Shown in pieces: positions 1 to 64,000 of a stretch of 64,000 bases of DNA. This DNA is from Gemmatimonas sp. (GTDB taxonomy: Bacteria > Gemmatimonadota > Gemmatimonadetes > Gemmatimonadales > Gemmatimonadaceae): assembly GCF_027531815.1 (NCBI RefSeq), contig NZ_JAPZSK010000005.1, positions 62,001-126,000 on the forward strand, written 5' to 3'. Made by a program: the position numbers and the translations under genes. Under the pieces are notes generated by a model. That model was not told the origin of the DNA. It saw only the letters and a list, made by a program, of their open reading frames with translations, and searched no databases. The first letter of the stretch is position 1. Every line of letters starts with the position of its first letter.

Positions 1-1
1 C

Positions 2-790
2 ACCGAGGAGGTGTGGTACACCTCGGTCGACGGCTACAAGATCCAGGGGTGGATCGTGAAGCCTGCCGACTTCGATCCGAAGAAGAAGTACCCGCTCATG
101 CTCGAGATTCATGGCGGCCCGCACAGCATGTACAACGTGGGCTTCAGCTTCGCGCGCCAGGATCACGCGGCCAACGGATATCTCATCCTGTACACCAATC
201 CGCGCGGCAGCACCGGCTACGGCAGCGCCTTCGGCAACGCCATCAAGAACGCGTATCCCGGCAAGGACTACAACGATCTCATGGCCGGCGTGGATACGGT
301 CATCAACCGCGGCTACGTGGACAGCAACCGCCTGTACGTCTTCGGCTGCTCGGGCGGCGGCGTACTCACCAGCTGGATCGTGGGGCACACGAACCGCTTC
401 GCCGCGGCGAGCGCCAACTGCCCGGTCACGAACTGGCTGAGCTTCGTCGGCACCACCGACGGCTCCAGCTGGTACTACAACTTCGCCAAGTATCCGTGGG
501 ATGACCCGAGCGAGCACCTCAAGCGCTCGCCGCTCATGTACGTGGGCAACGTGAAGACACCCACGATGCTCATGACGGGGGTGAACGACCTGCGCACCCC
601 CATGGGACAGACCGAGGAATACTACGAGGCGCTCAAGATCCGCAAAGTGCCCACCGCGATGATCCGCTTCAACAATGAATGGCACGGCACGAGCTCGACC
701 CCGTCCAACTTCCTGCGCACGCAGCTCTATCTGCGCAGCTGGTTCGAGAAGTACACCCAGCCGCCGGCGGCGAAGGTCACGCAGGAGTGA
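2..790 (+). CDS. S9-family (prolyl oligopeptidase-like) serine peptidase, C-terminal part
   Basis: These are the last 262 residues of a protein that begins before the window; the frame is already open at base 2. It is the alpha/beta-hydrolase catalytic domain of an S9 peptidase, a family that cleaves short peptides, usually in the periplasm in this kind of bacterium. Visible landmarks are HGGPH (oxyanion region), the NPRGSTGYG strand, the nucleophile elbow GCSGGG, an acid in VNDLRTP and a histidine in NEWHGTSS near the C-terminus, in the correct order. Cys precedes the catalytic Ser where Trp, His or Tyr is more usual. The N-terminal beta-propeller that such enzymes normally carry would lie outside the window. 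The next gene starts 26 bases downstream on the same strand. Confidence 0.9.
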   Translation, partial: TEEVWYTSVDGYKIQGWIVKPADFDPKKKYPLMLEIHGGPHSMYNVGFSFARQDHAANGYLILYTNPRGSTGYGSAFGNAIKNAYPGKDYNDLMAGVDTVINRGYVDSNRLYVFGCSGGGVLTSWIVGHTNRFAAASANCPVTNWLSFVGTTDGSSWYYNFAKYPWDDPSEHLKRSPLMYVGNVKTPTMLMTGVNDLRTPMGQTEEYYEALKIRKVPTAMIRFNNEWHGTSSTPSNFLRTQLYLRSWFEKYTQPPAAKVTQE

Positions 791-816
791 CGTCGTGGTG
801 AACAGCAGGAGCCGGG

Positions 817-1656
817 GTGAGTGATCTGCTTTTCCGGGGGCGCGGCGCCGATGTTGGCGTGCGCGCCCCCGCGTGGCGAGTCCGACTTGCGGGGGCGCTG
901 CTGGGGCTGTTCCTCATGGAGCTGCTCTGGTCGCTCGGGGTGCTGTCGCTGCTGGGCGTGGGTGGTCTCACGACCCGCGCCGTGTTCCTGCTTGGCGGGG
1001 CATTGCTTGCCACCTCGGCCTGGGGGGCGTGGCTCTGGACGGCCACGGTGGGCGTGGTGCTGGTGCATGGCGTCGTGGCGTACACCCCGCTGGCGAGCAC
1101 CCTTTTTCAGCAGTTCGTGCGGCGTGACACACCGCTGGCCGGCGCCCCGCCCGATGCCGTGGTCGTCTTCTCCGGCACCGTGACGCCGGAAGGGCGCGTC
1201 ATGGGGCAGGCCCTGGAGCGGCTGCTGTCCGGCGTGAGCGAGGCCAAACGCCGCGCCATTCCCACCCTCGCGCTCTCCGTGGTGGGCAACGAGCGCGACG
1301 CCAGCATTCCCAATTCGGAGCGCGACCAGCGGGAGCTGGTGGGCGCCTTTGCCCCGGAGCTGCAGCTAAAGTTCGTGTACAACGTGCAGAGCTCGCGCGA
1401 CGAGGCACTGGCCTTCACGGCATTGGCGCGCACGCATCGCTGGCGTCGCGTGGTCGCCGTCACGTCGGCCTCGCACACCCGCCGCGCCTGTGCCGCCCTC
1501 GAGCATGAGGGGATGGCCGTGGAGTGCCTGCCGGCCGTTTCCCGCAGCTATGCTCCCTCGCGGCTGGAGAGCGCCAGCGACCGCCGCGCCGCCTTCCGCG
1601 AGGTCCTCCATGAAACGGCGGCCTCCCTGCTCTACCGCGCGCGGGGTTGGATGTAG
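817..1656 (+). CDS. DUF218 (YdcF/ElyC/SanA-type) membrane protein
   Basis: The protein has 279 residues. Residues about 20-110 contain three or four hydrophobic segments, then a soluble DUF218 domain begins at PPDAVVVFSGTVTPEGRVMG. The family (YdcF, SanA, ElyC) acts at the cell envelope, in some species in lipid-carrier or peptidoglycan homeostasis; the chemistry is poorly known. The conserved acidic stretch SERDQRELV and the VTSASHTRRA motif fit the family. I chose the GTG start because an AGGAG ribosome site sits six bases before it (806-810). The paired upstream peptidase gene may be cotranscribed. Confidence 0.8.
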   Translation: MSDLLFRGRGADVGVRAPAWRVRLAGALLGLFLMELLWSLGVLSLLGVGGLTTRAVFLLGGALLATSAWGAWLWTATVGVVLVHGVVAYTPLASTLFQQFVRRDTPLAGAPPDAVVVFSGTVTPEGRVMGQALERLLSGVSEAKRRAIPTLALSVVGNERDASIPNSERDQRELVGAFAPELQLKFVYNVQSSRDEALAFTALARTHRWRRVVAVTSASHTRRACAALEHEGMAVECLPAVSRSYAPSRLESASDRRAAFREVLHETAASLLYRARGWM

Positions 1657-1802
1657 CCTTGGCGTGTCAGCGCCGGCCCGGCTCATGAGAGGTGATTCAC
1701 CTCACAGGCCGAGGCGCGTTTTGTGACAGAAGGCACTTTCAGGTGGGAGCCGCGCCCGGTACGTTCTTCCGAACAACGGCTTTACTCTCCAACCCGTCAA
1801 TC

Positions 1803-2753
1803 ATGCACCGCTTCCGTCTTCGCCAGCGCGCCTCCGCCGCTGCGGTGTTTCTCTCCGCGCTGATCCTCGGCGCCTGCGCCGACACCGCGTCCCGTGCGCG
1901 CGCCGACTCCCTGGCCGCCGAGCTGGCGTCAGCTGCCGCGGAGCGTGACTCCCTGCAGGGGCTCGTGGCCGGCTCCGTGGCCGAAAAGGACCGGGCGCTC
2001 GCACAGGTGGTCGAAGCGTCCAAGTTCGCCGACCAGGTGGACGCCGAGCTGCGCCTCGTGCGCGGCATCAGCTCCAAGGTGGGGGTCACCACCAGCGACG
2101 AATCGGGGAAGACCGAGGCGGTCGCCGCCCAGAAGGACATCCTCGATCGTCTCACGCAGATGCGCCAGCGGCTGAATGCCCGCCAGGCCCAGGTGCGGGC
2201 GCTCCTCGACACGCTGCGCACCATGCGTGCCGACTCGACCGCCGCCGCCACGCTGCTGGCCGATCTCAACGCGCGCCTCGAGCAGCGCGACAAGGAGATC
2301 GGGGTGTTTCAGGAGGAAATCCGGTCGCTGCGCACCGCCAATGAACAGCTGACCGTCGAAAAGGCCGTACTCACGGACACCGTCAAGGCGATGGACGTGC
2401 GGGAGAACCGTGTGTTCTACGTCGTGGGCACACGCCGCCAGCTGCTCGCCGACGGCGTGGTGACCGAAGAGGGTGGCTCGCGCGGACTGCTCATCGTCAA
2501 GCTTGGGAAGACGCTGGTGCCGGCCCGCTCCCTCAACGAAGCGCGGTTTACTCGCGCCGATCGCCGTGAGGTGCTCACCATTCCACTGCCGCGCAACGAC
2601 CGCCCCTATCGCATCGTGTCCCGCCATGACGCCGGACTCATTGAAGCGGCAAAGAAGGAGAAGGACGGTTCGTTCCGCGGGGAGAACATCCGCATCACCG
2701 ATCCGGCCAAGTTCTGGGGCGCCTCGCGTTACCTCATCATTACCGAGAAGTAA
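1803..2753 (+). CDS. Coiled-coil outer-envelope lipoprotein, function unknown
   Basis: The protein has 316 residues. The ATG at 1803 is chosen because it opens a lipoprotein signal peptide: basic n-region, hydrophobic core, lipobox LGAC with the modified Cys near residue 24. An in-frame extension upstream reads as non-signal sequence. Residues about 30-210 are Ala/Arg/Glu/Asp-rich heptad-like sequence predicted to form long coiled coils (repeated ADSLAAELA- and RQRLNARQ-type segments). The last 100 residues (after ENRVFYVVGTRRQLLADG) look like a small beta-rich domain. I recognise no named family. A role as an envelope tether is only a guess. Confidence 0.8.
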   Translation: MHRFRLRQRASAAAVFLSALILGACADTASRARADSLAAELASAAAERDSLQGLVAGSVAEKDRALAQVVEASKFADQVDAELRLVRGISSKVGVTTSDESGKTEAVAAQKDILDRLTQMRQRLNARQAQVRALLDTLRTMRADSTAAATLLADLNARLEQRDKEIGVFQEEIRSLRTANEQLTVEKAVLTDTVKAMDVRENRVFYVVGTRRQLLADGVVTEEGGSRGLLIVKLGKTLVPARSLNEARFTRADRREVLTIPLPRNDRPYRIVSRHDAGLIEAAKKEKDGSFRGENIRITDPAKFWGASRYLIITEK

Positions 2754-2826
2754 GCTCAAGGTGGGGCCGCGCCTTGGGCACGGCCTGTCGGTGACAAGAG
2801 AGGGAGCAGGGAGCAGGGGGCGAGGT

Positions 2827-2860
2827 GGAAGGGGGGACTCCTTCGGCTTCGCCCCCTTCC
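2827..2860. terminator. Bidirectional hairpin terminator between convergent genes
   Basis: A GGAAGGGGG / CCCCCTTCC stem (2827-2836 with 2852-2860) closes a 15-base loop between two convergent genes that stop at 2753 and 2887. There is no clear T-tract. Just upstream (2800-2822) is the purine-rich word GGGAGCAGGGGGC, which recurs near 15170 and 15440. Confidence 0.6.
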
Positions 2861-2886
2861 GCATGCCCCCGTGCCCTTCCCCCTCA

Positions 2887-4524
2887 TCACCTTCCGCCGG
2901 CCCCCTGCCGTGAAAACCGTCTACCCACCAGCAGCAACACGGCACTGACCGCGGTCCAGTACGCTCCGCGCTGGAGGAGCGGGGCCCACGCCACCACACC
3001 ATCGATGAGCAGGGGGGGCGTTTCCGCGAAGCGCACCCACCAGGCGCTCACGCCGTGACGGTCCAGCACTACGGCCACGACCCAGCCGGTGATGAGCAGC
3101 AGGTGCGCCGCCACCTTGTGGTCGAGCAGCAGGTGCACCGCGAGCGACAGCAGCGTGAGCTGCGCAAAGGGGAGCCAGAGCACGAACAGGCTCCAGGCCA
3201 TCCAGTGGGCAAACCACGAGTCACCGTGCGGCGTGGCGGCACCGCCGCGGAATGCCGCCACCAGCAGCGCCGCCACGGCCAGCGGCAGCACGATGCGCCG
3301 CTGCGCCAGCAACAGCCCCTGCACGCGCCCCAGCAGCAGTGCCGTACGCGATACCGGCAGGGCGGCCACCACCTCGTGCACGCCCACATCGCGATCGCGC
3401 CACACGAGTTCGCCGGCATACACGGTGGCCAGCAGGATGAGAAAGAGGCGTGCGTGCTCGCTCACCAGAAGTAGCACGGCCACGAAGGGCGGTTCGCCCG
3501 CGGTGCTCGTGATGGGCCGCGCCGCCGCGTTGGCCGTGGCGTTGAGTACCGCCAGCACACTGACAATGCGCCAGCCGCCGTCGTGCACCATCCACGAGGC
3601 CGTGAAGTGGCGCAGCGAGGCGAGGGCCGACGTGGCACGTGAGAGGGCGCGTGTGGCATGGGCATCGCGCGTTGTCGACTCCGCACGTACCGGTTCGGTG
3701 AACGCCAGCGCGGCGTGGCGCCGCAGCACCAGCAGCAGCAGCGCCAGCGAGAGGGCGCTCCACAGCAGGCGGTTGGCAGCGATCACGCCGCTCCACGGCA
3801 CCACGTCCGCCGTGCGCGCCGCGTCGCTCCAACCGCGTGTGGCCACCAGCACCGGTGCATTGCCAAAGGGGTCCAGCAGTGCGCCCACCGTGGCGACCGC
3901 CGGCTGCGCCGCCAGCGCCAGCGCCAGTTGCCAGAGCCCCACCAGCGCCAGTGCCGCCGCCAGCACCCCCAGCACGCGCCGCGTAACCAGCGCGGCACTC
4001 GCCAGCAGGGTGGTGACCGTGAGCATGGTGGGGAGCGTGATGAGCAGATAGGCACGCGCGCTCCCCTGCACCGCGGCCCCCACGGCGCCGCCGGCGAACA
4101 GGGTTCCCACCACCACCCCCAGCGGCATGGCGGCATAGACCGCCAGCATCACCACCAGCGCCGCTGCCAGCCGTGCCAGAAACCAGGTGCGCGCATCGAG
4201 ACCGCTCGTGGCCACGAGCGCCCGCGTGCGCTGCGCTTCGTCGCGCAGCATGGCGGTGGTGGCAATCATGGTGGTGATCACCTGGCCGAACGCGGTGAGA
4301 CCACCAAATGCGAGCAGCAGCGCCCAGGGGGCGGTGCGCGGAACGGCGCCGCGGTTGCCAACCAGCTCCACGGCGCTGGACGACGCATACCCCAGCGCGA
4401 GCAGAAAAAAGACGAGCGCGTAGAGCGTGGTGAGCGGCTCGCGCTGCTGCGCCTGCACCTCGAACGAGAGTACGGCGCGAAAGTGCGCCCATCGCCGCAG
4501 CCCCCACGTACGGGTGCGCTTCAT
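2887..4524 (-). CDS. ABC-2-type transporter permease-like integral membrane protein
   Basis: The protein has 545 residues and about 10-12 hydrophobic segments, with an Arg-rich cytoplasmic start and the EVQAQQREPLTTLYAL segment that often begins ABC-2-type permeases. A second copy of the pattern (VWRDRDVGVHEVVAALPVSR followed by transmembrane helices) sits in the C-terminal half, so it resembles two fused ABC-2 halves. Start: the ATG at 4524 precedes a basic MKRTRTW n-region; an in-frame extension upstream overlaps the neighbouring gene. It lies 10 bases after the DUF983 gene and is probably in the same operon. No ATP-binding subunit is present nearby, so its energy source and substrate are unknown. 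Confidence 0.7.
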   Translation of the reverse strand: MKRTRTWGLRRWAHFRAVLSFEVQAQQREPLTTLYALVFFLLALGYASSSAVELVGNRGAVPRTAPWALLLAFGGLTAFGQVITTMIATTAMLRDEAQRTRALVATSGLDARTWFLARLAAALVVMLAVYAAMPLGVVVGTLFAGGAVGAAVQGSARAYLLITLPTMLTVTTLLASAALVTRRVLGVLAAALALVGLWQLALALAAQPAVATVGALLDPFGNAPVLVATRGWSDAARTADVVPWSGVIAANRLLWSALSLALLLLVLRRHAALAFTEPVRAESTTRDAHATRALSRATSALASLRHFTASWMVHDGGWRIVSVLAVLNATANAAARPITSTAGEPPFVAVLLLVSEHARLFLILLATVYAGELVWRDRDVGVHEVVAALPVSRTALLLGRVQGLLLAQRRIVLPLAVAALLVAAFRGGAATPHGDSWFAHWMAWSLFVLWLPFAQLTLLSLAVHLLLDHKVAAHLLLITGWVVAVVLDRHGVSAWWVRFAETPPLLIDGVVAWAPLLQRGAYWTAVSAVLLLVGRRFSRQGAGGR

Positions 4525-4534
4525 GGGCGCCGCC

Positions 4535-4987
4535 TCAGAGATGCGGAAGCTCCCGGTCACCCACGTCGCCACCACGCTGGTGCCACTCGAGCTCCTCACG
4601 CGTGAGCGGACGAATGGCCAGGTCCACCGCCAGCCACGTGGTCTTGGCGAATGGATAACAGAGCAGGCACCCCGCCAGCATGAGGGCGCCGGTTACGTAC
4701 GTGAGCAGATCCCAGGGGGGATCGGGCCACGTGAACGCCACGAAGGCGCACACACACACGAAAAGAATGAGTTCGACCGCGATGAGGTTGAACAGGTAGG
4801 CGCCAACGAAGTAGTCGGCTTCTCCGCGCTCCATGCGCAACCCGCAACCGGGGCAGTTGGTCTTGAGCTGAAAGAAGGAGGCGAAGATGCGACCACCACC
4901 GCAGTGCGGGCAACGCAGCCGCAGCGCCCGTGTCATGAGCTGCATGACCGAGGCGCGCGGCAGGTCGAGCGCCAGCGTGGCTGTCAT
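4535..4987 (-). CDS. DUF983 zinc-ribbon membrane protein
   Basis: The protein has 150 residues. The N-terminal half carries a four-cysteine zinc ribbon (CPHCGGG at about residue 26 and CPGCGL near residue 45), followed by two transmembrane helices (LFNLIAVELILFVCVC and LLTYVTGALMLAGCLLC). This order is diagnostic of DUF983, an uncharacterised family common in aerobic bacteria. Its start codon overlaps the stop of the upstream hydrolase by four bases, so the two are translationally coupled. The permease follows 10 bases later. Confidence 0.85.
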   Translation of the reverse strand: MTATLALDLPRASVMQLMTRALRLRCPHCGGGRIFASFFQLKTNCPGCGLRMERGEADYFVGAYLFNLIAVELILFVCVCAFVAFTWPDPPWDLLTYVTGALMLAGCLLCYPFAKTTWLAVDLAIRPLTREELEWHQRGGDVGDRELPHL

Positions 4988-6117
4988 CGCGGCGGCAGCG
5001 TAGCGAGAAACTCGCGCAAGTACGCCCCCCAGACGCGCGGGAGCGAATGCGTGCCATGGCCGCGCGTCTCCGGCCCTATGGGCAGCATGATGTAGCGGGT
5101 CTTCGGCATGCGCGCCGCCAGCGCCTCGGCGAGCCCCAGCTCGGGGGGATTCACCTGATCATCGGCGGAGTTGATGAAGAGCGCCGGCGCGCTGATGCGG
5201 GCCAGATGCGGCGACGGGTCGTAGTCGCGCGAGGCATCGAACTGGTACAGGAAATCGTTGGCGTCGGTGCTGCGCATGCGGGCGTCGAGGTAGGCGCGAA
5301 TGACCGAATCGGCGCGGTCGCGCGTGGGCGCCTGCGCCTGCTGCACGAGCGGCGCACTCGACATGATGTACAGCATCATCTGCGCCGCCCGCAGTCCCGG
5401 CGGCTGGCTGGTGTAGTTGCCGCCGTTCCAGGCCGGATCGGCGCGAATCGCGTCCATGGCCATCGTGCGGATCATGCGGTTGCGGCCGGCAATCTGCGTG
5501 GGCACGCAGGCAAACGGCGCCAGCCCGTCCATGAAGGTGGGATAGCTGTACCCCCACATCCACCCGTGCATGCACCCCATGGACGTGCCCATGATGAGGC
5601 GCAGGTGGTTCACCCCCAGATGTTCGGTGACCAGCTTGTGCTGCGCCGCCACCATGTCGGCGTAGCCGTACCGGGGGAACGCCGCCTTAAGCCCGCTGCT
5701 GGGCTTGCTTGACCCGCCGTGACCAATGCCGTCGGGGAGAATGATGTAGTAGCGGCTGCTGTCGAGCAGCTGCCCGGGCCCGAACAGCTCTCCCGCGTAG
5801 CTGGCAGAAAGGAAGCCGCGCCCGCTGCCACCGGTGCCGTGCAGAATGAGCACGGCGTTGCGCACCACCCCGCCGCCGTCGCGTTGCGGACGTCCCAGGG
5901 TCGTGTAATGCAGCGTGAGTTCGGGGAGGGTGTCCCCCGTCTGAAACACGAAGTTCCGCACCTTGTAGTCCCCCTGGGTGCCAGCCTGGGACCAGACGGA
6001 GGCCGGCTGCGCACCAAGCGGCCGCGCAGCGAGGGAGGCGGAAACGGCGAGCGCGGAAACGGCGAGCGCCGTGAGGACGAGCTCGCGCCGCGAAATCGGG
6101 GATTGGGTGCGTGGCAT
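4984..6117 (-). CDS. Exported alpha/beta-hydrolase of the MetX (homoserine acetyltransferase-like) family
   Basis: The protein has 377 residues. The N-terminus has a twin-arginine-like SRRELVL motif and a long hydrophobic stretch ending in GAQ, so it is probably exported folded by Tat. The fold matches MetX-like hydrolases: HGTGGSGRGF (oxyanion), nucleophile elbow GTSMGCMHGW, acid in NSADDQVNPPE and His in RGHGTHSLP. True homoserine acetyltransferases are cytoplasmic, so an exported copy more likely acts as an esterase or acyl-hydrolase. It is first gene of a three-gene minus-strand unit with DUF983 and the permease, and is divergent from the kinase gene. Confidence 0.8.
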   Translation of the reverse strand: MPRTQSPISRRELVLTALAVSALAVSASLAARPLGAQPASVWSQAGTQGDYKVRNFVFQTGDTLPELTLHYTTLGRPQRDGGGVVRNAVLILHGTGGSGRGFLSASYAGELFGPGQLLDSSRYYIILPDGIGHGGSSKPSSGLKAAFPRYGYADMVAAQHKLVTEHLGVNHLRLIMGTSMGCMHGWMWGYSYPTFMDGLAPFACVPTQIAGRNRMIRTMAMDAIRADPAWNGGNYTSQPPGLRAAQMMLYIMSSAPLVQQAQAPTRDRADSVIRAYLDARMRSTDANDFLYQFDASRDYDPSPHLARISAPALFINSADDQVNPPELGLAEALAARMPKTRYIMLPIGPETRGHGTHSLPRVWGAYLREFLATLPPR

Positions 6118-6243
6118 AATCCGGAAGATACCGAAACGCGCGGGCGTTGCAGTACCAACGCGCTACCCCGGATACAGATTGTAACGGTGGCGCAATGTCT
6201 GCGGTGCTTGCCTTCCGGTCCCTCCTCTGTAGCTTCGCTCGCT

Positions 6244-7737
6244 GTGAGTGCCACCAAGGTCTGCCCCCAGTGCGGGGCCGAATACGACGAGACCATCGGG
6301 GTCTGTTCGCTCGATGGTACCCCGCTGGTCCCGCAATCCGAAGCCAGCCTCATCGGCAAGATGGTGGGCGGCCGGTACCGCATCATCCAGCAGCTGGGTG
6401 AGGGCGGTATGGGACAGGTGTACCTGGCCGAGCATGTACGCATGAAGCGCAAGAGCGCCATCAAGATCATGCGACCGGCGCTGGTGCACGAACCGGAGTC
6501 GCTGCAGCGCTTTACGCGCGAAGCCGAGAATGCCTCGAAGATTTCGCACCCCAACGTCGCGAGCATCTTCGATTTCGGGGAAACCGACGAGGGGCTGGTG
6601 TACCTCGCCATGGAGTACATCGATGGGGAGGCGCTCTCGGCGCTGCTCAAGCGCGAGATCGCCATGCACCCCGTGGTGGGGGCCGACATCGTGGCGCAAG
6701 CCGCCGACGCGCTGCACGCCGCGCACGAGCTGGGGATCCTGCACCGCGACATCAAGCCCGACAACATCATGATCTCCAAGCGCCCCGACGGCACGTTCGT
6801 CGTGAAGCTGGTGGATTTCGGGATTGCGCGCACGATGGAGCGCGGCACGCAGCAGGTCACGCGTACGGGCTTCGCCGTGGGGACCCCCGAGTACATGTCG
6901 CCGGAGCAGCTGTCGGGCGATGTGCTGGACTCGCGCTCCGACCAGTACTCGCTGGCGCTGGTGGCGTTCATTGCGCTTACGGGGCACGAAGCGTTCGCCA
7001 ACGCCTCGTCGAAGGAGTCGCTCATTGCCCGGCTCACGAGCCGGCCGCGCCGCCTCGATGAGGTGCGTGACGATCTCGACTGGCCGAACAGCATTCAGGC
7101 GGTGTTCGATCAGGCACTGGCTCCGGACCCCAGTGACCGCTATCCCTCGGTGGCGGAGTTCGGGGTGGCGCTGGCGAACGCCGTGGAGGAGATGACGCCC
7201 ACGCAGACGGCCGAGATGTACCGGCATGCGCTGGGACAGCGCATGCTGAACGTGGCGTCGCGCACGCCGGCGGAGAACTCCGGTCTGCGCACACCGGCCA
7301 AGGCGGTCTCCACGCAGAAGACCAAGGCCCAGAAGGCGGAGGCCAAGCGCCGCAAGGATCCGGTGGCCGTGCGGCGCCGGCAGTCGATCTTTCCGTATCT
7401 CGTCATGGCGGGAGTGCTCGTCTACGGCGTGTGGTTCTACGGGTCGCAGCAGCCGTCGGGGCTGGCGCGTGAATTGGCCGACCAGATTGGGGCCATGGCC
7501 ACCTCCGCCAGGGCAATCGCCGGAAACGTCACCGGCGGCAAGGCCGACAGTGCCGCGGCGGCAACGACGGCACCCGCGGCGTCCGCACCGCGGCGTCCGA
7601 AGAAGAAGGCTGCCGCCGACAGCACCACAGGCGCCGCCCCCGCCGCCGATTCAGAGGCGGCTCCGCGCGCGGACACGGCGGCGCCGGCGGTGGTGGCACC
7701 GGACACGACGGGGCAGGTGCGGCCTGAAGGCCGCTGA
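6244..7737 (+). CDS. Membrane-anchored PknB-type Ser/Thr protein kinase with N-terminal zinc ribbon
   Basis: The protein has 497 residues. Residues 7-30 form a zinc ribbon (CPQCGAEYDETIGVCSLDGT). The kinase domain (about 43-310) shows the glycine loop LGEGGMGQVY, the VAIK-equivalent lysine (SAIKIM), HRDIKPDN catalytic loop, DFG and GTPEYMSPEQ, so it should be active. A Lys/Arg-rich linker leads to one transmembrane helix at about 382-400, then an Ala/Pro-rich extracytoplasmic tail without PASTA repeats. The GTG at 6244 is chosen because the zinc ribbon begins immediately after it; in-frame sequence upstream is not protein-like. Its substrates are unknown. Confidence 0.88.
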   Translation: MSATKVCPQCGAEYDETIGVCSLDGTPLVPQSEASLIGKMVGGRYRIIQQLGEGGMGQVYLAEHVRMKRKSAIKIMRPALVHEPESLQRFTREAENASKISHPNVASIFDFGETDEGLVYLAMEYIDGEALSALLKREIAMHPVVGADIVAQAADALHAAHELGILHRDIKPDNIMISKRPDGTFVVKLVDFGIARTMERGTQQVTRTGFAVGTPEYMSPEQLSGDVLDSRSDQYSLALVAFIALTGHEAFANASSKESLIARLTSRPRRLDEVRDDLDWPNSIQAVFDQALAPDPSDRYPSVAEFGVALANAVEEMTPTQTAEMYRHALGQRMLNVASRTPAENSGLRTPAKAVSTQKTKAQKAEAKRRKDPVAVRRRQSIFPYLVMAGVLVYGVWFYGSQQPSGLARELADQIGAMATSARAIAGNVTGGKADSAAAATTAPAASAPRRPKKKAAADSTTGAAPAADSEAAPRADTAAPAVVAPDTTGQVRPEGR

Positions 7738-7748
7738 CGGCGTAATGC

Positions 7749-7804
7749 GTAAAGGGTTGCCGCCCAACCACACCGCGTGGGGCGGTCAGATGGCAACGCT
7801 TTAC
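7749..7804. terminator. Hairpin terminator after the kinase gene
   Basis: The stem pairs GTAAAG-GGTTGCC (from 7749) with GGCAAC-GCTTTAC (to 7804). An inner GCCCAACCAC / GTGGGGC helix completes a cruciform-like hairpin 12 bases after the kinase stop. Confidence 0.6.
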
Positions 7805-7870
7805 TCCTAACGCGGTGCGCGCCACTTGCTACCACGCGTCCAGATCGTTCCAGTTGAGCCGCAAGGCCGG

Positions 7871-7932
7871 GGTGCGCGACTGACCGCTGCCCCGTTCAAC
7901 GTTGAGGGTCGTGAGTCGTGACGTCGCGCACC
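7871..7932. repeat. Inverted-repeat element ahead of the DUF1028 gene
   Basis: Perfect 10-base arms GGTGCGCGAC (7871-7880) and GTCGCGCACC (7923-7932) enclose a 42-base loop containing the palindrome CGTTCAACG. It ends 11 bases before the ATG at 7944, so it would fold in the leader RNA. About 40 bases of its left half (from GCGACTGACCGC through CCCCGTTCA to GGGTCGTG) recur at 15271-15311. Confidence 0.65.
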
Positions 7933-7943
7933 AGATTTCGGTT

Positions 7944-8714
7944 ATGCGCCTCTCCATCCTCGCCCTGCTCGCCGGCCTCGCGGTCTCCCCGGCGCTCTCA
8001 GCGCAATCCGCTGACAAGCACTTCTCCACCATGCCCCCGGCCCCTTGGCCGCCGGTGGCCACCTTCTCCATCCTCGGCTACGACCCGACCACGGGCGAAG
8101 TGGGAGGTGCCGTACAGAGCCGCGTCTTCTCGGTGGGCAACGGCGTGCTCTGGGGCGAAGCCGACGTGGGCGTGGTGGCGACGCAGGCCATCGTGGACGT
8201 GAGCTACGGCCCGCAGGCGCTCTCGCTGCTGCGTGGCGGGGCGAAGCCGGCTGACGTGGTGAAGCAGGTGTGGGAGCGTGATCCCGATCCACGCCCGGAG
8301 AACTGGACCAGGCAGGGGCGCCAGTTCGCCGTGATCGACGCGCGCGGCAACGTGGCCGCCTACACCGGCCCCAAGGCCAGCGAATGGGCTGGCGACAAGC
8401 AGGGCGCGTACTGCACGGCGCAGGGGAACATCCTTGCCGGCCCCGATGTGGTGAACGCCATGGTGAAGGCCTTCGAAACCACCGAGGGGCATCTGTCGCT
8501 GCGCCTGCTCGCTGCGCTCGAGGCCGGTCAGGCCGCCGGCGGCGACAAGCGTGGCATGCAGAGCGCCGCCATGCTCATCGTGAAGAAGAATGGCGGCGTG
8601 TGGCTCAACAACGATGTGGTGCTGCGCCTGCAGGTGGACGACAGCGCGGAGCCCATCAAGGAACTGCGGCGTCTGGTGGAGAAGGCCGCGACCATGCGGA
8701 GACCGCGGCGATGA
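7944..8714 (+). CDS. Secreted DUF1028 protein (Ntn-hydrolase-like)
   Basis: The protein has 256 residues. An N-terminal signal peptide ends at LSAQS, which fixes the ATG at 7944. The rest matches DUF1028: ATFSILGYDPTTGEVGGAVQS, VVATQAIVDVSYGPQAL, the QFAVIDARGNVAAYTG strand and YCTAQGNILAGPDVV. The family has an Ntn-hydrolase-like fold; its substrate is unknown but peptide or pigment degradation has been proposed. Its stop overlaps the ATG of the phosphatase gene by four bases, so the two are made together. Confidence 0.85.
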   Translation: MRLSILALLAGLAVSPALSAQSADKHFSTMPPAPWPPVATFSILGYDPTTGEVGGAVQSRVFSVGNGVLWGEADVGVVATQAIVDVSYGPQALSLLRGGAKPADVVKQVWERDPDPRPENWTRQGRQFAVIDARGNVAAYTGPKASEWAGDKQGAYCTAQGNILAGPDVVNAMVKAFETTEGHLSLRLLAALEAGQAAGGDKRGMQSAAMLIVKKNGGVWLNNDVVLRLQVDDSAEPIKELRRLVEKAATMRRPRR

Positions 8715-9829
8715 TCACGACGCACCTGAAGTCCCTCGCCCTGCTCGCAGCCGCCTGCATCTTCGGGCTCTTCTCCGGCGTGGCGTCGGCACAAACCACA
8801 CAGCCACTGCCCGCCGCAACGAAGACCGAGTACGTGATGCTGGTCATCACCGACGGCCTGCGCTGGCAGGAAGTGTACCGCGGCGCCGACTCGACCCTCA
8901 TGCGACGCAAGTACGTGAACGACACCACGGCGCTCAAGCGCGACTTCTGGCGTGACACGCCGCGGGCGCGACGCGAAACGCTGCTGCCGTTTCTGTGGGG
9001 CACCGTGGCGAAGCAGGGACAGCTCTTCGGTGACAGCGCCAGTGGGAGCGTCGCACAGATCGTGAATCGGTTCCGGTTCTCGTATCCCGGATACAGCGAA
9101 ACCTTCACCGGCTTCGTGGACCCGCGCATCGACAGCAACGGCTATCCGCCCAATCCCAATACCACCGTCTTCGAGTGGCTCAACCGCGACCCGGCGCTCA
9201 AGGGGCAGGTGGTGGCGCACGCCACATGGAACGCGTTCCGGCGCATCATCAACACCGAGCGCAGCGGTGTGCCGGTTCATGACGGATGGGATCGCGGCGC
9301 ACCGCCACGAGGCGACTCGGTGTCCACCTTGCTGCAGGCGCTCTACCGTACGCACACGCAGCTCTGGCCCGACGTGGCCCTCGACGCGCCCATGCATCAG
9401 GCCACGCTCGTCACCATGGCGCGGGGCCTGCCCAAGGTGCTCTTCGTGGGCTACGGCGAAACCGACGAGTACGCGCACAGCGGGCGCTACGACATGTACC
9501 TGCGCAGTGCGCAGCAGGTAGACCGCTTCCTCGCCGAGCTGTGGGCCACCGTGCAACGGGATCCGCGCACCCGCGACAAGGTGACGCTGCTCGTGACCAC
9601 CGATCACGGCCGCGGCTGGGGCGCCGAGTGGAGCGATCACGGCGAGAAGGTCGAAGGCGCGCAGTACATCTGGAGCGCCGTGATCGGCCCCGACACCCCG
9701 GCACTCGGTGTGCGTCGCGACACCCCCACCCAGCAGGCGCAGATGGCCGCCACCATGGCCGCGCTGCTGGGTCGTGACTGGCGCAAGGCCGAGCCGCGGG
9801 CGGCGCCGGCCTTGCCAGTGTTCCGCTGA
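8711..9829 (+). CDS. Exported alkaline-phosphatase-superfamily hydrolase
   Basis: The protein has 372 residues, with a signal peptide ending at ASAQ. Metal-binding motifs of the alkaline phosphatase / phosphodiesterase superfamily are visible: VITDGLRWQEV at the first strand, GETDEYAHSGRYDMY in the middle and TTDHGRG near the C-terminus. The usual Ser/Thr nucleophile is not obvious; the Thr in LWGTVAKQG is a candidate. The ATG at 8711 overlaps the DUF1028 stop (ATGA), indicating translational coupling. Phosphatase, phosphodiesterase and sulfatase activities cannot be told apart by eye. Confidence 0.75.
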   Translation: MITTHLKSLALLAAACIFGLFSGVASAQTTQPLPAATKTEYVMLVITDGLRWQEVYRGADSTLMRRKYVNDTTALKRDFWRDTPRARRETLLPFLWGTVAKQGQLFGDSASGSVAQIVNRFRFSYPGYSETFTGFVDPRIDSNGYPPNPNTTVFEWLNRDPALKGQVVAHATWNAFRRIINTERSGVPVHDGWDRGAPPRGDSVSTLLQALYRTHTQLWPDVALDAPMHQATLVTMARGLPKVLFVGYGETDEYAHSGRYDMYLRSAQQVDRFLAELWATVQRDPRTRDKVTLLVTTDHGRGWGAEWSDHGEKVEGAQYIWSAVIGPDTPALGVRRDTPTQQAQMAATMAALLGRDWRKAEPRAAPALPVFR

Positions 9830-9836
9830 TGGAAGC

Positions 9837-9850
9837 TCGGACGAGCTGTT
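9837..9850. terminator. Short hairpin in a 30-base convergent gap
   Basis: An AGCTCG / CGAGCT stem with a two-base loop lies in the 30-base gap between the phosphatase stop (9829) and the Asp-box gene stop (9860). It is too short to be convincing alone, but the location fits a bidirectional terminator. Confidence 0.35.
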
Positions 9851-9859
9851 CCTCGTTAC

Positions 9860-12800
9860 CTACGGCAGCTTCACACCCGCCGACTGGAGTGACGTTTCGA
9901 GCGTCGGCAGGCCGCTCGACTTCACCCGCGCCACCGCGGCCTGCTGCGCGGCCAGCTCCTTGCGCAACGTGGCCAGCAGCGTGCGCTGCGTGGCCGACAC
10001 GGCAAAGCTCGACCCGATCACGCCGTTGAGTGTGCCCAGGCGCCCCGAGAAGGACATGTCGGGGGCACCACTCGAGCCGCGATTTTCGTCTTCCATGTCG
10101 TCGGCTGGCGGTGCGGCGGCGCGCGCCGCCAGCTGCGCGGCGCGGCCGGCCATCCCCGAGCCGATCTCTCGCGTGAACGTGGCGAGCGTCTTCTCCACGG
10201 CGGCCAGCTGTGCGCGCAGCGCCGACGTGAGCTTGCCGCTGTCGGCGCTCGCGGCGGTCTTCACGCCGTTGAACTGACGCACCACGCTGTCGGCGCTGCT
10301 CTGCGCGTCGGTGACCTGCCGCTGGAACTTCACCACCTCCAGCCGGAAGGCGTCGAGCTGCTGCAGCTGTGCCACCGACATGGTCTGCTCAGGATCGGGG
10401 AGCAGCGTGATGCGACTCGTCAGCACCGTGGGGGCGCCGCTGGCAGGGGTAAGCACGAGGCGCGCTGTGTAGCTGCCCGGTGGTGCCGCGTACGTGCGTG
10501 CGCCGCCACCGAAACCACCACCAAACCCACCGAAGCCGCCGCCCTGCCCGCGCGCCGGGGCCGACGCGCCGGACACACTACCCGTGAGCGGTGCGCCCAC
10601 GCGCATGTCCCACACCGGGCGATACAGCCCAGGCTTGCTCTCGGCCGGCAGTTCACGAATCACGCGCCCCGAGGCGTCCACGATCTCGAGCTTCGCCCGC
10701 GTGCCGTCGGCCACGCCATTCACCAGATAGGCGAGCCGCACCCCATGCTCCGGGTTCTGCCCCTCGAAGCCGGTGGAGCCCATCCCGGAGATGCGGCTGC
10801 CGTTGGGCTGGTAGGCAATCTCGGCGCGGGTGGGAAAAAGATAGGTCGACTCGGCGCGCTTGGCCGCCGCGAGATGCTCGAGCGGCGCGAGATCGTCGAG
10901 GATGTACACCCCGCGCCCGTGCGTGCCCACCACGAGATCGTTCCACCGCTCCTGGATGGCCAGATCCCACACCGGCACCCCGGCGGGCATGCCGCTCTGC
11001 AGTGGCGTCCACGTGGCGCCACCGTCGACCGTGAAGAAGACGCCGAACTCGGTGCCCACGAACAGCAGGCTGGCGGCACGGTGATGCTCGCGCAGCACCT
11101 GCACCGGTCCCAGCGCCGGCAAGTTGCCGGTAATGCTCGTCCAGGTGCGCCCGTAGTCGGTGCTCCGGTACACGTACGGCTTCATGTCGTTGCTGCGGTG
11201 CCCGTCGAAGGTGGCGTACACCGTGCCCTCGGCATGACGCGACAGCTGCACGCCGCTCACGTACGTGGTATCGGGCACTCCGGGAAAGCTCGTCACGCGC
11301 GTCCACGTGCGCCCGTCGTTCTGCGTGACCGCCACGACGCCATCATCGGTGCCCACCGCGAGCACACCGGAACGGCGCGGCGATTCGCTCATCGCGCTGA
11401 TGTTGCCGAACGCCGCCGTGCCCTCGTGCAATCCCAGCGCATCGCGCGAGGGGACCGCGCCGCGCATGGGCAGCTGATTGCGGTTGATGTTGCGCGTGAG
11501 ATCGGGGCTGATCGTCTTCCACGCATCGCCGCGATCGGTGCTCTTGAACACATGATTGGCGGCGAAGTACACCGTGCCCCCCGTGTGCCGTGACGGCACG
11601 ATGGGCGCGCTCCAGTTGTAGCGGTGACGCTCCCCTTCGGGCTGCGGTGGCTTGATTCCCTTGGTCTGCCCCGTCTTGGCGTGGTAGCGCACGATGCCGC
11701 CGTTCTGCGACTCCGCATACACGACCGTGGGGTCGAAGACATCGGTTACATTGAAGAAGCCGTCGCCGCCCGCCATGCGCGACCAGTCGGCGTTGGTGGG
11801 ACCGAAGCCGTTGCGCGTGCGATTGGGGCCGCCCCACGTCTGGTTGTCCTGCAGCCCGCCATACACGTGATAGAAGGGCCATTGGTCGTCCACGCTGAGC
11901 GCGTAGAACTGCGCGCCCACGATGTTCTCGACGTTGTACCAGCTCTTGCCGCGATCGTAGGTAATGTCCACGCCGCCGTCGTTCCCCATCACGTGATGAT
12001 CGGGGTCCTCGGGGTTGATCCAGAGCGCATGATGATCGCTGTGCACGCCGCCCCCCGCCGCGTACGGACGCCAGGTCTTGCCGCCGTCGTACGATTCGGT
12101 GCTGCCCACGTTGAGGCGCACCACATGTTCGGCGTCGGTGGGGTCACAGCGCACCTGCGAGTAGTACCAGGCGGTGCCGTTGCTGCGGTCGGTCTGACGC
12201 CAGGTGGCGCCGGCGTCGTCGCTGCGGTAGAGCCCGTTGGCCGTCCCCTTCGCGTGCACACTCGCGTACACCGTGTTGGGACGCGAGCGGCACACCGCGA
12301 GGCCAATGCGCCCCGCGTCGCCCTCGGGGAGTCCCTTGGTGAGACGCGTCCACGTCTTGCCGGCGTCGGTGGTCTTCCAGATGCCGCTTTCGGGCCCGCT
12401 GGGCAGGAAGCCGTAGGCGCGACGCTCACGCTGGTACGACGCCGCGTACAGCACGTCGGGATTGGCGGGATCCATGATCACCTCGGTGAACCCCGTGTGT
12501 TCGGAGAGCGCCTTGGTGTTCGTCCACGTCGTGCCGCCATCGACCGTCTTGAAGAGGCCGCGTTCGCCCCCTGGTCCCCACAGCGGCCCCATGGCTGCCA
12601 CGTACACCACATCGGGGTCGCGCGGATCGATCACGATGCGGCCAATGTGCTGCGACTTGGGCAGCATGGGCTTCGACCACGTCTTGCCGCCGTCGGTGCT
12701 CTTGAACACGCCGATGCCCCACGACGAGCTGCGCATGTTGTTCGCCTCGCCGCTCCCCACCCACACCACGTCACCGTTGGAGGGTGCCACCGCCACCGCC

Positions 12801-13141
12801 CCGATGCTCCCCACCCCGATGGAGTCGGAAACAGGTGCCCAGGTGAGTCCGGCGTTGCTGCTCTTCCAGATGCCGCCCGTCGCCACCGCCACATACAGCG
12901 TGGTGCCCAGCCGTCCACCGCGCACGGCGCGCGGCGCCTCGACCACGGCGATATCGGTGATGCGCCCACTCATGGAAGCGGGACCGATGTTGCGGAAGCG
13001 CAGCGCGCGCACGAGTGACGCGTCGCCGGCGTTGGTGCCGGCGGCGGTCTGCGCGACCAGCAATGACGGGGCCAGCAACAGACCGGCGGTGGCCAGCGCG
13101 AACGCACGGCCGCGGCCGGCGCGCGAGAGGGAGTGAGGCAT
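9860..13141 (-). CDS. Secreted Asp-box (VPS10/BNR) beta-propeller protein
   Basis: The protein has 1093 residues with a signal peptide ending at LLVAQ, which selects the ATG at 13141. At least ten Asp-box repeats of the S-x-D-x-G-x-T-W type are spread over residues 50-700 (for example KSTDGGKTW, KTVDGGTTW, RSTDYGRTW, FTVDGGATW), giving one or two beta-propellers as in sortilin-like and sialidase-like proteins. A Gly-rich linker (GQGGGFGGFGGGFGGG, about residue 875) precedes a helical C-terminal region. Such giant proteins are typical of Gemmatimonadota and related phyla. The role is unknown; carbohydrate or peptide binding is plausible. No catalytic glycosidase residues were identified. Confidence 0.85.
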   Translation of the reverse strand: MPHSLSRAGRGRAFALATAGLLLAPSLLVAQTAAGTNAGDASLVRALRFRNIGPASMSGRITDIAVVEAPRAVRGGRLGTTLYVAVATGGIWKSSNAGLTWAPVSDSIGVGSIGAVAVAPSNGDVVWVGSGEANNMRSSSWGIGVFKSTDGGKTWSKPMLPKSQHIGRIVIDPRDPDVVYVAAMGPLWGPGGERGLFKTVDGGTTWTNTKALSEHTGFTEVIMDPANPDVLYAASYQRERRAYGFLPSGPESGIWKTTDAGKTWTRLTKGLPEGDAGRIGLAVCRSRPNTVYASVHAKGTANGLYRSDDAGATWRQTDRSNGTAWYYSQVRCDPTDAEHVVRLNVGSTESYDGGKTWRPYAAGGGVHSDHHALWINPEDPDHHVMGNDGGVDITYDRGKSWYNVENIVGAQFYALSVDDQWPFYHVYGGLQDNQTWGGPNRTRNGFGPTNADWSRMAGGDGFFNVTDVFDPTVVYAESQNGGIVRYHAKTGQTKGIKPPQPEGERHRYNWSAPIVPSRHTGGTVYFAANHVFKSTDRGDAWKTISPDLTRNINRNQLPMRGAVPSRDALGLHEGTAAFGNISAMSESPRRSGVLAVGTDDGVVAVTQNDGRTWTRVTSFPGVPDTTYVSGVQLSRHAEGTVYATFDGHRSNDMKPYVYRSTDYGRTWTSITGNLPALGPVQVLREHHRAASLLFVGTEFGVFFTVDGGATWTPLQSGMPAGVPVWDLAIQERWNDLVVGTHGRGVYILDDLAPLEHLAAAKRAESTYLFPTRAEIAYQPNGSRISGMGSTGFEGQNPEHGVRLAYLVNGVADGTRAKLEIVDASGRVIRELPAESKPGLYRPVWDMRVGAPLTGSVSGASAPARGQGGGFGGFGGGFGGGARTYAAPPGSYTARLVLTPASGAPTVLTSRITLLPDPEQTMSVAQLQQLDAFRLEVVKFQRQVTDAQSSADSVVRQFNGVKTAASADSGKLTSALRAQLAAVEKTLATFTREIGSGMAGRAAQLAARAAAPPADDMEDENRGSSGAPDMSFSGRLGTLNGVIGSSFAVSATQRTLLATLRKELAAQQAAVARVKSSGLPTLETSLQSAGVKLP

Positions 13142-13198
13142 GGCGGGAGGGCACAGGAGATGCCCGATCCACCGCGGACCGGGCCACCCCAAGTTTAC

Positions 13199-13218
13199 GC
13201 GGCGGACCGGACCGCCGC
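13199..13218. terminator. Hairpin after the minus-strand gene ending at 13241
   Basis: GCGGCGG and CCGCCGC pair around a six-base loop. Read leftwards it is followed by an A/T-containing stretch (GTAAACTT). It separates the unknown secreted protein gene from the Asp-box gene. Confidence 0.5.
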
Positions 13219-13240
13219 TGTCATGCCCGTACGCGCCCCG

Positions 13241-13837
13241 TCAGCGATGCCCGTGGTCGGCCATGGCCTCGCCGCGCGCCAACATGAGGTGATGCATCGT
13301 GTGATGATCGCCGCTCGCCAGCAGACCAATGAAGCCCAGGCCGCGGATGCGCACCGCGCCCGACTCGGCGTCACCGCTGCGCGCGGTGACCACCAGCCGC
13401 ACACCATCGGGAAGCTCGGTGCGCGCCATGCGTGGGCCGCCCATCATCTCCACCATGCCCGCGTGCGCTGCCGTCATGCGCTTGATGGCGGCAATCGTTT
13501 CGCCCGTACCACGCACGGTGAACACCGCCCCCCCGGCCACCGGGGCCGACGTTACGCGGCTCTGCAGCGTGACGAGATCCATGTCGCGCAGATGCAGCCG
13601 CAGTCGCTCGAGATTCACTTTCGACCAGTCGGTGGTCGGGTCGGCCTCCAGCAGTCGCACGATTTCGGCGATGGCGGCAAACGCCGCCTGACCCCCTTCG
13701 GTGGGAAGGGCGCGATCGGCGGCGCCCTGCGTATGCGCGAGCGCCTGGGCCGCGAGTGGAGTGGACGCCGCCAGCAACGCGGTAAGCGACAGCACACCCG
13801 CCGTGACGGCGGTGATACGAGCAGAGGTGGGGCGCAT
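13241..13837 (-). CDS. Secreted protein of unknown function
   Basis: The protein has 198 residues. The ATG at 13837 opens a clear signal peptide ending at LAAQA. The mature part has helical segments (ALPTEGGQAAFAAIAEIVRLL), WSKVNLERLRLHLRDMD, and a compact domain GGAVFTVRGTGETIAAIKRM. It ends with a His/Met-rich tail (GDHHTMHHLMLARGEAMADH) that could bind a metal. I do not recognise a named family. Its promoter region is shared head-to-head with the hydrolase gene at 14034. Confidence 0.65.
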   Translation of the reverse strand: MRPTSARITAVTAGVLSLTALLAASTPLAAQALAHTQGAADRALPTEGGQAAFAAIAEIVRLLEADPTTDWSKVNLERLRLHLRDMDLVTLQSRVTSAPVAGGAVFTVRGTGETIAAIKRMTAAHAGMVEMMGGPRMARTELPDGVRLVVTARSGDAESGAVRIRGLGFIGLLASGDHHTMHHLMLARGEAMADHGHR

Positions 13838-14033
13838 GGCAGACTGGGAAGCGAGGCAACGGTGGCTCGTGCAGACCGTGGAATCTGCCCCCAGAGGCCC
13901 CCGGCCACGAGTGGGGGAGGCGCTCGCCGCTCGCGACCAGCGAATGCCGGTCGGCGAGCGTAACCCGCATAGCCTGTGCACGGCCCCCCGGGCGCCGCGG
14001 CACGTTTCGCCCCACCCCGATCCAAAGCTGCCG

Positions 14034-15116
14034 ATGCCCAGTCTCCGCCCCTGGCTCTCCGCCTCGCTGCTCTGCGCCGCCACCGCCCTGCCGCTTCGTG
14101 CGCAGGACGACGCGCCATCGTCCCGGCGTCAGGTCGTCCCCATGGATTCGGCCCGCGCACGGCTGCTTTATGTGAGCAATCGCCCCGACGATCACCCCGT
14201 GGCCGATTACGAACGGGCCATGAGGAGCAAGGCCGCCACCGACAGCATCTTCGCGGCCCGCGCCAAGGGGGTGCTCAAGTTCTCCAAGGTCACCTACAAG
14301 AGTCAGGCGGGCGGCATGACCATCCCCGCCTATCTGTTCGAGCCGCTCACCCCCAAGGGGCCCCGGCAACACGCGGCGTTGGTGTGGGTCCACGGCGGCG
14401 TGCACGGCAACATGGACCAGAACTACTGGCCTTTCATCCGGGAGGCGGTGCAGCGCGGCTACGCCATCATCACCCCCGACTACCGCGGCAGCACCGGCTT
14501 TGGGAAGGAGCACCACAACGCCATCGACTACGGCGGCATGGAAGTGGACGATGTGGAATCGGCGGCCGATATGCTCAAGGCGCTCCCGTATGTGAACCCC
14601 GACCGCCTCGGCGTGATGGGGTGGAGCCACGGCGGCTACATCACGTCGCTGCTGCTCACGCGTGAGGCCGAGGGCTCCCCCTTCAAGGCCGGCGCGGCCA
14701 TCGTGCCCGTCACCAACCTGCTCTTCCGTCTGTCCTTCAAGGGCCCGTCGTACCAGCGCTCGTTCGCCACGCAGGCCGGTCTCAAGGGGCTCCCGTTCGA
14801 GAATCGGGCCGAGTACATCCGCCGGTCGCCGTACTATTGGGTGGACAGCCTCAAGTACCCGCTGCTGGTGCACGTGGCCACGAACGACGAGGACGTGAAT
14901 TTCGAGGAGGCGCGCCCGCTCGTGGACGCGCTCCAGGCGCGGCAGCCCACGCTGGCCGAGACGAAGGTGTATGTGAACCCGACCCCCGGCCCGACGAGCG
15001 TGGGGCATACGTTCAGCCGCCGCGTAAATCGGCAGACGCTGGAGCGGGAGGACTCGCCGGAGCAGATCGACTCGTGGAACCGGGTGTGGGCGTTCTTCGA
15101 GCGGACGCTCAAGTAG
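14034..15116 (+). CDS. Secreted S9-like alpha/beta-hydrolase without a beta-propeller
   Basis: The protein has 360 residues with a signal peptide ending at LRAQD, which selects the ATG at 14034. Catalytic features of the S9 / dienelactone-hydrolase-like group are HGGVHGNMD, the DYRGSTGFG strand, nucleophile elbow GWSHGGY, acid in TNDEDVNFEE and His in VGHTFSRR. The N-terminal propeller of full-length prolyl oligopeptidases is missing, so it may be an esterase or a small-peptide peptidase. Divergent from the unknown secreted protein gene. Confidence 0.85.
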   Translation: MPSLRPWLSASLLCAATALPLRAQDDAPSSRRQVVPMDSARARLLYVSNRPDDHPVADYERAMRSKAATDSIFAARAKGVLKFSKVTYKSQAGGMTIPAYLFEPLTPKGPRQHAALVWVHGGVHGNMDQNYWPFIREAVQRGYAIITPDYRGSTGFGKEHHNAIDYGGMEVDDVESAADMLKALPYVNPDRLGVMGWSHGGYITSLLLTREAEGSPFKAGAAIVPVTNLLFRLSFKGPSYQRSFATQAGLKGLPFENRAEYIRRSPYYWVDSLKYPLLVHVATNDEDVNFEEARPLVDALQARQPTLAETKVYVNPTPGPTSVGHTFSRRVNRQTLEREDSPEQIDSWNRVWAFFERTLK

Positions 15117-15164
15117 GGCGGTGCGGCGGGCGCTGCGGCGGGCGCTCGTGAGGGCTGGAGGATT

Positions 15165-15489
15165 AGGGGGCAGGGAGCAGGGGGCGGGAGGCAGGAAGCA
15201 GGGGAAGGGATTGTCGTTTACCTGACGAGACTCATGCCGTGCAACTCGCCATGCACAGCGCCCGGTGTGGGCGACTGACCGCAACCCCGTTCAGCGTCGG
15301 GGGTCGTGGGTAAAGCGTGCGGGGTGGTACCGCCCACACCCACGACTCTCAACCCTCGACTCCGAACCCTGAACGGGAATCGCCGTCAGTCGCCTGCGGG
15401 GCAGGTGGCCGGGAGCAGGACGCAGGAAGCAGGAAGCAGGGGGCGGGAAGCAGGAGGCAGGGGACCCTGCTCACTGCTCCCTGCCCCCT
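15165..15489. repeat. Nested inverted repeats filling the 427-base gap before the efflux operon
   Basis: A perfect 16-base pair of arms (AGGGGGCAGGGAGCAG at 15165-15180; its complement at 15474-15489) brackets the region, each flanked by purine-rich repeats of GGAAGCAGG/GGGAGCAGGGGGC type. Inside it, 15271-15393 folds as a second hairpin: GCGACTGACCGC with GCCGTCAGTCGC, CCCGTTCAG with CTGAACGGG, GGGTCGTGGGT with ACCCACGACTC, and an apex near GGTGGTACCGCC. The left half of that inner hairpin also occurs at 7876-7915. No gene is visible in this gap. Confidence 0.7.
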
Positions 15490-15508
15490 CACCCATCCCC
15501 TCCAACCC

Positions 15509-15550
15509 TTGCCCTGGATATACGCATTTAGTAATATGTGCATATGCGTA
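15509..15550 (+). promoter_or_regulatory. Promoter and ArsR-type operator of the efflux operon; leaderless start
   Basis: TTGCCC (15509-15514), a 17-base spacer and TAATAT (15532-15537) make a good sigma-70-type promoter. The -10 box ends six bases before the ATG at 15544 and there is no ribosome site, so the mRNA probably starts at or near the ATG. The spacer and -10 hold ATACGCA-N7-ATAT, which recurs in the arsR promoter (22558-22580). A TACGCAT / ATGCGTA dyad (15521-15527, 15544-15550) straddles the start. Confidence 0.55.
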
Positions 15551-16959
15551 CCCACCCAATCTCCTGGATCGCCGCCGCGTCGCTCGCCCTCCCCGGGCTG
15601 CTCGCGGCGCAGTCGCCCCTCCGCCTCGCTGACGCGCTGGCGGAGGCCGACCGCCGGGCCTTTGCCAACCGACAGGCCACGGCCCATGCCGCCAGCAGCC
15701 GCGCCCAGGCGGCGCTCCCTCTCAAGGGCATCCTCCCCTCGGCGCGGGTCGAGGGCGGATTCGTCCGCACCACCGACCCCATCGGCGCCTTCGGCACCAC
15801 GCTGCGTCAGCGTGCCGTCACGCCGGCCGCCTTCGACCCGGCCCGGCTCAACGACCCGGCGCCGGTGAACAACATGACCGGCGGTCTCGTGCTCGAGGTG
15901 CCGGTCTTCAACGCCGACGCCCTTACCGGCTGGCGCGCCGCCCGGTCGGCGGCCGATGCCCACGACGCCATGGCGGACTGGACCGCGGTGAACACCCGGG
16001 CGATGGTCGTGAAGGCCTACTACGGCGCCGTGCTGGCCGAAGAGAAGGTGGCCATGCTCACCCAGGCCAGGCGCGCCGCCGAGTCGGCCGTGAGGCAGGT
16101 GGAAAGCATGGTGCGCCAAGGGCTCGTGACCAAGGCCGACCAGCTGCAGGCCAGCGTGCGCGCCGGTGATATCGAATCACAGCTCCTGGCCGCCCGCAAC
16201 GACGCCATCACGGCCCGTCAGCAGCTGGCCATGCTACTGGGGCGTACCGACACGGCCCAGGTGGCATTGCCGACGTCGCTGCCCGGTGACTCCGTGGTTC
16301 GGGCCTTCGCCCGCAGCACGCCCATGGGCAGCGGTGAACGTCCTGCCGCGCTCACCCGCGACGACGTGCGCGCCGCCCAACTCGGCGCCCGCGCCGCCGC
16401 CGCCGATCGCCAGCGCGCCACGGCCACGCTGCTGCCGCGGGTCAACGGCTTCGCGCGCTACGACTACAACTCGCCAACTACGCTCTATGGCGGCCGGCCC
16501 AACTGGACGGTGGGGGTGATGGGCTCGTGGTCGCTCTTCGGCGGGGCCAGTGAACTGGCCGATGTGGCCGGTGCGTCGGCGCGCGCCCGCAGCGCCCGCG
16601 CGGGAGAGGAAGCGGCGCAGGTGAACGCCCGGGTAGAAACCGAGGCGGCTGCGCGTGGTGTGACCCTCGCCCTGCAGCGACTCGACCTGGCCACCATGGC
16701 CGCCGCACAGAGCCGCGAAGCGCACCGCCTGGTGGAGAAGCGCTACGCCGGTGGCCTGGCCACCGTGGCTGAACTGCTGGGCGCGGAGACGGCCGCCACC
16801 GGGGCCGCGCTGGCCGAGGCCGCCGCGCGCTACACGCTCATAGACGCACTGGCCCAGCATCGCCGCGCCATTGGCGCCGACCCCGGCGCCCTCGCGCAGC
16901 TCGATGGCCGGAACGCCGCTTCCACGAATGATGTCCGCAACGAGGACCCGACTCCATGA
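15544..16959 (+). CDS. TolC-family outer membrane efflux protein
   Basis: The protein has 471 residues with a signal peptide ending at LLAAQS. The start is set at the ATG at 15544, before the MRTHPISWI n-region. Two OEP repeats with long alpha-helices are visible: LRLADALAEADRRAFANRQ opens the first, and KAYYGAVLAEEKVAMLTQARRAAE and REAHRLVEKRYAGGLATVAELL are typical TolC helices. It would form the outer membrane channel for the pump encoded by the next two genes. Its stop overlaps the next ATG (ATGA). Confidence 0.9.
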   Translation: MRTHPISWIAAASLALPGLLAAQSPLRLADALAEADRRAFANRQATAHAASSRAQAALPLKGILPSARVEGGFVRTTDPIGAFGTTLRQRAVTPAAFDPARLNDPAPVNNMTGGLVLEVPVFNADALTGWRAARSAADAHDAMADWTAVNTRAMVVKAYYGAVLAEEKVAMLTQARRAAESAVRQVESMVRQGLVTKADQLQASVRAGDIESQLLAARNDAITARQQLAMLLGRTDTAQVALPTSLPGDSVVRAFARSTPMGSGERPAALTRDDVRAAQLGARAAAADRQRATATLLPRVNGFARYDYNSPTTLYGGRPNWTVGVMGSWSLFGGASELADVAGASARARSARAGEEAAQVNARVETEAAARGVTLALQRLDLATMAAAQSREAHRLVEKRYAGGLATVAELLGAETAATGAALAEAAARYTLIDALAQHRRAIGADPGALAQLDGRNAASTNDVRNEDPTP

Positions 16960-18092
16960 CGACGACGATGACCACGATCATTTCGCGCCGCCCGTCGGCG
17001 CTGCTGCTGACCGGACTTTCCCTGGGCGCCCTCGTGCTGGGGGCGTGCGGCGGATCGGAGAAGGCCGACGATTCGGCCAACGGCACACGGACACCGGCCG
17101 CCACGCCGCGCCTCGAGGGCACCACGCTCACGCTCTCCGACACCACCATTACGACGACCTTCGAGGCCAGCGGGGTGGCCGAGCCCATGCAGCAGGCCAT
17201 GGTGAGCACGAAGCTCATGGGCACGGTGACCGCGGTACGGGTGCACGAGGGTGATGCGGTGCGCGCCGGTCAGGTGCTGGTGGAGGTCGACGCCCGTGAT
17301 CTCACCGCCAAGGCGGCGCAGGTATCGGCGTCCATTGCCGACGCGGAGGCCATGCACAGGGAGGCGTCGGCGCACGCGGCGCGCTTCACGGCGCTCTACA
17401 ACGACAGTGCCGCCACCAGGGCGCAGTACGATGCCGCCATGACCGGGCTCGCCCGCGCCGAGGCGGGGCTGCGCGCCGCACGGGCCGGCGCCGGTGAACT
17501 CGATGCTGTACGCAGCTACGCCACCGTGCGCGCGCCGTTCAGTGGTATCGTGACCATGCGCCACGCCGATCCGGGCACCTTCGCCGCACCGGGCATGCCG
17601 CTGATCACGGTGCAGGATGCCTCGAGCCTGCGGCTCAGCGTGTCGGCCCCCACGGAAGCGGTGCGTGGCCTCACGCGCGGCGCCCGGCTGAACGCGACCA
17701 TCGATGGCCAGGCGGTCACGGCCACGGTGGAGGGCGTCGTGCCCGCCAACGCGGGCAATCTGTTCACGGTGAATGCCGTGGTGGCCAACCGTAGCGGCGC
17801 CCTGCGCGCCGGCAGCGCGGCCACGGTGGCGCTGCCCACCGGCACCACGAGCGGGCTGGTCGTGCCGGTGGCGGCGCTCGTGCGTGACGGCGATCTGGTG
17901 GGGGTGATCGTGCGCGCCAACGGGGTGGACGACCGCCGTTGGGTGCGCGTGGGCACCATCACCACCACGCACGCCGAGATCACCGGCGGGCTCAAGGCGG
18001 GTGAAGTCATCGTGATTCCGGCGGCGAGCAACGGGACGACGAATGGGGCGACGAATGGGTCAAGCTCCGCGTCGCCCAAGGCGGGCACATGA
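16956..18092 (+). CDS. RND efflux periplasmic adaptor (membrane fusion) lipoprotein
   Basis: The protein has 378 residues. A lipoprotein signal with lipobox LGAC anchors it. The order hairpin–lipoyl–beta-barrel is visible: VSTKLMGTVTAVRVHEGDAVRAGQVLVEVD (lipoyl half), a helical stretch of alternating AKAAQVSASIADAEA type, VRAPFSGIVTMRHADPGTFA (second lipoyl half), then LRLSVSAPTEAVRGL. It links the RND pump to TolC. ATGA overlaps on both sides couple its translation to both partners. The substrate is not evident; there is no metal-binding His/Met cluster as in CusB. Confidence 0.9.
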   Translation: MTTTMTTIISRRPSALLLTGLSLGALVLGACGGSEKADDSANGTRTPAATPRLEGTTLTLSDTTITTTFEASGVAEPMQQAMVSTKLMGTVTAVRVHEGDAVRAGQVLVEVDARDLTAKAAQVSASIADAEAMHREASAHAARFTALYNDSAATRAQYDAAMTGLARAEAGLRAARAGAGELDAVRSYATVRAPFSGIVTMRHADPGTFAAPGMPLITVQDASSLRLSVSAPTEAVRGLTRGARLNATIDGQAVTATVEGVVPANAGNLFTVNAVVANRSGALRAGSAATVALPTGTTSGLVVPVAALVRDGDLVGVIVRANGVDDRRWVRVGTITTTHAEITGGLKAGEVIVIPAASNGTTNGATNGSSSASPKAGT

Positions 18093-21000
18093 GCAGCCTC
18101 AAGTCCTGGGGCATTTCGGGACGCGTCGCGAAGGCGTTCCTCAACAGCAAGCTCACGCCGCTGGTGACGTTCGCGTCGCTGGCCGTGGGAGTGCTGGGGC
18201 TCATGGCCACGCCCCGCGAGGAAGAGCCGCAGATCTCGGTGCCCATGATCGATGTGATCGCCGCCATGCCCGGCGCCTCGCCAGCGGAAGCGGAGAATCT
18301 GCTGGCGCGTCCCATCGAACAGCGCATGATGGAGCTCCCGGGGGTGGACCATGTGTACACCATGTCGGGCGACGGCTACAGCATGGTCACGGTGCGCTTC
18401 AAGGTGGGCGAAGACCAGGAGCGCAGCGTGACCCGGGTGCAGGCCAAGCTGGCCGGAGCCATGGACAAGGCCCCGCCGGGCGCCCTGCCGCCCATCGTGA
18501 AGGCGCACAGCATCGACGACGTGCCGGTGCTGACGCTCACGCTGCACGCCGCGAACAGCAACGCGAACGAGCTGCGCCAGATTGCCGTGCACCTCGAAGA
18601 CGAAATCCGGACGGTACCCGAGGTGGCGGAAACGTTCGTGACCGGGGGCGCGCCGAAGCAGGTGAAGGTGGTGCTCGACGCCGCGCGGCTGGCCGCGAGT
18701 GGCGTGACGCCGGGAGAGGTGGCGATGGCGCTCACGCAGGCCAACGCCCGTCTCGACGCCGGCGAACTCACCGCGCGCGACAGCGTGGTGCAGATCGCCG
18801 TGGGCGCGCCGCTCACCAACGCGCGGGAGGTGGGGAGCATCGTGGTGAGCAATCGCCGCGGCGCTCCGGTGTATCTGCGCACCGTGGCCGACGTGCGTGA
18901 TGATTTCGGCGACCTCACGAGCTACGTATCGCACCGCACCGGTAGCGGTGCCGCCGAGTCGGCGGTGACCATTGCCGTGGCCAAGCGCAAGGGCGCCAAC
19001 GCCACCGACGTCACGCACGCCGTACTGGCGCGCGTGGAGCAGGCCAAGGGCCGCCTGGTGCCGGCCAGTGTGCAGCTGGATGTCACGCGCGACTATGGCG
19101 AAACGGCCGGCGAGAAGGCGGAGGAGCTCATTCTCCACCTCATCATTGCCACCGTCTCGGTCACGCTGCTCATCTGGCTGTTCCTCGGCTGGCGCGAGGC
19201 GCTGGTGGTGCTGGTGGCGGTGCCGGTCACGTTGGCGCTCACGCTGTTCGTGTACTACGCGCTGGGCTACACGCTCAACCGCATCACGCTCTTCGCGCTC
19301 ATCTTCTCCATTGGCATTCTCGTGGACGATGCCATCGTGGTGGTGGAGAACATCTACCGCCACCTGCAGATGGGGAACCGGCCGGCGGACATCGCCAGCA
19401 TCGACGCCGTGGACGAGGTGGGCAACCCCACCATCCTGGCCACCTTCACGGTGATCGCGGCCATCGTGCCCATGGCGTTCGTGAGCGGGCTCATGGGCCC
19501 CTACATGCGTCCCATTCCGGTGGGCGCGAGCGTGGCCATGCTGGCGTCGCTGGCGGTGGCGTTCATCGTGACGCCATATCTGGCCTACCGCCTGCTCAAG
19601 GGGCATGTGGTGGCGGGGCATGGCTCCATCCAGCACCCGCCCGAAGAAGGGGGCAAGACTGACAAGCTGTACCACCGCCTCATGACGCCGCTCATCGAGA
19701 ACACGGGTACGCGATTCGCCTTCTACGGCGTGGTGGTGGCGCTGCTGGTGGGCAGCATGGGGCTCGTGGGGATCAAGGCGGTGCAGGTGAAGATGCTCCC
19801 CTTCGACAACAAGAGCGAGTTCCAGGTGGTGCTCGACTTCCCCGAGGGCACGTCGTTGGAAACGTCCAACCGGGCCGCCTCGGAGATTGCCGCGTACCTC
19901 GGCACGGTGCCCGAAGTGGTGAGCACGCAGGTGTACGCCGGCACGGCGGCGCCCTTCAACTTCAACGGGCTCGTGCGCCACTACTTCATGCGCAGCGGCG
20001 CCAACGTGGCCGACGTACAGGTGAACCTCAAGGGCAAGAGCGAGCGCGACCGCCAGAGCCACGACATCGCCGTGGCGGTGCGTCCGGCAGTCGATTCCAT
20101 CGCGAAGCAGTACGGCGCGTCGGCCAAGGTGGCGGAGATTCCGCCGGGGCCGCCGGTGCTCTCCACACTGGTGGCCGAGGTGTATGCGGCTGACGACGCG
20201 TCGCGCCTGGAGGCAGCGAAGGCCGTGAAGCAGGTGTTCGAAAGCACGCCCGGCGTAGTGGATGTGGACTGGACGGTGGAGGCGCCGCAGCAGAAGCGCA
20301 CCTTCCGGGTGGATCGCATGCGGGCCGCCGAGGTGGGGGCCACTGTGGAGCAGATCACGCAGACGCTGTATCTCGCGCTCAGCGGAGCGCCGGCGGGGCT
20401 GGCGAGCACGCCCACGGCGAAGGAAGCGGTGGCCATCGTGCCACGGCTGCCGTTGGCACAGCGCTCGAGCGTGGACGCGCTGCTGGCGCTGCCCATGGCC
20501 ACCATGCAGGGGCCGCAACCGCTGGGCCGCTTCGTGACGGTGGTGGAGGGCACGCGGGAAGGGTCGCGCATCCGCAAGGACCTGCGCCCGGCCATCTACG
20601 TGACCGGCGATGTGGCGCGCGAAGTTGAAAGTCCGGTCTACGCCATCCTCGACATGAACCGCCAGATCGAGGCCATCGAGGTGAACGGCGCGCGCGTGGG
20701 CATCTACAACGCCGTGCAGCCGGAATCGCTCAGCGAGACCGCCATCAAGTGGGACGGCGAGTGGCAGGTGACCATCGAGGTGTTCCGTGACCTCGGCCTC
20801 GCCTTCGCCATCGTGCTGGTGCTGATCTACGTGCTCGTGGTGGGGTGGTTCCAGAGCTTCACCATTCCGCTGGTGATCATGGCCCCCATTCCGCTCACGC
20901 TCATCGGCATCCTGCCCGGGCATGCCATTGGCGGCGCGTTCTTCACCGCCACGAGCATGATCGGCATGATCGCGCTGGCCGGCATCATCGTACGCAACTC

Positions 21001-21301
21001 CATTCTGTTGGTGGACTTCATCCAGCTGGAGGAAGCGCGCGGCCGGTCGCTGGTGGACGCGGTGCTCGAGGCGGGGGCGGTGCGCTTCCGCCCCATTGCC
21101 CTCACCGCCGCGGCGGTGGTGGTGGGCGGGCTGGTGATGGTGCTCGACCCGATCTTCCAGGGGCTCGCCGTGGCGCTCATGAGCGGCGCCGTGGTGGCCA
21201 CGCTGCTCACCATGGTGGTGGTACCCCTGCTGTACTGGGAACTGCGCAAGCACGCGCCGCCCCTGGCCGATTCCCCGCTTCACACGGAGACCGTGGACTG
21301 A
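18089..21301 (+). CDS. RND-family efflux pump (inner membrane permease)
   Basis: The protein has 1070 residues, normal for HAE-type RND pumps, with twelve expected transmembrane helices and two large periplasmic loops. The PGASPAEAENLLARPIE porter motif and the TM4 proton-relay motif GILVDDAIVVVEN (two Asp) are intact, as is the C-terminal FTATSMIGMIALAGIIVRNS repeat half. It lies third in a coupled operon with the TolC and adaptor genes. Its stop TGA shares its last A with the ATG of the DUF2892 gene. Confidence 0.92.
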   Translation: MSSLKSWGISGRVAKAFLNSKLTPLVTFASLAVGVLGLMATPREEEPQISVPMIDVIAAMPGASPAEAENLLARPIEQRMMELPGVDHVYTMSGDGYSMVTVRFKVGEDQERSVTRVQAKLAGAMDKAPPGALPPIVKAHSIDDVPVLTLTLHAANSNANELRQIAVHLEDEIRTVPEVAETFVTGGAPKQVKVVLDAARLAASGVTPGEVAMALTQANARLDAGELTARDSVVQIAVGAPLTNAREVGSIVVSNRRGAPVYLRTVADVRDDFGDLTSYVSHRTGSGAAESAVTIAVAKRKGANATDVTHAVLARVEQAKGRLVPASVQLDVTRDYGETAGEKAEELILHLIIATVSVTLLIWLFLGWREALVVLVAVPVTLALTLFVYYALGYTLNRITLFALIFSIGILVDDAIVVVENIYRHLQMGNRPADIASIDAVDEVGNPTILATFTVIAAIVPMAFVSGLMGPYMRPIPVGASVAMLASLAVAFIVTPYLAYRLLKGHVVAGHGSIQHPPEEGGKTDKLYHRLMTPLIENTGTRFAFYGVVVALLVGSMGLVGIKAVQVKMLPFDNKSEFQVVLDFPEGTSLETSNRAASEIAAYLGTVPEVVSTQVYAGTAAPFNFNGLVRHYFMRSGANVADVQVNLKGKSERDRQSHDIAVAVRPAVDSIAKQYGASAKVAEIPPGPPVLSTLVAEVYAADDASRLEAAKAVKQVFESTPGVVDVDWTVEAPQQKRTFRVDRMRAAEVGATVEQITQTLYLALSGAPAGLASTPTAKEAVAIVPRLPLAQRSSVDALLALPMATMQGPQPLGRFVTVVEGTREGSRIRKDLRPAIYVTGDVAREVESPVYAILDMNRQIEAIEVNGARVGIYNAVQPESLSETAIKWDGEWQVTIEVFRDLGLAFAIVLVLIYVLVVGWFQSFTIPLVIMAPIPLTLIGILPGHAIGGAFFTATSMIGMIALAGIIVRNSILLVDFIQLEEARGRSLVDAVLEAGAVRFRPIALTAAAVVVGGLVMVLDPIFQGLAVALMSGAVVATLLTMVVVPLLYWELRKHAPPLADSPLHTETVD

Positions 21302-21516
21302 TGTGCAACGACAACGTCATTCGCCGCTTTGCCGGCGTGTTCATCCTGCTTTCGGTGCTGCTGGGCTTCACCGTGTCGCAGCACTGGTTCTTCTTCACGG
21401 CATTCGTGGGCTTCAACCTGCTGCAGTCGAGCTTCACCAGCTTCTGCCCGCTCGAGAAGATCCTCGCGCGGCTGGGCTTGTTCGGATGCCGCGCACCGGC
21501 GCAATCTTCACGCTGA
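21301..21516 (+). CDS. Small DUF2892 membrane protein
   Basis: The protein has 71 residues with two hydrophobic helices (FAGVFILLSVLLGF and WFFFTAFVGFNLLQSSF) and a CPLEKILARLGL tail, matching DUF2892, the membrane part of YgaP-type sulfurtransferases. Cysteines at positions 2, 47 and 61 could take part in thiol chemistry. Its start shares one base with the pump's stop, so it belongs to the efflux operon. A second DUF2892 gene lies at 26708-26917. Confidence 0.8.
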   Translation: MCNDNVIRRFAGVFILLSVLLGFTVSQHWFFFTAFVGFNLLQSSFTSFCPLEKILARLGLFGCRAPAQSSR

Positions 21517-21544
21517 CCCTAATTCCCAGACGTTCGGAGTTTCC

Positions 21545-21997
21545 ATGAGCAGCACCAACACGCCCACACGGCACGCCATCGTGCCGTGTGGTTCCTGCGG
21601 CAAGTTGAATCGGGTGCAGATGCAGGCCGCCAGTGGGGCGCCCGTGTGCGGCACCTGCCGCCGTGCCCTGACGGTCGACGCCCCCATTACGCTCACCGAC
21701 GCCACCTTCGATACGGTGATGGCCAAGAGCACGGTGCCGGTGCTGGTGGACTTCTACGCCGACTGGTGCGGCCCCTGCAAGGCGATGGCGCCGGTGTTCG
21801 CCGACTTTGCGCGGCGGCAGAAGGGGCGCGTGCTGGTGGCCAAGGTGAACACCGACGAGAACCCGGGCGTCTCCATGCGCTTCGGCATTCGGAGCATCCC
21901 CACGCTCACGCTCATGCACGGCGGCCGAGAAGTGAGTCGCCAGGTGGGAGCGGTGCCAATGGCCGCGCTCGAGCGCATGGTCGATGGGGTCGGTTGA
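21545..21997 (+). CDS. Thioredoxin with N-terminal zinc ribbon (TrxC/thioredoxin-2 type)
   Basis: The protein has 150 residues. Residues 15-40 hold CGSCGK and CGTCRR, the zinc ribbon of thioredoxin 2 (TrxC), followed by a thioredoxin fold with the active site WCGPCK and the cis-proline motif RSIPTL. It reduces disulfides in the cytoplasm, and TrxC types tolerate oxidative stress. It is the fifth gene of the efflux operon, 28 bases after DUF2892, which suggests a redox or sulfur-stress role for the whole unit. Confidence 0.92.
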   Translation: MSSTNTPTRHAIVPCGSCGKLNRVQMQAASGAPVCGTCRRALTVDAPITLTDATFDTVMAKSTVPVLVDFYADWCGPCKAMAPVFADFARRQKGRVLVAKVNTDENPGVSMRFGIRSIPTLTLMHGGREVSRQVGAVPMAALERMVDGVG

Positions 21998-22002
21998 CCT
22001 GC

Positions 22003-22058
22003 GACTAAAGACTAAAGACTAGAGACTAGAGACTAAAGACTAGAGACTAATGACTCAA
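22003..22058. repeat. Seven-base tandem repeat, about eight units
   Basis: GACTAAA / GACTAGA / GACTAAT units run head to tail immediately after the thioredoxin stop and lead directly into the inverted-repeat element that follows. Confidence 0.8.
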
Positions 22059-22165
22059 AACCCGAACTCAGAACTCAGAACCGGTCAGTTCCGAGTCTTG
22101 AGTTCGAGTTCCGAGTCTTGAGTTCGAGTTCTCGGTTTTGAGTTCGAGTCGCAAGTCCTGAGTTC
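22051..22165. repeat. Word-built hairpin element, copy A (apex 22079-22090)
   Basis: The left arm is made of GAACTCA words and the right arm of repeated GAGTTCGAGTT and GAGTCTTGAGTTC words. They meet at AACCGGTCAGTT. The element fills the space between the convergent thioredoxin and arsR genes and could act as a bidirectional terminator. Four more copies share the AAC-N-G-R-T-C-N-G-T-T apex. Confidence 0.75.
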
Positions 22166-22192
22166 TTCTCTGGCGCAACGTTGCGCCCCCGA

Positions 22193-22525
22193 TCACCGCC
22201 CGCCGATGACCTTGCGGCGCTCGGTGAGTTCGGTCTCGAGCCGGCCGCAGACGAGTTCGCACAGCTTGAGCACGTCCTTGTCGGCCAGTTCGTAGCGCAC
22301 GTACACGCCATCGCGCTCGCGGGCCACGAGGCCGTTGGCGAAGAGCTGCGACAGATGCCGCGACACGTTCGCCTGCCCCATGCCGGTGGCCTCCACCAGC
22401 TCGTTCACCGTGCGTGGACCGCCGCGCAGCTCCTGCAGCAAGCTCAGGCGAGCGCGGTCGCTGAGCGCCTTGAAGCGCTCCGCCACCATCTCCAGCAACT
22501 CCGGCCCCATGCGCTTGACGGCCAT
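22193..22525 (-). CDS. ArsR/SmtB-family winged-helix repressor
   Basis: The protein has 110 residues. It has the ArsR core FKALSDRARLSLLQEL and the recognition helix region ATGMGQANVSRHLSQL, then the wing GLVARERDGVYVRYEL. A CxxxC pair (Cys89, Cys93) in the last helix may be the sensing site; the alpha-3 cysteines of classic ArsR are absent. A GGAG ribosome site precedes the ATG at 22525. Shared sequence in the two promoters suggests it represses itself and the efflux operon at 15544-21997. In E. coli the ArsR-like YgaV likewise regulates a DUF2892 protein (YgaP). Confidence 0.88.
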   Translation of the reverse strand: MAVKRMGPELLEMVAERFKALSDRARLSLLQELRGGPRTVNELVEATGMGQANVSRHLSQLFANGLVARERDGVYVRYELADKDVLKLCELVCGRLETELTERRKVIGGR

Positions 22526-22557
22526 GTCACGCTCTCCGGCGGTGGTTCATCAATGCA

Positions 22558-22602
22558 GACATACGCAACAATGAATATATAACGTTTCCAGGACAGAGGC
22601 AA
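22558..22602 (-). promoter_or_regulatory. arsR promoter with operator-like sequence
   Basis: Read on the minus strand, TTGCCT (22597-22602), a 17-base spacer and TATATT (22574-22579) form the promoter. The segment 22558-22580 over the -10 and start site matches the tolC promoter at about 15 of 23 positions, including ATACGCA-N7-ATAT read on the plus strand. Confidence 0.55.
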
Positions 22603-22613
22603 CATCGCCACGC

Positions 22614-22701
22614 ACGACTCACAACCCGAACTCACACCCCGAACTCACACCCCGAAACGGATCAGTTCCGAGTTGTGAGTTGGAGTTCTGAGTTGTGAGT
22701 T
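22614..22701. repeat. Word-built hairpin element, copy B (apex 22656-22667)
   Basis: Arms of ACAACCCGAACTCACACC and GAGTTGTGAGTTGGAGTT words meet at AACGGATCAGTT. It lies just past the 3' end of the OsmC gene, upstream of the arsR promoter, so it could end OsmC transcription before it reaches arsR. Confidence 0.75.
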
Positions 22702-22742
22702 CCCGTGGAGGGGCGCGAGGGCAAGCCCCCGCGCCTGCAGAC

Positions 22743-23174
22743 TCAGCCCAGCGTGGCCGTGAGCGTGATCTCGGCGTTCAGCACCTTCGACACGGGGCAC
22801 CCCACCTTCGCGGCGTTGGCCAGCTCCTGGAACTGCTCGGCCGAAATGCCCGGCACCTTCGCGTCGAGCGTGAGGTGCACCTTCGTGATCGCGAAGCCGC
22901 CATCCTTCTGCTCCAGCGTCACCGCCGCCGTCGTCGCGAGCGATTCCGGCGTGAAGCCGGCCCGCGTGAGCTGCCCCGACAGGGCCATGGAGTAGCACCC
23001 GGCGTGCGCCGCCCCGATGAGCTCCTCGGGGTTGGTACCGTTGCGGCCGCTTTCGTCCTCGAAGCGCAGCTTGAACGAATACGGGGTGGCGCTGAGCACG
23101 CCGCTCGGCGTGGTGATGGTGCCGTTACCGTCCTTGATGGTGCCGTGCCAGACGGCCGAGCCAGTGCGGATCAT
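22743..23174 (-). CDS. OsmC/Ohr-family peroxidase
   Basis: The protein has 143 residues. The ATG at 23174 gives the normal OsmC N-terminus ([16 protein letters not shown]). Both catalytic cysteines of the family are present: [11 protein letters not shown] and [16 protein letters not shown]. These enzymes reduce organic hydroperoxides using a dithiol partner. The [15 protein letters not shown] stretch is the OsmC rather than Ohr subtype. It sits divergently to the GMC dehydrogenase pair. Confidence 0.92.
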
Positions 23175-23331
23175 GGAGATGCCCCGAGAAGGTGTCAGTG
23201 CGAGTGGTGTGATGGGCGCGAACCGGCCAGCCAACGCCTGCCGGCGACGCTGAGGAACGCTCGCCCGTTGACGCGCAAGGATCAAGCGCTACCGCTTGCG
23301 ACATCACCCCCCGCGCGGTCATTTGAGCCGC

Positions 23332-24015
23332 ATGCAACCAGACGACGCCCCCCCGCCCGTGCCAGCGCGCCGGCAGTTCCTCAAGACGGCCGGCGTGCTG
23401 GCGGTGGGCACCGCCGCCGTGGGCAGCAGCGCCTGCGATGTGAAGGAACCCGCCACGGTCGACGAGCAGCCCGCCGCGCGCCGGGTGGGCTTCGACCGCG
23501 CGCTGCTCGATGCGCTGGCCAGTACCGTGTTGCCGGCCGTGCTGGGCGAGGCGGGAGTGCGCGCGGCCACCGACCGTTTCGTGGCCTGGGCCGATGGGTA
23601 CGACCCGGTGGCGGAAGAGATGCACGGCTACGGCTACGCCGACGTGCGCTACCTGCCCGCCGACCCGGTGCCCGCCTGGCGCGCGCAGCTCGATGCGCTC
23701 GACATGCTGTCGCGCAAATCCCAGCGCGTGCCGTTCACACGCGCGACGCCGGCGCAGCGCACGGCGGTGGTGGAGGCCGTATTGCGCACCGAAGTCGGGG
23801 AGCGGCTGCCGGCGCCGCTGGTGGCGCGCCATGTGGCGCTCGCGCTCCTGGCACACTGGAGCACGTCACCGGAGGCGTGGAATCTCGCGCTGGGTGCCCA
23901 GGTGTCGCCGCTCACCTGCCGCAAGCTCGAGGATGCCATGCGCGCGCCGCTGCCGCTGGCGCCGGCCGCGGCCACGCCCGTCACATCCGCAACCCCGGCC
24001 GGGGGCACCACGTGA
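23332..24015 (+). CDS. Tat-exported small subunit (gluconate 2-dehydrogenase subunit 3-like)
   Basis: The protein has 227 residues. RRQFLKTAGVLAVGTAAVG is a classic Tat signal and fixes the ATG at 23332. The mature part has the short helical pattern of gluconate 2-dehydrogenase subunit 3 (TVLPAVLGEAG, ATDRFVAWADGYDP). Such subunits are needed for export and maturation of GMC-type dehydrogenases, and the gene overlaps its GMC partner by four bases. A Cys shortly after the Tat core (SSACDV) may be lipid-modified. Confidence 0.8.
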   Translation: MQPDDAPPPVPARRQFLKTAGVLAVGTAAVGSSACDVKEPATVDEQPAARRVGFDRALLDALASTVLPAVLGEAGVRAATDRFVAWADGYDPVAEEMHGYGYADVRYLPADPVPAWRAQLDALDMLSRKSQRVPFTRATPAQRTAVVEAVLRTEVGERLPAPLVARHVALALLAHWSTSPEAWNLALGAQVSPLTCRKLEDAMRAPLPLAPAAATPVTSATPAGGTT

Positions 24016-25631
24016 TCATCCAGGACGGCAACACGGCGGTACACGAGACGGACATCTGCATCATCGGCAGCGGCATCACTGCGGCCATGATGGCCGCGCA
24101 CCTGGCCGAGCATGCGTCGCGCCGCATCCTGGTGGTGGAGGCCGGGGCGCACACCACACCCTTTGCGCAGCGCACCGCCGCGCGCGAACGCTACCTGGCG
24201 TATGGCGAAAGCCCGTGGAAGTCGGACCACCTCGATGACCAGAACGCCTTCGGCACCACATGGGGCTATTCCCCCAGCATGCATGTGGGCGGGCTGGCGA
24301 TGCACTGGGGCGGCGTGTCACCGCGCTACTCCCCCGAGGACTTCCGGGTGAAGTCGCTGTACGGCCTGGGCGACGACTGGCCCTTCAGCTACGACGATCT
24401 CGATCCGTTCTATCAGGAAGCCGAGGAGCGCATGGGCGTGGCGGGGGAACAGGGGCCGCCCGCCCTCGATCCGCGTGGCAAGCCGTATCCGTTGCCACCA
24501 CTCCCGGTGAACCACAACCTGGCGCAGCTGCAGCAGTGGGCCGGGAACGCAGGCATTGCCGCGTGGAGCACGCCGAGCGCGAAGAACAGCACGCCCTTTG
24601 CGGGGCGCGCGCAGTGCCAGCGGTGCGACAGCTGCTACCCGGTGTGCCCCACCGGGGCCAAGTACTCTCCCGATTTCACGTGGGACACGCTGGTGCGTGA
24701 GCGCAAGGTCACGCTGCTCACCGAAACACTCGTGCGCCGCCTCGAGGCCGATGCGCGCACCGGCCGCATCACGCACGCCACCGGCAACCGAACCGACCGG
24801 AGCGGCGCGCCCGTGGAGATTCGCGCCACCACGTTCGTGCTGGCGGCCGGCTTCGTGTGGTCGCCGCATCTGCTGCTGCTCTCCCGCAGCAGCGCCTTCC
24901 CCGAGGGGCTCGCCAACCGCAGCGGCCTCGTGGGGCGCTATCTCGCCGGGCATCGCAACGTGAACGCGTACCTGCGGCTGCCACTCGAGCTGCTGCCGGG
25001 GATCAACGCGCAGCACTCGCTGGTGAGTAAACAGTTCATGCGCCCCGGCAAGCAGTCGCGCTATCTGCGGCACGACCTGCGCATCTGGGAGTCGAGCGTG
25101 GGACGCGAACCGCGGCTGCGTGGCGACGACAGCGCCCTGCTGCTAGGCGACGCCATGCTGCAGGACTGGCAGCGACGCGCCAAGGGGGCCACGGCGCGGG
25201 TGCGCGGCTACTACGACGTACTCCCCGATCGCGACAGCCGGCTCACGCTGCACGACACGCAGCGCAACCGCTTCGGCGACCCCATGCCCAACGTCGCCTT
25301 CCGCGATGCCCCGGAAAGTGCGGCGCTGCGCGCGTGGCAGGAGGAACAGCTGCGCGAACTGTTCCGCCGCATGGCCCGGGCGGGGAACGGTGAGATCCTG
25401 CGCATGGAGAACAGTGCCAACGACCTGGGGCAGGAGCATCCCACCGGCGGTTGCCGCATGGGGACCGACCCCACGCGCAGCGTGGTGAACGCCGAGGGAC
25501 GCGCGCACGACCACGAGAATTTGTGGGTGGCGGGCGCACCCACGCAGCCAACCGCGGGGTGCTGCAACGGCACGCTCACGTTCGCGGCCGTGGGGCTCCG
25601 CACCGCTGCCGCGCTGGCGCGCGAGAAGTGA
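24012..25631 (+). CDS. GMC-family FAD-dependent oxidoreductase (catalytic subunit)
   Basis: The protein has 539 residues. The GTG at 24012 overlaps the small subunit's TGA. It has the FAD-binding fold GSGITAAMMAAHLAE, GGLAMHWGGVSPRY, a cysteine cluster CQRCDSCYPVCPTGAKYSPD, and the C-terminal HPTGGCRMG and CCNGTLTFAAVGLRTA motifs of the gluconate/fructose dehydrogenase group. It lacks its own signal peptide and is probably carried out by the Tat partner. It would oxidise a sugar, polyol or aldehyde and pass electrons to a cytochrome; no cytochrome gene is adjacent. Confidence 0.88.
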   Translation: MIIQDGNTAVHETDICIIGSGITAAMMAAHLAEHASRRILVVEAGAHTTPFAQRTAARERYLAYGESPWKSDHLDDQNAFGTTWGYSPSMHVGGLAMHWGGVSPRYSPEDFRVKSLYGLGDDWPFSYDDLDPFYQEAEERMGVAGEQGPPALDPRGKPYPLPPLPVNHNLAQLQQWAGNAGIAAWSTPSAKNSTPFAGRAQCQRCDSCYPVCPTGAKYSPDFTWDTLVRERKVTLLTETLVRRLEADARTGRITHATGNRTDRSGAPVEIRATTFVLAAGFVWSPHLLLLSRSSAFPEGLANRSGLVGRYLAGHRNVNAYLRLPLELLPGINAQHSLVSKQFMRPGKQSRYLRHDLRIWESSVGREPRLRGDDSALLLGDAMLQDWQRRAKGATARVRGYYDVLPDRDSRLTLHDTQRNRFGDPMPNVAFRDAPESAALRAWQEEQLRELFRRMARAGNGEILRMENSANDLGQEHPTGGCRMGTDPTRSVVNAEGRAHDHENLWVAGAPTQPTAGCCNGTLTFAAVGLRTAAALAREK

Positions 25632-25646
25632 GACGTGAGATCCGCG

Positions 25647-25832
25647 CGGTGAGCATCAGCGCGGAATGGGTGAGAGGGAGACGTGAGCCCGGATAGCGGT
25701 GAAACGTCAGTTGGCCAGCGGTGAGCAGCGAGCGACCCGGAATTCTCACCTCGAGAAGGCTGAACGCTCACCGCTATCCAAGCTCACGTCTCAGGCTGTC
25801 AGCTCGACTCTCATGCAAACAACTCGGCGCTC
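25647..25832. repeat. Long inverted repeat between convergent genes
   Basis: GAGACGTGAGCCCGGATAGC with the following GGTGA pairs with TCACCGCTATCC-AA-GCTCACGTCTC about 65 bases later. An outer pair (GCGCGGTGAGC with GCGCTCACCGCGC) extends it to about 185 bases. It lies between the GMC and anti-sigma stops and may be a large bidirectional terminator. Its words (gacgtgag, gcggtgagc) differ from those of the other elements. Confidence 0.7.
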
Positions 25833-25839
25833 ACCGCGC

Positions 25840-26100
25840 TTACCTCGGCAAGGCGGCGATGCGGGCGAGAATTGCCGGTCCCTGATCTCGCGTTTCCGCG
25901 GGCATCGCGCGTCGCAGCGCGGTAAGCGTGCGCGCAATGTGCCCCCCGAACCGCGCGCAGTGGCTGCACTCGGCCACGTGTCCCTGCAGTTGGGCCACCC
26001 GCGGCGCGTTTAGCGCTCCGTCGAGATACTCCGACAGGTCGGCCAGGACGTCACGGCAGCGCACCCCCGCCACCATGGTGTCGAGTCCCTGATCGTTCAT
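25840..26100 (-). CDS. Zinc-finger anti-sigma factor (zf-HC2 type)
   Basis: The protein has 86 residues with the HxxxCxxC anti-sigma zinc motif (LQGHVAECSHCARF) and a preceding Cys (VRCRDVLADLSEYLDG). It has no transmembrane helix, so it is a cytoplasmic, possibly redox-sensing, anti-sigma factor. Its start codon overlaps the stop of the ECF sigma gene by four bases, so they are a pair. Confidence 0.88.
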   Translation of the reverse strand: MNDQGLDTMVAGVRCRDVLADLSEYLDGALNAPRVAQLQGHVAECSHCARFGGHIARTLTALRRAMPAETRDQGPAILARIAALPR

Positions 26101-26711
26101 GGTGCGGCACCGGTGTGAGTGGCGGCGGGAGACGAAGGGCGCGGCGGCGCGTCCTGCTCGAGTGAGCGCACGACGGCAACAAGGTGAATGCGGGCGCGAT
26201 GGAGACGGCTCTTCATGGCCGCCACACTGACGTGGAGAATCGCCGCCGTTTCGTCGCCGGTGAACCCGTCGAGCTCACGCAGCGTAAGCACTTCGCGCTC
26301 CTCCTGCGGCAGGCGCGCCAAGGCCACCTGCAGCAGTTCCTGCAGCGGGCGATCGTCGCCGGTGGCCGTCACCTCCGGCAGACTCCCCCAGCCCGCCTGT
26401 TCGGCGAGCTGCTCGAGGCTTTCCAGCTGCGCCGGCTCATCGACGCGACGCCGCTGCTGGTGATGCACGGCGTGGCGGGCAATCGTGTAGAGCCACCCGC
26501 GCGCGCCGCCGTCGTGACCGGTGCCGCGAAAGCGCACGGCGCTGCGCCACACCGCGATGAAGGTCTCCTGCACCGCATCGTCCACGTCGGCCGCCCCGGT
26601 GAAGGTGCGCAGGTAGCGCGCCACGGGCGCCTGGTGCCTTCGCATGAACGTCTCGAAGGCACCGGTGTCTCCCGCCGCGGATGCGGCCAGCAGCGCCGCA
26701 TCGCTGATCAC
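26097..26711 (-). CDS. ECF sigma-70 factor
   Basis: The protein has 204 residues. Region 2 (AAGDTGAFETFMRRHQAPV, VDDAVQETFIAVWR) and region 4 (LPQEEREVLTLRELDGFTGDETAAILHVSVAAMKSRLHRAR) are intact. The GTG start at 26711 is supported because it overlaps the TGA of the DUF2892 gene; the in-frame extension upstream is not sigma-like. It directs RNA polymerase to a stress regulon that probably includes this operon, under control of the adjacent anti-sigma factor. Confidence 0.92.
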   Translation of the reverse strand: MISDAALLAASAAGDTGAFETFMRRHQAPVARYLRTFTGAADVDDAVQETFIAVWRSAVRFRGTGHDGGARGWLYTIARHAVHHQQRRRVDEPAQLESLEQLAEQAGWGSLPEVTATGDDRPLQELLQVALARLPQEEREVLTLRELDGFTGDETAAILHVSVAAMKSRLHRARIHLVAVVRSLEQDAPPRPSSPAATHTGAAP

Positions 26712-26917
26712 GAGGGCTGGCGCACCTTGCAGGTGGAGAAGCCCAGGATCGTGTAGAGCGGGCAGGTGCTCAACGTGGCGGTGAGCAGCGGGATGATGCC
26801 CAGGAATCCCCACGCTGCCTTGGGGCCGGTGAAGGCCATGGACAGCAGGGCAATGCCAAGGGCGAAGCGCAGCGCCCGATCGATCGGTCCGACGTTCTTC
26901 TTGAGCAGGGCAGACAT
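26708..26917 (-). CDS. Small DUF2892 membrane protein, upstream of the sigma gene
   Basis: The protein has 69 residues. The ATG at 26917 precedes KKNVGPIDRALRFALG, the standard DUF2892 opening. Two helices follow (ALLSMAFTGPKAAWGFLGIIPLLTA) and a CPLYTILGFSTCK motif with two cysteines. It is first in a coupled three-gene unit with the ECF sigma and anti-sigma genes, so it may be the membrane sensor or target of that system. Confidence 0.85.
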   Translation of the reverse strand: MSALLKKNVGPIDRALRFALGIALLSMAFTGPKAAWGFLGIIPLLTATLSTCPLYTILGFSTCKVRQPS

Positions 26918-27090
26918 GGCAACGACTCCGGTGAGGGTAGGGAGTGAACGGGTCCCGGACGGGTGCCCGTTGTCCTCATCATGGAGAGCCCAAAGATGGC
27001 CCAAAGGATTCAGGGGTGGGCGCCGGACTTTCCCGTCCCGCCCCGCGGGGCGAATTTCCGGAGTTGGTTTCCCCTACCCCAGACCATTCG

Positions 27091-29280
27091 ATGCGTCGCT
27101 CCGTACTCCTGACCGCCGTGGCGGCGGCCGCCCCCTGGGCCCTGCTCGCGCCCGTGGTGGCCCACGCCCAACCCCGCGCGCTCACCGCGGCCGACTACGC
27201 CCGGGCCGAGAAGTTCCTCGGCTTCAACACGCAGCCCCTCGTCTCCAACACCGGCGTCCAGCCCACGTGGCTCCCCGACGGCCGATTCACCTACCGTGTG
27301 CGGCAGAGCGACGGCACCCAGCCGCTCCTGCTCGTGAACGCCAAGGGGGTGAAGACCAACTGTGCCGCCGCCGGGGCCGCCTGCCCGCCGGAGACACCGC
27401 GCGCGACCCCGCGCAATCGTGGCAATGCCCCCGAAGTGCTCTCCCCCGACGGCAGCAAGGCGGCGTTCATTCGGGACTGGAACCTGTGGGTGCGTGACGT
27501 GGCCACGAACGCGGAAACGCCGGTCACCACCGACGGCGCGCCCGACTACGGCTACGCCACCGACAACGCCGGCTGGGTGCACAGCAACCGCGCCATCCTG
27601 CTCTGGTCCCCCGACTCGAAGAAGATCGCCACCTTCCAGCAGGACCAGCGCAAGACGGGGGAGATGTACCTCGTGCGCTACAAGGTGGGGCACCCCGAGC
27701 TGCTGCAGTGGAAGTACCCACTCCCCGGCGACAGCGCCGTCACCATGATCGAGCGTGTGGTCGTCGATCTCTCGGGCACCGCGCCCAAGGTGGTACGCTT
27801 CAGGATGCCCCCCGACGAGCACCGCAGCTCGGTGTGCGACCACATTGCCTGCGGCGGCAAGCTGTCCGACACGGAGTGGTTCCCCGACGGCAGCAAGGTG
27901 GCATTCCTCAGCAATTCGCGCGATCACAAGATCGCCACGCTGCGCGTGGCCGACGCCGTCACGGGTGACGTGCGCGACGTGCTGCGCGAGGAAGTGGCCA
28001 CGCAGTTCGAAAGCGGCGACGGCGACCAGAACTGGCGCGTGCTCCCCGCCAGCAACGAGGTGATCTGGTTCTCCGAGCGTGACGACTGGGGGCAGCTGTA
28101 CCTCTACGATCTCACCACCGGCACGCTGAAGAACAAGATCACCACCGGCGACGGCACGGTACTCGATCTCCAGCGCATCGACCCCAAGTCGCGCACCATC
28201 TGGTTCACGGCGGCCGGCAAGGAGGCGGGACGCGACCCGTACTTCCGTCATCTCTACCGCGTGCGCATGGACGGCAAGGGGCTCACGCTGCTCACCCCGG
28301 AAGACGGCGACCACAACGTGTCGCTCTCGCCCACCGGGACGCACTTCGTGGACAGCTGGTCGCGCCCCGACCTGCCCCCCACCGCGGTACTGCGCGATGC
28401 GAACAGCGGCAAGCTCATTGCCACGCTGGAGCAGGGGAACATCAGCAAGCTGCTCGCCGCCGGCTGGAAGCCGCCCACGCGCATCACCACCAAGGATCGC
28501 GACGGCAAGTGGGATCTGCACGGGCTCATGTGGACGCCCACCACGCTCGACAGCACGAAGAGGTACCCGATCATCAACTACATCTACCCGGGGCCGCAGG
28601 GGGGCTCGGTGGGGAGCCGGCAGTTCTCGCCCGCCACGCGCGACAACCAGGCGCTGGCCGAGTTGGGCTTCATCGTGGTGGCCATCGACGGCACCGGCAA
28701 CCCGACGCGCTCCAAGTCGTTCCACGACGCCTACTACGGCCGCATGGGCGACAACACGCTCCCCGACCAGATCGCGGCCATGCGTGAACTGGCGCGCCGG
28801 CACGCGTTCATCGATCTCGATCGTGTGGGCATCTGGGGGCACAGCGGCGGCGGCTTCGCCACGGCCGGCGCCTTGTTCCGTTACCCGGACTTCTTCAAGG
28901 TGGGGATCTCCGAGTCGGGCAATCACGACAACCGTAACTACGAAGACGACTGGGGCGAGCGCTATCACGGCCTGCTCGTGCGCAACGGCGCGAGCGACAA
29001 CTACGAGGCCGAGGCCAACCAGACGCTGGCGAAGAACCTCAAGGGCAAGCTGCTGCTCGCGCACGGCACGCTCGACGACAATGTGCCACCCGACAACACG
29101 TACCTGGTGGTGGACGCGCTCATCAAGGCGGGCAAGGATTTCGACCTGCTCATGATTCCCAACGCGGCGCATGGGTTTGGCGCCGCCACCAATTACATGA
29201 TGCGCCGCCGCTGGGATTACTTCGTGCAGCATTTGCTGGGCGCCACGCCGCCCAAGGAGTACGTGATCGGGCCGAAGTAG
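27091..29280 (+). CDS. Dipeptidyl-peptidase IV-like S9 serine peptidase
   Basis: The protein has 729 residues, the full length for S9B enzymes. A signal peptide ending at AHAQP selects the ATG at 27091. The DPP-IV propeller covers about residues 90-480 (WLPDGRFTYRV, SPDGSKAAFIRDWNLWVRD, WSPDSKKIATFQQD, WFSERDDWGQLYLYD). The catalytic domain shows YPGPQGGSVGSRQ, elbow GHSGGGFATA, acid in LDDNVPPDNT and His in AAHGFG. It cleaves dipeptides, usually after Pro or Ala, in the periplasm. Confidence 0.92.
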   Translation: MRRSVLLTAVAAAAPWALLAPVVAHAQPRALTAADYARAEKFLGFNTQPLVSNTGVQPTWLPDGRFTYRVRQSDGTQPLLLVNAKGVKTNCAAAGAACPPETPRATPRNRGNAPEVLSPDGSKAAFIRDWNLWVRDVATNAETPVTTDGAPDYGYATDNAGWVHSNRAILLWSPDSKKIATFQQDQRKTGEMYLVRYKVGHPELLQWKYPLPGDSAVTMIERVVVDLSGTAPKVVRFRMPPDEHRSSVCDHIACGGKLSDTEWFPDGSKVAFLSNSRDHKIATLRVADAVTGDVRDVLREEVATQFESGDGDQNWRVLPASNEVIWFSERDDWGQLYLYDLTTGTLKNKITTGDGTVLDLQRIDPKSRTIWFTAAGKEAGRDPYFRHLYRVRMDGKGLTLLTPEDGDHNVSLSPTGTHFVDSWSRPDLPPTAVLRDANSGKLIATLEQGNISKLLAAGWKPPTRITTKDRDGKWDLHGLMWTPTTLDSTKRYPIINYIYPGPQGGSVGSRQFSPATRDNQALAELGFIVVAIDGTGNPTRSKSFHDAYYGRMGDNTLPDQIAAMRELARRHAFIDLDRVGIWGHSGGGFATAGALFRYPDFFKVGISESGNHDNRNYEDDWGERYHGLLVRNGASDNYEAEANQTLAKNLKGKLLLAHGTLDDNVPPDNTYLVVDALIKAGKDFDLLMIPNAAHGFGAATNYMMRRRWDYFVQHLLGATPPKEYVIGPK

Positions 29281-29285
29281 TCGGG

Positions 29286-29360
29286 GGCAACTCCGAACTC
29301 ACAACCCGAACTCATGACTCGGAACCGATCGGTTTTGAGTCGTGAGTTCGGGTTTCGAGT
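29286..29360. repeat. Word-built hairpin element, copy C (apex 29323-29334)
   Basis: It follows the DPP-IV gene by five bases. GAACTCACAACCCGAACTCA words on the left pair with GAGTCGTGAGTTCGGGTTTC words on the right; the apex AACCGATCGGTT is a perfect palindrome. Confidence 0.75.
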
Positions 29361-29456
29361 TTGGGGTCAGAGTTGGGGTCAGAGTTGGGGTCAGAGTTGG
29401 GGTCAGAGCTGGGGTCAGAGCTGGGGTCAGAGCTGGGGTCAGAGCTGGGGTCAGAG
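29361..29456 (+). repeat. 12-base tandem repeat, eight units
   Basis: The unit is TTGGGGTCAGAG for the first four copies and CTGGGGTCAGAG for the last four, in an unbroken head-to-tail array. Its last unit continues as GGGGTCAGAGCACC; that 14-base end recurs at 29625-29638, on the far side of the inverted-repeat arm at 29470-29610. No gene is recognised here; frames through it encode only low-complexity sequence. Confidence 0.9.
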
Positions 29457-29469
29457 CACCCGTGCACGA

Positions 29470-29610
29470 CACGCCCCGGCTGGCGCCCGCTCACCCCGCT
29501 CGCTGCTCTCTTCGGGGGTGGCCGTGCGCCCTCCGTCGCTCCGCTCCTCCAGGCGCCGGCGTCACCCCCTCAGGGATCCGCTCACGGGGCGGCGGGGCCG
29601 CCGGGGCTGC
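29470..29610. repeat. Left arm of a long inverted-repeat pair
   Basis: This 141-base GC-rich block (from CACGCCCCGGCTGG to CCGGGGCTGC) reappears in reverse complement at 30116-30241 with high identity apart from one internal length difference. It is directly flanked by the 14-base repeat GGGGTCAGAGCACC at 29447-29460 and 29625-29638. Confidence 0.85.
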
Positions 29611-29649
29611 GCCTCTGCGGAACTGGGGTCAGAGCACCGGCGTCGGGGA

Positions 29650-29703
29650 CAACTTTGAACTCACAACCCGAACTCATAACTCGGAACTGATCGGTTTCGG
29701 GTT
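29650..29703. repeat. Word-built hairpin element, copy D (apex 29685-29696)
   Basis: The left arm GAACTCACAACCCGAACTCA matches copy C almost exactly; the apex is AACTGATCGGTT and the right arm is short (TTCGGGTTC). It lies at the 3' end of the small gene at 29722-30000. Confidence 0.7.
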
Positions 29704-29721
29704 CCCGACAGCCCGCGTGCC

Positions 29722-30000
29722 TCAGCGCCCCGGAGCGCCTGTCGGTGCGGGACGGACTTCATGGCAGCGACGCATGATCCGCCTCCGCGCGGGGTCCGGG
29801 AATGACAGGAAGTCCACCGACATCGAGTCGGTTCGCGTCTTCGCGCTGGCATAGGCATCGTGGCACTCGGCGGCATTGTGCACCCCGCGCACGGGTGCCA
29901 CCGCCAGCTTGCCCACCAGCAGTACGAGTCCGAGTGCGAGCGCCGCAGCCATGCCGTAACGCAGCGGACGCGAGTCGTGTGCGGTCGATTGCTGGTTCAC
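29722..30000 (-). CDS. Small single-pass membrane protein of unknown function
   Basis: The protein has 92 residues. A GTG start is preceded by GGGAG six bases upstream. One transmembrane helix (YGMAAALALGLVLLVGKLAVA) is followed by a short outside domain with two cysteines (NAAECHDAYA, IMRRCHEV) that could form a disulfide. I do not recognise the family. The gene lies between the two arms of the long inverted repeat. Confidence 0.55.
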   Translation of the reverse strand: MNQQSTAHDSRPLRYGMAAALALGLVLLVGKLAVAPVRGVHNAAECHDAYASAKTRTDSMSVDFLSFPDPARRRIMRRCHEVRPAPTGAPGR

Positions 30001-30115
30001 AGTGTGCTCCCGCCTCAGGTGATGCGACGATCAGCCGCCTTCACCGTGTAACTCGGCGAGCGGGGGGCCGCGTCACCGCCAGGGTCAGCGCCCCCCCGCG
30101 CCGCCCTGCACCAAT

Positions 30116-30241
30116 GCAGCCCCGGCGGCCCCGCCGCCCCGTGAGCGGATCCCTGAGGGGGTGACGCCGGCGCACGGCAGTGCGCCCGGCCACCCCCGAA
30201 GAGAGCAGCGAACGGGGTGAGCGGGTGCCAGCCGGGGCGTG
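30116..30241. repeat. Right arm of the long inverted-repeat pair
   Basis: Reverse complement of 29470-29610 (GCAGCCCCGGCGGCCCC to CCGGGGCGTG). Compared with the left arm it is shorter by about 15 bases near the middle. The rest of the 374-base gap between the small protein gene and the ATPase gene shows no gene. Confidence 0.85.
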
Positions 30242-30338
30242 TTGCCCGCCACCAAATCGCCGAACGCACCCGGCTGCCGCCCACAACGCGAAACACGTAC
30301 CCACAACCCGCACCCCGAACGCCCCGACCAAGCGAGTG

Positions 30339-30376
30339 TTGTTTTACGCAGAATATTGAGTAATTTTACTCAATAT
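30339..30376 (+). promoter_or_regulatory. Promoter with perfect 24-base palindrome over the ATPase start codon
   Basis: ATATTGAGTAA (30353-30363), TT, then TTACTCAATAT (30366-30376) form a perfect dyad that includes the AT of the start codon at 30375. TTGTTT (30339) and TAATTT (30361), 16 bases apart, are plausible -35 and -10 boxes, and no ribosome site is present. This implies a leaderless message blocked when a protein binds the palindrome. The stretch is strikingly AT-rich for this window. Confidence 0.6.
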
Positions 30377-31580
30377 GACGAGCAAAAAGCGTCCGTTCCA
30401 GCGCCTGGCGGCGGCGACCCTCGCGGCGCGTTTGGCCGAACCTCGCCGATTCATCCAGGTCGTGGCCGGGCCCCGTCAGGTGGGAAAAACGACGCTCGTC
30501 CAGCAGGTCACCGATACCCTCGGGGTACCCGTTCGGAGCGCCAGTGCCGACGAGCCGACGCTCAAGGGCGCCGACTGGATCGCCCAGCAGTGGGACGCCG
30601 CTCGGCTTGCCATCGCCCACGCGGACGGCGCGGTGCTGGTGCTCGACGAAATCCAGAAGATTCCCGGCTGGTCCGATACCGTGAAGCGCCTCTGGGACGA
30701 GGATACCCGGTCGCGGCGCCCGCTGCGCGTGGTCCTCCTCGGTTCGGCTCCGCTGCTGATAGCCCAGGGGCTGGCTGACAGCCTCGCTGGCCGCTTCGAA
30801 ACCATCCCGCTGGCCCACTGGTCGTTCGCCGAAATGCAGAGCGCCTTTGGCTGGTCACTCGACGAGTACCTGTTCTACGGCGGCTATCCTGGCGCGGCCC
30901 CGTTGATTGGCGATCCCACCCGCTGGGCGCGCTACGTGGCCGACAGTCTCATCGAAACCTCGATCTCGCGCGACGTGCTGCTCCTCACGCGCGTCGACAA
31001 GCCCGCCCTCCTGCGCCGCCTCTTCGAACTTGCCTGTCGCTACTCGGGGCAGATCCTGAGCTATACGAAAATGCTGGGGCAGTTGCAGGACGCCGGCAAC
31101 ACCACCACGCTCGCGCACTACCTCGACCTCCTCGCGAGTGCCGGCATGGTGTGCGGACTCCCCAAGTACGCCGGCGACGTTGCCAGAAGTCGCGGCTCGA
31201 GCCCCAAGTTGCAGGTGCTGAACACGGCACTGATGACCGTGACCAGCGGCATCACCATGACCGAGGCGCGCGCCGACCGCGAGTTCTGGGGGCGGCTGGT
31301 GGAGTCCGCTGTCGGCGCCCACCTCGCGAATGCCGCCATGCGCGGCGAATGCACCGTGCACTACTGGCGTGAACGCAATCACGAAGTGGATTTCGTGGTG
31401 CAGGCCGGTCGCACCCTCACCGCCATCGAAGTGAAAAGTGGGCGGGCGCCGCAGGCGCATGCGGGGACCGCCGCCTTCTCGCGGGCGTTTCGGCCAACAC
31501 GGACCCTGCTGGTGGGAGGCGATGGGATCGCCCTCGACGAGTTCCTGACCAGGCCGGTGACGCATTGGCTGGGCGCCTGA
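30375..31580 (+). CDS. AAA-family ATPase with DUF4143 domain
   Basis: The protein has 401 residues. The N-terminal AAA_14 domain has the P-loop GPRQVGKTT and Walker B VLVLDEIQK. The C-terminal DUF4143 domain begins near residue 165, after LAHWSFAEM, and contains the nuclease-like pattern REFWGRLVESAVGAHL and YWRERNHEVDFVVQ ... AIEVKSG, where the D...E-x-K resembles a PD-(D/E)XK site. The family is widespread and mobile in bacteria and archaea, function unknown. Position beside repeats and an AT-rich operator suggests transfer. Confidence 0.88.
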   Translation: MTSKKRPFQRLAAATLAARLAEPRRFIQVVAGPRQVGKTTLVQQVTDTLGVPVRSASADEPTLKGADWIAQQWDAARLAIAHADGAVLVLDEIQKIPGWSDTVKRLWDEDTRSRRPLRVVLLGSAPLLIAQGLADSLAGRFETIPLAHWSFAEMQSAFGWSLDEYLFYGGYPGAAPLIGDPTRWARYVADSLIETSISRDVLLLTRVDKPALLRRLFELACRYSGQILSYTKMLGQLQDAGNTTTLAHYLDLLASAGMVCGLPKYAGDVARSRGSSPKLQVLNTALMTVTSGITMTEARADREFWGRLVESAVGAHLANAAMRGECTVHYWRERNHEVDFVVQAGRTLTAIEVKSGRAPQAHAGTAAFSRAFRPTRTLLVGGDGIALDEFLTRPVTHWLGA

Positions 31581-31596
31581 ACGCGAGAGTCGCCAC

Positions 31597-31670
31597 CCAT
31601 AACTGAAAACCCAAACTCACGACTCAAAACAGATCAGTTTCGAGAGGTGAGTTCGGGTTTTGAGTCATGA
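31597..31670. repeat. Word-built hairpin element, copy E (apex 31628-31639)
   Basis: AAAACCCAAACTCACGACTCA on the left (beginning AACCCAAACTCACGACTC) and GGTGAGTTCGGGTTTTGAGT on the right meet at AACAGATCAGTT. It fills the gap between the convergent ATPase and amidohydrolase genes. Confidence 0.75.
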
Positions 31671-31695
31671 GTGCACGACGACCGTCGACCTCCAA

Positions 31696-34600
31696 CTACG
31701 GCCGAATGCCCGCCCCCGCCACCGGCACCGTGTACGCCCACGGCTGCTTCACCATGGGCTTCTGGCGCGGGTGCACCTCGTCGAGCGTGTTGGCGTCGAA
31801 CAGGCGCCCGTTCACCATCACCATGCGCAGCGTGTTGGTGTTGCGGATGTTCACCAGCGGGTCCTGGTCCAGCACCAGCAGGTCGGCAAACTTGCCGGGC
31901 TCGAGCGAACCGATCTCGCTGCCCAACCCAATGGCCTCGGCGCCCACGATCGTTGCCGCCCGCAGCGCGTCGTGGGTGCTCATGCCCCCCGACTGCACGA
32001 GCCACAGCTCCCAGTGCATCCCCAGCCCCTGCAGCTGCCCGTGGCTGCCAATGCCCACGCGCCCGCCACGCTCGACGGTCTTCGCGAGATCCTCGGCGTG
32101 CTGCCACATGGCGTACTCCTCCTTCACCGCGAAGCCCGCGGGGCCGGGGGCGTTGCCGGCGCCACGACGACGCACCTTGCTGTCGAAGTCCACGGGATGC
32201 GTGAAGCGACGCAGCTTGGCGTCGTCGAGCAGGTTCTCCGTCTGGTAGAACCACCCCTCCCCAAAGGGGCCGCCGTACTCCACCACGAGCGTGGGGGAGT
32301 TCACCACCTGCGTGGCCTTGTACCACTCGAAGACGTCGTCGTACTTGGGCGTGATCGGCAGCGTATGCTCGATGCCGGGGTAGCCATCGATGCCGTGCGT
32401 GATGTTGAGCTTCTGATCGAGCCCGCCCTCGGTGGTGGGCATGATCCCCAGCTCCTTCGCCGCCATGATGATCCACTGCCGCTGCTGCCGGTTGCCGCTC
32501 ATGTACATCTTGAGCGTCTTGGTGTCGTAGTACTTCGCGTAGCGCGTGAGGATGTCCTTCGCGTGCGCGAGGTCCCGCACCGGCTCGCTGCTGAAGACGC
32601 CGGGGCCCGTGGTGTAGATGCGCGGCCCGATCATCTCCCCGTTCTCCACCCGATCGCTGTACGACAGGAAGTCCGTCGTGGCGGTCTGCGGATCGCGCGT
32701 GGTAGTGGTGCCGTAGGCCAGCGTGGCCAGGTACTGCCACGTCTGCGTGTTGTGGATGTTGGGCGTGAGCCACTGCGGGTGATAGTGCGTGTCCACCATG
32801 CCGGGCATGATCACCTTGCCCGTGGCATCGATGATGGTGGCGCCCTCGGGGATGGTCACGCTGCCGCGCGCGCCCACCGCCACGATGCGCTGGTCCTTCA
32901 CCACGATGTCGGCGTTCTCGATGATCTCCTTCCCCTTCATCGTGATCGCCTTGGCGCCACGGAACACCACCGTGCCCTTGGGCAGGTCACGCTGGCCGGC
33001 CACCTCGACGCGCAGCTCGCTCGCCTTGTAGCCGGGCGGGGTCTTCTTGGTGGTGTCAGCCTTGGCGATCGAGTCGGCACGCGCGATGCTGTCCTTCACC
33101 GCCTTCGTGGTGTCGGCACGCAGTCGCGCCTTGCGCTTGTCTTCGACCTTGAGCGAATCGTCCACCACCTTCGCGCGGTCGAGATCGTAGGTGAAGAGCG
33201 AGTTGGCCAGCGCCCAGTGCACCTTGCGCCCGTCGGCCGACCAGGTGGCGAATTCGCCGCCAATGGTGTTGAGCTTCTTCACCGGCACCGGCGCCGCCTC
33301 CGGCGCGGCGACACTCACCGTGGGCGCCGTCGCACCGACGAGGGGGACGGTGACGGTGTACAAGTCCATGCCCACCGTGGCCAGCGCCTGATCGCCATTG
33401 GGTGACATCACGATGAGCGAGGCGGGCGGCGCCGACGGCGTGGGCTCCATGTCGTGCCCATCGTCGAGGTGCATGCCCTGGCTCACAGGACGCGCGCCGC
33501 GACCACCAAAGGTGAGCTTGGCTTCCTTGGCCACCAGCGCGCCGTCCAGGTTCCCCGCGTTCGGCGGCATGGGCCCGGTGACGCGCAGGTGGGTCTTGAG
33601 ATCGGTCCCGTCCCAACGGAACGACTGCAACCCGCCACTGAAGCTGTAGGCGAAGATGCGCGTGGTGTCCTTCGTGAAGTGCGGCGCACTCATACCGCCG
33701 GCGGGCATGATGAGATTCACCGCGCCGCCGGTGGCCGGCAACCACACCAACTCGGCGGCCGCAGGACCAAAGAAAGCACCGCCCGCTTCCTGCATTTCGC
33801 GCGCGGCGGCACGCGACGCCACCAGACGCGTGCCGGTGGGGGCCCACGCCAGGTCGGTGTACAGCCCGGCCACGGTGGTGAGGGCGCGTGTGCGCCACAC
33901 GCCCTTGGCGTCACGATCGGCGCGCATGATCTGGCCACCGCGCGCGTCTTCCCACGTCACGTACGCGAGCGACTTGCCATCGGGGGCCCACACGGGGCTG
34001 AACTCGCCGCTCGCCGCGTTCGACACGCGCGCGGGCTTCATGTCGGCGAACGCCATCACGTACAGGCGATCGAGCGCCGTGAACGCCAGCGACTTGCCGT
34101 CGGGCGACGGCTGCAGGTCGCGAATCTGCCGCGCCGTGAACGTGGGCGTGGTGTCCACCTTGTACGCGAACTTCACCTCGGGGGCCAGCTCCAACTTCAC
34201 TTCGGCGGTGAAGGGGATCTTCACGGGCGCCGTCTTGTCGATGGGCACGCGCCAGAATTCCCCGCCGTAGCTCACGACGATGGCCTTCGAGTCGGGGGTG
34301 AAGGCATAGCCCGGGTAGGCATCCATGGGCGCGCGCGACTCCATGTCGTCGCGCTGCACGGGGAACGCCAGCCACTCCTCCTGCTGCGTCTCGAGGTTGC
34401 GACGCATGAGCCCCGTCTTGGTCTCGAAGCGCGTGGCGTACACGAGCCACTTGCCATCGGGGGAGAGCGCCGGGCGCGCGCCCGAGCCGTAGCGCGTGCT
34501 CATCTGCGACACGCGGCCGTTCTCGCGGTCCCACACGGCCAGCTGGTACTGGGGGCCGATGCTGTTGTACTGCCAGTCACCGGTGCGCGTGGCGAACCAA

Positions 34601-35238
34601 ATGAAGCGCGGATTGCTGCCGAAGGCGGCGCCCATCTGCTTCTGCGTCGGCGGGGCGGCCGGCTGGGTACTGAGCGGGACGCCGTTGCCCCCATCCACGT
34701 GATACATCCACAGCTTGGCAATGCCGCCCAGGCCACCGCTGCGCGAGGCCACGATGTACTTGCCGTCGGGGGAGTACTCGGGGGAGACGTAGAGGTTGTT
34801 GTTCCCCTTGGTCACCTGCGTGCTGTCGCGCGTGTCGAGCGCCAGCGTCCACACGTTGTCGCCCCCCGACCGGTCGGAGACGAACACCACCGACTTGCCG
34901 TCGGGTGCGTAGCGCGGCTGGGCATCGTACGCCATGCCGCTGGTGAGCCGCGTGGCGGTGCCGCCGGTGATCGGCATGGTGTACAGGTCACCCAGCAGGT
35001 CGAAGACGAGCGTCTGCCCGTCGGGCGACACATCGACGCTCATCCACGTGCCCTTGCTCGTGGTGAAGGTGTGGGTGCGTGCGGCCTTGAGGGGGAGACC
35101 GGCCGAGGGCGGCGCTGGCTGCGCCGAGAGCGACGCGCTCGCGAGCGCGGTGGCGGCCAGCATTCCCGCCGCCAGTGCGCGCGGCCGGGACAGGATACCC
35201 GCCGCCAGTGCGCGCGGCCGGGAGAGGAAGGGGTGCAT
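31696..35238 (-). CDS. Secreted TolB-propeller/amidohydrolase fusion protein
   Basis: The protein has 1180 residues with an AAGGA ribosome site six bases before the ATG. After the signal peptide, residues about 50-700 carry TolB/PD40 propeller repeats (VSPDGQTLVFDLLGDLY, YAPDGKSVVFVSDRSGGDN, WAPDGKSLAYVTWED). The C-terminal third is a metal-dependent amidohydrolase: HxH motif VDTHYHPQW, GIEHTL, IGSHGQLQGLG, and an LLVLDQDPL end. Substrates are often imides, lactams or peptides; here unknown. The signal peptide contains an 11-residue duplication (LSRPRALAAG twice). Confidence 0.9.
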   Translation of the reverse strand: MHPFLSRPRALAAGILSRPRALAAGMLAATALASASLSAQPAPPSAGLPLKAARTHTFTTSKGTWMSVDVSPDGQTLVFDLLGDLYTMPITGGTATRLTSGMAYDAQPRYAPDGKSVVFVSDRSGGDNVWTLALDTRDSTQVTKGNNNLYVSPEYSPDGKYIVASRSGGLGGIAKLWMYHVDGGNGVPLSTQPAAPPTQKQMGAAFGSNPRFIWFATRTGDWQYNSIGPQYQLAVWDRENGRVSQMSTRYGSGARPALSPDGKWLVYATRFETKTGLMRRNLETQQEEWLAFPVQRDDMESRAPMDAYPGYAFTPDSKAIVVSYGGEFWRVPIDKTAPVKIPFTAEVKLELAPEVKFAYKVDTTPTFTARQIRDLQPSPDGKSLAFTALDRLYVMAFADMKPARVSNAASGEFSPVWAPDGKSLAYVTWEDARGGQIMRADRDAKGVWRTRALTTVAGLYTDLAWAPTGTRLVASRAAAREMQEAGGAFFGPAAAELVWLPATGGAVNLIMPAGGMSAPHFTKDTTRIFAYSFSGGLQSFRWDGTDLKTHLRVTGPMPPNAGNLDGALVAKEAKLTFGGRGARPVSQGMHLDDGHDMEPTPSAPPASLIVMSPNGDQALATVGMDLYTVTVPLVGATAPTVSVAAPEAAPVPVKKLNTIGGEFATWSADGRKVHWALANSLFTYDLDRAKVVDDSLKVEDKRKARLRADTTKAVKDSIARADSIAKADTTKKTPPGYKASELRVEVAGQRDLPKGTVVFRGAKAITMKGKEIIENADIVVKDQRIVAVGARGSVTIPEGATIIDATGKVIMPGMVDTHYHPQWLTPNIHNTQTWQYLATLAYGTTTTRDPQTATTDFLSYSDRVENGEMIGPRIYTTGPGVFSSEPVRDLAHAKDILTRYAKYYDTKTLKMYMSGNRQQRQWIIMAAKELGIMPTTEGGLDQKLNITHGIDGYPGIEHTLPITPKYDDVFEWYKATQVVNSPTLVVEYGGPFGEGWFYQTENLLDDAKLRRFTHPVDFDSKVRRRGAGNAPGPAGFAVKEEYAMWQHAEDLAKTVERGGRVGIGSHGQLQGLGMHWELWLVQSGGMSTHDALRAATIVGAEAIGLGSEIGSLEPGKFADLLVLDQDPLVNIRNTNTLRMVMVNGRLFDANTLDEVHPRQKPMVKQPWAYTVPVAGAGIRP

Positions 35239-35308
35239 GGGTCGTCCTTGGGGAAAGAGGCTACGCGTACTCTACAGTGCAACAGTGCCGCTCACTAGAT
35301 TTCGGCCA

Positions 35309-35677
35309 ATGGACCGCCTCTTCCTCCTCATCGGCGCACTCTCCGCGGGCATCTCCGTGGCCGCCGGCGCCTTCGGGGCGCACGCCCTGCGCGAGCGGGT
35401 CGAACCACGCCTGCTCGAGGTGTTCGAAACGGGCGCCCGGTACCAGATGTACCATGCGCTGGCGCTCTTCGCGGTGGCCTGGGTGGTTTCGCGCGCGCCG
35501 TCCACAGTGGGCACCGCGGCCGGCTGGCTCTTCCTGGCGGGGACCCTGCTCTTTTCGGGCTCGCTCTACGCGATGACCTTCACCGGCATCCGCGCCCTCG
35601 GCGCCATCACCCCGCTGGGTGGGGTCTGCTTCATCGCGGGGTGGGTCTGCCTCGCGCTCGCGTCGCGACAGGGCTGA
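35309..35677 (+). CDS. DUF423 (YgdD family) inner membrane protein
   Basis: The protein has 122 residues and four transmembrane helices. The conserved opening FLLIGALSAGISVAAGAFGAHALRER and the GARYQMYHALALF and FSGSLYAM motifs identify DUF423. Function is unknown. The gene is divergent from the amidohydrolase with only 70 bases between the two starts. Confidence 0.92.
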   Translation: MDRLFLLIGALSAGISVAAGAFGAHALRERVEPRLLEVFETGARYQMYHALALFAVAWVVSRAPSTVGTAAGWLFLAGTLLFSGSLYAMTFTGIRALGAITPLGGVCFIAGWVCLALASRQG

Positions 35678-35780
35678 GCGCTCGCGGCACATGGGGGTGA
35701 GGTGATGGGGCGGCTCCACTGAACCGCTCGTCGCTGTGCGGGGGTGACGGAGCCGCGCGCGCGGGGTGATCCTTCCTGAC

Positions 35781-36569
35781 ATGCTCCTCACGCAGCCCAC
35801 TCCGTCCCAACTGGCCGCCATCGCCGCGGTGTCCGCGATCAGCGGCGCGGTGAACTCCATTGCCGGCGGCGGCACCCTGCTCACTTTCCCGGCGCTGCTG
35901 GGGCTCGGGGTCACGCCGGTCGCCGCCAACGCCACCAGCACCGTGGCGCTCTGGCCCGGCTCCTTTGCGAGCATGATGGGCTATCGCCGCGAACTGCAGG
36001 GTGCCGAGCGGTGGGCCGTGAAGCTCGCCATCCCCAGTCTGCTGGGCGGTCTCACGGGCGCGGCGCTGCTCATGGCCACCTCCGATGAACAGTTCCGCGC
36101 AATCGTGCCGTGGCTGGTGTTCGGCGCCACGCTGCTCTTTGCCTTTCAGGGCAAGGTCATGCAGTGGCTGCGGCATTACATCACCGAGGTGCCGCACGGC
36201 CCTACGCCCATCGAGCCCACGCGCGCCATGATGCTGGGGCAGTACGTGGTGGCCATTTACGGTGGCTATTTCGGCGCCGGCGCCGGCATCGTGATGCTGG
36301 CCGCGTTCGGCCTCATGGGGATGACCAACATCCATCGCATGAACGGCCTCAAGAACTTCAACGGCATCTGCTTCAACGGCATTGCCGCCATCACCTTCGC
36401 GGTGAAAGGGCTGGTGAACTGGCCCATTGCGCTGGTCATGGCCATCGGCTCGAGCGCCGGCGGCTACGCCATGTCGGGACTCGCGCAGAAGGTGCCGCAG
36501 GCATGGGTACGAGGGGCGGTCTCGCTCATTGGCATCGGCAGCGCGGTGTGGCTCTTCTTGTCCCGCTAG
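35781..36569 (+). CDS. TSUP-family (TauE/SafE, DUF81) permease
   Basis: The protein has 262 residues and about eight transmembrane helices. The two TSUP repeats are visible: AVNSIAGGGTLLTFPALLGLGVTPVAANATSTVAL and GGYFGAGAGIVMLAAFGLMGMTNIHRMNGLKN, with the shared N/G/G signature. The family moves sulfite, sulfoacetate or other organosulfur anions across the inner membrane. The ATG at 35781 is preferred; a GTG 15 bases earlier is possible. Confidence 0.88.
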   Translation: MLLTQPTPSQLAAIAAVSAISGAVNSIAGGGTLLTFPALLGLGVTPVAANATSTVALWPGSFASMMGYRRELQGAERWAVKLAIPSLLGGLTGAALLMATSDEQFRAIVPWLVFGATLLFAFQGKVMQWLRHYITEVPHGPTPIEPTRAMMLGQYVVAIYGGYFGAGAGIVMLAAFGLMGMTNIHRMNGLKNFNGICFNGIAAITFAVKGLVNWPIALVMAIGSSAGGYAMSGLAQKVPQAWVRGAVSLIGIGSAVWLFLSR

Positions 36570-36581
36570 CGACGGGGCTTC

Positions 36582-36942
36582 CTCCGCGGGGGAACTACGC
36601 GTGAGCGACGACGCGTTGGCGCCCACGCGTTGGCAGCAACGTGTTGGCACGAACGCGTTGGCAGCAACGTGTTGGCACGAACGCGTTGGCACCAACGATG
36701 AGCCGCGCTGGCGACCACGAACCGCACCAACGCGAGGCAACAACGTGGGGTGGGGTCGGGGGGCGGCGGTGCCGGCGTCGTGGGCGTGGTCTCGGGCGCA
36801 GGTGACGTGGTTGCCCTGCGTTGGTGTTCCACGTTGGCGCCAGCGCGGCTCATCGTTGGTGCAAGAGCGTTCGTGCCCACACGTTGCTGCCAACGCGTGG
36901 GCGCCAACGCGTCGTTGCTCACGCGCTGTTGCCCCGCGTGGT
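36582..36942. repeat. Giant hairpin of ACGCGTTGG words between convergent genes
   Basis: The left arm starts GCGTGAGCGACGACGCG (36599-36615) and the right arm ends with its 16/17 complement (36908-36924); pairing continues inward through GCGCCCACGCGTTGGCAGC. The left arm alone has a 28-base duplication (units from about 36628 and 36656). This fills the 394-base gap between the TSUP and cupredoxin stops; no gene is visible in it. It could be an oversized bidirectional terminator or a structured DNA site. Confidence 0.8.
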
Positions 36943-36963
36943 TCGACCCCGACCCCGACCGGT

Positions 36964-37869
36964 CTATCGAACCGACAGCTGCTTGATCATGCCGTGCGCC
37001 AGGTGAGGCTTGCCGTCCTTCACATCCGGATCAAAGCAAATGATGCCGTACTCGCCCGCGGGCAGATCCACGGTGAGATACACCGTCTGCCCCGGCAGAA
37101 TGTCGGTAATGCCGCCAAAGGGGATCCCCGGCGGCGCGCCCACGGGCTTCTCGGCGAACTGCGCCATCTCCATGGGCGTCTTGCCGGGCATCAGCTTGGC
37201 CAGGAAGAACTCATGCGGCTGCGGGCCGCTGTTCTTCACCGCAATCACGTGCTTGCCCGCCGTGAGCGGCTTGTCGAAGATGAAGTCGTAGTCCTTGAGC
37301 GTCAGCGTGCGCGTGGGCGTGGGCGCCGCGCTCCTGTTGGCCGACGGCGTGACCTTGAGGTCCTTGATCATCCCCTTCATCACGTGCGGCGCACCATCGG
37401 GGCTGGGGATTACGCAGAAGGCCACGTAGTCGCCCGCCTCGAGGGTGCTGGTGAACTCGGTGATGCCCGCCGAGGCGTTGGGGCCGCCCACCGGCTTCAT
37501 CCATGCCGGCGGCGGACCGCCCGCCTTGAACCACGCGAGAATGTCTTTCGACGACTTCCCCGCTGGCACCTTTACCAAGTACACGTGGTGCAGCTCCTTG
37601 CCCTTGTTGGCGAGACGCATGGTGGTGAGCCCAGACGGCAGCGTGGCCGGCATGTCGAAGGCGTAGTCGGTGGTCGTGATGTTCACGACGTGGGCCGCCA
37701 TGACCGTGGCCGAGCCGATGGCACGCGACGCCACAGGGGCGTGCGCCATGCCGACACGCGCCGACTGCGCCGCCAGGGGAGTGGCAAGTGGCGACGCCTG
37801 CATGAGTGCGGTGCCCAGCAGGACGACCGCAACGAGCGGCCCTTGAGGATGCCGAGGAGTACGGTGCAT
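36964..37869 (-). CDS. Exported protein with two tandem cupredoxin-like domains
   Basis: The protein has 301 residues with a signal peptide ending near LAAQS. Domain 1 (about 60-175) has His94/95, Cys152, His162 and Met167. Domain 2 (about 185-301) has His219, Cys278, His289 and Met294. The H...C...H-x4-M order matches type 1 copper sites and the C-x(n)-DG-x-PH-xxx-GM loop of a common cupredoxin family. I infer two blue-copper centres, perhaps for periplasmic electron transfer or copper handling. No other copper gene is close. Confidence 0.75.
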   Translation of the reverse strand: MHRTPRHPQGPLVAVVLLGTALMQASPLATPLAAQSARVGMAHAPVASRAIGSATVMAAHVVNITTTDYAFDMPATLPSGLTTMRLANKGKELHHVYLVKVPAGKSSKDILAWFKAGGPPPAWMKPVGGPNASAGITEFTSTLEAGDYVAFCVIPSPDGAPHVMKGMIKDLKVTPSANRSAAPTPTRTLTLKDYDFIFDKPLTAGKHVIAVKNSGPQPHEFFLAKLMPGKTPMEMAQFAEKPVGAPPGIPFGGITDILPGQTVYLTVDLPAGEYGIICFDPDVKDGKPHLAHGMIKQLSVR

Positions 37870-38050
37870 AAGAAACTCACGGGCAGAAGGTGAACTCTAC
37901 CTGAACCCCGATAGACCCCGGGCGCAAGCGCAGGTATTGCCGAGCCCTGCCGTAGCGCGTTCCGACGCTGTGCAATCCCAATGCGTGCAGTGTCCTCCCC
38001 TCCAGCGCGTGGTCGCCCGCGTGGTTACCCGCGCCCGCATGCGTCAGTGC

Positions 38051-38170
38051 CAACGCGTCCCTGCCAACGCGTCCCTGCCAACGCGTCCCTGCCAACGCGT
38101 CCCTGCCAACGCGTCCCTGCCAACGCGTCCCTACCAACGCGTCCCTACCAACGCGTCCCTACCAACGCGT
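38051..38170. repeat. 14-base tandem array, nine units, each with ACGCGT
   Basis: CAACGCGTCCCTGC repeats every 14 bases at 38051, 38065 and on to 38163; the last three junctions read CTAC instead of CTGC. It lies in the 352-base gap between the dehydrogenase stop and the cupredoxin start; no gene is visible in that gap. On the minus strand it contains the word ACGCGTTGGCAG that also builds the hairpin at 36582-36942. Confidence 0.92.
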
Positions 38171-38221
38171 ATTCGATCGCGCGCAGTCCCCCCGCGCAGT
38201 TCCCCCGCCCCCGCGCCGCCC

Positions 38222-38917
38222 CTACCGCTCTCGCTTCGGCGACAGCACCCGCACTTCCACCCGGTGCACCAGCACCTCCGGCGCCGTGTTCACCACACTC
38301 ATCACGGCCGCCGCCACATCGTCAGGGCGCAACTGCGCGCTTCCCTTGGGGGCACTACGCCCCGAAAACGCCGTCTCCACCGACCCCGGGCTCACGACGC
38401 TCACCTTCACCCCGGCGTCGCGTACCTCCAGCATGAGATTCTCGGCGAACCCCATCACCGCATGCTTCGTGGTGGCATACCCCGCCCCGCCCACGAAGGC
38501 GCTGCGACCGGCAATGGAACCGATGATCACCACGTGCCCGCGCCCGCGCGCCACCATCCCCGGCAGCAGCGCGCGCGTCACGTGAAACAGCGCATTCACG
38601 TTCACGTCCATCATGCGCTGCCACTCGGCAGGTGCGAGTTCAAGCAGCGGCTTCATCACCCCAACACCCGCGTTGTTCACCAGCACCTCCACCGCGCGGC
38701 CCTGCAACGCCTGCGAAACCGCCGCGCCATCGGCCACATCCAGCACCAGCGCCTCCGCCTGACCACCGGCCGCCGTGATCTCGTCCACGACGCCGCGCAG
38801 CGCCGCCGCATCGCGCGCGGCCACGATCACGTGGTGCGTGGCCGCCAGACGAAGCGCGATGGCGCGCCCGATCCCGCGGGAGCCACCAGTCACAAGAGCG
38901 ACGGGGTTGTTGGTCAT
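38222..38917 (-). CDS. Short-chain dehydrogenase/reductase
   Basis: The protein has 231 residues, classical SDR length. It has the NAD(P)-binding TGGSRGIGRAIAL motif (Arg after the first Gly-x pair suggests NADPH), the structural NNAGVGV, and the YATTKHA catalytic Tyr-x3-Lys with Ser (IGSIAGRSA) upstream. The ATG at 38917 is used; a GTG two codons earlier is possible. The substrate is unknown. Confidence 0.92.
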   Translation of the reverse strand: MTNNPVALVTGGSRGIGRAIALRLAATHHVIVAARDAAALRGVVDEITAAGGQAEALVLDVADGAAVSQALQGRAVEVLVNNAGVGVMKPLLELAPAEWQRMMDVNVNALFHVTRALLPGMVARGRGHVVIIGSIAGRSAFVGGAGYATTKHAVMGFAENLMLEVRDAGVKVSVVSPGSVETAFSGRSAPKGSAQLRPDDVAAAVMSVVNTAPEVLVHRVEVRVLSPKRER

Positions 38918-39110
38918 GGGCACACGCTATGTGGCGCGCACCACGCCGGCAAGCAGATCAGGTCGCTGCGGACCACCACACGACCGCACCGCTGCACGAT
39001 CCGGCCACCGCCCTGCACACACGGGAACACTCGCGGGATGCGGACCGGCACCACGCGCCGGCGCCGCACCCCACCTGCACCCCACCTGCGCCCCGCCGCG
39101 CCGCGTCCCG

Positions 39111-41624
39111 TCAATCCGCCGGCGTCGCCACCAGCGCCACCGCCGTAAGCAGCCCCGGCCACGCCGACTGCGGCGACGCCTTGGTTGCGCGCGTCACCAC
39201 CGGGGCCTCGGCCAGGTCCACCTCGAAGGTACTCCCCGCCCCCGACAGGAAGCGCACACCCACCTCGGCGCCCGTGGTCACCACGCCCACCACCGCGCCC
39301 ACGCGTTCGGCCGACGTGAGCAGCTGCACCCCCTGCCCCCCGCGCCCCTGCAGCGGAATGGATTCCACCGCCACCTGCTTCACATGCCCCAGCGTCGTGC
39401 CGGCGCACACCGACTGGCCCCCGTGCACCACGGCCATCGACACCACGGCATCATCGTCCTTGAGCACGATGCCGCGCACGCCACCGGCGTCACGCCCCAT
39501 GTCGCGCACCTCCGACTCGTGGAAGCGAATGACCTGTCCGTGGCGTGTGGCCAGCAGCAGCTCGTCCTGCCCCGTGGTGAACGCCGCCCCCACCAGCTTG
39601 TCTCCCGCGTCCAGGCGAATGGCCTTGATGCCGGCCAGGCGCGCGTTGCGGAACTCCCGGATGCCGGTGCGCTTCACCTGCCCCGTGGCCGTCACCATGG
39701 TCACGAAGAGCGGATGCGCGAAGTCGCGCACGATGGCACCAAGCACCGGGGCCCCCTGCTTCGGCCACTCGATGACATCCTTGAGCGGCGTCCCGCGCCC
39801 GCTGCGTGCCGCGGTGGGCAGCTCGCTGCCGAAGAGCGTGAACGCCTGTCCGTCGGTGGAGAGCACGAACACGCTCTCCGTCTGCCGCAGCCGCCCCTTC
39901 ACCATGGGCAGTTCGTCGGTGGGCACCTCGCGCTCGGCGTCGCCACTGTCCTTGCGCGCCCGCCCGCTGGGCAGCGGCTGCTGCAGCACGCGCCCGCCGT
40001 ACGTCACCACGCCCACCACCTCGGCGTCGGCCACCGTTTCCGCCACCTCGTCGGCCGTCTCCAGCGACACGATTTCAGTGCGCCGCGCATCGCCGAAGCG
40101 GTCCACGATCTCCTGCACCTCCACCGCGAGCGCCGCCATGCGCTTCTCCGGTGACGCCAGCAACGCCGCCAGCTCCTTGATGCGCGCCTTGAGCTCCTTC
40201 GCTTCGGTCTTGAGCGCCGTGACCTCGAGCCCGGTGAGCTTGGCCAACCGCAGCGCGAGGATGGCGTCGGCCTGGATCTCGCTGAGCGTGTACTCCTTGC
40301 GCAGCCGCGCGTGCGCCTGCTCGGTGTCCCTGGCGGTCTTGATGAGCTGCACCACGCGGTCGATGTCGTTCACCGCAACGAGCAGCCCCTCCACGATGTG
40401 CAGCCGCGCTTCCGCCTTGGCCTTCTGAAACTCGGTGCGCTTGACCAGCACCTCGTGCCGGTGCGTGATGTAATGGTCGATGAGACCACGCAACCCGAGC
40501 TCACGCGGCACCAGGCGCCCGTGCTCCGGCACGAGGCACAGGTTGATGACGCCGAAGGTGACCTCGAGCCCCGTGAGCTTGTACAGGCGCGCCAGCAGCT
40601 TCTTGGGCTCGGCGTCGCGCTTGAGCTCGATGACCACGCGCAACCCCTCGCGGTCGGACTCGTCGCGCAGCGCGCTGATCCCCACCAGCTTCTCGTCCTT
40701 CACCAGGTCGGCAATCTGTTCGATGATGCGCGCCTTGTTGGCCTGGTACGGCAGTTCGGTCACCACCAGCTGCGCGCGCGTGCTCCCCGGCCGTGCCTCG
40801 AGCACCACCCGCGCGCGGTTGATGAGGCGGCCGCGCCCCGTCTCCATGTACTGCCTGATCCCGTCCTTGCCCACGATGAGCGCCGCCGTGGGGAAGTCGG
40901 GGCCCTTCACGATCTTGCGCAGCTCATCGAGCGCCACCGTGGGCTCCTCGATGACGCGAATGATGGCCTTGCCGATTTCGCGCAGGTTGTGTGGCGGCAT
41001 GTTGGTGGCCATGCCCACGGCAATGCCGCTCACCCCGTTCACGAGGAGATTGGGGATGGCCGCCGGCAACACGGCGGGTTCCTTGAGGCGATCGTCGAAG
41101 TTGGGCACGAAGCCCACCGTGTCCTGATCGATCCCCTCCAGCAGCGCCACCCCCGGCGCCGCCATGCGCGCCTCGGTGTAGCGGTACGCCGCCGCCGGGT
41201 CACCGTCGATGGAGCCGAAGTTGCCCTGCCCTTCGATGAGCGGATAGCGCAGCGAGAAGTCCTGCACCATGCGCACGAGCGCGTCGTACACGCTGCTGTC
41301 GCCGTGCGGGTGGTACTTGCCCAGCACATCGCCCACCACCGTCGCCGCCTTCTTGAACGGGCGCCCCGGCGCGAGCCCCAGTTCGTTCATGGCGTACAGG
41401 ATGCGGCGGTTCACCGGCTTGAGGCCGTCACGCACATCGGGCAGCGCACGCGACGTGATCACGCTCATCGAGTAGTTGATGAACGAGGCCTTCATTTCGT
41501 CGGTGACTTCCCGCGGCATGACGCGCTCGCGGCGCGGCGTGGGAGCAGGTGCGGACTTGGTGCGGGGGGGCATCGGCAACGGCAAACGAGTAGGACCGCG
41601 TGACGTGGACGGCGTCACAGACAT
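39111..41624 (-). CDS. gyrA: Type II topoisomerase subunit A (GyrA-like)
   Basis: The protein has about 837 residues. The breakage-reunion domain is intact: [18 protein letters not shown] with Ser and Asp at the quinolone-determining positions, and the catalytic Tyr in [11 protein letters not shown]. The C-terminal domain of beta-pinwheel blades contains one GyrA-box-like QGRGGQG, close to the canonical Q-R-R-G-G-K-G, so it is more GyrA- than ParC-like. It supercoils or decatenates DNA with a B subunit encoded elsewhere. The extra N-terminal Pro/Arg-rich 35 residues and weak ribosome sites leave the start uncertain (41624 or 41573). Confidence 0.9.
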
Positions 41625-41726
41625 CGGGAGTGACAATTAACGCACCGACGGCGCACATTGGCACCCGCCACCTCGGCCATTGACAATTGGGCGGCGCTGT
41701 TCCCGTATTCGCGCGTGAACCCGAGC

Positions 41727-42905
41727 ATGCATCTCGTCTACCTCTGCGGGGAGTATCCCCCGGCGTCGCACGGCGGGATTGGCACGTTCACCCGCGCCAT
41801 GGCCCACGCCATGACGGCACGCGGGCACACGGTCACGGTGCTGGGGGTGCAGCGCGGCCTGACGGCCGTGCACGACGCGCGCGACGGCCTCGTGCGTGTG
41901 CTGCGCCTCCCCTCGCGCGGGGGCGGCGTGGGGGTGCTGGCCGACGCGCGCGCGCTGGGGCGGGCGCTGGCCGCGGTGCACACGCAGCAGCCGGTGCAGC
42001 TGGTGGAGGGGCCGGAGGGCGCCTTTGCGCTGCTGCCGCTGCCGCGCGGCGTGGCGCGTGTGGTGCGCCTGCACGGCGGGCACCACTTCTTTGCGCACCT
42101 CGAGGGGCGCCCGCTGCGCCACGGGCGCGCCTGGGCCGAACACCGGTCACTGCGCCGCGCCACGCACCTGTGCGCCGTGAGCGACTTCGTGGCGCGCACC
42201 ACCACCGCGCTGGTGCCGGCCGTGGCGGCGCGGCCGGTCACGGTACTCCCCAACCCCGTGGACACGCTTCAGTTCGCCCCCCGCCCCGACGTGACGCCGC
42301 TCCCCGGGCAGCTGCTCTTCGTGGGCACGCTGTGCAACAAGAAGGGGGTGCGCGAGCTGCTGCAGGCCTTTACTGCCGTGGCGCCGCAGCTGCCGCAGGC
42401 CACGCTCGAGCTCATTGGCCGCGACAGCCGGGACCCGGCCACCGGCGGTTCGTATGGCCAGGCCATGGCCGCGCTCGTTCCCTCGGCGCTGTCCTCGCGC
42501 GTACGCTTTGCCGGGGTGCGGCCGCACGCCGAGGTGGCCGAGGCGCTCGCGCGCGCCACGGTGTTCGTTTTTCCCTCCAAGGCTGAAGCGCAGGGGTTGG
42601 CGGCGCTCGAAGGCATGGCCACCGGCACCGCCTGCATCATCAGCGCGCTGGGGCCAGGCCCCGAAACGGCGGTGCACGAGGAGAGTGCGCTGCTGGTGGA
42701 CCCCACCAACGTGCCGGCGCTGGCCGCCGCCATCACGCGCCTGCTCACCGATGCGCCGCTGCGCGCGCGCCTGGGTGCGGCCGCCCGCGCGCGCTGCCTC
42801 GAGCACTTCGCTCTGGCGCAGCTGGCTCCGCGCAACGAGGCGTTCTATGCGCGCTGCGTGGCCGACGTGCGCGGCGAGGTGCGCGGCGAGGTGCGGGGTG
42901 GATAG
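41727..42905 (+). CDS. GT4-family glycosyltransferase, first gene of the polysaccharide locus
   Basis: The protein has 392 residues with the GT-B fold: the N-terminal donor-acceptor opening LVYLCGEYPPASHGGIGTFTR, then LLFVGTLCNKKGVRELLQAF and the C-terminal motif FPSKAEAQGLAALEGMATGTA. It should transfer a sugar from a nucleotide-sugar to a lipid-linked intermediate in the cytoplasm. It ends with a short tandem repeat (VRGEVRGEVRGG) whose DNA supplies the next gene's start codon, overlapping by eight bases. Divergent from the gyrA-like gene. Confidence 0.9.
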   Translation: MHLVYLCGEYPPASHGGIGTFTRAMAHAMTARGHTVTVLGVQRGLTAVHDARDGLVRVLRLPSRGGGVGVLADARALGRALAAVHTQQPVQLVEGPEGAFALLPLPRGVARVVRLHGGHHFFAHLEGRPLRHGRAWAEHRSLRRATHLCAVSDFVARTTTALVPAVAARPVTVLPNPVDTLQFAPRPDVTPLPGQLLFVGTLCNKKGVRELLQAFTAVAPQLPQATLELIGRDSRDPATGGSYGQAMAALVPSALSSRVRFAGVRPHAEVAEALARATVFVFPSKAEAQGLAALEGMATGTACIISALGPGPETAVHEESALLVDPTNVPALAAAITRLLTDAPLRARLGAAARARCLEHFALAQLAPRNEAFYARCVADVRGEVRGEVRGG

Positions 42906-44028
42906 CCCGCTCGGCGCGCTGGTGCCGCGGCTGGCCATCGTGTCGCACGTGGTGCACTACCAGCACGACGGGCAGCTACACGCCTACGGCCCGTACGCGC
43001 GGGAGATCGACGTGTGGGCGTCGCTCTTTCCCGAGGTGGTGATCGTGTCGCCGCTGCGCCACGCGCCACCGCCCGCCGATGCCGCCCCGCTGGCGGCGCG
43101 CAACGTGGTGGTGCGGGCCTTTCCCGAGTCGGGGGGGGTGAGTGCAGCGGCCAAGCTCTGGCAGGCGGTGCGGGCGCCGTGGCTGGCGTGGCGGCTCTGG
43201 CGGCTGTTGGGCGATGCCAACGCCATTCACGTGCGCTGCCCCGGCAACGTGGGGCTGCTGGGGGCGCTGGTGGCGCCGCTGCGGTCGCGCCGGCTGGTGG
43301 CCAAGTACGCCGGGCAATGGGGCGGCTATGCGGGGGAGGCGGCCACGGTGCGCTGGCAGCGCTGGCTGCTGCGCTCCCGCTGGTGGCGCGGCCCGGTCAC
43401 GGTGTACGGCCGGCACCCGAGCGACCCGCCGCACATCGTGAGCTTCTTCACGGCCTCGTTCACCGGTGAGCAGTTGGCGCGGGCCCGGCGGTCCGCGGCG
43501 GCACGCCCCCCGGCGCCGACGCCGCCGTATCGCGTGCTGTTCGTGGGGCGACTGAGTGCGGCCAAGCGGGCCCACGTGGTGCTCGAGGCGGTGGCGCAGC
43601 TGCCCGCCACGGTCGTGAGCGCCTGCACCATTGTGGGCGATGGCCCCGAACGGGCGCGTCTCGAGGCGCAGGGGGCGGGAGACCCGCGGGTGCGCTTTGC
43701 CGGTGCCCTGCCCTTTGCCGACGTACTGGCGCAGTACGAGCAGCATGATGTGCTGGTGCTGGTGAGCGAAACCGAGGGCTGGCCCAAGGTCGTACATGAG
43801 GCGCAGGCGTTTGGGATGCGGGTAGTCACGCGCCACGACAGCGCAGCTGGAAACGCGCGGCCGGCGCCGGCGCTGTTTACGGCGGCTGACGTGGCGCGCG
43901 CCATCGCGTGCCCACCGCCGCACCACGCGGGTGCGCCTGGCAATGGGCCCACGGCGACGTACGACCTGAACGCCCTCGGGAAATCGCTGCAGGCGCTCCT
44001 TTCCCAGCTCTGGAGCCTTCCCGAGTGA
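42898..44028 (+). CDS. GT4-family glycosyltransferase (paralogue of the enzyme at 46555)
   Basis: The protein has 376 residues. The GTG start lies inside the preceding gene's end. The N-terminal domain has the unusual patterns YAREIDVWASLFPEVVIVSPL, HVRCPGNVGLLGAL and KYAGQWGGYAGE; the C-terminal half has LFVGRLSAAKRAHVVLEA and ETEGWPKVVHEAQAFG. The same N-terminal patterns occur in the gene at 46555-47742, so both act on similar acceptors. Donor sugar unknown. Confidence 0.88.
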   Translation: MDSPLGALVPRLAIVSHVVHYQHDGQLHAYGPYAREIDVWASLFPEVVIVSPLRHAPPPADAAPLAARNVVVRAFPESGGVSAAAKLWQAVRAPWLAWRLWRLLGDANAIHVRCPGNVGLLGALVAPLRSRRLVAKYAGQWGGYAGEAATVRWQRWLLRSRWWRGPVTVYGRHPSDPPHIVSFFTASFTGEQLARARRSAAARPPAPTPPYRVLFVGRLSAAKRAHVVLEAVAQLPATVVSACTIVGDGPERARLEAQGAGDPRVRFAGALPFADVLAQYEQHDVLVLVSETEGWPKVVHEAQAFGMRVVTRHDSAAGNARPAPALFTAADVARAIACPPPHHAGAPGNGPTATYDLNALGKSLQALLSQLWSLPE

Positions 44029-44042
44029 ATAGATTTCCATGA

Positions 44043-45443
44043 ATGACGGGCCCAGTTCCCCGACCTCTGTACTTCCCCGACGGCGCCGTCGCCGATAGCC
44101 TCGATGGGCGCGGCGGTGTGCCCGCCGCGCCCGGTGCGGTGCTGCTGCTCCCGGTGCTGCTCACGCTGGTGCTGTGTCACCTGGCGCTGGGTGTGGGCAT
44201 TTCCATGGACGACCGCCTCGTACGCGTGCACGGGGCCATCGTGGTTGGCGCCACGCTGCTGGCGGCCGTCACCGACGGTGCGGCGCGGCTGCCGTATGCC
44301 TTTGCCTACGTGGCGGGGAGCGAGGTGCTCTGGCGCTTCATGCGCGACGGGCTGCCGTGGGAAACGGCCAAGTACCTGTGCGTCCTGGCCGGGGCGCTGG
44401 CCATCGTGCGCTTCCGCAGCACGTCGGGCCCCCCCCTGCTGCTTGTGGCCTTTGCCCTGCTGCTGCTGCCATCGGTGCTGGTGCCGGCGGGGCAACCCGA
44501 CATCTCCGACAAGTCGCTGCGGCAGGGCACACTCACCACGCTGGCGCCGGCGTTCGCGCTGCTCATGATGAGCTGGGCGCTCACCAGCGAGCGGGCCAAC
44601 CGCCCCAACACCATCAAGCTGCTGCTCGCGCTGGCGCTGCCCATCGTGTCTATCGCGGCGCTCACGGGGCACCGTACGCTCACCGCCACCGAGATCGTCT
44701 TTACCGGCGAGAGCAACTTTACCACATCGGGAGGCTTCGGCCCCAATCAGGTGTCCACCGTGCTTGGCGTGGGGGCGCTGGCCTGCATGCTGGTGGCGGC
44801 ACTGCACCGGCGGCTGCTGGTGTCGCTGCTGGCGCTGCTGGTGGCCACGGGGCTGGCGGTGCAGAGCGCCATGACCTTTTCACGCGGCGGGCTATACGCC
44901 GCGGTGTTGGCCATTGTGGGCGGCATGATCATGGCCCCCGGGTCTCCCGTGGTGCGCCGGGCGTTGGTGCCCGCCGCCGCCGCACTGGTGGGCGGGCTGG
45001 CCGTGGTGCTGCCGATCGTCAACGGCTTCACCGGGGGCTTCCTGCTCAAGCGCTTCCAGGAGACCGGCACCACGAACCGATGGGAGCTACTGCTCGATGA
45101 CCTGCAGCTCTTTCTCCAGCATCCTATTCTCGGAGTAGGCCCGGGCCAGTCGAAACACGCGCGGGTGACTTTCGAAGCGACGGCTAGCCATACCGAGTTC
45201 ACGCGCATGCTGTCAGAGCACGGTAGTCTCGGGCTCATCGCCATGCTCTGCCTCTTTGCCTATGTACTGGGGCAAGTGCGCAAGGCGCGCGACGCCGACC
45301 ACCGCTTTGTTATCGTGGTCATGACCGTGTGGGCCCTGGCCTCGCAGCTGCACGCCGCGCTGCGCACGCTGGCCCCGGTGCTCATGTTGGCCCTGCTTGC
45401 CACGCAGCTCACGCATCGCTCGGACGGCACTGCGCCGCAATGA
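44043..45443 (+). CDS. O-antigen ligase/polymerase-like membrane protein
   Basis: The protein has 466 residues and about ten transmembrane helices. The Wzy_C (O-antigen ligase, PF04932-type) signature is present: AMTFSRGGLYAA, and HPILGVGPGQSKH followed by ASHTEFTRMLSEHGSLGL. It would join or polymerise lipid-linked sugar repeat units on the periplasmic side. Its stop overlaps the next gene's ATG by four bases. Confidence 0.88.
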   Translation: MTGPVPRPLYFPDGAVADSLDGRGGVPAAPGAVLLLPVLLTLVLCHLALGVGISMDDRLVRVHGAIVVGATLLAAVTDGAARLPYAFAYVAGSEVLWRFMRDGLPWETAKYLCVLAGALAIVRFRSTSGPPLLLVAFALLLLPSVLVPAGQPDISDKSLRQGTLTTLAPAFALLMMSWALTSERANRPNTIKLLLALALPIVSIAALTGHRTLTATEIVFTGESNFTTSGGFGPNQVSTVLGVGALACMLVAALHRRLLVSLLALLVATGLAVQSAMTFSRGGLYAAVLAIVGGMIMAPGSPVVRRALVPAAAALVGGLAVVLPIVNGFTGGFLLKRFQETGTTNRWELLLDDLQLFLQHPILGVGPGQSKHARVTFEATASHTEFTRMLSEHGSLGLIAMLCLFAYVLGQVRKARDADHRFVIVVMTVWALASQLHAALRTLAPVLMLALLATQLTHRSDGTAPQ

Positions 45444-46552
45444 TCCTGCACGTCATCGATGCGCTCAATCGGGGCGGCGCGGAGCGCGTGCTGGTGGACC
45501 TGGTCACGGCGCTATTGCCGCTGGCAAACGAGGCCATGGGCGCCTGCACCACCCGCGCTCCCGGTGAGCTTAGTGGCGAGTTGCCGGCGGCGGTACGCCA
45601 CTTCTCCATCACTCGGCAGGAACGCTGGGACTTTCGTGCACTGCGCCACTTTCGTCGGCTGGTGCGCGCGGAGCAGGTGACACTGGTGCACGTGCACAGT
45701 CGCTCCACGCTGGCGTTTGTGGCCGCCGCGCTCGCCGGCCGCCCTGGGCGCCCGCGCATCGTCATGCACGACCACTTCGGTCGGTTGGCACTCGAGCCAC
45801 ACGCAAGCCGCGCCTACCGCTGGATTGTTGGGCGCTACGTTGATCACTACATCACCGTCTCCGAAGAACTGCACCAGTGGGCCATGACCCGGCTTGGCCT
45901 ACCGCCAAGCCGCTGCACCATGATCAACAACGGAGTGCCCATGGCCCGCTTTCAGCGGCTGCACACCCACCGGGGGAACCGCCATGGCACCAAACTCCGG
46001 GCGCTCTTTGTGGCTAACCTGCGCCCCGAAAAGAATCACTTGGCACTGGTGCGTGCCATTGCCATGTCCCCGGTGCTACGGCGGACACTGCACGTACAGC
46101 TGGTGGGATCGGGCGCCGCGGGCGTACACGGCGAGGAAGTCGCTGCGCTCATTCAACGTCTGGGCGTTCGCGACAACATCGCGCTGCACGGCGCCAGCGA
46201 CCGCGTGGACGAGCTGCTCGCCGCGGCGGACTTCGGCATCGTGGCCTCGCGCTCGGAAGCGGGACCGGTGGTCGCCATCGAGTACATGGCGGCCGGCCTT
46301 CCCTATGTCTCCACCCCGGTGGGCAATATCTTTGCAACCGCCCGGGCCCACGAGTGCTGTATCGTGTCCGAGGGACGCCGCGCCGAGGATCTGTCGGCGG
46401 CCCTCGAGCGCATGTGCGCGCTGAGCGATACCGAACGTACCGGCATGGGGGCACGCGCCCGGGTGCTCGTGGCCGAGCGGTTCTCGGTCGAGCAGCAGGC
46501 GAGCACGGTGGCGTCGCTATACACCGCGCTGCGGCACGGCGCCGCGGCGTGA
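45440..46552 (+). CDS. GT4-family glycosyltransferase
   Basis: The protein has 370 residues. The N-terminal LHVIDALNRGGAERVLVDLV and C-terminal ALFVANLRPEKNHLALVRAI, SRSEAGPVVAIEYMAAG motifs are of the WaaG/PimB-like GT4 type. ATGA overlap with the ligase gene suggests tight coupling of synthesis steps. Confidence 0.92.
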   Translation: MILHVIDALNRGGAERVLVDLVTALLPLANEAMGACTTRAPGELSGELPAAVRHFSITRQERWDFRALRHFRRLVRAEQVTLVHVHSRSTLAFVAAALAGRPGRPRIVMHDHFGRLALEPHASRAYRWIVGRYVDHYITVSEELHQWAMTRLGLPPSRCTMINNGVPMARFQRLHTHRGNRHGTKLRALFVANLRPEKNHLALVRAIAMSPVLRRTLHVQLVGSGAAGVHGEEVAALIQRLGVRDNIALHGASDRVDELLAAADFGIVASRSEAGPVVAIEYMAAGLPYVSTPVGNIFATARAHECCIVSEGRRAEDLSAALERMCALSDTERTGMGARARVLVAERFSVEQQASTVASLYTALRHGAAA

Positions 46553-46554
46553 TC

Positions 46555-47742
46555 ATGTCCACACGTGCGCCCACGCCGCTAGCCTCGTTCCGCTGTGCCA
46601 TCATCAGCGACGCGCTACACCGGCGTGATGCGCAGGGCACCGTATTCACTCTGGCCCCGCTGCTCAAGCAGTTCGCCGTGTGGGCCTCCCTCTTTCGCGA
46701 ATTGCACATCGTCGCGCCCTTCATCGGCGAGCACGACGTACGGCACGATCACGCGCCGTACCCGTTTGACAACGTCACCTTCCACCCCATTCCGCTGGCC
46801 GGTGGCAACACGCTGGGCGACAAGCTGCAGTTGGCCCGCTCCGTGCCCGCGTGGCTGTGCATCATGAGACAGGTGGCGCCACAGGTCGATGCGGTGCACC
46901 TGCGCTGCCCCAGCAACATTGGCGGCGCGGCGCTGCTGGCCGGCATCTTTCGGCGGCACCATGCCCAGGCGGTGTACACCGGCAACTGGGCCGGCTACGT
47001 CGGCGAACCGCGCACCTATCGTGCACAGCGCTGGCTGCTGCGCCGCATGTTCGCGGGGCCGGTGTTCGTGTATCCCGTGGACGAACCGCTCGCGCCGCAC
47101 GAAGTGGAAACCTTCTCCCCCTCCATGAGTGCGCACGACCTGCAGCACAGCACCGCCCTGCGCACCGCCGCCCTCGCCTCGGCGCGGCCTGGCCAGCCGC
47201 TCACCATTGCCTCGGTGGGCGCGCTCAACGCCAACAAGAACCACGCCCTGGTCATCGACGCCGTGGCCGACCTGATGCGCGATGGGGTGTCCGTGGCGCT
47301 GCACATCGTGGGCAGCGGCCCCGAAGCGGCCGCGCTGCAGGCGCGCACGGCACGGCTGGGCGTGGCGCCGTGCGTGCACTTTCACGGCAACCTGCCCCAC
47401 CCGCAGGTACTCGCGCTGCTGGCAGGCGCCAATCTCTTTGCGCTCCCCTCACGCACCGAAGGGTTCAGCAAGGCCGTCGTGGAAGCGCTGGGCTGCGGCG
47501 CCATGCCCGTGGTCACCGCCAGCGCGGCCAACCGGGTGATCACCGACAGCGAGGCGTACGGCGCCCTGGTGCCGTTCGGCAACCGCGAGGCGCTCACCCA
47601 GGCGTTTCACCACTGCGCCGCGCGGCTGGCCGCCGACCCTTCGCTGCCGCTGGCCTGCATTGCGCACGCCCGGCGTTTCACGCTGGAGGCCTGGCGCGAC
47701 CATCTCGCCAGCCAGCTGGTGCAGGCATGGGGGCTCACGTGA
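46555..47742 (+). CDS. GT4-family glycosyltransferase (paralogue of the enzyme at 42898)
   Basis: The protein has 395 residues. N-terminal FAVWASLFRELHIVAPF, HLRCPSNIGGAAL and YTGNWAGYVGE mirror the enzyme at 42898; the C-terminal half has VGALNANKNHALVIDAV and SRTEGFSKAVVEALGCG. ATG at 46555 is used; a GTG at 46549 overlapping the previous stop as GTGA is an alternative. Confidence 0.88.
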   Translation: MSTRAPTPLASFRCAIISDALHRRDAQGTVFTLAPLLKQFAVWASLFRELHIVAPFIGEHDVRHDHAPYPFDNVTFHPIPLAGGNTLGDKLQLARSVPAWLCIMRQVAPQVDAVHLRCPSNIGGAALLAGIFRRHHAQAVYTGNWAGYVGEPRTYRAQRWLLRRMFAGPVFVYPVDEPLAPHEVETFSPSMSAHDLQHSTALRTAALASARPGQPLTIASVGALNANKNHALVIDAVADLMRDGVSVALHIVGSGPEAAALQARTARLGVAPCVHFHGNLPHPQVLALLAGANLFALPSRTEGFSKAVVEALGCGAMPVVTASAANRVITDSEAYGALVPFGNREALTQAFHHCAARLAADPSLPLACIAHARRFTLEAWRDHLASQLVQAWGLT

Positions 47743-47767
47743 CCGCGCGAATGTCGAGAGACCACGC

Positions 47768-49189
47768 ATGGGGCTGAAGGAGCGCGTCTACGCGCACACG
47801 CCCCCGGTGCTGCAGTCGGCGCTGCTCTCGGCGTACGGGCTGCTCTGGCGACAGCGCCGGCTGGGCGGCGCCTTTCCCCGCTATGTGGCGGAGTACGAGG
47901 CACGCGAGTTTCTGTCGGCAGCCGAATGGGAGCGTTATCAGGGTGATCGGCTGGCCGCGCTGCTCCGCCATGCCTTGCACGCGGTTCCCGCCTATCGCCG
48001 GCTTCCCATTCGCGCCGAGGCGCTGCACCTGCTGGAAGCCGGTCGCCCCTTCGAGGCGCTGCGTCGCTTCCCGCTGCTCGACAAGGAAGCGCTGCGTCGC
48101 ACGCCGCACGACTATGCGGCCGAGCATCCGGGGGTGCGGCTGGGCGCGGCGCTCACGAGCGGCACCACGGGCACGCCGCTGCGCATCATGGCCTCGGCCG
48201 ATGCGCACCGTCGCTTCATGGCGGCCTACGAGGCGCGCGTGCGCCGCTGGGCTGGTGTGAGCCACCGCGATCGGCGGGTCATGATTGGCGGGCGGCTCAT
48301 CGTGCCGGCGCAGGATCGGCGCGGCCCCTTCTGGCGCACCAACTGGGCCGAGCATCAGCTGTACATGTCGGCGTTCCACATTGGTCCCGACACGGCGCTG
48401 CGCTACGCGCAGGCGATCGTGCGTTTTGCGCCGCGCTACCTGGTGGGCTACGCCTCGGCGCTGTGGGCGTTGGCCGATGAGCTGGACCGCCAGGGATGGC
48501 GCGCGCCGCAGCCGCTGGCGGCCGTACTCACCAGCAGCGAGCCGTTGCGCCCCGACATGCGTGACACCCTGTCGCGGGTGTGGGGGTGCGCGGTGTACGA
48601 CGGCTACAGCGGCGTGGAGAGCTGCTGTCTGGCGGGGGAATGCGCACATGGCCGGCTGCACCTCAACCCCGACGTGGGCGTGGTGGAGTTCATGGACGGC
48701 GATGGGGAACCCACGCTGGGCACTGAGCCGCGGGAGATGGTGGCCACCGGGCTGCTCAACTTTGACCAGCCGCTCATTCGTTACCGCACGGGCGATATGG
48801 CGATGCCCGCGGCCGTACGCTGCGGCTGCGGGCGCAGCATGCCGGTGCTCGCGGAGCTGGTGGGGCGCGTGGAGGACGACGTGATCCTGCGCGACGGTAC
48901 ACGCGTGCGGCGCTTCCATTCACTGCCGCTGGGGCTGACCGATGTGCGCAGTGTGCAGGTAGTACAGGAGTCGCTTGATGCCTTCGTGCTGAACGTGGTG
49001 CCCGATGGCACGCTGAGTGAGGCGAGCACGCACGCCCTGATCAGTCGATTGCAGGAACGGTGCGGCGGTGTGCAGGTGGAGGTACGCGAAGTCACGGAGC
49101 ATGAGCGTACCCGCAACGGGAAGTTCCGGGCCGTGGTGAGTCGGCTGGGCGGAACCCCTCTGCCGAAAGCCGGTACTGCCTCAGGTTGA
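47768..49189 (+). CDS. PaaK/CapK-like adenylate-forming enzyme
   Basis: The protein has 473 residues. The AMP-binding motif SGTTGTPLRIMAS, the substrate-region YDGYSGVESCCL and the RYRTGDMA ... RNGKFRAVV C-terminal motifs place it with phenylacetate-CoA ligase-like CapK proteins found in capsule and exopolysaccharide loci. It probably activates an acyl or amino group that decorates the polymer. A CGCGRSMPV motif (three Cys area) matches metal-bound cysteines of some relatives. Confidence 0.88.
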   Translation: MGLKERVYAHTPPVLQSALLSAYGLLWRQRRLGGAFPRYVAEYEAREFLSAAEWERYQGDRLAALLRHALHAVPAYRRLPIRAEALHLLEAGRPFEALRRFPLLDKEALRRTPHDYAAEHPGVRLGAALTSGTTGTPLRIMASADAHRRFMAAYEARVRRWAGVSHRDRRVMIGGRLIVPAQDRRGPFWRTNWAEHQLYMSAFHIGPDTALRYAQAIVRFAPRYLVGYASALWALADELDRQGWRAPQPLAAVLTSSEPLRPDMRDTLSRVWGCAVYDGYSGVESCCLAGECAHGRLHLNPDVGVVEFMDGDGEPTLGTEPREMVATGLLNFDQPLIRYRTGDMAMPAAVRCGCGRSMPVLAELVGRVEDDVILRDGTRVRRFHSLPLGLTDVRSVQVVQESLDAFVLNVVPDGTLSEASTHALISRLQERCGGVQVEVREVTEHERTRNGKFRAVVSRLGGTPLPKAGTASG

Positions 49190-49365
49190 TCGCCGTTCGG
49201 ACAGCCATCGCGCTGCCGGCGCGCACTCCAGCGCCCCCCAATGGCCTGACCTTAACTTGATCTTAACAGGCGCTGACGTGCAGCACAGCCATGGATAGGT
49301 AACTCTTCGTGGACGCGTTACCAATTGGCGGGTCTCACCACTTGAAATGTGCAGGGGAATCTCCC

Positions 49366-51243
49366 ATGTGTGGTTTTGCTGGCCTCCTTGCCGCGACATC
49401 TTCCGCCGCCTCGCCGCTCCTGCTGAAGGAGATGGCTGCAGCGCTTCGGCACCGTGGCCCAGACGACGTCGATGTTCTCGCCGACGGCCCATTCGGTGTT
49501 GCGCACACGAGGCTGAGCATCGTGGATGGGTCGGCAGCGGGCCACCAGCCAATGTCGGACGGCCAGTATACGCTCGCCTTCAATGGCGAGATCTACAACC
49601 ACGCCTCGCTTCGTCCGGCGCTGCAGGAGCGCGGCGCGCGGTTCTCTGGCCATTCCGATACGGAAACGCTCTTCCACGCCCTTCGACTGCTGGGCGTAGC
49701 CAAGACACTGCGGGCGGTGCGTGGCATGTTCGCCTTCGCGTGGTACGATCATCATCAGCGGACGGTGCATCTCTGCCGCGACCGATTCGGGATCAAGCCG
49801 CTCTACTACGCGTGGATGTCCGGGGCGCTGTACTGGGGCTCGGAAGTCAAGGCCATGCGCGTTGCGCATCCCATTCGCCCCGACCCCTTCAAGACGCTCA
49901 TGAGTATCGCGGGTGGGGGTAACAACTCCCACCGCTACTCGGTATTCGCTGGCGTCGTGCACGTACCGCCGGGCGGGTATGTCACCGCGCGCGCCGGGCA
50001 CGCGCCACAGGTGGGGCAGTACTTCTCGCTATCGTCGATGCTCGACCCCGTGTACCGCCGTGAACTCGAGGGTATGCCGTACGCCGAGGTCACGAAGGAG
50101 CTTGGTCGGCTCATGGCGGTCAGCGTGGACTCGATGCTCATGTCAGACGCACCGGTTGGGGTGCTCGCCAGTGGCGGTCTCGACTCAAGCCTCATTGCCG
50201 CCCTTGCCAAACAGGCCGGGCACCCGCTTCCACTGTTCACGTCGGAAGTGGTGGGGCGCCACTCTGAGTTGTCCGATGCGCGCCTGCTGGCGACTCACCT
50301 CGGGCTCCCTCTGCACGTGTCCGAATTTCGGCCTGAGGCACTTGTGGACCACATCGTGGCGTGCACCTGGCACCACGAGTCTCCACTCATCGAAAACCAG
50401 AGCGGGGTGCCGTTCTCAAGGGTCTGTGCGCTCGCACACGACAACGGGATGAAGGTACTGCTCAGCGGAGAAGGTGCCGATGAGCTCTTCCTCGGTTACA
50501 CCTTTCAGCATGCTCGGCGCTTTGTGCGGCGGGCGATGCTGCCGTTCACCCTGCTCGAGCGGCTCTATGCGCGGATTCCGCTTCTGCGGAGTGCTTTGGC
50601 GTGGAGCAAGCGGGAGTCCGCCGGTGATTTTTTGGTCCAGCTTTCGCACGAGTTCTCGCGAAGCATTGCCCGAGCGGAGTATGCCCACGCCTATCAGGGA
50701 CTGTCCCGGCGGGAGTTATCGGAAGAACTGGAAGCGCCGATCTCGATGTTCGAGCACCTGATCTCGCTGCTGCACCGGAACGATCGCATGGGCATGATGG
50801 CCAGTATCGAGGCGCGATTCCCCTTTCTCGACGAGGAGGTGGTACGCTTCGGGCTCAACCTGCCGAGACGCTTCAAGACGCGCCTGGTGCCGCGCATCAC
50901 GGAGGTGCGCCACCCGTTTGTCATGTCCAAGGCACCGGTGCGCGCCGTGCTCGCCCCCTTCGTTCCGCAGCAACTCATCGACAAGAAAAAAGTCGGCTTT
51001 CACATGCACACGCTTGCCGACGCCCGGTTCGGCGAAGGCTTCTTCCGCAACGGCTATCTCGCCGAGGTGGCCGGCCTTCACCCTGCCGCCGTGCGCCACA
51101 TGCTGGCCGTTGAATCCCCCACCATGGTCGGTCGGCTCGCATCTGTCGAGATCTTCGGACGACTGTTCGCCATGGACCAATCCGTGGCCGACATCGACGC
51201 CCTGCTGCGTCGAGAAGCCGTACTGGCTGTCCCCGTGAGCTGA
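49366..51243 (+). CDS. asnB: Glutamine-dependent asparagine synthetase-like amidotransferase
   Basis: The protein has 625 residues. The catalytic Cys is residue 2 (MCGFAGLLA), followed by the class II glutaminase domain (RHRGPDD, FNGEIYNH) and the ATP-pyrophosphatase domain with VLASGGLDSSLIA and LLSGEGADELFLGY. In polysaccharide loci such enzymes usually amidate a sugar acid rather than make asparagine. A GGGGA ribosome site precedes the ATG. The 176-base gap upstream holds two CTTAAC boxes 11 bases apart (49251, 49262), a possible regulator site. Confidence 0.88.
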   Translation: MCGFAGLLAATSSAASPLLLKEMAAALRHRGPDDVDVLADGPFGVAHTRLSIVDGSAAGHQPMSDGQYTLAFNGEIYNHASLRPALQERGARFSGHSDTETLFHALRLLGVAKTLRAVRGMFAFAWYDHHQRTVHLCRDRFGIKPLYYAWMSGALYWGSEVKAMRVAHPIRPDPFKTLMSIAGGGNNSHRYSVFAGVVHVPPGGYVTARAGHAPQVGQYFSLSSMLDPVYRRELEGMPYAEVTKELGRLMAVSVDSMLMSDAPVGVLASGGLDSSLIAALAKQAGHPLPLFTSEVVGRHSELSDARLLATHLGLPLHVSEFRPEALVDHIVACTWHHESPLIENQSGVPFSRVCALAHDNGMKVLLSGEGADELFLGYTFQHARRFVRRAMLPFTLLERLYARIPLLRSALAWSKRESAGDFLVQLSHEFSRSIARAEYAHAYQGLSRRELSEELEAPISMFEHLISLLHRNDRMGMMASIEARFPFLDEEVVRFGLNLPRRFKTRLVPRITEVRHPFVMSKAPVRAVLAPFVPQQLIDKKKVGFHMHTLADARFGEGFFRNGYLAEVAGLHPAAVRHMLAVESPTMVGRLASVEIFGRLFAMDQSVADIDALLRREAVLAVPVS

Positions 51244-51261
51244 TCGCGCGGCGCCCAACAC

Positions 51262-51282
51262 GGCCAATGCGGGGCATTGGCC
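51262..51282. terminator. Bidirectional terminator hairpin
   Basis: Perfect GGCCAATG / CATTGGCC stem with a five-base loop, in the 61-base space between two convergent genes. This is an ordinary short terminator, unlike the giant elements elsewhere. Confidence 0.8.
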
Positions 51283-51304
51283 ATTAACTCGTCACGACGG
51301 AGCG

Positions 51305-52249
51305 TCAACTGGTCTTGCCGCTCGACACCTTTTCCATGAGCCACTTCCACTCCAGTCGGCGTCGCTCGCGATCCGAAAGCGCGTGCGCACGCCCCTCCGG
51401 CGCAGACTGCTTCAGGTAGTCGAGGAGCGAGGCAACGGGGACAAACCATCCTGGCCGGCTCGCCACATACTCCATGACCTCGCGGAACCCGGGGGTGAAG
51501 CCCCCGGCGGCTTCCCGATAGAAACCGGCGCCGAGGTGCGTGTACAGGATGCAGGCGCCCCCCTCGGCCTCGAGCTGCCTGACCGCGTCGATCGTCACGT
51601 GCTTGCGGAACGCCGTAGGCGTTGCCGCCTCGGAGGACGCGAACCACGCGTTGGCCCACGGCTTGGTCGGGTCAGTGTACGGCATTTGCGGACACGACTT
51701 CAGGGTGTTGAGGTCCTGAAAGACGAAGTTTCGCACGTAATCGACGTTCTTGACGCAGAGGTCTCCCCAGAAGTAGGGGGAGCGTTCCTCCTGCCCCTGA
51801 AACCGGCCAACGTGTCGCCGCCGTGTCAGGAGATTGTAGACGGAGCGCCGGACGCCCGTAAGACGCTCCGGCCCCTGATACAGCGCGTCACGATTCCCCG
51901 AGTGAGAGGCCGTGGTTCGCGGCATCGCTCCGAACCACGACTCGAATCGGTCGAACGCCTCGATCGTACGGCCCCGTTCGGATGACTGATCCGCCGCGTT
52001 GTGCAGGGCAATCTCGTGCCCCTGTTGCTGCAGGTCGTGCACCCACTGCCGATATGCGGGGTCCTCGCACGTATCGCCGCCAACGTGCGGTCTCCCTACG
52101 GCATCGTGCGTCCAGATGCTCTTGGTGACCCGCAGCCCGAGCCGCGTAAGCAGCTCATAGATCGGTCCGGTGTTCACCACAGTCGACAGATCCGTGTCGT
52201 CGAACAGCGTAAAGGCGAACTGCTTTCCGTTGGGCCAGTGGTGGCGCAT
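51305..52249 (-). CDS. Polysaccharide deacetylase-like protein, divergent
   Basis: The protein has 314 residues. FAFTLFDDTDLSTV at the start and GHEIALHNAADQSS after about 80 residues resemble the Asp-Asp and His-x3-His metal motifs of the NodB deacetylase fold, and a late YTHLGAGF could be the catalytic His region. No other family resemblance is clear, and the middle is novel. I infer a metal hydrolase modifying the polysaccharide. The rarely seen Asp-Asp-Thr-Asp and single His in the second motif make this tentative. Confidence 0.6.
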   Translation of the reverse strand: MRHHWPNGKQFAFTLFDDTDLSTVVNTGPIYELLTRLGLRVTKSIWTHDAVGRPHVGGDTCEDPAYRQWVHDLQQQGHEIALHNAADQSSERGRTIEAFDRFESWFGAMPRTTASHSGNRDALYQGPERLTGVRRSVYNLLTRRRHVGRFQGQEERSPYFWGDLCVKNVDYVRNFVFQDLNTLKSCPQMPYTDPTKPWANAWFASSEAATPTAFRKHVTIDAVRQLEAEGGACILYTHLGAGFYREAAGGFTPGFREVMEYVASRPGWFVPVASLLDYLKQSAPEGRAHALSDRERRRLEWKWLMEKVSSGKTS

Positions 52250-52497
52250 GGAGACACGGTTGGTGGAATGCCGATCTCGATGGCGGCAGAGATCTCAGAG
52301 TATAGGGAGCGACCCCTTTACCCGGGAAGCTCCCGGACGCGAATGACAACCGACGCCGGAGCGACTTCCCTCGTACCACGGACAATCCTCGCCTCCAGCA
52401 TCCTCGCCGACTTGCCGGTGTTGGCAGCGTACCGTTCCTTTGCTCATCTTCACCCAACACTCCCCGGAGGGACCCAGATGACGGTCACGCAATCGCT

Positions 52498-52635
52498 TGA
52501 ACCGCCCCGAGTTTCGTGGAGACTCGGCTAGTTGAGTACCAAGCGCTCCGCAGGAGCCGCGTGGGTGCGGTAGAAGTGCTCCTCGAACTCCGCGGGGGAA
52601 ACATAGCCCAGCGGCTCTGCGGACGAGCACGGGAA
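52498..52635 (-). mobile_element. Right-end remnant of an IS3-family insertion sequence
   Basis: At the 52498 end is a terminal inverted repeat, TGAACCGCCCCGAGTTTCGT and the next bases GGAGACT, typical of IS3-family ends. It is followed inward, on the minus strand, by the last 30 or so codons of the transposase. Everything beyond about 52617 is lost. A copy of the left end is not seen in the window. Confidence 0.8.
52528..52635 (-). pseudogene. IS3-family transposase (OrfB) C-terminal fragment
   Basis: The last residues of the reading frame (LGYVSPAEFEEHFYR ... ERLVLN then stop) match the conserved end of IS3-type DDE transposases. The frame is cut upstream by a stop at 52636 and the sequence before GYVSP is not transposase-like, so only the tail survives. 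The remainder of the 400-base gap at 52250-52497 shows no gene. Confidence 0.8.
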
Positions 52636-52649
52636 TCACCGGCAGTCAG

Positions 52650-54581
52650 CTACCGGGCCGTAACGAGATACACGGCGGGTGGCTGCCGGCGTACCGATCG
52701 ATCGAGCTGCCGACCGATAGGATCCGGAGCTGGAGGAGAGACTGCCGACAGGGAGATCGCCTGCCCCGTATACACTCCCTGAACGATGGGGGGGCCGTTG
52801 AGGGCAAAGACATGCCGAATGGCGAAGCGCTGCCCGGCACGCAGTACCCTCGATAGATCGGGGGTGAAGCTGCCCGCCTGCGAAATGCTCCAGTGCACGA
52901 TCACTGCGCGCCCGGGAAGGCTGTCCAAGGCGATCGTCCGGGTGACGCTTACCGGCGTCGGCGCCACGGCGATGCTTCCGGTGCGATCGGCCCCGGTCTG
53001 CTGACGCCACTCGTCAAAGGTCAGCACCGTCCACCGACCACCCACCTGGAAACCAAACGGCCAGGCGCGGCTGGCCTGCACAATGTACCGGTTTTGGCTC
53101 CAGGCTTCGACCATCGGCGCTGTGATGGATGGTGCCCACACTTCGAGGATCGGTGTGCCGCGTATTGGCGCACTGAACGGCATGGCAAAGATGTTGTTGC
53201 GCACAACTGTGCCCACCCATCGACCGATTGCTGCCCGCCCCTGCAAGAGGTTGTCTTCGATTACCAGTCGACCGGTACCCGGCTCGCCGCCATCGGCGTT
53301 GATCTTGAATCCCTGGGTGTCATCGGCACTGTGCACCATGACATTGCGGAGGAATGAGAGCGCAGCGCTCTGCTGCGTCCCCCCCTGATGGAAGATATTC
53401 CACGAGTAGCCGTGAAGCGGCAGGGCAGGTGCCCCGTTATCGAACGTCACGTTGTCCGTGACATCGACGTTCTCGAGCCAGGCGCGCGAGGTGCCGCTGA
53501 TCTTGATGCCGGTGGAGAACTGATGGAACACCACGTTGCCTGCGATGCGCTTCTTCGAGGGCCGCCGGTTCTGCAGGTAGAAGCCGTGGCCGTGGGCGCG
53601 ATCAGGCCCGATCCATCCGTTGTTATAGACAATGCACCCCTCGATGACCAGATCCTCGGCAAGGACACCCGCGAACAGGGCGTTGCCAAGATCGTGGATC
53701 ACCAGCCCAAGCAGGTTAATGCGCGGGGCATTGACCTCGATGGAATGATTGATGCGCGGCAGACCGGCAGGCGTAGATCCAGGTACTGAAGTTCGCCGAG
53801 TCGGGTCGCTGGACATGAGCTCGAAATCGACGTACTTCGTGTCGCTACCTTCGATGATCAGACCGCCATCCAGAATCGGCCGCGCGGAATCTGCGCCGAT
53901 GACCACAATCGGCCGAGTGCGCGTACCCGTCAATCGGCTGCGGAACACGCCGCTATAGCGACCCGTGAGCAGCTGCACCGTATCCCCCGGCTGAATGCGC
54001 AGCGGGGCGGAGAAGGCGTGCGGCAGGCTCCAGGGTCGGGCCGCACTACCATCGTTGTCGGCGCGCCCGCTCGGGCTCACGAAATACTTCGCAGCCCTGC
54101 TGGTCACTGGTGCACCGACACCGGCCGCGCTGCCTGCGGAGACAACCACTTGAACACTATCAATACACGAACGAACGGTCCGCACGACCCACGTGGTGCC
54201 CGGTGCACTCGCCAGAAGCGACGTACCGCCCGGGAGTGCACGAAGCATGTCAGAGCGTGGGGTGAGACGAACTGAAAGCCGATCGGTGACCCCGCGTCCC
54301 GTCATCGGTTCGGCGACACCGAGTCGCAGCGTGTCACCTACCGTCGCGGCGAAGAGACGGTCGCCGCGAATACAGGCGGTGCCATCCGCGACACTGCCCT
54401 GGACGGCCGACGCCGATGAGGTACTCTCCGGTACGGTTGCCGATCCGCAAGCACCGGCCAGCAGCAGCCACATGAGAGCTGCCCCCGCCCAGCGGGGATT
54501 GGCGGGCGCCGCGTGCATTGAGTGGGAGGCACGCACCCTCGAGCGAGTCGCGATCATGTTTCGGCGGTCGGTGCTAGTCAT
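52650..54581 (-). CDS. Lipoprotein with right-handed parallel beta-helix
   Basis: The protein has about 643 residues. A lipobox near LLLAGACGS predicts a lipoprotein. The central 300 residues show the repeated coils of a right-handed beta-helix (KYFVSPSGRADNDGSAARPW, DTVQLLTGRYSG, IVVIGADSARPILDGG, NNIFAMPFSAP), as in pectate lyase-like and chondroitinase-like proteins, with several Asn/His-rich turns. It may bind or cleave the polysaccharide made here. ATG at 54581 is used; 54560 and 54518 are possible and all keep the lipobox. Confidence 0.75.
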   Translation of the reverse strand: MTSTDRRNMIATRSRVRASHSMHAAPANPRWAGAALMWLLLAGACGSATVPESTSSASAVQGSVADGTACIRGDRLFAATVGDTLRLGVAEPMTGRGVTDRLSVRLTPRSDMLRALPGGTSLLASAPGTTWVVRTVRSCIDSVQVVVSAGSAAGVGAPVTSRAAKYFVSPSGRADNDGSAARPWSLPHAFSAPLRIQPGDTVQLLTGRYSGVFRSRLTGTRTRPIVVIGADSARPILDGGLIIEGSDTKYVDFELMSSDPTRRTSVPGSTPAGLPRINHSIEVNAPRINLLGLVIHDLGNALFAGVLAEDLVIEGCIVYNNGWIGPDRAHGHGFYLQNRRPSKKRIAGNVVFHQFSTGIKISGTSRAWLENVDVTDNVTFDNGAPALPLHGYSWNIFHQGGTQQSAALSFLRNVMVHSADDTQGFKINADGGEPGTGRLVIEDNLLQGRAAIGRWVGTVVRNNIFAMPFSAPIRGTPILEVWAPSITAPMVEAWSQNRYIVQASRAWPFGFQVGGRWTVLTFDEWRQQTGADRTGSIAVAPTPVSVTRTIALDSLPGRAVIVHWSISQAGSFTPDLSRVLRAGQRFAIRHVFALNGPPIVQGVYTGQAISLSAVSPPAPDPIGRQLDRSVRRQPPAVYLVTAR

Positions 54582-54725
54582 GTCCGGTGAGTTTGGAGCA
54601 AGTGCAGCGCACGTGAGGCCTCGTTGCTTTCCATCTGTCGACAATCAAGGGCCCGGCCAGGTAACTCTCGCCTCTTAACTGTCGGCTTGCGAGGCGTCCG
54701 GCTGAAGTAGTGCTTTGCGACGCGT

Positions 54726-54746
54726 GCCAATCACGTGACGATTGGC
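54726..54746. terminator. Hairpin after the glycosyltransferase operon
   Basis: GCCAATC / GATTGGC with a seven-base loop, extended by GCGT/ACGC-like pairs. It follows the 3' end of the minus-strand operon ending at 54793. Confidence 0.6.
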
Positions 54747-54792
54747 GACGCTGCCGGTGAAGCCCACCACGGTTGGGGGACGGGTTCCGGCG

Positions 54793-56433
54793 TCAGGTTC
54801 GACCGTGAATCTGGGGTATCTCGAAGTCCTCGAGCGAAGGGTGTGTGACCGCCATCACACGCGCCCGCGCGACTGCCTGCTCCTGCCAACGCCACTCCGG
54901 CCAAAGGGTCAGTACCCCGACCGTCAGCCTGGCAACCCGCGCGAGTCGGCCACCCTCCATGCGCAGCCCGCTGAACAGCCGTACGAGCCGTACTTCCCGC
55001 ATCGACCACTCGCCGAAGTAACGCAAACAGATATACAGCTCGGTTGCCACCACCGGATGTCGGCCCAGGATGCGCTGCCGGGCGCTGGCGCGCGTCACCG
55101 CGCGGGCCTTGTGCACCCGCAGCCCGCCCCGCGGCGCGTGGTGGTGGTGCAGGCTGTTGGCGCCGTCCAGCAGCATCAGCGCCCCGGCACGCTGCAGGCG
55201 CAGCCCAAGGTCACCATCGGCACGACTCCCGCCGTCGAACGCCAGATCGAAGCCCCGCACATTACGCAACAGCGCGGTGCGGACGAGCGAATTGCCCCCC
55301 ATGAGCACCGGACTCAAACGCCACCCGCGTTGCGCCTCCGGCAATGGCGTCACCCCATCCTCGGTGGCCACGCCCACGCTCACGTCGGCGCCCGTCGCCT
55401 CGCACAACGCCACATGCTGCGCGATGAGCGTGGGCGGAAAGTCGATGTCGTCGTCGAGCAGCAGCGTCCAGTCGGCTCGCACCTGGTGAATGCCCGCATT
55501 GCGCGCCGAGCTCTGCCCCGCCGCGTCCAGTCGCACCACGTGCAGCGGCAGCTCCGGAAAGTCCGCTTCGAGCTGATGATCGCGCGACGCCGCCGGTGTC
55601 TGATCCACCACGATAATCTGCGTCGGTCGATGCGTCTGCGCACGCAACTGCTCGAGGGCCGCTCGCAGGTACGGCACACGGTCGACGGTGGGAATGAGTA
55701 CGGCCACCGTGGCCTCTGACCGTGCCTGAGGGACCATCGTGCGGCGCAGTACCGGCGTAATGGGACGGCAACGGTGACGCCGAGCCGCCATCACTGCCCT
55801 GGCCACTTCCCCGAGGGGAAACATGCCGGACGAAACAAGGCGGCCGGCCACGTACCACATCCAGAGGTCACCGACGTACCGCCGCGTGAAGTGCAACTGG
55901 TCCACGGCGGAGATCGGGGCCGGAATGGGACGATCCCCGTCGTGTTCACTGAGGGCACGAACGATCACGCCGCCGTGAAACCACTCCCAGCCAAGCGCCG
56001 AGGCCGCGGCCTGCACCCCCTCGAAGGCCGCGCAGGGAGCCGGCGCGCTCTCGAGAACGCCCATGGCCACCAAACAGCCATCCAGCAGCAGCTCCGCCGA
56101 AGAATGTGGTGCCACACCGTCCGGGAGCACCAGCGGCAGGTAGGCGGGCTGGGTGAATCGCAGACACGGCATCCCGGCCGCGTACACACCGCTCCCGTGA
56201 TGCAGCACCTCGGCACGTGCGCGGTGCAAATGCGCCTGTACCTGCGCCACCTCGGGGAGCGGCTCACCCACGCGCCGGAAGAGCAGCAGCGCGGACCGGT
56301 TTGCCGTCACGAACGCCGGCCATTGCGCCGCCAGCTCCGCGCCGCGGTGCATGGGTGCACCAACGGGCTGCCAACCGTTCACTGTGGCCGCATAGGCCTG
56401 AAAGGCCATCGTACCGACCAACGCCCCCGTCAT
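54793..56433 (-). CDS. GT2-family glycosyltransferase with an extra N-terminal domain
   Basis: The protein has 546 residues. The C-terminal half (about residues 255-500) is a GT-A/GT2 domain: VAVLIPTVDRVPYLRAAL, LLLDDDIDFPPTL for the DxD site, and GGSRADGDLGLRLQRAG. The first 240 residues form a separate domain (WPAFVTANRSALLLFRRVG, LPLVLPDGVAPHSSAELLL, AAASALGWEWFHGGVIVRA) that I do not recognise. Last gene of a long coupled minus-strand operon; its ATG overlaps the preceding stop by four bases. Confidence 0.82.
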   Translation of the reverse strand: MTGALVGTMAFQAYAATVNGWQPVGAPMHRGAELAAQWPAFVTANRSALLLFRRVGEPLPEVAQVQAHLHRARAEVLHHGSGVYAAGMPCLRFTQPAYLPLVLPDGVAPHSSAELLLDGCLVAMGVLESAPAPCAAFEGVQAAASALGWEWFHGGVIVRALSEHDGDRPIPAPISAVDQLHFTRRYVGDLWMWYVAGRLVSSGMFPLGEVARAVMAARRHRCRPITPVLRRTMVPQARSEATVAVLIPTVDRVPYLRAALEQLRAQTHRPTQIIVVDQTPAASRDHQLEADFPELPLHVVRLDAAGQSSARNAGIHQVRADWTLLLDDDIDFPPTLIAQHVALCEATGADVSVGVATEDGVTPLPEAQRGWRLSPVLMGGNSLVRTALLRNVRGFDLAFDGGSRADGDLGLRLQRAGALMLLDGANSLHHHHAPRGGLRVHKARAVTRASARQRILGRHPVVATELYICLRYFGEWSMREVRLVRLFSGLRMEGGRLARVARLTVGVLTLWPEWRWQEQAVARARVMAVTHPSLEDFEIPQIHGRT

Positions 56434-57479
56434 CGACTGAGCCCGAGATCGACGCGTGGCTGATGCACGCCGCCGCGCAGCAGCAGGCGCAAGGCACCGT
56501 ACAGCCACCCCGCCCCATACATGACGTGCATCACCGGCACGGCCAGGGCAAAGCCCGCTGCAGCGCCCGCGCCGTTACGCGCCACCAGGCGCAGCGCCTG
56601 CGACCCGATGGCCAGCGCATAGACCACCACGAGCGTCATCAGCGGCCACGCCGGCCACCGTGGGAGCAGGGCCAGCACCGCGAGCCCGAGCAGCGACAGC
56701 ACGAACGCCGGTGGCACCAGCTGACGCACGGTCGGCAGGCTCCCCACCTTCGCCGCAGCGAGCGGCTTGTACACACCGTACTGCCAGAACATGCGGCGAA
56801 GCTGGCCAAAGCTCCCGCGCGCCACGTAGTCCACTTCAACGTCGGGAACGAGCAGGATACGCCCGCCCGCGCGACGCAGGCGATGATTGAACTCGTCGTC
56901 CTGATTCCGCAGCAGTTCCTCGTCGAACAGGCCAATGCGATCGAAGAGCTCCCGCCGGTAGCAGCCGAAGGGGACGGTGTCCGCCCAGCGTGGTGTGGTC
57001 GGCCTGAGACGGAAGAGCGCGTTCCCCACCCCCAGCGGATGACCCAGCGCGAGCGCGATGCCGCGCGCGGTCCCGCTGCCATTGGCGGGGATGGTGCGGC
57101 AGTGCCCCCCAACGTTGTCGGCCCCGTGCTCCTGCAGGGCAGCGATGAGCGTGGCGCAGTAGTGCGGTGGATATGTGGCGTGGGCACCAATGGGCAGGAT
57201 GATGCTGCCCCGCGCCGCCAATATGCCCGTGTTGAAGGCCGCCGGCGTCGTTCGTCGCACGTTGTCCACCAGTCGCAGGTCGGGTACGGTGTCCGCCAGC
57301 CGCTGCACGATCTCGCGCGTCCCATCGTCGCTCAGGCCGTCCACCACCAGAATCTCCAGCTGGGGGTAGTGCAGCCGGTTGTTCACGAGGGACATGACAC
57401 AGCGCTCGATGTACGATGCCTCGTTACGGCAGAGCACCACACAAGTGGCCAACGGGTTCATGCCGGGAAGGTGCGTCAT
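56430..57479 (-). CDS. GT2-family glycosyltransferase with C-terminal membrane helices
   Basis: The protein has 349 residues. It has LCRNEASYIERCVMSLV, the donor strand LEILVVDGLSDDGT, a RNQDDEFNHRLRRAG motif and hydrophobic C-terminal segments, as in ExoA-like succinoglycan transferases. Coupled by four-base overlaps on both sides. Confidence 0.9.
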   Translation of the reverse strand: MTHLPGMNPLATCVVLCRNEASYIERCVMSLVNNRLHYPQLEILVVDGLSDDGTREIVQRLADTVPDLRLVDNVRRTTPAAFNTGILAARGSIILPIGAHATYPPHYCATLIAALQEHGADNVGGHCRTIPANGSGTARGIALALGHPLGVGNALFRLRPTTPRWADTVPFGCYRRELFDRIGLFDEELLRNQDDEFNHRLRRAGGRILLVPDVEVDYVARGSFGQLRRMFWQYGVYKPLAAAKVGSLPTVRQLVPPAFVLSLLGLAVLALLPRWPAWPLMTLVVVYALAIGSQALRLVARNGAGAAAGFALAVPVMHVMYGAGWLYGALRLLLRGGVHQPRVDLGLSR

Positions 57480-58525
57480 GCGGAGGGCGCGGCAATCTCG
57501 CGCAGCAGGGTGGACCAGCGTGCATGCACCATGGGCCAGTCGTACGCCTGGGCAATTTCCCGACCCGACACGGACGCGGCGGCGACAGCATCGGGCTGCT
57601 GCAGCAGTAACGCGACCGCGCCAGCCAGGGCCTCCGCCGATCCACAGGGCACCGGCGCCGGACCATGATACGTGGCAAGCAGGTCGGGAATGCCGCCGGC
57701 GTTCGTGGTCACCACCGGGAGCCCGCAGGCCATCGCCTCCACGAGGGACACCGGCGCGTTGTCCACGTCGGTGGTGTTGAGGAGTAGGTCGGCCTTGTCC
57801 ATCCAACCGGGGATCTCTGCCTTGCCCACCGCACCGACCAGGTGAATGTGCCGGGCCAGTCCCAACTTGGCGATGAGGGCCGTCAGTGTACCGTGCATGC
57901 CGTGCTTGTCCGGTCCGACCATGGTGAGCGTGGCGGGAATGCCCTGCGCATGGAGTAGCTGTACCACCTGCACCGCCAGCTCCGGCCGGTAGATGGGATG
58001 CAGCGCACGCACCCAGAGCATGTGGGCACCGGTCTGTGCACGCTGCCGCCAGCGGTACCTGCTGAGTTCGATGCCGTTGGGGATCACCTGTGGCGCAACC
58101 CACCGGCTGGCCACCGTACGGGCCAGCCATGTCGAGGGAGAAACGGTGGCGCGCGCCTGCTGCAACAGGGCCCCGAGGGCACCGGGCACACGCTCGGCGA
58201 TCTGGGGCAGCCCCCCGCCGTGCAGATAGGCGACATACGGGATCCCTCGCGCCGCGCACACCTTGCCCACAAGGTGTGCCCAGTGAAACGCACGCCCGCC
58301 AAAGACATCGAGCACCACGATGGTGGCGCCCCGGCGCGCACGCACGGCGGCTGCCAGCTGTTCCACGAGGCGGCCCACACCCGTTGCCCGGCTCGACACC
58401 ACATCCACCGTCCACTCCTGCTGCGCCAATTGCTGGGCGAGCTCTCGTGACGCGGCGATGTTGCTGCCGGCGGAGCGAGGGTGGGCGCCCACGAAAAGCA
58501 GCCGAGGCAGTGCGTGTCGTATCAC
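57476..58525 (-). CDS. GT4-family glycosyltransferase
   Basis: The protein has 349 residues. LLFVGAHPRSAGSNIAASREL starts the GT-B fold; HLVGAVGKAEIPGWMDKADL and NAPVSLVEAMACGLPVVTT are the C-terminal signatures. The GTG start at 58525 overlaps the stop of the acetyltransferase gene as GTGA. Confidence 0.9.
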   Translation of the reverse strand: MIRHALPRLLFVGAHPRSAGSNIAASRELAQQLAQQEWTVDVVSSRATGVGRLVEQLAAAVRARRGATIVVLDVFGGRAFHWAHLVGKVCAARGIPYVAYLHGGGLPQIAERVPGALGALLQQARATVSPSTWLARTVASRWVAPQVIPNGIELSRYRWRQRAQTGAHMLWVRALHPIYRPELAVQVVQLLHAQGIPATLTMVGPDKHGMHGTLTALIAKLGLARHIHLVGAVGKAEIPGWMDKADLLLNTTDVDNAPVSLVEAMACGLPVVTTNAGGIPDLLATYHGPAPVPCGSAEALAGAVALLLQQPDAVAAASVSGREIAQAYDWPMVHARWSTLLREIAAPSA

Positions 58526-59187
58526 GGCCGGTGCTCCAACGGGAGGCGCATGTTGCCGGTCCACGGATGTGCGCCATCGCGTTGCCAGCCGCGCTTTTCG
58601 TAGAAGGCGATGGCGCGCGGGTTGTCGGTGTTCACGTGCAGGTTCATGGCGCGGAAACCAGCGGCCATGGCGGCGCCCTCCAATTCCTGCATAAGCTGCG
58701 CGGCCACCCCGCTCCCGTGTCTATTTGGTGCAACGGCGAGGGCCAGCACGCCGAAACTGGGTTCGTGCGCTGGTCCGGGCCGGGAGGGGGCCACGCGCCG
58801 AAACCAGACGCCAACGACGGCGCACGTGACGGCCCGCAGCTTCGCCAGCACCCGACGATCGCCCAGCAGTTGCGGGTTTCTGGCGAGCGCCAGCAACAGG
58901 GTACCGGCGTACGCCTTCACAAAGCCGGAGGTGGCGCCGTGATAGCGCCCGCCAATCACGAATCCGGCCAGCCCATTCCGGTCGCCCACCACCGCCGCCC
59001 GAAAGGCACGTGCCGTGGCCCCGCAGCGCAGCTGCCACGCGTAGTAGGCACGCACCACATCAACGCCCAGGCGGCTCATCAGCTGCTCGGGGAAGGCGCT
59101 GATGTGCAGCTGGGCAACGGCCTCCAGATCGGCCTCCTGCATGAGCCGCACGGCCATGGTGGCGTTGGGGGGCTCCATCTGCTGCAT
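58522..59187 (-). CDS. GNAT-family N-acetyltransferase
   Basis: The protein has 221 residues. The GNAT core is visible at LAVAPNRHGSGVAAQLMQEL (acetyl-CoA loop, R-x-x-G-x-G/A-like) and MNLHVNTDNPRAIAFYEKRGW. It probably acetylates an amino sugar or amino group for the polymer. ATG at 59187 chosen; the sequence upstream belongs to the neighbouring gene. Confidence 0.85.
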   Translation of the reverse strand: MQQMEPPNATMAVRLMQEADLEAVAQLHISAFPEQLMSRLGVDVVRAYYAWQLRCGATARAFRAAVVGDRNGLAGFVIGGRYHGATSGFVKAYAGTLLLALARNPQLLGDRRVLAKLRAVTCAVVGVWFRRVAPSRPGPAHEPSFGVLALAVAPNRHGSGVAAQLMQELEGAAMAAGFRAMNLHVNTDNPRAIAFYEKRGWQRDGAHPWTGNMRLPLEHRP

Positions 59188-59200
59188 GCGCTCGCCGCCC

Positions 59201-60433
59201 TCAGCGAGCCAACGGGGAGAGCCCAAGCTCCCCGTAGAACTGTTCCCATCGATCGATCTGTCGCTCGATGCGGAAGTTGCTGGCGACGCGCGCCCTCCCC
59301 TCCTGGCCCATGCGGCCACGACGCGGGGCATCACGCAGCAGTTCCTCCATGGCGTTAGCCAGGGCAGGCGCGTCGTACGTCGGCACCACCAGCCCCGTTT
59401 CCCCGTGCGCCACGTTTTCGGCCAACCCGTCGGCATTGGTCACCACCACCGGGCACCCCACAGCCTGCGCCTCGAGGACCGCGTTGCAGAACCCCTCCGA
59501 CACCGCCGCGTGCAGAAACAGGTCGGCCGCACGCAGTTCGTCGCGTACCGCCTCGCGGCCGAGCTTGCCGAGCAACGTGACCCGGTCGCCCAACCCCGCC
59601 TGATCTACCGCCACGCTGATGGCGACAACGTGGCCGCCATCGCCAACGATGCGATACTCCACATCCCAGCCGCGAGCAACCAACTGGCGAATCGCTTCAA
59701 TGGCATGCTCGTAGCCCTTTTTCCACTCGAGGCGCCCCACAGCGAGGATGCGCAAGCGACGCGTGCCCGTATGCACCGGGCGTACCTCATCACCTGGGCA
59801 GAAGAAGTCCACGTCGATGGCGGGCGGGATAACAGCAAAGCGCGCATCGGGGGGGCACCCGCGGGCGATGGCGCGCCTCTTTATGTCTTCACCAAGCACA
59901 TGCACCCCCCGTGCGCCACGGCACACGTCGCCATAAATGGCGCCGTCACGCAAGCGATGGAAGTTCACGTCGTAGCCGCGAAAGCTGAGCGAGTACGGCA
60001 TGTCGTTGGCCACGAGCGTGTGCGCCCGCCCAAGCGCCAGCGTGCCGAACTCGAAGTGCACGAGCGAGGGTGCGAGTCGCACCAGCGGGCTGTCGAGAAT
60101 GCAGCTGGTGGGAGTACCGGGCCTCGGTGCCCGCAGTGCCCGCCGCCAGTGACTGGCCGTACGCCACGGCGCTGCCGCCGCCGCACCGGCTACGGCCGTG
60201 GCAGCGCGCAACGCTCCCACAGGCGTGCGTTCGAGACGCGGCTCGGCGTGCACGCGTCCCTCCGCGAACATGCGCTGAACGGACGCACCGAAGCGGTGGG
60301 CATTTTCCGGGAGCAAATCACGGCAGACCACATGCACATCCCACCCACGCTCCAGCAGCCCCGCCACCTTCGAGGCAATGAAGGTCTCGGAGAGCTGCGG
60401 AAACGCGGGCACCACCAGCACGAGCCTGCTCAA
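59201..60433 (-). CDS. GT4-family glycosyltransferase (paralogue of the enzyme at 60430)
   Basis: The protein has 410 residues with VVPAFPQLSETFIASKVAGL, AVGRLEWKKGYEHAIEAI, YRIVGDGG and EGFCNAVLEAQAVGCPVVVT. The most likely start is TTG at 60433, which overlaps the previous stop as TTGA; a GTG at 60421 is the alternative. Its C-terminal half closely resembles the next enzyme, suggesting duplication. Confidence 0.85.
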   Translation of the reverse strand: MSRLVLVVPAFPQLSETFIASKVAGLLERGWDVHVVCRDLLPENAHRFGASVQRMFAEGRVHAEPRLERTPVGALRAATAVAGAAAAAPWRTASHWRRALRAPRPGTPTSCILDSPLVRLAPSLVHFEFGTLALGRAHTLVANDMPYSLSFRGYDVNFHRLRDGAIYGDVCRGARGVHVLGEDIKRRAIARGCPPDARFAVIPPAIDVDFFCPGDEVRPVHTGTRRLRILAVGRLEWKKGYEHAIEAIRQLVARGWDVEYRIVGDGGHVVAISVAVDQAGLGDRVTLLGKLGREAVRDELRAADLFLHAAVSEGFCNAVLEAQAVGCPVVVTNADGLAENVAHGETGLVVPTYDAPALANAMEELLRDAPRRGRMGQEGRARVASNFRIERQIDRWEQFYGELGLSPLAR

Positions 60434-61590
60434 CCTGCCACCGCCGCTTCCTCGTAGAAGCGCTTCCAGCTTTTAGCCTGCTGCGACAGCGAGAACTCCC
60501 GCTCGACACGCTCACGCGCGGCCTTGCCCATGCGACCGGCAAGTGAGCGGTCGCGCGCAATGCATACAATGGCGTTTGCCATGGCCGCCGGGTCACGTAC
60601 CGCCACCACGAACCCTTCTATCCCATCGGCTACCGCTTCGCGCATGCCGCCGGCGTCGGTCACGATGGCCGGCAGGCCGCTGGCCATGCCTTCCAGCACG
60701 GCGTTCGCAATGCCTTCGTCGATACTGGCCAGGAGGATGGCATCGCTCTCGACAAGAATGCCCGCTACATCGCGGGAGGGTATCGCCCCCTCCAGCGTGA
60801 CGACCCCCTCAAGCCCAAGCTCGCGGATGGCGAACTGCAGCCGCTCCCGTTCGTCTCCGTCACCCACAATGCGGTAGTGCACCTTCACCCCAGCACGAAC
60901 CGCCTGTGCAACGGCCACGATTGCGAACTCGTACCCCTTGTGCCAGATCAGCGATCCGACGGACACCAGGCGCAACGGAGTTCCCGTCCGCTGTGGCCGT
61001 GCGTGCGCATAGCTCTCGGGGGCCACGGCCGGTCGAATGATGCGCGACTTGGCTGCATCGAGACCGAATGCACCAGCAGCGCGGCAGATATCCGCCGACA
61101 CACAGTGTACCAACCGCGCGGCTGCAAGAGTTTGCGCGATCGACTGCGCCAGCGACTGCCTTCGTGGATCCTTAGGCGCAGTCTTGAGCTGCGACCCCCG
61201 CAGGCTCACCGTGACTGCAGCCGTGGTTCCGTTCCGCAGCGCTCGGAATGAATCGGCGCTCAACACCCACTCGAAGTGGATGACCTGAACGTTGGCCAGC
61301 GCACGGAGAGTCAACATTCGCGCTATGGCCCGAGGAATACCCGACAGGTGGTCGGCCCGCACCACTGCCGCACCGCCCACGAGGGCGCGCAGATACGCCA
61401 ACGCGCGCCGACGTACGTCGCCCAGTGTCGCCGACAGGAGAGGCCGCCACTCCACGCCATCGCGGCGAAAGGTGCGACTCACGGTGCGCGAGTAGACCGT
61501 AAGCTGCACGCCTTCCCGAGCCAACCAGGTGAACTTGCGGTCGAGAAAGGTTTCCGGAGGGTAGCGAACGTCAATCACGGCCACCTTCAC
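60430..61590 (-). CDS. GT4-family glycosyltransferase
   Basis: The protein has 386 residues with VIDVRYPPETFLDRKFTWLA, SVGSLIWHKGYEFAIVAVA, YRIVGDGDERERL and EGIANAVLEGMASGLPAIVT. GTG at 61590 overlaps the ABC gene stop as GTGA. Confidence 0.9.
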   Translation of the reverse strand: MKVAVIDVRYPPETFLDRKFTWLAREGVQLTVYSRTVSRTFRRDGVEWRPLLSATLGDVRRRALAYLRALVGGAAVVRADHLSGIPRAIARMLTLRALANVQVIHFEWVLSADSFRALRNGTTAAVTVSLRGSQLKTAPKDPRRQSLAQSIAQTLAAARLVHCVSADICRAAGAFGLDAAKSRIIRPAVAPESYAHARPQRTGTPLRLVSVGSLIWHKGYEFAIVAVAQAVRAGVKVHYRIVGDGDERERLQFAIRELGLEGVVTLEGAIPSRDVAGILVESDAILLASIDEGIANAVLEGMASGLPAIVTDAGGMREAVADGIEGFVVAVRDPAAMANAIVCIARDRSLAGRMGKAARERVEREFSLSQQAKSWKRFYEEAAVAG

Positions 61591-63527
61591 GAAGTAACCT
61601 CACTGCCAATCGGTTCGTTGCTGCTCTGCGGCGCTCCAGACATGGCGGCGGCGGTGGCGAGTTGCCGAAACAGGGCACTGCGCTGCTCCAGCTCCTCCCA
61701 GCTACCAATCTCCGCCACGCGCCCCTCGTTGAGCAGCAGGATCTGGTCGCAGTGACGAATGGTGGCCAGCCTGTGGGCAATGACCATCAGCGTCTGGTCT
61801 TGCCGTTGGCGCTGAATGTCGGCCATTACCAACTGCTCGGTCACCCCGTCGAGGGCGCTGGTGGCTTCATCCAGAATGAGCAGTGGCGGGTGCCTGTACA
61901 ACGCGCGCGCAATGCCAATGCGCTGCCGCTGGCCACCGCTCAGGCGCACCCCACGCTCCCCTACCACCGTATCGAGTCCCTGCGGCAGCGTGTTCAGCAA
62001 CTCCTGCAACTGCGCCAGCCTGGCCACCTCCAGAGCGCGGGCACGGTCGACAGTCTCGGGTGGCTCGCCAAAAGCAATGTTGGCCAGTAGCGATTCGTCG
62101 GTGATGAACACTGCCTGCGATACGTAGCCCACCTGCGGGCGCCATGCTCTGATGTTGTGCAGCCCCAATGGTTGACCGTCCACGCACACCGCGCCGCGCT
62201 CGGGCCATTGCAGGCCAAGCAGGATATCAGCGAGCGTGCTCTTCCCCGACCCCGACGAGCCGATCACCCCCAGCGAGCTCCCCCTGGGGATGCGGAACGA
62301 CACGCCATCCAGCGCGGGGCGCTGCTGCCCCTCGTACCGGAAGCACAGATCGCGCACCACCACTTCGCGTCCAAAAGGTAGTGCCTCGAGTGGTTCCTGT
62401 TCGTGTTGCTGCGCCTCGGCGCCATCCTCAAGCGCGGCAAGCACTTCGTCAATCGTTGAACGATTGGTGCGGTACGCGGTGATGGCGCCGAACACATTCT
62501 GCATGGCCGGCAGCAGGCGAATGCCGGCAAACAGGTACAGGCTGAGCGTGGGGAGCAGTGACGCGGGTGCCTGGCCACCCGAGCGTACTACCAGAAGCGC
62601 CACGATCATGCTGCCAACCAGCAGTACCTCCACCAGATAACGCGGTACCAGGGGCAGGGTGTTCGCCAGTACGGCACCACGACGGATGGTGCTGTCCGAC
62701 TCGCGGAAGCGCGCCAGCGGGAGCTCCTCCTGCTGCAACACCTTGAGTTCGCGAATACCCGACAGCGCCTCGCTGGCCACCTTGTTGCGCACGCGATTGG
62801 CCCGGAGGCGCTCTTCACCCGACGCGGCGGTCCGTTTCTTGGCGGCCGCGTGCGTGATGGCAAAGACGCCGCCGATGACGGTGAGCAGGATGCTGGACAC
62901 CACCAGATCGCTGGCCAGCAGCAGCGCCACCACCGCCACCACCACCAGCGACTGACCGGCGAGCGTGAGCAGCGGCCCTACCACACCGGCGCCCACCTGC
63001 TGGCTCTCCTGCATGACGGTGCGGTGCACCTGCGCCGAGTGCACGGTGGTGTGATAGGCGTACGGCCTGGCGAGATAGCCGCGCAGCAGCCGCCGCGAGA
63101 GGTACAGCACCACGTCCCAGCTGTAGGCGGTCGACTGTCGCGCCGCAACAACGGCCAGCACGTTCCCCAGCGCCAGCGAAACGACCACACACACCCCGAG
63201 CGCCGTGGTGAACGCCATGGGCGACGTGAAGCCGCCGACGCGATAGAGCCACGCCAGCGCATCCACCTCCTGAATGACCGTCGGGTCAGTAGCCACCTTC
63301 AGGAACGGAGCCACCGCGCCGACGCCCACCAGCTCGAAGGCGCTGCGGATCACGAGCAGCGCCAGCATGCCCCACAGTCGCTTGCGGCCGGGGGGGAGCA
63401 CCTTGGACAGTCGCGCCAGTTCGGCGCGCACCCCCACCCTCTGGTCGCCCTGCGTGTGTGCGGACAGATTTGCTGAGGTCACGCTACTGCTCGTCCTTGC
63501 GTCGTTCACATTCGTGAGTGCTCTCAT
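61587..63527 (-). CDS. ABC transporter, fused membrane and ATPase half (lipid-linked sugar flippase type)
   Basis: The protein has up to 646 residues. About six membrane helices (WGMLALLVIRSAFELVGVGAVA, LALGNVLAVVAAR, LLASDLVVSSILLTVIGGVF) precede an ATPase with Walker A GSSGSGKST, Q-loop VGYVSQAVF, signature LSGGQRQRIGIARAL, Walker B LLILDEATSALD and H-loop IAHRLATIRH. The MsbA/PglK-like layout fits a flippase for lipid-linked oligosaccharide. Start uncertain: the ATG at 63527 overlaps the start of the divergent aminotransferase gene; GTG at 63509 or 63482 is likelier. Confidence 0.88.
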   Translation of the reverse strand: MRALTNVNDARTSSSVTSANLSAHTQGDQRVGVRAELARLSKVLPPGRKRLWGMLALLVIRSAFELVGVGAVAPFLKVATDPTVIQEVDALAWLYRVGGFTSPMAFTTALGVCVVVSLALGNVLAVVAARQSTAYSWDVVLYLSRRLLRGYLARPYAYHTTVHSAQVHRTVMQESQQVGAGVVGPLLTLAGQSLVVVAVVALLLASDLVVSSILLTVIGGVFAITHAAAKKRTAASGEERLRANRVRNKVASEALSGIRELKVLQQEELPLARFRESDSTIRRGAVLANTLPLVPRYLVEVLLVGSMIVALLVVRSGGQAPASLLPTLSLYLFAGIRLLPAMQNVFGAITAYRTNRSTIDEVLAALEDGAEAQQHEQEPLEALPFGREVVVRDLCFRYEGQQRPALDGVSFRIPRGSSLGVIGSSGSGKSTLADILLGLQWPERGAVCVDGQPLGLHNIRAWRPQVGYVSQAVFITDESLLANIAFGEPPETVDRARALEVARLAQLQELLNTLPQGLDTVVGERGVRLSGGQRQRIGIARALYRHPPLLILDEATSALDGVTEQLVMADIQRQRQDQTLMVIAHRLATIRHCDQILLLNEGRVAEIGSWEELEQRSALFRQLATAAAMSGAPQSSNEPIGSEVTS

Positions 63528-64000
63528 GACCCCGTTGGATATTCCCGTGCGCGACACCTTCCTCCCCTTCTCGCCGCCGTCCGTTGGCCCCGAGGAGATT
63601 GCCGAAGTGGTCGCCGCCCTGCAGTCCGACTGGATCACCACCGGGCCCCGCACGCAGGAGTTCGCACGCGCCTTCGCCGACAGCGTGGGCGCCCCCGCGG
63701 CACTCGCCCTCAACTCCTGCACCGCCGGCCTGCACGTGGCGCTCGCCACGCTGGGCATTGGCGCGGGTGACGAGGTCATCACCACCCCCATGACGTTCTG
63801 CTCCAGCGCCAACGTCATCGTGCATGTGGGCGCCACACCCGTACTGGTCGATGTGGAGCCCGACACGCTCAACATCTGCCCCAACGAAGTCGCCCGGCGC
63901 ATCACCCCGCGCACTCGCGCCATCATTGCCGTGCACTACGCCGGCCACCCCGCCGAACTCACCGCCCTGCGCGCGCTGGCCAACCAGCACGGCCTCACGC
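63526..64000 (+). CDS. DegT/DnrJ/EryC1-family sugar aminotransferase, N-terminal part
   Basis: The frame runs from an ATG at 63526 off the right edge (158 codons visible). PPSVGPEEIAEVVAALQSDW, ITTGPRTQEFARAFA, ALNSCTAGLHVALATLGIG, GDEVITTPMTFCSSANVI and AIIAVHYAGHPAEL are the PLP-fold signatures of nucleotide-sugar aminotransferases; the catalytic Lys lies beyond the window. It would make an amino sugar for the polymer, for the acetyltransferase at 58522 to acetylate. Confidence 0.9.
   Translation, partial: MTPLDIPVRDTFLPFSPPSVGPEEIAEVVAALQSDWITTGPRTQEFARAFADSVGAPAALALNSCTAGLHVALATLGIGAGDEVITTPMTFCSSANVIVHVGATPVLVDVEPDTLNICPNEVARRITPRTRAIIAVHYAGHPAELTALRALANQHGLT

Follow-up and report, generated by a model that had tools for sequence, protein, structure and literature searches.

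The locus lies between the genes of an S9 peptidase and a large amidohydrolase-like protein, in a 64,000 nt stretch of Gemmatimonas DNA (the window). Three kinds of repeat are found side by side here: an array of 12-base units, a hairpin of about 140 bases that forms an inverted pair (the left and right arms), and a third hairpin of another type (Table 1). The arms enclose one small gene. The genome carrying the locus (G000; 4.3 Mb, 27 contigs) was analysed as one of a set of 30 genomes of the genus.

Table 1. Genes and repeats at the locus, with positions in the window.
Feature	Position	Strand	Remarks
Left flanking gene, S9 peptidase	26944..29280	+	778-aa ORF (DPPIV_N + Peptidase_S9)
GAACTCA-type hairpin, 78 bp	29290..29367	none	DNA fold -28.6 kcal/mol, z -7.45
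Eight-unit array of 12 bp, TGGGGTCAGAG(T/C)	29362..29457	+	matches end motif beside Y1 transposase gene
Left arm, copy of ~107-154-nt hairpin element	29466..29610	+	profile model; fold z -2.35
Lone ninth 12-mer unit	29624..29635	+	accounts for the 14-base direct repeat of the original prediction
Partial second GAACTCA hairpin	29642..29702	none	89% identical to 29280-29340
Small gene, 92-aa protein	29722..30000	-	one likely membrane segment; no Pfam/NCBIfam family
Right arm, inverted copy of hairpin element	30113..30245	-	profile model; fold z -5.90
AAA_14 / DUF4143 ATPase gene	30375..31580	+	in lineage-specific stretch
GAACTCA-type hairpin	31595..31674	none	ahead of right flanking gene
Right flanking gene	31696..35238	-	1180-aa ORF, amidohydrolase-like by reading of sequence

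A tandem-repeat scan of the window gave 8.0 copies of the 12 bp unit. The original prediction of eight units was therefore correct in number, although not in describing them as perfect, as three units of TGGGGTCAGAGT are followed by five of TGGGGTCAGAGC. Allowing up to one mismatch, 10 copies of the 12-mer were found across the whole window, compared to 0.51 expected by chance. The array itself gives no folding signal (z 0.17). The hairpin abutting it on the left is near-perfect and belongs to a family with 28 matches in the genome; its left half recurs on the right-hand side of the left arm. Further intergenic GAACTCA-type hairpins, accompanied by short arrays of 7, 13 and 20 bp, occur at window positions 22003-22165 and 22617-22702. 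There are also 14 bp arrays based on ACGCGTTGGCA / TGCCAACGCGT at 36611-36697 and 38048-38170, on opposite strands and about 1.4 kb apart.

An inverted-repeat search recovered the two arms (29469-29610 / 30116-30242) as two blocks that are 88% and 93% complementary, and the arm-to-arm match within the genome has an E value of 4.5e-43. By the profile-model borders the arms are 85% identical and separated by 502 nt, with a loop deletion of about 15 nt in the right arm, which bears out the predicted pair of ~140-base inverted repeats lying some 500 bases apart. Each arm is also one long hairpin in its own right. The left arm had been described as flanked by a 14-base direct repeat, as if inserted into the array. 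The repeat exists and is in fact 16 nt long (CTGGGGTCAGAGCACC, at 29445-29460 and 29623-29638), but it amounts to one more copy of the dispersed 12-mer, leaving a target-site duplication unsupported, and no insertion scar is visible. The array, the arms and this repeat all go far beyond chance expectation. The ninth unit may have been inserted relative to a copy elsewhere in the genome (C5:24493), but in a MAFFT alignment no gap is forced at that point.

The small enclosed gene was correctly seen to have no known family, with no match in Pfam or NCBIfam. Homologues are present in 15 of the 30 genus genomes (36-61% identity in the 14 other genomes) and occupy at least five different neighbourhoods in the genus. 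The ORF is a real gene whose location varies between species and which here lies between two arms. The S9 gene and the right flanking gene are neighbours in relatives, where the gap between them, measured by match ends, is as short as ~108 bp (G001) or 257 bp (G012), and, in keeping with the original prediction, the region adds DNA between genes that lie close together there. In G006 the same locus holds GAACTCA hairpins and some 0.5 kb of additional DNA, while G014, which keeps both flanking genes (S9 gene 92% identical), has an unrelated 5.3 kb and no array beside its S9 gene. Given this differing content, the stretch 29281-31695, including the ATPase gene, is lineage-specific in this sample. 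Among the relatives compared at the locus, no junction marks the age or the limits of the array or of the arms, and the anticipated empty site with a single 14-base copy has no clean example among them.

The 11-mer TGGGGTCAGAG is present in 72 copies at about ten loci in G000 (reversed control, 0), in 58 copies in G013 and in 47 in G014, with 0-4 in the other genus genomes (reversed control, 0-2). Six array loci are orthologous between G000 and G014, including that of the Y1 transposase gene described below; four in G000, among them the window's, and one in G014 lack an ortholog match. One of three array loci used as queries (C5:29.7k) has no match in G014. The window's site and the lineage-specific array loci that were checked for empty sites showed only remodelled intergenic DNA; among all loci compared, neither the array nor the arms gave a clean filled/empty pair, and no insertion event was caught.

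A likely source of the 12-mer is found elsewhere in the genome. G000 has a single Y1_Tnp gene (PF01797, above cut-off), and its 241-aa ORF, as read from the translation, carries HVH and YIDQNP, corresponding to the HuH and Y---NP motifs. Inverted arrays of the window's 12-mer flank this gene on both sides. The other seven Y1 loci of the genus also have GGGGTCAGAG on both sides, within the same 12-mer in G014 and within other contexts in the rest (e.g., TCAAGGGGTCAGAGTCGTTGAA or GAAAGGGGTCAGAGTC). Across the family, 20 of the 25 Y1 loci that were read have at least one copy of GGGGTCRGA nearby (four or five of them on one side only), while the reversed control gave two matches in all. Genes of the TIRYT group and their TIR repeat families have been described as 'TIRtrons' (Di Nocera et al. 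2013, PMC3733652) and as TnpAY1 subclass 2.1 (PMC6006769); their ends share the consensus GGGGWSAS, and the repeats make up families that are scattered through genomes and frequently occur in clusters (PMC3733652, PMC6006769). Gemmatimonas is absent from both papers. The array motif fits this consensus in its sequence, and the 12 bp array probably belongs to the family of end repeats (TIR) that goes with the one Y1 HUH gene in the genome, a gene of the TIRYT kind. The NCBIfam model of REP-associated tyrosine transposases (NF047646) gave scores of 71.8 bits, for the G000 protein, and 59.7 bits, both below its cut-off of 80. Since Pfam models up to E 5 revealed no C-terminal HTH in the Y1 protein, the array is classed as TIRYT-like and not as a proven member of subclass 2.1. 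The Y1 HUH enzyme would cut and join single strands at GGGGTCAG, so seeding copies, and head-to-tail growth to eight units may have followed via slippage or unequal recombination. In G013, which is rich in the 12-mer, the Y1 gene was not found; the repeat may outlive its enzyme, or the gene may lie in a missing part of that genome.

The arms are multi-copy, as had been suspected, with 9 matches in this genome and matches in 15 of the 30 genus genomes. A profile of the arms sets their borders and finds copies in many genus genomes, the size range of 107-154 nt being that of well-scoring copies, and the counts are lower bounds because some copies lie near contig ends (e.g., G000:C16, C22). By exact-pattern search, arms occur only in Gemmatimonas or Gemmatimonadaceae records and in one pond MAG, which a genus search placed in Gemmatimonas; neither an exact-pattern search of IMG/VR nor PLSDB yielded any, and so far the family has been seen only in Gemmatimonas. 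Matches to miRNA families of Rfam were far below gathering scores and were rejected as artefacts of hairpin shape. A literature search for Gemmatimonas with palindromic repeats or attC returned nothing relevant.

The copies have a common core, CTTCGGGGGTGGCC...GGCGTCACCCCCTCAG, while their outer stems vary between loci. Such variable stems misalign in column-wise covariation, and a stem-swap test was used for this reason. Among 25 non-redundant arms, with kinship ignored, 5′ and 3′ stems from the same arm fold with a mean of -32.2 kcal/mol, compared to -22.1 kcal/mol for swapped stems; the sum of -804 lies well below the permuted mean of -563 (sd 19) and below the lowest of 20,000 permutations (-658), kinship again being ignored. 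The arms are probably non-autonomous palindromic intergenic elements, and their stems may stay complementary through selection acting on the folded strand or through quasipalindrome correction. A single case, in G020, suggests movement: an arm is present twice, ~10 kb apart, together with some 20 nt of left and right flank, the second copy having inverted GGGGTCAGAG motifs on both sides, but this could be an ordinary duplication. An arm beside intI in G015 was considered as the filled partner of an empty site in G000 and then dropped; G000 seems to keep the edge of the arm, which in this loose alignment points to a deletion.

Neighbouring arms open as + then - in all 17 pairs, a count that includes orthologous loci several times and reduces to about eight independent loci when judged by flanking genes. 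Gaps between neighbouring arms are 15 to 700 bp, and five additional - copies are spread over four loci. The + ... - pairing is a genuine rule of the arm family. Many arm loci are common to several species. An arm pair lies beside one gene of ~520 aa (MS.PTLAFVAPWECSRAVAN or MSALTLAFVAPWECSRAVAN...) in G000, G005, G014 and G020; at this place G003 and G016 have a gene with the same FR.SL.Y end. The genes between the arms differ between species (L107 vs L115; L110 vs L112 vs L121). At one site G003 has two additional gene-plus-arm units where G025 has a bare pair; at another, a peroxiredoxin gene lies between the arms in G016, and is in the opposite orientation and joined by another small gene in G003; G000 has a single arm there. 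Inverted pairing of the arms may allow the intervening DNA to be flipped, lost or replaced. At one locus of G016 (L111 107-5226, G016:C1), two copies of the 3′ end of the gene that precedes the arm pair lie about 3.9 kb apart and enclose other genes, which looks like an addition of DNA at this site. A segment of ~2 kb that includes an arm is 97% identical between G014 and G015 (L009, G014:C57; L010, G015:C2), compared with S9 genes that are 92% and 86% identical to that of the window, pointing to recent transfer or misbinning.

The 12-mer and arm families are separable: the genome of G003, assembled as one contig, yields 13 arm matches with no Y1 gene and no TGGGGTCAGAG, and G013 has its many 12-mers with no arm match. 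Arms as cargo of the resident Y1 enzyme were rejected: a Y1 gene is present more often in arm-rich genomes (5 of 8) than in the others (3 of 22; p = 0.016), but for a grouping made post hoc and with relatedness ignored, and the genome richest in arms, G003, has no Y1 gene. The locus, an intergenic site that changes quickly, is probably a mosaic of dispersed repeats independent of one another, and not one element. The original prediction is partly supported: its anatomy was right, but array and arms as one mobile unit or composite insertion are not supported, and the two families occur without each other.

If the locus were nevertheless a composite or non-autonomous unit, the arms would be terminal inverted repeats that carry the 92-aa gene and were inserted into the array with a 14-base duplication. 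Arms that are multi-copy and always paired as + ... -, a locus that is absent in relatives, and identical 16 bases on either side of the left arm are what such a unit would leave. Those 16 bases, however, stand on either side of one arm, not of both together, and form a unit of a repeat that is spread through the genome, and the flanks of 13 arm pairs and arrays, read by eye, have no obvious target duplication. Pairs also occupy the same sites in several species, solo copies of the arm exist, and no transposase was seen between the arms at the loci read, where copies cut off at contig ends may conceal some. A composite unit is accordingly unlikely. Conservation of sites between species, together with strong folding and an intergenic position that is often behind the 3′ ends of genes, would suit unusually large transcription terminators or RNA-stabilising hairpins that are vertically inherited and not mobile. 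Arms are also found between the end of one gene and the start of the following gene, and at L107 and L110 they are on both sides of single genes; with the duplication of an arm and its flanks in G020, this makes a terminator role quite improbable.

Hairpins of this length, lying between small genes and varying in their stems, bring to mind an integron-like cassette system, in which the arms would be recombination sites without attC cores and a recombinase would add, flip or remove single genes. The order '+ - gene - gene -' in G003, the opposite orientations of the peroxiredoxin gene between arms in two species and the 92-aa gene between the arms of the window are in keeping with this, and many genomes of the genus encode an integron integrase. 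The ends of the arms are without RYYYAAC / GTTRRRY, and arms as attC sites were rejected: the same pattern finds ordinary candidates (GCCTAAC ... GTTAGGC) in the integrase-locus stretches L187 and L192. The sole arm in those stretches is that of G015, and no recombinase adjoins the arm arrays, so that a cassette system of this kind is very improbable. The integrase (TIGR02249) scores above cut-off in 18 of the 30 genus genomes (in G000, L186 391-1449 on C17), and in G000 and G015 it adjoins a gene ending in ...APRPITP / APRPVTP.

Small genes between 31 bp palindromes (GGGGTCAGAGTCGTTNAACGACTCTGACCCC), which are spaced 0.7-1.7 kb apart, were seen in G016 (L123 5342-9289, G016:C2) and G020 (L122 5300-16400, G020:C128). 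Several of the genes are of toxin-antitoxin type (Unstab_antitox, Phd/YefM + ParE, and an HI1420-type antidote with a weak Gp49 match), and there is a DUF6733 gene. A Sortilin/BNR gene and an arm lie upstream of the stretch, and its gene content differs between the two genomes. The arrangement resembles gene cassettes with the Y1 end motif at their borders. If palindrome- or hairpin-bounded genes are mobile, they would provide a route for gene shuffling in a phylum with very little genetics.

An unexplained minisatellite-like array is linked here, via a short motif, to a named class of enzyme, the single-copy Y1 HUH transposase of the TIRYT kind, and Gemmatimonas is added to a little-studied group. 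The arms constitute a hairpin repeat family in which stems are locus-specific yet complementary and copies form inverted pairs around genes. The parts of the locus fall into known kinds of bacterial repeat, and the arm family and the differences in genes between arms are worth following.

ERIC and YPAL are large palindromic intergenic repeats or MITEs of about 100-150 nt. The arms are similar in size (~100-150 nt), strong folding, and dispersed intergenic location, but have no sequence relationship to them within the reach of Rfam and pattern searches, and differ in being kept as + ... - pairs that bracket genes, with locus-specific stems that are still complementary. Both ERIC and YPAL are named in the TIRtron study (PMC3733652). 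With attC sites the arms have in common that they are long hairpins of variable sequence and conserved fold beside small genes; they differ in having no attC core sites. The array and its enzyme are like RAYT / REP / REPIN systems (PMC3116915, PMC2817692) in that a single-copy Y1 enzyme has its own dispersed repeat family, but the motif here is GGGGTCAG and not a hairpin tagged with GT[AG]G; in contrast to a GTAG-REP palindrome, the array with its unit TGGGGTCAGAGC shows no fold. The likeness to TIRYT elements is that a single Y1 HUH gene lies between inverted repeats of the GGGGWSAS type and copies of the repeat are dispersed in the genome, singly and clustered. Here, by contrast, the Y1 protein has no detected C-terminal HTH domain, and the copies form head-to-tail arrays of up to about nine 12 bp units.
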